In this document: one piece after another, positions 1 to 7,336 of the stretch
Position numbering within the stretch: the first letter of the stretch is position 1
Layout: the number at the start of each line of letters is the position of its first letter
DNA from: Gemmatimonadota bacterium
Lineage (GTDB): Bacteria; GCA-2686955
DNA length: 7,336 bases
Assembly (NCBI GenBank): GCA_002686955.1
Contig: NYZA01000091.1
Coordinates: forward strand, 1-7,336
Direction of reading: 5' to 3'
The notes under the pieces: model-generated
What the model saw: the letters and a program-made list of their open reading frames with translations, nothing else
Databases searched by the model: none
What the model was told of the DNA's origin: nothing
Position numbers and translations under genes: made by a program

Positions 1-607
1 GAATCGGATCGGCGAAAACCCCCACCGTCTCCTTGAGGAGCATCGGCTCGAATGCACCGGTGAGATCGATGTCATTCTCCGCGGGCACGACCACGTCGGT
101 CACCGTGCCGTCCTCGTCCACCCGCCGCACATCGGTGTCCGAGGTGCGCACCTCGTACCCCTTCAGCACCGAAGTGCTCAGACTGGCCCGGGCGAAGGGG
201 CCGAACCAATCGGGCGATGTCATGTGGTAGAGGTAGGTGGTCTGCAAGTCGAGCTGGTCGACCGATTTGACGAATCGATCCAGCGCGGGGCTCTTGCTTT
301 GGGTGTGCTGCAGCTTCAGCTCATTTTCCCACTCTTGCGCACCCTGCACCAGATCGGCGTTGCCGCTCAAGACGACGCCGAACTGCACGGTCGAGCCATC
401 GGGCGCGCCGACCACGTGGTCTGAGTGGTTGAAAGAGCCGGTGAAGCCCAATTCCAGGCCTCGGCTCCAGCCATCCACGAGCTCCTCTGATGCCTTTGCT
501 TTGGTGACCAGGGCATCGTCGACCACATCTTGGGCCGGGGCGCCCCCCATCGCGATCAACGTCAGGGCCGCGGATGCGAGTCCGGCCGGGAGTCGATGAA
601 CATGCAT
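1..607 (-). CDS. Outer-membrane beta-barrel protein, DUF3078-like (3' end missing)
   Basis: This reading frame is open from 607 to the left edge of the window, giving about 202 residues; the C-terminal part lies outside. I chose the ATG at 607 because an AGGAG sits 7 nt upstream of it; the in-frame ATG at 613 is only 1 nt from that AGGAG. The N-terminus (MHVHRLPAGLASAALTLIAM, then GGAPAQ) is a signal peptide with likely cleavage after APAQ. The mature part has alternating hydrophobic/polar stretches typical of beta-barrel strands: WSRGLELGFTGSFNHSD, then ENELKLQHTQSKSP, then a KSVDQLDLQTTYLYHM segment and a WFGPFARASLSTSVLKGYE segment. The order (strand, K-[ST]-x-D-x-L-x-L-x-[TS]-x-Y, aromatic, then GY) resembles DUF3078-type outer-membrane proteins; DUF481/YdiY-like barrels are the main alternative. 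The role is unknown, probably an outer-membrane protein. It is transcribed in the same direction as the zinc-ribbon and EIIA genes but behind a 183-bp gap, so it may have its own promoter. Confidence 0.8.
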   Translation of the reverse strand, partial: MHVHRLPAGLASAALTLIAMGGAPAQDVVDDALVTKAKASEELVDGWSRGLELGFTGSFNHSDHVVGAPDGSTVQFGVVLSGNADLVQGAQEWENELKLQHTQSKSPALDRFVKSVDQLDLQTTYLYHMTSPDWFGPFARASLSTSVLKGYEVRTSDTDVRRVDEDGTVTDVVVPAENDIDLTGAFEPMLLKETVGVFADPI

Positions 608-617
608 TCCCATGCTC

Positions 618-665
618 CTAATCCTTTGTTGGCTTCTGGATTGCGCCATCCAGGTGAACGTCCAT
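618..665 (-). CDS. Possible 15-codon upstream ORF (leader peptide)
   Basis: On the minus strand an ATG at 665 opens a frame encoding MDVHLDGAIQKPTKD and stops at TAG (618-620). It is preceded by a strong GAGGAG (672-677) at 6 nt, a better ribosome-binding site than many real genes here have. Its stop codon is embedded in the Shine-Dalgarno sequence (TAGGAG) of the downstream barrel gene, and the stop lies 10 nt before that gene's ATG at 607. This geometry suits translational coupling or a regulatory leader. The peptide has no run of one amino acid that would point to classical attenuation. It could also be chance; conservation of the frame in relatives would decide. Confidence 0.35.
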   Translation of the reverse strand: MDVHLDGAIQKPTKD

Positions 666-731
666 ATGGGACTCCTCGGGAAGAGCAGCGGGTTGTTCGA
701 GGGCCGGGGACAGTAACTACCTCGATGGCGC

Positions 732-767
732 GGGGCAACAACATTGCGCCTGCCCCCAAACCGGGGC
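732..767 (-). other. Overlapping hairpin arms in the gap before the barrel gene
   Basis: The minus-strand transcript reads GCCCC (767-763), GGGGCA (756-751) and TGCCCC (737-732) in that order. The middle arm can pair with either outer arm: 5 bp with a 6-nt loop, or 6 bp with a 13-nt loop. The two hairpins are mutually exclusive. Neither is followed by a T-tract, so neither is a standard intrinsic terminator. The element lies just after the zinc-ribbon stop codon and about 55-90 nt before the upstream ORF's Shine-Dalgarno. It may be a processing or attenuation structure, or just a product of GC-rich sequence. Confidence 0.25.
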
Positions 768-790
768 GAACAGGGAGCTTTCGAGCGTCT

Positions 791-1135
791 TCAGGTGAGC
801 CAGTACAAGAAGCGCCCGCAGTTCTCGCAATTGATCAGGCTCTCGTTCCCCGCGTGGGCGGCCGCGCGGCCGGTCGGCAGTGCCGTGAAGCAGCCGTGGC
901 AGATGCCGCGGGTCACAGGAACCACGGGACGCCCGTAGCGCTCCCGGAGCTTTTCGTAGTGGCGGAGCGTGGGCTGATCGATCTCGGCCGACACTTCCTC
1001 ACGATTGGCCCAGAGCTCGACCATATCGGGAGCGGCGAAACCGAGCTCGGCCTCCTGCTCCCCCGCCTCCTCTATTTCGGCGATCATTAGGTCGAGGTCG
1101 TGAAGCGTGATCAGAAGCTCCAGGCGCTGGTGCAT
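791..1135 (-). CDS. Compact C4-type zinc-ribbon protein (zf-RING_7/DUF164-like)
   Basis: A 114-residue protein. Residues 59-111 match the C-terminal zinc ribbon of the DUF164/zf-RING_7 family: Y60-EKLRERYG, VVPV, then CHGCF (C79, C82), 20 residues, and CENCGRFLY (C103, C106). All four zinc-binding cysteines are present. Family members usually have about 230-250 residues with a long N-terminal coiled coil; here only a short helical start (LLITLHDLDLMIAEIEEA) and about 20 acidic residues (EEVSAEIDQPTLRHYEK region) remain, so the coiled coil is much reduced. Function is uncertain; relatives are linked to nucleic-acid or ribosome-associated roles, which I cannot confirm here. The ATG at 1135 lies 27 bp after the EIIA stop codon, behind an AAAAGGGG, so the two genes are probably co-transcribed. 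Confidence 0.85.
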   Translation of the reverse strand: MHQRLELLITLHDLDLMIAEIEEAGEQEAELGFAAPDMVELWANREEVSAEIDQPTLRHYEKLRERYGRPVVPVTRGICHGCFTALPTGRAAAHAGNESLINCENCGRFLYWLT

Positions 1136-1162
1136 GATCCCCTTTTCGTGCGGAGGCTCTTC

Positions 1163-1615
1163 CTACCCCTCGATTCGGGCCATCAGTTCCCGAAAGGCCG
1201 AGGCCGACTCCGCGGTCTGCAGAGCTTCCCGGTTCTCGGGGTCCTTGAGGAACTGCGCGATCCTCCCGAGCGTGGGAAGGTAGATATTCGAGATCTCTTG
1301 CGGGGGAGCGACGATCAGGAAGAAGAGGTGGACCGGCTTTCCGTCCATCGCGTTGAATTCGATCCCCCCCGTCGATCGCCCAACCGCCACCATGAGTCGG
1401 CTGATGACCAGTGAGCGCCCGTGGGGAATGGCGACACCCCGCCCCATGCCGGTCGATCCCATATGCTCCCGCTTCTTGAGCATGCGCAGGACCACCGCGG
1501 CGTTCTTCTCATCGAGCTCGAGCCTCTCGACGAGCTCACCGAGAACTTCGTCTTTTGTCGTAGCCTGGAGGTCCAGATTGATGGACTCTTCAGCAAGGAA
1601 ATCAACGACCTTCAC
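1163..1615 (-). CDS. PTS EIIA protein, fructose/nitrogen type (PtsN-like)
   Basis: A 150-residue stand-alone EIIA domain of the mannitol/fructose/Ntr family. The diagnostic phosphorylation site GRGVAIPHGR carries the active histidine at residue 65. It is followed by the usual central core (GGIEFNAMDGKPVHLFFLIVAPP) and the C-terminal helix set (YLPTLGRIAQFLKDPENREAL). The length is close to E. coli PtsN (163 residues). No EIIB or EIIC domain is attached and none is encoded nearby, which favours a regulatory role in a phosphorelay from EI/HPr over sugar transport. The start codon is GTG at 1615 with GAGGG 6 nt upstream; no better in-frame start is visible. It heads the minus-strand unit with the zinc-ribbon gene. 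A plausible sigma-70-like promoter lies about 107 bp upstream of the start. Its divergent neighbour is a sigma-54 activator, notable because ptsN often accompanies rpoN in other bacteria; the functional link here is inference. Confidence 0.92.
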   Translation of the reverse strand: MKVVDFLAEESINLDLQATTKDEVLGELVERLELDEKNAAVVLRMLKKREHMGSTGMGRGVAIPHGRSLVISRLMVAVGRSTGGIEFNAMDGKPVHLFFLIVAPPQEISNIYLPTLGRIAQFLKDPENREALQTAESASAFRELMARIEG

Positions 1616-1637
1616 CGAAAACCCTCACAAGATCCGA

Positions 1638-1651
1638 GGTGCCGCGGTTGC
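1638..1651 (+). promoter_or_regulatory. Weak sigma-54-like (-24/-12) site towards the regulator gene
   Basis: The plus strand carries GG (1638-1639), exactly 10 bases, then GC (1650-1651) within TTGC, the invariant spacing of a sigma-54 promoter. The -12 half (GGTTGC) is good; the -24 half reads AGGTGC rather than TGGCAC. A start here would give a leader of about 140 nt before 1803. GC-rich DNA produces such matches by chance, so this is only a candidate. Confidence 0.22.
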
Positions 1652-1698
1652 GCTACATTCCAGCCCGACACAATGCGGCGCCTCGATGCAGGGCGATC

Positions 1699-1735
1699 GC
1701 GCTTGATCAGGCAACCCCTCATATCTATCAAGCGC
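1699..1735. repeat. 9-bp perfect inverted repeat, candidate operator
   Basis: GCGCTTGAT (1699-1707) and ATCAAGCGC (1727-1735) are perfect inverted copies separated by 19 bp. A third, imperfect half-site, GTCAAGC, lies at 1746-1752 over the -35 box of the EIIA promoter. The right arm lies in the -10/-35 spacer and the left arm just past the expected transcription start of the minus-strand promoter. This placement fits a regulator-binding site controlling the divergent pair; alternatively it folds as an RNA hairpin. Confidence 0.4.
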
Positions 1736-1750
1736 CGCATGCGCGGTCAA
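1722..1750 (-). promoter_or_regulatory. Candidate sigma-70-type promoter for the EIIA/zinc-ribbon unit
   Basis: On the minus strand TTGACC (1750-1745), a 17-nt spacer, and TAGATA (1727-1722) give a good -35 and an acceptable -10 with ideal spacing. Transcription would start near 1715, leaving a leader of about 100 nt before the GTG at 1615. The promoter is overlapped by the inverted-repeat arms described separately. Confidence 0.4.
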
Positions 1751-1770
1751 GCAGAGGATCTCGATACGCC

Positions 1771-1776
1771 CATAAT
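1771..1776 (+). promoter_or_regulatory. Candidate -10 box for the regulator operon
   Basis: CATAAT differs from the consensus TATAAT at one base and lies 26 bp before the ATG at 1803. No convincing -35 is found 16-18 bp upstream. AAAGG at 1788-1792, 10 nt before the ATG, is the only visible Shine-Dalgarno-like sequence. Confidence 0.25.
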
Positions 1777-1802
1777 TCACTGCGGCGAAAGGCTCCACAT
1801 CC

Positions 1803-3182
1803 ATGTCCACCGTCTTGATCATCGATGACGATGCGGCGATCCGCCAAGCCGTCTCCACTATCCTCGGATATGACGCACACCGAATCGTCGAGGCCGAGGA
1901 CGGGATTCGAGGGCTCCAGGCCTTCGACATCGAGAAGCCGGATGTCGTGCTGCTCGATGTCAAGATGCCCGGCTTGGATGGTCTCGAGGTGCTGCGAATG
2001 ATCCGTGAGGATCGCGGCGCGTCCACTCCGGTGATCATGTTCACGGGCCACGGGGACTTCCAGACGGCCGCCGAGGCCGGGCGCTGGGGGATCTTCGATT
2101 TCATCGAGAAGCCGGGCGAAGCGGAAGTGATCCGCAACCGGATCCGCAACGCCCTTCGCCAGGTTTCGCTGGAGCGCGAGAACAGCACGCTCCGAGAGCA
2201 GTTCTCGATAGACGGCGACCTGATCGGCGATTCGCCGGCGATGAGGGCGGTCAAGCAGACGATCGAGAGAGTGGCGAAGACCCAGGCGCGCGTCCTGATC
2301 TGCGGGGAGAGCGGCACGGGAAAGGAGCTCGTGGCCCGTGCGATCCACAGAAGCTCTCCGCGCTCGGCCGCACCCCTGATCAAGGTGAACTGCGCGGCGA
2401 TTCCCGACGAGCTGATCGAATCGGAGCTCTTTGGTCACGAGAAAGGCAGCTTCACCGGCGCTCACGCCAAGAAGATCGGCAAGTTCGAGGCGGCCGATGG
2501 CGGCACGCTCTTCCTCGACGAGATCGGCGACATGCCCCTGGCTGCCCAGGCAAAGGTCCTGAGGGTTCTGCAAGAGGACGAAGTCGAGCGGGTTGGAGGA
2601 AATAAGACGATTCGGGTCGACGTGCGGGTCGTCGCCGCGACCAACAAAGCCCTCGGGGAAGAGATCTCGGAGGGACGCTTTCGGGAGGACCTCTTCTACC
2701 GGCTCAATGTTGTTCCGATCGATCTCCCTCCTCTCCGCGAACGGGGCGACGACATCGATCAGATCGCGCTGAGCATGTTGAGCGAAACCTGTCAGAAGAA
2801 CGGCCTGGCTTCGAAGGTTTTCACGCCGGACGCTTTGGCGGCGCTGCGGAAACGCTCATGGCAGGGGAATGTGCGCGAGCTCCACAATCTCGTCGAGCGG
2901 GTCGCCATTCTCAGTCCGGGCGACGAGATCGGCGCCGTTGATTTGCCCTCACAGGCCAATCGATCTCTCGCCGGCGGGCTGAGAGATCTGATAGCCGCGA
3001 CTCCGACCCTCTCGGAGTTCAAGGATCTCGCCGAGCGCGCCTATCTCGAATCGAAGCTGGCAGAGCACGGTTGGAATATCGCCCAAACCGCCAAGGCGAT
3101 CGAGGTTCAACGCTCGAACATATACAAGAAGATGGAGCGCCACGGTCTGACCAACCCGAACCGCGCGGCGAACGAGATCTAG
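1803..3182 (+). CDS. Sigma-54-dependent response regulator, NtrC/NtrX family
   Basis: A 459-residue activator with the classical three domains. The receiver (about 1-120) has the acidic pocket D8-D10, phospho-acceptor D52 in LLDVKMPG, T81 and K103. The AAA+ domain (about 138-380) has Walker A GESGTGKE (168-175), the sigma-54 contact loop GSFTGA (215-220; Ser replaces the more common Ala in GAFTGA), Walker B GGTLFLDE (233-240), arginine-finger region FREDLFYR (293-300) and the sensor II segment WQGNVREL (353-360). A Fis-type helix-turn-helix closes the protein (about 424-448, NIAQTAKAIEVQRSNIYKKM). All motifs needed for phosphorylation-controlled, ATP-driven opening of sigma-54 promoters are intact. 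It resembles NtrX-type regulators, but no histidine kinase lies in the window, so a specific symbol is not justified. It stops 2 bp before the next gene's ATG, implying one operon with the secreted protein and PorV-like gene, whose expression it may control. Confidence 0.95.
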   Translation: MSTVLIIDDDAAIRQAVSTILGYDAHRIVEAEDGIRGLQAFDIEKPDVVLLDVKMPGLDGLEVLRMIREDRGASTPVIMFTGHGDFQTAAEAGRWGIFDFIEKPGEAEVIRNRIRNALRQVSLERENSTLREQFSIDGDLIGDSPAMRAVKQTIERVAKTQARVLICGESGTGKELVARAIHRSSPRSAAPLIKVNCAAIPDELIESELFGHEKGSFTGAHAKKIGKFEAADGGTLFLDEIGDMPLAAQAKVLRVLQEDEVERVGGNKTIRVDVRVVAATNKALGEEISEGRFREDLFYRLNVVPIDLPPLRERGDDIDQIALSMLSETCQKNGLASKVFTPDALAALRKRSWQGNVRELHNLVERVAILSPGDEIGAVDLPSQANRSLAGGLRDLIAATPTLSEFKDLAERAYLESKLAEHGWNIAQTAKAIEVQRSNIYKKMERHGLTNPNRAANEI

Positions 3183-3184
3183 CG

Positions 3185-6100
3185 ATGCGCCGATTCGCGG
3201 CGGCCCTCGTGGCCATTCTCAGCCCCGGAGCGCTCGCCTCCGGTCTCGTCCCCCCGGCTCGCCCCTCGCTCCCCCCCGCCCCCGTGCTGCGGGCGCAGGC
3301 GCAGGGGCGAGTGGTCTCCCCCCGGCCGATCCGCTCCCTCTCGTCTCGATCCGTCTCACCATCAGCCACCGCGGGCTCAGGTGCTCTTTACATCGCTCTT
3401 CTCGTAGAGTTCGAATCCGACGCGAGCCCGTCCACCACAGGCGATGGCACCTTCCAGGCCGCTCCAACCTGGCCCGACTCCCTTCCCCACGATCCGCCGT
3501 TCTTTCGCCGCCAACTCGATCATCTCGAAGCCTACTGGGGGCAGGCTTCGGGAGGCCGCGCGGGATTCCATGTCGATCTTCACGGCGCCGTCCTCCGGAT
3601 GCCCGCGTCGATGGCCCGCTACGGCGCTGATGACGAGTCGACCCGGCGGGCGGCGGAGCTGCTCCGCGATTCGATCGAGGCGGCCGATCCGGGCGTCGAC
3701 TTCTCATCCTACGCGGGCGTCATCGTGATCCACGCCGGCGCCGGCCAGGAATCGGATCTTCTTCTCGACTCGAGCGACGACATCTGGTCCTCCTACATCT
3801 CCGCGGGCGATCTCGACGAGGAGCTCGGCCTGCCCGACGGAATCGCCACCGGCGACGGCGTCTTCTTCACCGAGGGCGTCATCGTCCCTGAGACCGAGAT
3901 CCAGGACCTCCCCGAGCAGGATCCCCCCCCGCCCGAGAGCAACCTGGCGATCCTCGGCGTCCTCGCCTTCGAAACCGCCCACTTCTTCGGACTGCCCGAC
4001 CTCTTCGACACGGGACCGGCGCCCCAAGACAGTTGGGGCATCGGCGCATGGGGAATCATGGGCTTGGGCGCCTGGAACGCGAACGGTTACGTGCCGCCCC
4101 ATCCCTGCGCCTGGAGCAAGCTGCGTCTCGGCTGGGTCGATCCGATCGAGCCGGCGTCGGGAGACACCTTGGAATTGACCGCAATCGAAGTCGGGGAGCG
4201 CGTCTTGCGGGTCGAATCCACCCCAACCGAGGCGTTCCTGGCCGCGTATCGACTCGGGGACGAGAACGGAAACGGTTGTTTCGACTTCACCGATCCCGAA
4301 GGCGACGGGCATTTCGATTACTACAACCCGGCATCCGGCGACAGCTACGTGGGTGCGGAGCTGGATTACTACCTCCCGACCGGCCCCGGCACCCCCTGCG
4401 AAGGGTCGAGCGACGGTGTGCTGATCTGGCATATCGACGAGCGAATAGTCGAGGAGCGGAGCCCTCTCGACATCAATCTGGTGAACGCGGACGCGGACCG
4501 AAAAGGGGTCGATCTCGAGGAGGCGGGCGGCATACAGAATCTCGATCTCTTTCCCGGTTCTTGGGGGGACTCGGCCGATTTCTGGGCTGCCGGCACGGTT
4601 TTCGGTCCCGAGACGCAGCCGAACAGCGCCACCAACTCCGAGGCCCGCACCGGTTGGTCGGTCGAAGTCGTCGGGATCGATTCAGGCTCGGCGACCGCTT
4701 CGATCCTCGCCACCATCGACCAGGCGCAGCGGGGCTGGCCGATCGAGATCGGTGAGCCGACCACGGGCGACGTCCTCGTCGCCGATTTCGACGGCGACGG
4801 GGCGTCGGAGGTGGTGGTCGTCGGTGAGAGCGGATCCGCCTATCTGATCTGGGGAGGGGGAGCGGGAAGCGCGCCGATCCCCTTCGGGCCCAGCGGGACG
4901 GGGACGGCCGGCATCGCGGCGGGCGATTTCGACGGCGACGAGGCTCCCGATCTCGTGCTCTTGACCGCAGGCGGTGAGGCCCACGCCTACAAGTTCGCCG
5001 ATGGAATCGGCGGCCGCCTTCCCGCGGTCGCGCCGATGCCCGGCTCTTGGGGCGAGGCACTGGGAGAGGCGTTTCGCCAGGGGCCCGTGATCGCGGATGT
5101 CGATGGAAATGGGCTGCCCGAAGTAGTGGTTCTGCCCCTTCCGAACGCGGAGTACCCGGATGCCCAGCTCGCGGTTTTGAGTGGTTCCGGGACACTGCTC
5201 GCCCTTCGCGCCTTGGGCGCTGCCGTCTACGCTCCGATCACCGTCACCGGCGAGGGTTCGATCGCTCTCGCCCTCTCGGACCGGGTGCTCACCTATCGCT
5301 GGAGCGGCTCCGTCCTCGAACCGAGCCCCCCCCGAACGATCACCGGCTCCGTGCAGTCCCGGCTACTGGCCATCGACATGGACACCGACGGAATGGACGA
5401 GCTTTTGGTCATGGAGGACGAGGGCGCCGCCCACCTTCTCGACATCCGTCTCTTCGATCTGCCCGGGTGGCCGGTCGCGGCGGGAGCGCGTCTGTCCGGC
5501 GGGGCGGCCGTGGCCCTTCTCGGCGATGACGGACGCCTCGACATCCTGGCCACCACCAGTGACCCCACAGAGCTCCGCCGATGGGACCGTAGCGGCGATG
5601 GGGTGTTGGATTGGCACAACCCGCGCCTCACGGAGAGCGGGAACGACGTAATTGCGGTCACCGCCGGAACTCTTGTCGCCGATCTGGATGGGGACGGCTC
5701 CGCGGAAGCAATCGTGGCTCTGCCCACCGGGACGATCCGCGGGGTTGCTCCGGGGCCCTCCGGTGTTGGCTCCGATTCTCCAGCCGGATTCCCACTACAG
5801 CAGGCGGGCACGGTGTCCTACACGCCGGCCATCGCCGATCTCGACGGTGACGGCGATCTCGAGCTGATCGTCGCCGAAGACGATGGACGGGTCATGGCCT
5901 GGGACTTTCCCGGGAGTGGAGCTGCCCACTGGCCACAGGCAGGGGGCGGCGCGGCGAGAACCGGCCGCTATCCGGGCCCCTTTCCCGATCCCGGCGAGCC
6001 GTCCGAAGCCTTGCTGGAGCTTGCTTTCGTCTACCCGAATCCCGCGCGGGGACATGCGCGCCTTCACTATCGGCTGGGGGACGCGGTCGATCGGCTAGAG

Positions 6101-6304
6101 ATCCGGGTGCTCGATGCCCGCGGCGAGCTCATCTCCCACCACACAGTGAACGACGCCGGTGCCCTCTCACCCGGAGATCACCACTGGACATGGGGTCTGG
6201 ACGGCATGGCCCGAGGTCTCTATCTGCTTCTGGTCGAGGCTCGGTCCGCCACGAGCAGCGCGCGGCGGGAGGTCCGGGCCGCCGTGATCGGGGGGGCGGG
6301 ATGA
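3185..6304 (+). CDS. Secreted M6-peptidase-like protein with FG-GAP propeller and FlgD-Ig/type IX-like C-terminus
   Basis: A 1039-residue exported protein. I start it at ATG 3185 because that gives a signal peptide (MRRFAAALVAILSPGALA, cleavage near residue 18); an upstream in-frame ATG at 3071 would overlap the regulator and bury it. A Pro/Ser-rich linker (20-65) precedes an immune-inhibitor-A (M6)-like domain (about 66-510), recognised by GLPDLFD (269-275), the Met-turn WGIMGLGAWN (289-298), CAWSKLRLGWVDP (308-320), LIWHIDE (413-419) and VDLEEAGG (442-449). The zinc motif is FETAH (262-266), so the first His of HExxH is Phe and peptidase activity is doubtful. A D-x-N-x-N-G acidic stretch (359-386) looks calcium-binding. 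Residues about 512-918 form FG-GAP/VCBS-like propeller repeats. Residues 945-1037 (FVYPNPARG, GLDGMARGLYLLLVEA) form a FlgD-Ig/type IX sorting-like domain. The gene is tightly coupled to both neighbours; ATGA joins it to the PorV-like gene. It probably acts at the cell surface or outside; its substrate is unknown. Confidence 0.9.
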   Translation: MRRFAAALVAILSPGALASGLVPPARPSLPPAPVLRAQAQGRVVSPRPIRSLSSRSVSPSATAGSGALYIALLVEFESDASPSTTGDGTFQAAPTWPDSLPHDPPFFRRQLDHLEAYWGQASGGRAGFHVDLHGAVLRMPASMARYGADDESTRRAAELLRDSIEAADPGVDFSSYAGVIVIHAGAGQESDLLLDSSDDIWSSYISAGDLDEELGLPDGIATGDGVFFTEGVIVPETEIQDLPEQDPPPPESNLAILGVLAFETAHFFGLPDLFDTGPAPQDSWGIGAWGIMGLGAWNANGYVPPHPCAWSKLRLGWVDPIEPASGDTLELTAIEVGERVLRVESTPTEAFLAAYRLGDENGNGCFDFTDPEGDGHFDYYNPASGDSYVGAELDYYLPTGPGTPCEGSSDGVLIWHIDERIVEERSPLDINLVNADADRKGVDLEEAGGIQNLDLFPGSWGDSADFWAAGTVFGPETQPNSATNSEARTGWSVEVVGIDSGSATASILATIDQAQRGWPIEIGEPTTGDVLVADFDGDGASEVVVVGESGSAYLIWGGGAGSAPIPFGPSGTGTAGIAAGDFDGDEAPDLVLLTAGGEAHAYKFADGIGGRLPAVAPMPGSWGEALGEAFRQGPVIADVDGNGLPEVVVLPLPNAEYPDAQLAVLSGSGTLLALRALGAAVYAPITVTGEGSIALALSDRVLTYRWSGSVLEPSPPRTITGSVQSRLLAIDMDTDGMDELLVMEDEGAAHLLDIRLFDLPGWPVAAGARLSGGAAVALLGDDGRLDILATTSDPTELRRWDRSGDGVLDWHNPRLTESGNDVIAVTAGTLVADLDGDGSAEAIVALPTGTIRGVAPGPSGVGSDSPAGFPLQQAGTVSYTPAIADLDGDGDLELIVAEDDGRVMAWDFPGSGAAHWPQAGGGAARTGRYPGPFPDPGEPSEALLELAFVYPNPARGHARLHYRLGDAVDRLEIRVLDARGELISHHTVNDAGALSPGDHHWTWGLDGMARGLYLLLVEARSATSSARREVRAAVIGGAG
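4718..5938 (+). repeat. FG-GAP/VCBS-like repeat array (beta-propeller) in the secreted protein
   Basis: Within the secreted protein, D-x-D-x-D-G-type calcium loops recur at residues 534 (DFDGDGASE), 581 (DFDGDEAPD), 638 (DVDGNGLPE), 731 (DMDTDGMDE), 833 (DLDGDGSAE) and 885 (DLDGDGDLE). Two further units keep the spacing but have lost the acidic loop, near 688 (TGEGSIALAL) and 779 (LGDDGRLDIL). The step is 43-57 residues, so seven or eight blades are likely. Such propellers are structural and typically mediate binding at cell surfaces. Confidence 0.8.
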
Positions 6305-7221
6305 GGGTTCGCGCAAGATATCTCCTCATCTGTCTGTTCGCCGCGCGCGGAGGCGAGAGCGCGTTCGCCGATTCGCCGGCGATGGCGGCCCTCCGGCTCC
6401 CGATCGGCACCGTCGAGGCCGGACGCGGTGGTGCCGGGGTCGCCGCGTGTGGCGACGGCGGCGATTTCCTGAGAAACCCCGCGACCGCCGTCGACGAGGC
6501 CGGCCGCAGGCTGCACGTGTCGCGCGCCGCCTGGATCTCGGAAACGAGCGTGAACCACCTCTCGATCGGCGCCCCCCTGGCCTCCGGACGCATCTCTGCG
6601 GCGATCACCTCGATCGGCTACGGGGAGTTCGAACGGCGTGGCGAAATCCCCACGCTGGCGCCCGAAGGTCGTTTCGAGCCCTCCGATGCGATCGTCGCGC
6701 TTTCGTACGCCCACGAGCTCCCCTTCGACGGGCCCGCGATCGCCCTTGGCGGCACCGTGCGCGGTATGACACAACGGATCGACACCGACCGCGCGAGTGG
6801 CATCGCCTTCGACCTCGGTCTGCGAGCCAGGCCGAAGCGGGGCGGGATCGCGCTCGGTCTTGCGCTCCGTAACGCAGGCCCCGCCTTCGGCCCCGGTGAC
6901 GATCCCCTGCCCTTGACCATCGCCACGGGGGTTTCGATCGATGCGCCGCGCCAGCTCGCGGAGACACTAGACGGATCGCTCTTCGCCGACGTGGCCAACG
7001 TCCGCGGATCCGGAACCGATCTGCACCTGGGGCTCGAAATGCGGCCCGCGCCGATTCTCCGCGCACGGATCGGCCGGGTCTTCGGCATCGAAGCCGAAGC
7101 TTGGTCCGGCGGCTTCGACTTCGGGATCGACGCACTGGACCTGCAACTGGGCTACGCCTTCACCGACATCGCTCTCGGTCTCGACGCCGCCCATCGATTC
7201 GATCTGACTCTGCGGTTCTAG
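6301..7221 (+). CDS. PorV/PorQ-family outer-membrane beta-barrel protein
   Basis: A 306-residue barrel protein whose ATG overlaps the preceding stop (ATGA); the G-rich end of the upstream gene provides a Shine-Dalgarno-like GGGGGGCGGG. The N-terminus (MRVRARYLLICLFAARG, then GESAFA) is a signal peptide, probably cut after AFA near residue 23. The family signature follows: LPIGTVEAGRGGAGVA (33-48) and a D/F-L-R-NPA segment (55-61), corresponding to the Gly-rich 'GARxxGMGGA' and 'WNPAG' motifs of PorV/PorQ/UPF0164-type proteins. The rest is alternating strand-like sequence with short turns and ends in HRFDLTLRF, an aromatic beta-signal typical of BAM-inserted barrels. In Bacteroidota, PorV receives type IX cargo and delivers it to the sortase at the outer membrane. 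Its tight pairing with a cargo bearing a sorting-like C-terminus suggests a similar job. A simpler FadL-like or structural porin role remains possible. Confidence 0.82.
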   Translation: MRVRARYLLICLFAARGGESAFADSPAMAALRLPIGTVEAGRGGAGVAACGDGGDFLRNPATAVDEAGRRLHVSRAAWISETSVNHLSIGAPLASGRISAAITSIGYGEFERRGEIPTLAPEGRFEPSDAIVALSYAHELPFDGPAIALGGTVRGMTQRIDTDRASGIAFDLGLRARPKRGGIALGLALRNAGPAFGPGDDPLPLTIATGVSIDAPRQLAETLDGSLFADVANVRGSGTDLHLGLEMRPAPILRARIGRVFGIEAEAWSGGFDFGIDALDLQLGYAFTDIALGLDAAHRFDLTLRF

Positions 7222-7243
7222 GAGCCTGTTGCGCATAGGCTTT
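7221..7243 (+). terminator. Weak hairpin after the PorV-like gene
   Basis: AGCCT (7223-7227) and AGGCT (7237-7241) form a 5-bp stem that can be lengthened by G-T wobbles on both sides. Only TTT follows before the sequence continues CGAG. It may end the operon, but it is a poor intrinsic terminator. Confidence 0.18.
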
Positions 7244-7336
7244 CGAGCCCAGTGTTCGAGCTCGATTCGAGATCAAGGAGCTGGGTCCGCGGGAAGGCTG
7301 GTTGCCTTTCAAGGACTTAGCGACGCAGAGATCGGA
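7244..7336. other. Unassigned sequence at the right edge
   Basis: No recognisable gene, RNA or site is visible. TTCGAG occurs three times (7242, 7255, 7266), and TCGAGCTCGA (7256-7265) is a 10-bp palindrome. A plus-strand frame stays open from 7239 to the window edge and contains FEIKELGPREGWLPFKDLA, but it has no start codon and no family match I can name. It could be the edge of an insertion element or of a decayed gene. Confidence 0.2.

Follow-up and report, generated by a model that had tools for sequence, protein, structure and literature searches.

The window, the whole 7,336-nucleotide stretch of DNA analysed here, encodes an M6-like protein (M6i) in which the HExxH zinc motif of active M6 metallopeptidases is absent, with FETAH at residues 262–266. 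M6i is probably exported by the T9SS as a non-proteolytic protein, built from an M6 fold and a beta-propeller, and tethered to the cell surface by a PorQ/PorV-like barrel of its own. The new observations are (i) the probable repeated loss of the motif, (ii) a PorV/PorQ gene neighbourhood, (iii) co-occurrence with SprA and (iv) an overlapping barrel gene whose product has a PorV-like predicted fold. Literature searches found no description of the M6i family in the T9SS and, to our knowledge, the T9SS outside Bacteroidota has hardly been studied.

Domain layout of M6i

The reading frame is open from the ATG at 3185 to the TGA at 6304. A likely signal peptide (about residues 1–19, judged by eye) and a low-confidence linker up to residue 63 are followed by the pseudo-M6 domain, an FG-GAP beta-propeller and a C-terminal domain (CTD):

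3185..6304, + strand: M6i gene, encoding a 1039-aa protein
3380..4174, + strand: M6-like peptidase domain (residues 66–330), matched by TIGR03296, NF052323, Pfam M6 and InhA (4yu5)
3968..4009, + strand: degenerate zinc motif FETAHFFGLPDLFD (residues 262–275), carried by a predicted helix (257–268)
4058..4060, + strand: Met-turn methionine M292 (GIMGLG), with conservation of 90% or more in a set of 71 relatives
4715..5914, + strand: beta-propeller of FG-GAP repeats (residues 511–910; Pfam FG-GAP_3, 90.3 bits)
6020..6301, + strand: C-terminal domain (residues 946–1039), with a YPNP motif and seven predicted beta-strands

The best curated match is NF052323 of NCBIfam, the ‘T9SS-dependent M6-like inactivated metalloprotease’, of which M6i is a divergent relative (229.7 bits over residues 56–489, below the cut-off of 600). 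TIGR03296 (NCBIfam) scores 108.7 bits for a cut-off of 110.8, and the M6 profile of Pfam, PF05547, is matched at 28 bits (cut-off 22). The full-length AlphaFold2 model has a mean pLDDT of 85.7 and a pTM of 0.83. A full-length fold search yielded propellers throughout, the best covering residues 513–908 (Z 33.0, rmsd 2.4, 316 aligned; VIA-align), and these structural matches speak for the propeller part rather than for the M6 fold.

The AlphaFold2 model has seven strands over the final 90 residues, the number described for type A CTDs (PMC12618676), and P951 and P953 are invariant across the M6i family. On the predicted structure the C-terminal domain appears to be like the T9SS type A CTDs, though its profile scores lie below cut-off (Pfam Por_Secre_tail 17.8 bits, cut-off 27; TIGR04183 11.5 bits, cut-off 23).

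The degenerate motif and its closest relative

A family profile places the motif stretch opposite the zinc motif of immune inhibitor A (PDB 4yu5). F262 takes the place of zinc ligand 1; E263, H266 and D272 are kept. The original prediction had read FETAH at 3968–3982, followed by FFGLPDLFD, and the codons TTC GAA ACC GCC CAC, with phenylalanine at residue 262, are as it described. It was also right that two base changes separate TTC from a histidine codon, and that AWSKLRLGW, the Met-turn and LIWHIDE are intact.

Its argument against a sequencing error is borne out by the only other genome of the phylum in the analysis (G001), where the orthologue has TTCGAAACAGGCCAC, that is, FETGH with the same TTC codon. 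This rules out both an error and an isolated mutation as the source of FETAH: the phenylalanine is common to the closest relative, in which E263, H266 and D272 are likewise kept. The two proteins are 54% identical over their full length, 67% in the M6 domain and 46% in the propeller. The pair has dN of ∼0.25 and dS of ∼2, and dN/dS is only qualitative because dS is near saturation. With the M6 domain the best-conserved part of the pair and purifying selection acting on it, the proposal that selection keeps the M6 fold holds.

Both analysed genomes of the phylum also contain a canonical M6 protein with an intact HEFGH (L181, G000 C97; L182, G001 C720), and no PorV-family neighbour was found near either gene.

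Probable repeated loss of the motif

Inactivated M6 proteins are a known kind, since NF052323 has already been named, and its inactivated motif is present as FETAH in the window and FETGH in G001. An Ignavibacteria member passes the NF052323 cut-off (815.6 bits), which neither the G001 relative nor any tested member of the window's wider clade reaches. M6i relatives were gathered from whole genomes and genome contigs; they come from Eisenbacteria, Cloacimonadota, Krumholzibacteriota, Latescibacterota, KSB1, Ignavibacteria, Fermentibacter and others. HExxH is lost in one way or another in 93 of the 110 non-redundant members in the motif count. Seventeen members have HExxH, 24 have HxxxH without the Glu, 18 have one His and 51 have neither.

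The 24 members with both His but no Glu are mostly HQxxH proteins of Cloacimonadota. At L092, L094, L103 and other Cloacimonadota loci, Gln replaces the catalytic Glu and both His ligands are kept; judged by their motif, these proteins possibly have a zinc-binding but non-catalytic site.

Trees built without the motif columns join the window pair to an HMxGR group as sisters (support 97/87). The losses of the sisters are complementary, the window pair having kept the Glu and second His and the HMxGR group the first His, so that the simplest history gives HExxH to the ancestor they share and a separate loss of the motif to each lineage. A separate FExxL/S group occurs in Krumholzibacteriota and Latescibacterota, and some members of the window's wider clade keep HExxH. 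On a careful tree, free parsimony requires at least four changes between HExxH and other states, and six losses if loss is irreversible, counts to be read with some deep branches weakly supported. Because different catalytic residues were lost in different lineages and HExxH survives in only 17 of the 110 members, inactivation probably happened several times, which would make M6i a clear case of repeated pseudo-enzyme evolution. The 17 relatives with HExxH indicate that some members may still be proteases.

The PorV/PorQ neighbourhood

Directly downstream of M6i lies a second gene, whose ATG overlaps the M6i stop codon (ATGA, 6301–6304):

6301..7221, + strand: putative PorV/PorQ-family outer-membrane barrel, 306 aa

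Its profile scores are below cut-off (NF033709 74.2 bits, cut-off 90; PorQ 60.3 bits, cut-off 220). In the PDB, the predicted model (pLDDT 87.2) most closely matches PorV from the T9SS translocon (8gl6 and 6h3i, Z 33; for 8gl6_F, Z 33.4, rmsd 4.1, 281 aligned), and FadL-type barrels reach Z 31.4.

Among M6i loci with enough flank, a PorV/PorQ-family gene adjoins M6i on the same strand, within 400 bp, in 68 of 69. The sole exception, L102, has a broken M6i frame that is nevertheless followed by the barrel gene. Of 18 other M6-family loci, 16 with HExxH and one (L195) cut by a contig end, a single one has such a neighbour (1/18; Fisher p 6e-16, a value that overstates certainty because the loci share ancestry). 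The G001 contig ends just after M6i, and the comparison of partner genes thus stops short of the closest relative.

Two arrangements recur. In the first, PorV lies upstream of M6i, often with the PorU sortase before it; PorU, scored with a catalytic-region profile, completes a PorU-PorV-M6i order in 26 loci. In the second, to which the window belongs, the barrel is downstream of M6i and, in the loci scanned, has a higher score to PorQ than to PorV. A TolB-like propeller protein of ∼1030 aa follows M6i in many PorV-M6i loci (L066, L074 and others).

The link to the T9SS

Of 51 genomes that match M6i strongly (E up to 1e-30), 50 have SprA, compared with 43 of 239 others (counted by hand; p 5e-29, again overstated by shared ancestry). 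Besides SprA, the window's own genome has several PorV-family genes and encodes a PorU-like protein. No PorZ was detected in this genome, but many other genomes with M6i do carry PorZ-like genes; M6i is thus not simply a substitute for PorZ, and a general replacement was rejected. PorV and PorQ of Porphyromonas gingivalis anchor PorU and PorZ, which retain their CTDs (PMC5562754). The link between M6i and the T9SS is strong; the exact role of M6i would be that of an attachment-type component or of a dedicated cargo.

Proposed role and alternatives

M6i probably enters the periplasm by Sec. Its C-terminal domain would then take it across the outer membrane via the SprA/Sov translocon, and the gene order suggests that the PorQ/PorV-like barrel encoded directly downstream tethers it on the cell surface. 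With F262 for zinc ligand 1, the M6 fold would no longer cut proteins, and together with the beta-propeller it may serve as a binding or scaffold surface. The original prediction had proposed a secreted pseudo-peptidase with a binding or structural role, the reading favoured on sequence grounds by selection on the fold, the shared Phe and the 93 relatives without HExxH. The T9SS context of M6i and the inactivated-M6 family already named in NCBIfam go beyond that proposal. The catalytic site has decayed by different routes while the place beside PorV/PorQ and PorU has been kept, which points to a conserved non-catalytic role at a secretion or attachment step. More tentatively, and at somewhat less than even odds, M6i may be an uncharacterised T9SS component found in many phyla, both candidate phyla and those of the FCB group. 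It would be a pseudo-M6 protein at the surface that has kept its pairing with a PorV/PorQ-family barrel through about six independent losses of proteolytic activity.

It is also conceivable, though rather unlikely, that M6i is a T9SS cargo, an adhesin-like surface pseudo-peptidase with a dedicated shuttle gene, outside the secretion and attachment machinery. In Flavobacterium, a dedicated PorP/SprF shuttle gene often comes after a type B cargo gene (PMC12618676), and the window, with M6i and then a PorQ-like barrel, has a similar layout. However, the mostly single strong M6i copy per genome across many phyla, and the PorU-PorV-M6i order of 26 loci, would suit a component of the system better than a variable cargo.

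A metalloenzyme with an unusual site seems improbable. The metal would sit on H266 and D272, with another residue or water standing in for H262 and with E263 as base. Both genomes keep E263, H266 and D272, and 17 relatives do retain HExxH. Sister and cousin lineages, however, have lost the Glu, the second His or all three residues in the same gene context, so activity is not what the M6i family conserves. A decaying pseudogene or assembly artefact can be dismissed: both assemblies are incomplete (84.5% and 83% complete), but the frame is open at full length in both genomes with the same TTC codon, dN is well below dS and the M6 domain is the most conserved part.

Comparison with known systems

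NF052323 (T9SSA_dep_M6i) shares with the window protein its length, layout, degenerate zinc motif and T9SS association. The window protein scores far below the family cut-off, and in its clade M6i is followed by a PorQ-like gene rather than preceded by PorU-PorV. Immune inhibitor A (PDB 4yu5; PF05547) shares the domain profile match, the Met-turn and the HExxHxxGxxD register, whereas M6i has Phe for the first zinc-ligand His and a fused propeller and putative CTD. The PorU:PorV and PorZ:PorQ pairs of the Porphyromonas gingivalis attachment complex each join a CTD protein to a PorV/PorQ-family barrel, a layout that M6i, with its CTD-like end, and the downstream barrel would share. Where those pairs have the PorU sortase or the two PorZ propellers, M6i has an M6 fold, and its partnership with the barrel is a putative one, suggested by gene order.

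Other genes in the window

The window also contains:

2–649, − strand: protein weakly matching DUF3078 (23.5 bits, cut-off 25) and truncated by the contig end
791–1135: C4-type zinc ribbon protein, adjoining the PTS EIIA type 2 gene
1163–1615, − strand: PTS EIIA type 2 protein (Pfam, 106.5 bits)
1803..3182, + strand: sigma-54 NtrC-type response regulator (AtoC/NtrC-type, NCBIfam, 441 bits, under cut-off), ending 2 bp before the M6i ATG

A close relative of the NtrC-type regulator lies directly upstream of M6i in G001, and at L084 and L085 the distance to such a relative is ∼1.3 kb, again upstream; this recurrence hints at dedicated regulation of M6i.
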